This document shows, piece after piece, positions 1 to 9,927 of a DNA stretch of 9,927 bases. The DNA lies in NCBI GenBank assembly GCA_021794255.1, contig JAJYRF010000095.1, forward strand, positions 1 to 9,927, given 5' to 3'. The notes beneath the pieces were generated by a model. It was not told the DNA's origin. It ran no database searches and saw only the letters and a list, made by a program, of their open reading frames with translations. This DNA comes from a bacterium (GTDB lineage: Bacteria; SZUA-79; Acidulodesulfobacterales; Acidulodesulfobacteraceae). The position numbers and the translations under genes were made by a program. The stretch's first letter is position 1; each line of letters starts with the position of its first letter.

Positions 1-1407
1 ATGGCAGAAAATATGCTGCCTTTAGAAAATGATATTCTTGGAGTTTCATGGGACGGAACAGGCTACGGAGAAGACAAAACAATTTGGGGAGGGGAGTTTT
101 TTGAGGGAAATTATTTAAACCTGAATCATATCGGAAGTTTTAAAAAATTTAAACTTATAGGAAGCGAAAAGGCTATTAAACAGCCACAAAGGATTTTTCT
201 AAGTCTAATGTTTGAAATATTAGGCGATAAAATTATTAATATATGTGACGACAATAATAATCAAGATAATAATAAAAATATCGGCAGCAATAACATAACC
301 AAAATAAATAATGAAATTACAAGCAATAATAACCCAGATAATATTAACATAATACTCAATAATGCAGAGAACAGCAATAATAAGAATAACAATAATAAAA
401 ATAATAATAATAGTGATAACGATAATAATATTCAAAGAATATTAATTCAAGAAATTTCAGGTTTTTCTGTTGAAGAAATTCGTAAATTATATAAATTATG
501 GAAAAATGATATTAATTCGCCAGAAACTTCATCAGTTGGACGGCTATTTGATGCTGTTTCATGTATGTGTGGGTTTAAAGGTGAAGTTACATATGAAGGC
601 GAGGCAGCGGTACTTTTAGAAAATTTGGCATCGTCATATTTGTATTTAAACAGAGCCGATTATTATTATAATACTAATTATAATAATAATATCAATGCCG
701 ATAATAATAATGATAATAACAACAACAGCAACGATAACTATAATAGTAATAATAATAATAACAATAACAATAATTTTTTTTATAATAGCTTTAATAGTTT
801 AAATAAGAAATTGGAAAATAAATATAATTATAATATTAATATTATTAATAAGATTGATGCTATTGATAATAACAATAATAATACCGATTTTATTATTGAT
901 TGGACGCCTATTATTTTAGATATTTTTAATGAATTGATTAAATTACGAAAAAATGCAGGTAATTTATATAATTATTCAGACAACTGTTTAAATTCCGCAA
1001 TTTTTTCAGATTCTTCTTCAAAAAGCAATTTTAAAAAAAACGACGCCAAGTTTTATGCAGACAAATATTTATTTACTAACAATACAAACAATATTTATAA
1101 CATTAATAATATTATGAATAATAATTACGTTGAAGACACTAAAAATACTGATATTGCTAATTTAAATATTATAGCTGTTAAATTTATAAATACCCTTACT
1201 TCAATTGTTTTAGATATATCCTCAATAACAGAAAAAAGCAATATTTGCCTATCGGGAGGAGTGTTTCAGAATAGCATACTTACAGGCAAATTATTTTATG
1301 AATTAAAAAAAAGAGGGCTGTTTGTTTTTATAAATCAGAAAGTTCCGATAAATGACGGAGGCATTTCTTTAGGACAGGCTTTATATGGAGGCATTATTGA
1401 ATTTTAA
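1..1407 (+). CDS. hypF: HypF carbamoyltransferase, C-terminal part (5' end outside window), with Asn-rich insertions
   Basis: HypF converts carbamoyl phosphate to a thiocarbamate on HypE, the source of the cyanide ligands of the [NiFe] iron. Only the Kae1-like C-terminal domain is visible. The ATG at base 1 is an internal Met: 'MAEN' normally follows the HHHAH metal motif, so the acylphosphatase, zinc-finger and YrdC-like parts must lie left of the window. Recognisable blocks are WDGTGYG (residues 17-23; D18 is a likely metal/nucleotide ligand), SPETSSVGRLFDAV (173-186), VTYEGEAA, IDWTP (298-302), LSGGVFQN and NDGGISLGQA (451-460, D452). The usual FHxxL reads FINTL here. Asn-rich stretches at about 83-143, 224-294 and 335-390 separate these blocks; E. 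coli HypF has about 265 residues over the same part, against 468 here. The frame is open throughout and the C terminus is complete. The gene converges on hyaD. Confidence 0.95.
   Translation: MAENMLPLENDILGVSWDGTGYGEDKTIWGGEFFEGNYLNLNHIGSFKKFKLIGSEKAIKQPQRIFLSLMFEILGDKIINICDDNNNQDNNKNIGSNNITKINNEITSNNNPDNINIILNNAENSNNKNNNNKNNNNSDNDNNIQRILIQEISGFSVEEIRKLYKLWKNDINSPETSSVGRLFDAVSCMCGFKGEVTYEGEAAVLLENLASSYLYLNRADYYYNTNYNNNINADNNNDNNNNSNDNYNSNNNNNNNNNFFYNSFNSLNKKLENKYNYNINIINKIDAIDNNNNNTDFIIDWTPIILDIFNELIKLRKNAGNLYNYSDNCLNSAIFSDSSSKSNFKKNDAKFYADKYLFTNNTNNIYNINNIMNNNYVEDTKNTDIANLNIIAVKFINTLTSIVLDISSITEKSNICLSGGVFQNSILTGKLFYELKKRGLFVFINQKVPINDGGISLGQALYGGIIEF
247..429 (+). repeat. AAT/AAC-rich triplet tract 1 in hypF
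   Basis: This imperfect trinucleotide-like tract encodes a 61-residue, Asn-dominated insertion between the conserved 'FEILGDK' and 'FSVEEI' blocks of HypF. Ser, Lys, Asp and Ile are interspersed among the Asn residues, and both AAT and AAC are used, so it is not a pure microsatellite. It falls where HypF proteins have a surface loop between conserved segments (inference from the family pattern). Confidence 0.85.
670..882 (+). repeat. AAT/AAC-rich triplet tract 2 in hypF
   Basis: This second and purest Asn-rich tract covers about residues 224-294 and includes a run of nine consecutive Asn. It lies between the 'YEGEAAVLLENLASSY' block and the 'IDWTP' block. Multiples of three keep the frame open. 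A third, more diffuse Asn/Ser-rich stretch follows at about bases 1003-1170, before the conserved C-terminal segment. Confidence 0.85.
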
Positions 1408-1425
1408 CCCAATCTAAATATTGCC

Positions 1426-1468
1426 AAGTAAATATAAGATAAATATTTTATTTATATTTTATTTACTT
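1426..1468. terminator. AT-rich hairpin between convergent hypF and hyaD
   Basis: The left arm 1426-1445 and right arm 1449-1468 pair at 18 of 20 positions around a 3-nt loop, in the 107-bp gap between two convergent genes. The stem is almost all A-T, so it is weak per base pair although long. There is no long T run on either side. It is best read as a possible bidirectional terminator, supported mainly by its position. Confidence 0.4.
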
Positions 1469-1514
1469 TATTAATTTAAATTAAACAATTAATAATATAA
1501 ATAATAAATAAAAT

Positions 1515-1985
1515 TTAATAGAGCGGTTCAATGTCAAGCAATTTTAACTCTTTTAAAATATCGTTTACAACTAATGTTACGCAATTTTTCAAAGGTTCTG
1601 TCAATTCCATGCATACGTTATCGCAATTTTCCGGAACTGCCGCAAAAAAAATTAATTTTGGAGTATATCCTGTCAAACCGCACATAGTTACAACATCAAT
1701 AAATTCTACCTCATGCGCTGTTTTTTTCATCAGATTTACAGGCAAATTTTTATTGCTGAATTTATAAATACTGCCCGGCTTATCTTCGGTTTTGAGAGCA
1801 TCTATAATTATTGCTGTTTTCAAATTCAATATTTCATCAAGCAGTCCATAGCCCATTGTGCTGCCGTCTATAAGCTTAACTTTTGCTGTATCAAACAGAT
1901 AATTTTTATTTAAAAAATTTATTATATGTACCCCGAACCCTTCATCTTGAAGCAATATATTGCCTATTCCTATAACTCCTACCAT
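1515..1985 (-). CDS. hyaD: Hydrogenase maturation protease (HyaD/HybD/HycI family)
   Basis: This nickel-dependent endopeptidase removes the C-terminal tail of the large subunit once the active site is loaded. The 156-residue length fits the family. Diagnostic blocks are GIGNILLQDEGFGVH (6-20), DGSTMGYGLL (40-49), IIIDALK (59-65) and AHEVEF (90-95). The three residues that bind the target nickel in HybD (Glu16, Asp62, His93) correspond to E15, D62 and H91, so the enzyme looks intact. The matching substrate is HyaB of the same operon, which keeps a cleavable 15-residue tail. It is the last gene of the minus-strand run, 159 bp after the previous gene. No Shine-Dalgarno sequence precedes the ATG, so the start rests on the fit of the N terminus to the family. 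Confidence 0.93.
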   Translation of the reverse strand: MVGVIGIGNILLQDEGFGVHIINFLNKNYLFDTAKVKLIDGSTMGYGLLDEILNLKTAIIIDALKTEDKPGSIYKFSNKNLPVNLMKKTAHEVEFIDVVTMCGLTGYTPKLIFFAAVPENCDNVCMELTEPLKNCVTLVVNDILKELKLLDIEPLY

Positions 1986-2144
1986 AATATTTTTATATTA
2001 ATTTTTATAAAATATATTGTATATTTTGTTAATTTATATGTTATAAGTTGTTAATTATAAATTAATTATATTTTGTTAATTAAAATAAAATTAATTTTTA
2101 TATTAATTTATAATAGATATTAATTTATATTAATTTCTTTTAAT
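1986..2144. other. AT-rich gap between hyaD and the unknown gene, with a 10-bp direct repeat
   Basis: This gap is nearly all A and T. TATTAATTTA occurs at 2101-2110 and 2118-2127, with a 9-base copy at 2128-2136. The motif TTTTGTTAAT also occurs twice, near 2026 and 2071. No ORF or clear ribosome binding site for hyaD is present. A separate promoter for hyaD cannot be excluded, because -10-like sequences are everywhere in this composition. Confidence 0.5.
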
Positions 2145-2486
2145 TCAATCTTTTTTTATAACGCAAGGCGCAAATTTTACTTCATCATTTAAATTACCGA
2201 TCCCTGAAATATCGAGAATATCTTCTCTTGATGAGTTAAAAAAATTAGTTTTTAATATTTCGCCTGTTTTAAAACAATAATAAATCTTTTGAGCTTTAAA
2301 TTTTCTATATAATGCATATTCTTCAATGTCAACGCGAGCTCCTGAAAAAACAAGCGAATCGCAATTTTCAAAAAAATCGCTATATTTATTGTAATCTTCT
2401 GTTTTTAGGGTTTCCCCATAAGAACTGTTTTCTTTAAGGCTATAATAAATATATCCTTTTATAAGATTATCAATCATTTTCATCAT
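2145..2486 (-). CDS. Unknown 113-residue protein, coupled to hyaC
   Basis: I do not recognise this protein. It is 113 residues long, apparently soluble, with no signal peptide or membrane segment, and has three single cysteines (in ENCDSL, YYCFK and APCVI) that do not form a CxxC pair. The middle part alternates short hydrophobic strands with charged helix-like stretches (DSLVFSGARVDIEEYALYRK). Its start overlaps the 3' end of hyaC. ATG codons at 2486, 2483 and 2477 are possible; the last overlaps the hyaC stop codon and would suit translational coupling. Position between hyaC and hyaD suggests a hydrogenase-specific accessory role. It does not match HyaE, HyaF or HypC by any motif I can see. 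That it is a real gene is supported by operon position, overlap and a normal amino acid mix, more than by homology. Confidence 0.75.
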   Translation of the reverse strand: MMKMIDNLIKGYIYYSLKENSSYGETLKTEDYNKYSDFFENCDSLVFSGARVDIEEYALYRKFKAQKIYYCFKTGEILKTNFFNSSREDILDISGIGNLNDEVKFAPCVIKKD

Positions 2487-3246
2487 CCGTGATTCTTTCT
2501 AAATTATCTTTTGAATATTTATATCCGCTAAAAGGTATTAAAATGTCGCCTTCTTTCCACATAATTGAACGCCATACCTCTATATAAATATGATAAAATA
2601 TAAATATTATTATTAGCCACATTATAAATAAATGAACTAACGTTACTCCAGTTAATCCTCCAAAAACCCATAGAGTCCAATCGGTAGACATATGAAGAAG
2701 AGCTGGCCACCAGGCTCCGACCGCAGATGTTCCAGTAAAAGAAGCAACATACATTTGGAAACCTGTTGCCATTTGTAATAAAAGCAAAAGATGAAAAAAA
2801 GTAAATATCATTGCGTTAAGAGGATCTTGATATTTACCTGTCTTAGGTTTATTTTTTAAAGTAAAATAATGTTTAATCATATTAAATATTTCATGAATTT
2901 TATTCCCAAAAGGCAAAAAACTTTTATACAGCGGTTCTTTTGTAGAAAAAAAAGCTAAATATAACCATCCAAAAAAAGCAACGTCAATTAAAACAGCGCC
3001 AATAAAATGAAATTCCCGCATCCATGTCATTATAAATGCTTGATAAGTTTCTCCAGAATTTAATACCCCAATTATCGGAGAGTCAGCCTGCGTTGGAGTT
3101 TCGCCGAATAGCAAGAATGGATATGCTATATAAAAGCCTGTAATTATATTATTAATAATAGAAAGAAAAAGCGTCCAATGTATAATTCTTTTAATTACCG
3201 TCATTCTGTAAACAGTTTTTAAACCAGAGCCATTTTCTGTTTCCAT
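2470..3246 (-). CDS. hyaC: [NiFe]-hydrogenase cytochrome b subunit (HyaC type)
   Basis: This di-haem b membrane subunit takes electrons from the small subunit and passes them to quinone. It has 258 residues. Four hydrophobic spans are visible at about 24-44, 82-100, 145-166 and 203-222. Likely haem-binding histidines are H23 (RIIHW), H80 (MREFHF), H205 and H219 (HLFIMW...YHIY). The family's usual double His before 'MW' has only its first member here; the second is Leu206. Family features include ITGFYIAYP (35-43), the DPLNAMIF block (141-148) and ATGFQMY (160-166). A GAGGGT ribosome binding site (3253-3258) lies 6 nt before the ATG, which fixes the start. The gene is 293 bp downstream of hyaB, a gap that carries two strong hairpins, so its expression may be tuned separately from hyaAB. 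Confidence 0.93.
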   Translation of the reverse strand: METENGSGLKTVYRMTVIKRIIHWTLFLSIINNIITGFYIAYPFLLFGETPTQADSPIIGVLNSGETYQAFIMTWMREFHFIGAVLIDVAFFGWLYLAFFSTKEPLYKSFLPFGNKIHEIFNMIKHYFTLKNKPKTGKYQDPLNAMIFTFFHLLLLLQMATGFQMYVASFTGTSAVGAWWPALLHMSTDWTLWVFGGLTGVTLVHLFIMWLIIIFIFYHIYIEVWRSIMWKEGDILIPFSGYKYSKDNLERITDDEND

Positions 3247-3259
3247 AATAATACCCTCA

Positions 3260-3303
3260 ATATTAAGACCTTAAAATAATTTTTTAACTTAAGGTCTTAA
3301 TAT
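3260..3303. repeat. Perfect 15-bp inverted repeat next to the hyaC ribosome binding site
   Basis: The arms 3260-3274 and 3289-3303 are perfectly complementary around a 14-nt loop, and contain a GGTC/GACC core that is rare in these spacers. In the hyaC transcript the stem ends one base before the GAGGGT Shine-Dalgarno sequence. No T run follows it on either strand, so a classical terminator is unlikely. An mRNA stem controlling hyaC translation or hyaAB mRNA stability is possible; so is a site for a dimeric regulator. Confidence 0.75.
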
Positions 3304-3328
3304 ATTTATATAATACCTTAAATTAAAT

Positions 3329-3370
3329 TTTATTATTATAGTTATATTTATGAATGACTATAATAATAAA
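3329..3370. repeat. Perfect 14-bp inverted repeat in the hyaB-hyaC gap
   Basis: The arms 3329-3342 and 3357-3370 are exactly complementary and also have a 14-nt loop. The right arm plus three preceding bases (3354-3370) recurs at 3446-3462 with one mismatch (ATGACTATAAYAATAAA), so the motif occurs three times in the gap, twice direct and once inverted. No T run follows in the hya transcript direction. Confidence 0.7.
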
Positions 3371-3491
3371 GAACACATAGAATGAAGTTATAAATTTGAA
3401 TATACTTGAAATTTATATATGTTAATAGCAATATATAATTAAATTATGACTATAACAATAAAAAACTATATTTAAATATACATCTTTTAAT

Positions 3492-3527
3492 TATCTATAT
3501 CTATATCTATATCTATATCTATATCTA
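3492..3527. repeat. Hexanucleotide microsatellite (TATCTA)6
   Basis: Six perfect tandem copies of TATCTA lie 12 bp beyond the hyaB stop codon, in the 3' part of the hyaB transcript. The array is non-coding. Slipped-strand copy-number change is expected for such an array, and it lies between hyaB and the two hairpins. Confidence 0.9.
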
Positions 3528-3539
3528 TCTAATTTATCT

Positions 3540-5225
3540 TTATCTTATTTTATATTTTTTAATTTCTTTAGTTTTAGGGTCAATTATATGAACTCCGCAT
3601 GCTATGCAAGGATCAAATGAATGAACCGTTCTTAATATTTCCAACGGTTGGGATAAATTAGCAAGTTTCACGCCTATTAAAGATTCTTCATAAGCCCCTC
3701 TCTGATTAAACGTATCTCTAGGTGATCCATTCCAGGTTGAAGGAACAACAATCTGATAATGGTTAATAGTTTTATTTTTTATACTGACCCAATGACCTAC
3801 TGCGCCTCTTGGAGCAGCATCAAGCCCAATTCCTACAATTTCTTTATTAGGCATTTCATAATTTGTCCATGTAGTCTGGTCTGTTGCCATATTTTTAATT
3901 AATTCCATAGTCCATAGTTCCAAAGCATCGGCTAAATATTTAGCTTCAATAGCTCTCGCCGCCGTTCTTCCTAATGTAGAAAACAAAGCGCTTACCGGCA
4001 TATTAGAAGTTTTTAGCACATAATCGACTAATGATTTAATTTGTTTATTGCCTTTGGCATAAGCAACAAGTGTTCTGGCAAGAGGACCGACTTCCATAGG
4101 TTTATTTTCATATCTCGGAGCTTTTAGCCAGCTGTATTTCCCTTTTTCCTTAACGCTGCCGTCTTTCTTTAAACCTGTATATTCAGGGTCTGTAATTCCT
4201 ACCGTAGGGTTTAAGCCGACTTTTTCGTCAGGATATTTGTACCATGAATGAGTCACAAATTCAGTTATATTTTTTTCATTTACATCATAAACTTTAGATA
4301 AATCTCTGTCAAAAATTACGCCTCTATTTAAATAATAATTATTAGGGTCTTCATCATCAGTTAATGGAAAACCGCCATATGCAAGATAATTTTTTAACCC
4401 CCCGCCGATTCCCGCGATTGCTTCTTCTTTATAATATTTTGCAGCCAGCAGAATGTCAGGAATGTATGCGTTATTAATAAAATCTGTTATTTTACGTGTT
4501 CTAAAAAGAATATCATCCATTCTTTGCGGGTTTAATAAATCGGCTACTACAGAAATACCTCCGACTATTATAGTTTGAGAATGAGGGTCTTTTGAACCTA
4601 AAATAGCAATTATCTGAGCAGGAGTTCTTAAAACATCTAAATTATCTAAATAGTGCGATGCTATCAAGAGATTTCCTTCAGGTGGCAATTTATAAGAAGG
4701 ATTTCCCCAGTATCCATTAGCAAAAGGTCCTAATTGACCCGATGAAACAAATGATTTTAACCTTTTTTTAACTTCTTCAAATCTTGCTAAGCTTGCATTA
4801 TACGGAGCATTGGTATAGGCATAGGCAAGATCCATTGTTTTTTTAGGATCGGCGCTTAAAGCGGAAACAATATCAACCCAGTCAAAACCGGCTAATTGAT
4901 AAAAATGTATCAAATGATCCTGAACAAATTGAGCTCCTTTTAAAATATTTCTAGCCAATCTTGCATTTTTTGGAGGATGAATACCGAGAGCATTTTCTAT
5001 TGCCCATGTCGCAGTTTCATAATGAGTATATGTGCAAACGCCACATATACGCTGGGCAAATAAACCTGCATCTTCGGGAGCTCTTCCTTGAAGTATCAGC
5101 TCAATTCCTCTAAATAAAGTTGCGGAAGAATACGCATCGCTAATTGTATCTCCATTCATTTCTACTTCAATTCTTAGATGTCCTTCAATTCTTGTAATAG
5201 GATCTACTATTATTCTCTTAGACAT
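3540..5225 (-). CDS. hyaB: [NiFe]-hydrogenase large subunit
   Basis: This is the catalytic subunit holding the Ni-Fe(CN)2CO site of a periplasmic uptake hydrogenase. It has 561 residues, the normal length. N-terminal RIEGH (12-16; E14 is the family's proton-transfer Glu) is followed by the L1 motif RICGVCTYTH with C61 and C64. The APRGAVGHW block carries the conserved active-site arginine. The L2 motif DPCIACGVH gives C540 and C543 and ends at H546, and a 15-residue tail follows, the expected target of the HyaD protease. All four nickel cysteines are present. The ATG has a GAGG ribosome binding site (5234-5237) 8 nt upstream. It has no signal peptide of its own and should be exported with HyaA by the Tat system. 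It lies 73 bp after hyaA, consistent with one transcript. Confidence 0.98.
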   Translation of the reverse strand: MSKRIIVDPITRIEGHLRIEVEMNGDTISDAYSSATLFRGIELILQGRAPEDAGLFAQRICGVCTYTHYETATWAIENALGIHPPKNARLARNILKGAQFVQDHLIHFYQLAGFDWVDIVSALSADPKKTMDLAYAYTNAPYNASLARFEEVKKRLKSFVSSGQLGPFANGYWGNPSYKLPPEGNLLIASHYLDNLDVLRTPAQIIAILGSKDPHSQTIIVGGISVVADLLNPQRMDDILFRTRKITDFINNAYIPDILLAAKYYKEEAIAGIGGGLKNYLAYGGFPLTDDEDPNNYYLNRGVIFDRDLSKVYDVNEKNITEFVTHSWYKYPDEKVGLNPTVGITDPEYTGLKKDGSVKEKGKYSWLKAPRYENKPMEVGPLARTLVAYAKGNKQIKSLVDYVLKTSNMPVSALFSTLGRTAARAIEAKYLADALELWTMELIKNMATDQTTWTNYEMPNKEIVGIGLDAAPRGAVGHWVSIKNKTINHYQIVVPSTWNGSPRDTFNQRGAYEESLIGVKLANLSQPLEILRTVHSFDPCIACGVHIIDPKTKEIKKYKIR

Positions 5226-5298
5226 ATATTGTTCCTCTTAATTAATTATTATTAATTGCCTTTATCTTTAGTTTTTATCTTTACCTCTGTCTTTATTG

Positions 5299-6714
5299 TT
5301 ATTTATTATCGTCATTATTTAATTTATTATCTTTATCTTTATCTTTATCTTTATCTTTATCTTTATCTTTATCTTTATTTCCCCTTTTTTTAACTCCGGT
5401 ATATATTGCATGGGCAGCTATTCCTACACCTGCAGCTCCAAATAGAGCTACGCCAAATTCATCGGCGGTAGCTTCAACTGCAGGCAAGAAAATTTTAGCA
5501 TCGGCATTGGGCTTTTCGAAAGGCGTCATCCTGTCCCAGAAATCAGGTTCCGAACATCCGATACAACCGTGCCCGGCTCTCATCGGAAAGCTCATATCTT
5601 GATTATATTGAGCAATGGTGCAATTATTCCATGTAAAAGGACCCTTACATCCCATCATATATAAGCAATATTGTTTTTTTGCCGCGTTATCTCCCCAGTG
5701 TTTTACATATTCTCCAGCTTCAAAATGGCCTCTCCTATAACAATTGTCGTGCAGTCTTCCGGAATATGCCCAGAGCGGTCTTCCTAAACTGTCAAGCATC
5801 GGAGCCTTACCTATTAATAGATATTCAACTAATGTTCCGACTAAATTAACCGGATTAGCAGGGCATGCGGGTATATTTATAACTTGTCTGTCAGTAACCG
5901 AACTTAATCCGACAGAGCCGGTAGGATTAGGATGTGCAGCAGGAATACCCCCGTAAGAAGCGCAATTTCCTACGGCAATAATAACCCCCGCATTTTTTGC
6001 AATAGATTTAGTTATTTCCAAACCAGTTTTGCCTTTAGCGCCTATTGTAAGAAATTTGCCGTTCATAGCTGTGGGGATAGCGCCTTCGACAACTAAAATA
6101 TATTTCCCTTTATATTTTTTGACTGTTCCATCTCTCCTTGCTTCAGCCTGATAACCCGCAGGCACCATTATTGATTCCATATAATCAACGCTGACATAAT
6201 TTAATATAATTTCAGCAGGAGTTGGGTGAGCCGTTCTTAAAAAAGCTTCAGTATTTCCCATGCAATCGCTCATATCAAGCCATATGAAAGGAGTTCTTGT
6301 CAAAATATTTGCAGCTCTTGCTACCCTGGGAGCAAATATTGTCGGGAGCATTAATGCAGAAGTCAGAAGGGCTGTCCATTGAATAAATTCTCTTCTTGAA
6401 ACCCCATTAGCAGTAAAAACATTTTTAAAATTTTCATTAATATCTTTTTTTTCTTGAAAATATTCTTTTTCAAGATTGTCAAGGCGGGAATCTATGATTT
6501 TTAAAACCTCATCAGAATCTTCGGATATATTTCTAAGCGGATCCCATTTAAAATCTTCTGATGCTTTATTTACGCAATAATCATCAGGTTTGCTTTCATT
6601 AAGTCCAGGTTTGTTTACATTAATCTTATTTTCTTTAATTTTACTATTAATATTTTCTTTCTTTTTTAATTTTTTAACTTTGATGTGAACTTTATTGTGA
6701 TTGTCAGCTTCCAT
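5299..6714 (-). CDS. hyaA: [NiFe]-hydrogenase small subunit with Tat signal, long N-terminal extension, C-terminal anchor and Lys-Asp tail
   Basis: This electron-transfer subunit carries three Fe-S clusters. It has 471 residues. Residues 1-105 are a charged Lys/Asn/Asp/Glu-rich extension. The Tat motif SRREF (106-110), a hydrophobic stretch (111-128) and a likely ARA/A cleavage site (near 134) follow. Distal-cluster ligands H322, C325, C350 and C356 and medial-cluster ligands C365, C384 and C387 are present; P377 fits a 3Fe-4S medial cluster. For the proximal cluster C151, C251 and C284 are present, but the second cysteine of CxGC is N154. The extra cysteines of oxygen-tolerant 6-Cys enzymes are absent. 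A membrane helix (about 419-441) is followed by eight Lys-Asp units (447-462). A GGAG site (6723-6726) 8 nt before the ATG and no in-frame ATG, GTG or TTG with a ribosome binding site nearer the Tat motif support this long start. Confidence 0.95.
   Translation of the reverse strand: MEADNHNKVHIKVKKLKKKENINSKIKENKINVNKPGLNESKPDDYCVNKASEDFKWDPLRNISEDSDEVLKIIDSRLDNLEKEYFQEKKDINENFKNVFTANGVSRREFIQWTALLTSALMLPTIFAPRVARAANILTRTPFIWLDMSDCMGNTEAFLRTAHPTPAEIILNYVSVDYMESIMVPAGYQAEARRDGTVKKYKGKYILVVEGAIPTAMNGKFLTIGAKGKTGLEITKSIAKNAGVIIAVGNCASYGGIPAAHPNPTGSVGLSSVTDRQVINIPACPANPVNLVGTLVEYLLIGKAPMLDSLGRPLWAYSGRLHDNCYRRGHFEAGEYVKHWGDNAAKKQYCLYMMGCKGPFTWNNCTIAQYNQDMSFPMRAGHGCIGCSEPDFWDRMTPFEKPNADAKIFLPAVEATADEFGVALFGAAGVGIAAHAIYTGVKKRGNKDKDKDKDKDKDKDKDNKLNNDDNK
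5329..5376. repeat. Coding hexanucleotide microsatellite (ATCTTT)8 in hyaA
   Basis: Eight perfect copies encode the Lys-Asp repeat at the C terminus of HyaA. Since the unit is six bases, slippage would add or remove dipeptides without shifting the frame. Degenerate CTTTATCTTT-like sequence continues past the hyaA stop codon to about 5257, suggesting that the array was once longer. Confidence 0.9.
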
Positions 6715-6860
6715 AATGAATTCTCCTAAAAAATTTAATATAAATTCAATATTAAAATAAAATTTTCAACATCAATATATGTCTAAATATTTCTAAATAT
6801 CTAAGTAAATTCAAAATAAATATTTAGTTTATTTAGTTTGAGCTGATTTTAATTATTAAT

Positions 6861-6890
6861 TATATTATATTATATTATATTATATTATAT
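6861..6890. repeat. Pentanucleotide microsatellite (TATAT)6
   Basis: Six perfect TATAT units lie about 150 bp upstream of hyaA in the divergent promoter region. Because it consists of TATA steps it can mimic several -10 elements or act as an easily melted tract. Confidence 0.85.
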
Positions 6891-7069
6891 TAAAAGATTT
6901 TTGATAATAATAATATCTAATAAATAGTAGTTCAAAATTAAATTTACTAATCTAATTATTTACTAATTAATAATGATATATTTATTGTGTTTATTATTTA
7001 TATCTATTCTTTTCTTTTAAATATATATAATATATGTTTATTTTTTGAATTATATAACTATATACATAA

Positions 7070-7097
7070 AATATATATAAAAATATAAAAAAGTCAA
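7070..7097 (-). promoter_or_regulatory. Possible sigma-70 type promoter for hyaA
   Basis: On the minus strand, TTGACT (7092-7097) and TATATT (7070-7075) are separated by 16 bp. It would give a leader of about 350 nt before hyaA, which is long. It is one of few -35-like sequences in the region, but the composition makes chance matches likely. Confidence 0.25.
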
Positions 7098-7260
7098 ATC
7101 CAACAGAATTTTAAAAAATAAATAAAAATATTATTATTTAATAAAAATTAAAGTAAAATAAACAAAATAATGATATATTATTATTATAAAATTAATTTAA
7201 TTTAATTATTTTAGCAAATTTAGTGTATAAATAATTTTTTAAAATAAACTTTCATAAATT

Positions 7261-7285
7261 TTATTTTATTTTATTTTATTTTATT
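7261..7285. repeat. Pentanucleotide microsatellite (TTATT)5
   Basis: Five perfect TTATT units lie about 115 bp upstream of hypA, directly before a consensus -10-like TATAAT at 7310-7315. Copy-number change would alter spacing upstream of that element. Confidence 0.8.
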
Positions 7286-7309
7286 TTTATTGGATACTAG
7301 AATACATTA

Positions 7310-7315
7310 TATAAT
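7310..7315 (+). promoter_or_regulatory. Candidate -10 element for hypA
   Basis: TATAAT matches the consensus exactly and would start a transcript about 80 nt before hypA. The -35 position reads TTATTG at 17-bp spacing, which is weak, and similar sequences are common here. Confidence 0.3.
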
Positions 7316-7380
7316 ATATTCTTTTTATTTTATTTTTATTTAATTTTTTAATAACTCATAATTTTAATTTATTTTTCATT

Positions 7381-7400
7381 TTTTGTTATATTTTGTTATA
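7381..7400. repeat. 10-bp tandem duplication reaching the hypA start codon
   Basis: TTTTGTTATA occurs twice in tandem, and the last A is the first base of the hypA ATG. The duplication takes up the place where a ribosome binding site would be expected, and no purine-rich Shine-Dalgarno sequence is present. Confidence 0.85.
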
Positions 7401-7639
7401 TGCATGAACTTTCAATAGCTTTAGGAATATTGGAGATGCTTGAAAAAAATAACTATTTAAAAGATATAAAGATAGTTAAGACTATTAATTTGACAATCGG
7501 AAATTATTCAGGGATAGATAAAAATTATTTGGAATTTGCTTTTCAAAATTTAGGAGACAATAGATTTAAAACTGCTATTCTTGAGTGTAATTATAATGAA
7601 ACCGATGATATTAAAGTTAATGAAATTATAGCAGATTAA
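7400..7639 (+). CDS. hypA: HypA nickel chaperone lacking the zinc-binding domain
   Basis: HypA receives nickel with HypB and delivers it to the large subunit. Full-length members have about 113 residues; this one has 79. The N-terminal nickel site MHE (H2, E3), the first helix (ELSIALGILEML) and the LTIGNYSGIDKNYLEFAF block are all typical. The sequence then reads LECNYNETDDIKVNEIIAD and stops. The two CxxC pairs of the structural zinc domain are missing. The last residues resemble the usual HypA terminal strand (GD-L-V-EIEV pattern), so the zinc domain, which is inserted within the nickel domain, looks cleanly removed and not cut off at the end. No Cys-rich reading was found in other frames downstream, so a simple frameshift is unlikely. 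No ribosome binding site is visible. hypB follows after 332 bp. Confidence 0.88.
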   Translation: MHELSIALGILEMLEKNNYLKDIKIVKTINLTIGNYSGIDKNYLEFAFQNLGDNRFKTAILECNYNETDDIKVNEIIAD

Positions 7640-7648
7640 CGCGTTAAT
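7635..7648. repeat. Perfect 14-bp palindrome over the hypA stop codon
   Basis: ATTAACGCGTTAAT is its own reverse complement and contains the hypA TAA. Its CGCG core stands out in a spacer that is almost all A+T. It could be a dimer operator or a chance palindrome. Confidence 0.6.
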
Positions 7649-7971
7649 TGATAGAATATTAGCTAATTATTAATTTATTAAAGTTTAAAAATTAATTAAA
7701 TAGTTTTATTTATAGTTAATTATTTTTAAGGCTAATAAAAATTAATTAAATTAATTATTTGATAACTTAACCTAATTGTATCACTCTCCACTCTTCACTT
7801 TTTCACTATAGATTAATAATTAGTGATAATTTTTATTTTTATAATAAATATAAATATAAATGTAGATATAAATATAAATGTAGATATAAATATAGATGTA
7901 AATGTAAATTAGATATTATTGCTAATTTATTTAAATAAGATTTATTATATAAAATTAGTAAGGAGTTTAAA
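7640..7971. other. 332-bp hypA-hypB spacer
   Basis: No gene is visible. The spacer holds the downstream half of a palindrome, an ATTAGCTAAT palindrome (7658-7667), a pyrimidine-rich island with four CACT units at 7-8 nt spacing (7781-7807), a weak inverted repeat (7803-7808 with 7821-7826) before a T-rich stretch, and an 18-bp tandem repeat before hypB. The spacing is unusually wide for hypA-hypB, so hypB may have its own promoter, but I cannot pick one out. Confidence 0.6.
7851..7904. repeat. Three tandem 18-bp units upstream of hypB
   Basis: TAAATATAAATGTAGATA occurs perfectly at 7851-7868 and 7869-7886, with a third copy at 7887-7904 matching 15 of 18 bases. Each unit is itself made of three related hexamers (TAAATA, TAAATG, TAGATA). 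The array ends 67 bp before the hypB GTG. Confidence 0.85.
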
Positions 7972-8649
7972 GTGTACCCTGAACATAAAAAAATTTCTAT
8001 TCAAAGAAATGCCTTAGAAGCGAATGAATTTATTGCAAAATCTAATAAATCAAAATTTGAATTAAATAAAATATTTGTTGTAAATCTGCTAAGTTCTCCG
8101 GGTTCAGGCAAGACCTCTATACTGGAGCATATTATTCCTATTTTAAAAAATAAAAATATTAAAGCTTGCGTGATAGAGGGCGATATTGAAACAAATTTAG
8201 ATAAAAAAAGAATTGATGCATTAAATATTCCTTCCTACCAGATTATTACAAAAGGAACATGTCATCTTGACGCTAAAATGATTGATAAATCACTCTTAAA
8301 TATTGATTTAAATAACTTAGATATTTTATTTATAGAAAATGTAGGCAACTTAGTATGCCCGACTTCTTTTAATTTAGGGGAGGATTTTAAAGCTGTTGTT
8401 TTGTCAATTGCAGAAGGAGACGATACACCTTTAAAGTATCCGGCGGCTTTTTATAAATCTGAAATTATGATTATTAATAAAATTGATTTATTGAAAGTGC
8501 TTGATTCTAATATAGAAAAAATTAAAGAAAATGCATTGTCAATAAATAATAAGCTAAAAATATTTGAAGTTTCATGCAAAACAAATGAAGGAATTAAAGA
8601 ATTGTCTGATTATTTTATAGACATGATTTTTAATAAAAAACAAAAATAA
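7972..8649 (+). CDS. hypB: HypB GTPase, nickel insertion
   Basis: This is the SIMIBI-class GTPase that drives nickel transfer to the hydrogenase large subunit together with HypA. It has 225 residues. The P-loop SSPGSGKTS spans residues 41-49, EGDIET 69-74, GTCHLDA 95-101 with the G-domain metal ligands C97 and H98, ENVGNLVCP 122-130 with the third ligand C129, EGDDTPLKYP 148-157, and the guanine-specificity motif NKID 169-172. It lacks the N-terminal CxxCGC nickel site and any His-rich stretch, so it belongs to the short form. Start is GTG, supported by AGGAG (7961-7965) 6 nt upstream and by the family N terminus. nfo follows after 73 bp. Confidence 0.97.
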   Translation: MYPEHKKISIQRNALEANEFIAKSNKSKFELNKIFVVNLLSSPGSGKTSILEHIIPILKNKNIKACVIEGDIETNLDKKRIDALNIPSYQIITKGTCHLDAKMIDKSLLNIDLNNLDILFIENVGNLVCPTSFNLGEDFKAVVLSIAEGDDTPLKYPAAFYKSEIMIINKIDLLKVLDSNIEKIKENALSINNKLKIFEVSCKTNEGIKELSDYFIDMIFNKKQK

Positions 8650-8690
8650 TAACAAATAATAAAAATAAATACTTATAATAGTAACTGTAT

Positions 8691-8718
8691 AATAAATAAT
8701 AAATAATAAATAATAAAT
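8691..8718. repeat. Heptanucleotide microsatellite (AATAAAT)4
   Basis: Four perfect AATAAAT units end 4 bp before the nfo ATG and replace the region where a ribosome binding site would lie. Seven-base slippage would alter the nfo leader and not its reading frame. Confidence 0.85.
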
Positions 8719-8722
8719 AAAT

Positions 8723-9559
8723 ATGTGTTTAGGTGCTCACGTTTCAATATTAGGCGGGTTGCAAAATGCTTGCGGCCATGCTTTTAAAACTGGCTCATCG
8801 GCTATACAAATATTTACAAAAAATCAAATAAGATGGGATTTTGAAGAACTGAAAGAAGAAAATATAAGGATTTTTAAAGATTGTATAAGCAAATTAAAAA
8901 TAACCCCTGTATCCCATATATCATATTTAATAAACTTAGGCAGCGCAGATGAAAATATTGAGCAAAAATCTTTTAGTCTTTTCATGGAAGAAATTAAAAG
9001 ATGCCATATGCTTGGCATTAATCAGTTAATCTTTCATCCCGGCTCAAATAAAAATTTAACTGAAGATAAAACCATCGGCAAAATTTCATCTAATTTAAAA
9101 AAAATAATTGATTTAACTTATGCTTACGATGATGTTTCCTTAACAATAGAGACTACGGCAGGGCAAGGCTCTTCAATCGGATATAAGTTAGAACATATAA
9201 GGGATATAATTAATGTTATAAATAGCGATAGAATAAAAGTTTGCGTAGATACTTGTCATATATTTGCCGCAGGATACGACATAAGAGACGAAGAGGGCTA
9301 TATTAATTTTACAAATATATTTAATAAATTAATAGGGTTAAATAAATTAGTTTCATTTCATTTAAACGATTCGATGAAAGAGTTAGGCTCAAGAGTTGAT
9401 AGACATGCTAACATAGGAGAAGGTTTTATAGGTCTTAAAACTTTTAAATATATTATAAATGACGATAGATTTAAAAATATTCCTAAGGTTGTGGAAACCC
9501 CCGGCGGCGATGAAGAGCATAAGAGAGATATTGAAATAATAAGAAAGTTGAAAATATAA
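8723..9559 (+). CDS. nfo: Endonuclease IV (AP endonuclease, Nfo)
   Basis: This zinc-dependent enzyme cleaves DNA 5' of abasic sites in base excision repair. The 278 residues match the family. The TIM-barrel fold is complete, and all nine trinuclear-zinc ligands can be placed by motif: H65 (SHISYLINL), H105 (FHPGS), E143 (ETTAGQG), D176 and H179 (VDTCHIFAAGYD), H213 (FHLNDS), D226 and H228 (VDRHANIGEG) and E258 (ETPGG). No Shine-Dalgarno sequence precedes the ATG; a microsatellite sits there instead. The N terminus (CLGAHVSILGGL) agrees with the usual start. It is not a hydrogenase gene; it follows hypB by 73 bp on the same strand and may be cotranscribed. Confidence 0.97.
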   Translation: MCLGAHVSILGGLQNACGHAFKTGSSAIQIFTKNQIRWDFEELKEENIRIFKDCISKLKITPVSHISYLINLGSADENIEQKSFSLFMEEIKRCHMLGINQLIFHPGSNKNLTEDKTIGKISSNLKKIIDLTYAYDDVSLTIETTAGQGSSIGYKLEHIRDIINVINSDRIKVCVDTCHIFAAGYDIRDEEGYINFTNIFNKLIGLNKLVSFHLNDSMKELGSRVDRHANIGEGFIGLKTFKYIINDDRFKNIPKVVETPGGDEEHKRDIEIIRKLKI

Positions 9560-9590
9560 TAAAATGTAATAGTAAGATTATGTTTAATTT

Positions 9591-9643
9591 TTGAAATTTT
9601 ATTATAATGTTGTCAACTTTTAATTTGTCTATTGAAATTTTAT
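9591..9643. repeat. 12-bp direct repeat upstream of tRNA-Gly
   Basis: TTGAAATTTTAT occurs at 9591-9602 and 9632-9643, 41 bp apart (about four helical turns), just before the candidate promoter of the tRNA. The rest of 9560-9750 is AT-rich and shows no gene. Confidence 0.6.
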
Positions 9644-9645
9644 AA

Positions 9646-9675
9646 TTGACATTATTAAGAAAATATATTTAAATA
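9646..9675 (+). promoter_or_regulatory. Candidate promoter for tRNA-Gly
   Basis: A consensus TTGACA (9646-9651) is followed after 18 bp by TAAATA (9670-9675), placing transcription start about 70 bp before the tRNA. TTGACA is much less likely by chance than A+T-only motifs in this sequence. Confidence 0.5.
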
Positions 9676-9750
9676 TTATATTATTATATATTGTATATTA
9701 TATATGTATTATTAGTATCATTATTAATAGCATATTATAATTGTAAATTT

Positions 9751-9825
9751 GCGGGAATAGCTCAGTGGTAGAGCATCACCTTGCCAAGGTGAGGGTCGCG
9801 GGTTCGAGCCCCGTTTCCCGCTCCA
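9751..9825 (+). tRNA. tRNA-Gly, anticodon GCC, CCA encoded
   Basis: A full cloverleaf can be drawn by eye. The acceptor arms 9751-9757 and 9815-9821 pair perfectly. The D stem is 9760-9763 with 9771-9774. The anticodon stem TCACC/GGTGA encloses TTGCCAA, with anticodon GCC at 9783-9785. There is a 5-nt variable loop. The T arm 9798-9814 has the TTCGAGC loop. Discriminator T is followed by an encoded CCA (9823-9825). GCC reads GGC and GGU codons. No intron or integrated element is seen at its 3' end within the window. Confidence 0.98.
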
Positions 9826-9879
9826 GTTAAAACAAGCAGTATTTAAGCCTTTCCAGTCGTTATCCCTCCAAAAATTATA

Positions 9880-9908
9880 TTGACATATTTGTCAAATTTT
9901 GCTAAATT
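9880..9908 (+). promoter_or_regulatory. Promoter-like sequence with overlapping inverted repeat, reading out of the window
   Basis: TTGACA (9880-9885) and TAAATT (9903-9908) are 17 bp apart, the ideal spacing. TTGACA and TGTCAA (9890-9895) form a 6-bp inverted repeat with a 4-bp spacer, so the -35 box lies inside an operator-like site. The driven gene would lie right of the window. Confidence 0.45.
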
Positions 9909-9927
9909 TTAATGAAAATTTCCAAAA

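Follow-up and report, generated by a model that had tools for sequence, protein, structure and literature searches.

Gene content of the window and the short HypA

The window (i.e., the whole stretch of DNA that was analysed, 9,927 nucleotides long) contains a hypA gene (positions 7400-7639, plus strand) that is flanked by a divergent [NiFe]-hydrogenase gene set (subunits, cytochrome b, and protease) and by hypB (7972-8649, plus strand), which encodes a 225-aa GTPase (TIGR00073, 233.7 bits, cut-off 121.2). The large subunit of the hydrogenase (3540-5225, minus strand; PF00374, 667 bits) has both the C-terminal DPCIACGVH motif and the tail, and would be the client of nickel insertion. The small subunit (5299-6714, minus strand; TIGR00391, 404.5 bits, cut-off 179.5) has a Tat-like RREF motif recognized by eye and preceded by a long charged stretch, and its C-terminus (5299-5400, minus strand) ends in a KDKDKDKDKD... 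repeat. The hydrogenase b-type cytochrome subunit (2470-3246, minus strand) was assigned by PF01292 (55.2 bits, cut-off 30.1), its TIGR02125 score of 117.6 bits being slightly below the cut-off of 121.5, and the protease (1515-1985, minus strand) by PF01750 (76.7 bits, cut-off 23). Between these two lies a gene for a 113-aa protein (2145-2486, minus strand) with no family match above cut-off, which is present in loci L001-L005 and L234 and was not detected in L235-L239. The window start truncates a hypF gene, leaving the C-terminal part (1-1407, plus strand; PF22521 and TIGR00143) with a TIGR00143 match from profile position 483 that, being partial, scores 164 bits and thus less than the cut-off of 466. 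Long Asn/Asp-rich low-complexity inserts separate the conserved HypF blocks.

The hypA product has only 79 residues, beginning with MHELSIALGILEML and ending with ECNYNETDDIKVNEIIAD. The first-pass annotation had read this open reading frame correctly: the MHE nickel site is retained together with the alpha/beta nickel domain and the last strand of HypA, and the zinc domain with its two CxxC pairs is missing. D40 is retained as well. Residues 1-64 match positions 1-65 of the 112-position PF01155 profile (40.5 bits, cut-off 28.9), the remainder of the profile, including the zinc domain, is unmatched, and the protein misses the equivalog cut-off of the NCBIfam model TIGR00100 (33.9 vs 88.1 bits). 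An AlphaFold model of the short HypA (pLDDT 90.5) superposes on solved HypA from end to end with the zinc domain skipped, and the predicted fold comprises the alpha/beta nickel domain including its final strand. Sequence, model, and superposition therefore agree with the earlier proposal that a precise excision left a foldable nickel domain.

According to a 2019 review, all HypA proteins have a zinc site (PMC7055735), and a 2025 review describes HypA with both domains (PMC12134894). The window protein shares with HypA (PF01155/TIGR00100; Helicobacter pylori 6g81 and Thermococcus kodakarensis 3a43) the MHE motif, the alpha/beta nickel domain with its final strand, and a gene position beside hypB and a hydrogenase operon, but it lacks the zinc domain with the CxxC pairs and is about 34 residues shorter than 113-aa HypAs. 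It is thus not a canonical two-site HypA, because the defining zinc site was tested for and is absent. The nickel-site residues of H. pylori HypA are M1, H2, E3, and D40 (PMC5557546), and D40 is also found in the window HypA. All 41 short HypAs of alignment A2 match PF01155 at E<=1e-3 and have the N-terminal MHE at residue 1, and M1, H2, E3, G34, and D40 are among their invariant positions. D40 is not universal in the family, since residue 40 varies among 58 full-length HypAs (E in 23, V in 11, D in 8, and L in 8, counted without alignment). Databases already name some of the short proteins HypA, and the names shown say nothing about the missing domain.

Distribution within the phylum and selection

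The nearest named relative by HypB (92% identity) is Ca. Acididesulfobacter diazotrophicus, spelled Acidulidesulfobacter by NCBI and placed in the phylum Ca. Acidulodesulfobacteriota. We examined 30 genomes from the phylum of its genome (G001). A model of the short HypA detected a single copy in each of 22 of them, and the 112-position PF01155 profile recovered the identical 22, with one match apiece (E<=1e-4) that stops somewhere between positions 53 and 64. Read from the DNA, the gene is exactly 79 codons long in all 22. When the window protein is added, CxxC occurs in 0/23 HypAs and any Cys in 7/23, so the deletion reported by the first-pass annotation recurs in all 22 relatives from the phylum with a hypA gene and no CxxC segment is restored in any of them. 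The zinc-less form is common to every hypA found in the phylum. A protein search further found 45 proteins, of which five are ordinary 113-aa HypAs and 40 are clusters (79-88 aa) that show the short form.

HypB was found in the same 22 genomes and adjoins hypA in all of them. PF00374 matches are present in 23/30 phylum genomes, 20 of them among the 22 hypA-bearing ones, and HypD is present in 20/30, 18 of them hypA-bearing. Among the eight genomes without hypA, three have a PF00374 match and two have HypD. Each of six loci from different members encodes HypD, HypE, HypF, the protease, cytochrome b, both subunits, HypB, and the short HypA. HypC was detected in five of them, and HypA is the sole visible oddity of the maturation set in the six loci read. 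A second [NiFe]-hydrogenase large subunit was seen at L184 and L188 (VhuA-like, 357.7 bits, under the cut-off of 800), which resembles group 3 and has 501 aa in L188, and partial PF00374 matches of this VhuA-like kind occur in 7/30 phylum genomes, two of which were read. G001 also contains, besides its hydrogenase locus L001, a gene for a UreG-like GTPase (L160, named by eye), and a second nickel enzyme may therefore exist there.

No second, full-length hypA beside the short form was found at E<=1e-4 in the 22 hypA-bearing genomes as assembled, and in G001-G005 a full-length HypA was not found even at E<=10, where only zinc-ribbon and other weak pieces appeared. The latter bear on the idea that the zinc domain was split off and is supplied in trans by a separate zinc-ribbon protein. 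Zinc-ribbon open reading frames do match PF01155 positions 57-107 weakly (best E-values 3.3e-4 in G002 and 9.6e-4 in G004), but the eight that were read, which are part of these matches, are FmdB-like, DUF134-like, rubredoxin-like, or generic ribbons as named by eye, and in G001 and G005, which have the same short HypA, the best zinc-ribbon E-value is only 0.02-0.03. With such weak matches alone, a free-standing HypA zinc domain was rejected as a candidate, and supply in trans appears very improbable.

The window gene was also compared with those of L001-L005 (five pairs), which gave dN of 0.03-0.12, dS of 0.27-1.11, and a ratio of about 0.07-0.15. The short HypA is under purifying selection and not in decay, and the gene is intact in these relatives. 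The DNA around the window hypA is very AT-rich, which might favour a frameshift, a misassembly, or a decaying pseudogene confined to a single genome. However, the constant length of 79 codons in all 22 genomes, the existence of 40 clusters with 79-88 aa, low dN/dS, and intact ends led us to reject such an artefact, the probability of which is negligible. As a minor observation, no Shine-Dalgarno-like motif precedes the hypA ATG in any of the 22 phylum genomes (L138-L159), the leader being T-rich (7375-7399 in the window), and such a motif is present at 17/19 large-subunit genes and 19/22 hypB genes (with the best hypB start chosen); the hypA start is possibly leaderless or U-rich.

Zinc-less HypA in other phyla

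The same excision was recognized by eye in about 46 protein clusters elsewhere, drawn from 91 proteins without CxxC among the 120 listed (141 found), the other 45 of the 91 looking like short, contig-end, or frameshifted pieces. Of the 46 zinc-less clusters, 35 entered alignment A4. Zinc-less hypA genes were located at four loci in two other phyla, in G343 and G366 and in G865 and G1186, respectively. In the phylum of G052 (Acidobacteriota by locus title), 100/396 genomes matched at E<=1e-16, and three matches reach position 79 or beyond: those in G343 and G366, which lack the zinc domain, and that in G378, which is a full-length HypA. In the phylum of G051, 48/398 genomes matched at E<=1e-16, with G816 read as full-length and the match on G479:C85 truncated by the contig end. 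In the phylum of G006, 181/395 genomes matched at E<=1e-14, and among the matches listed G865 and G1186 are zinc-less and G1025 was read as full-length. These survey counts are lower bounds, no more than 14 candidates having been scored in many genomes. Among 80 HypB loci, a motif search found full-length HypA at 58, and the HypA of L001-L005 is short; the genomes of L006 and L007 contain full-length HypA. In the 25 genomes behind 25 of the 73 HypB loci that follow L007, matches end at position 65-72 of 81, open frames have a length of at least 114, and the HypAs were read as full-length.

Phylogenetic analyses of HypB were used for counting the losses. Two quick trees with several long branches were built, the first of which lost six rows to a motif filter that were restored in the second, and G865, which showed no hypB in the 11.5 kb that were read, is not represented among the HypB sequences. 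A single origin of all zinc-less HypAs (25 rows) was rejected by the AU test (p = 0.000386), as was a common origin of the window phylum and G343 (p = 0.00011 with 79 rows and 0.00101 with 86 rows). For a common origin of G343 and G1186, p was 0.0162 (86 rows). A common origin of the window phylum was not rejected with G366 (p = 0.585, 79 rows) or with G1186 (p = 0.398, 86 rows), and in these cases common descent or transfer may account for the shared form. The HypA tree itself (81 columns, few supported forks) needs six changes, of which its starred branches force only one, and was given no weight. By the HypB tests, loss of the zinc domain happened more than once, and at least one other locus represents a separate loss (AU p 0.0001-0.001).

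The genomes of G343 and G1186 carry a full-length HypA as well, and the short form therefore need not do the whole job there. The coexistence resembles that of E. coli HypA and its paralogue HybF, with the difference that HybF retains the zinc domain. HypA paralogues can serve particular hydrogenases (PMC12134894).

A putative nickel chaperone without the zinc domain

The first-pass annotation had also remarked that the neighboring HypB lacks an N-terminal nickel site. This is true and not special to the window: by eye, the N-terminal Cys/His-rich stretch is missing in 23/23 HypBs of the clade, all of which keep the metal motif of the G-domain (CH...LVCP). In Archaeoglobus fulgidus and E. coli, HypA binding needs two hydrophobic HypB positions, Y4 and L6 in A. 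fulgidus (PMC3287977). In the window HypB, I10 stands opposite L6 in the alignment and I8 was matched to Y4 by counting back, and both positions are aliphatic in 23/23 clade HypBs, as judged by eye. Since this hydrophobic pair is kept, docking does not have to involve the zinc domain, and the HypB of the clade looks normal in its sequence.

On these grounds, the short HypA is most likely a working HypA of minimal size that consists of the nickel-binding half, the zinc subdomain having been removed in frame, and the retained ligands, fold, context, and selection suggest that it binds and delivers nickel. The analysis shows the sequence, the excision, the predicted fold, conservation, gene context, and repeated loss, and all of the biochemistry that follows is inferred. 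HypB-GDP with nickel at its G-domain Cys-His/Cys site would dock HypA via its N-terminal hydrophobic pair, and nickel would move to a HypA site formed by the N-terminal amine, His2, Glu3, and probably Asp40. Nickel-loaded HypA would then contact the immature large subunit at its N-terminal tail and release nickel into the site that already carries Fe(CN)2CO, and the protease would finally trim the large-subunit tail.

Such a hand-off would differ in several respects from that of known systems. In H. pylori, the C74A, C74D, C91A, and C94A variants of HypA have 9-15% of wild-type hydrogenase activity (12% for the hypA knockout), other Cys changes leave 36-60%, Cys-to-Ala changes at the zinc site span 9-36%, and the two His changes have little effect (PMC5557546), and the loss of hydrogenase in the Cys mutants therefore indicates that the zinc site matters where it is present. 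In T. kodakarensis HypAB (5aun/5aup), HypA His98 is a nickel ligand (PMC7055735). Unlike that protein, the window HypA has no such residue, its one His being at position 2. His98 lies in the zinc domain. A protein that lacks this domain cannot sense pH or nickel through zinc, cannot form a zinc-swapped dimer, and has no additional His ligand of the kind seen in T. kodakarensis HypAB, so that the nickel domain and HypB alone would have to account for release and specificity.

The excision might also reflect relaxed selection. In a high-nickel habitat such as acid mine drainage, from which the order was described (PMC6776010, a paper in which a word search did not find 'hydrogenase'), HypA might hardly be needed and might have shed its regulatory zinc domain, persisting as a docking scaffold for HypB; high nickel can bypass HypAB in the laboratory (PMC12134894), and E. 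coli HypA docks HypB onto the large subunit (PMC7055735). We consider this unlikely, because the nickel ligands are invariant in 41/41 short HypAs and purifying selection acts on the gene, neither of which a scaffold or an idle gene would need, and because the same excision is found in other phyla.

Returning to the short HypA as a working nickel chaperone, the presence of the cut-down form throughout the phylum and its separate origin elsewhere imply that the zinc half may be optional. We lean towards the broader view that HypA without zinc is a minimal nickel chaperone in its own right that has evolved repeatedly, in which case the zinc domain would be a removable regulatory insert and [NiFe]-hydrogenases would mature phylum-wide through a HypB-to-HypA hand-off without movement of, or a ligand from, the zinc domain. 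Among open-access papers searched by title and abstract, we found no report of a zinc-less HypA, nor did the literature searched contain biochemistry on one. Short HypAs of 79 aa, each with a short HypB, may rank with the smallest nickel-delivery pairs in nature and would be convenient for structural studies and for assembling hydrogenases in heterologous hosts. Natural zinc-free HypAs also amount to a direct experiment, the contribution of the zinc domain being what these proteins do without. On contig C79 of G1186 (L247 and L251), genes for both HypA forms, zinc-less and full-length, occur within about 8 kb of each other, a natural setting in which the two can be compared directly.
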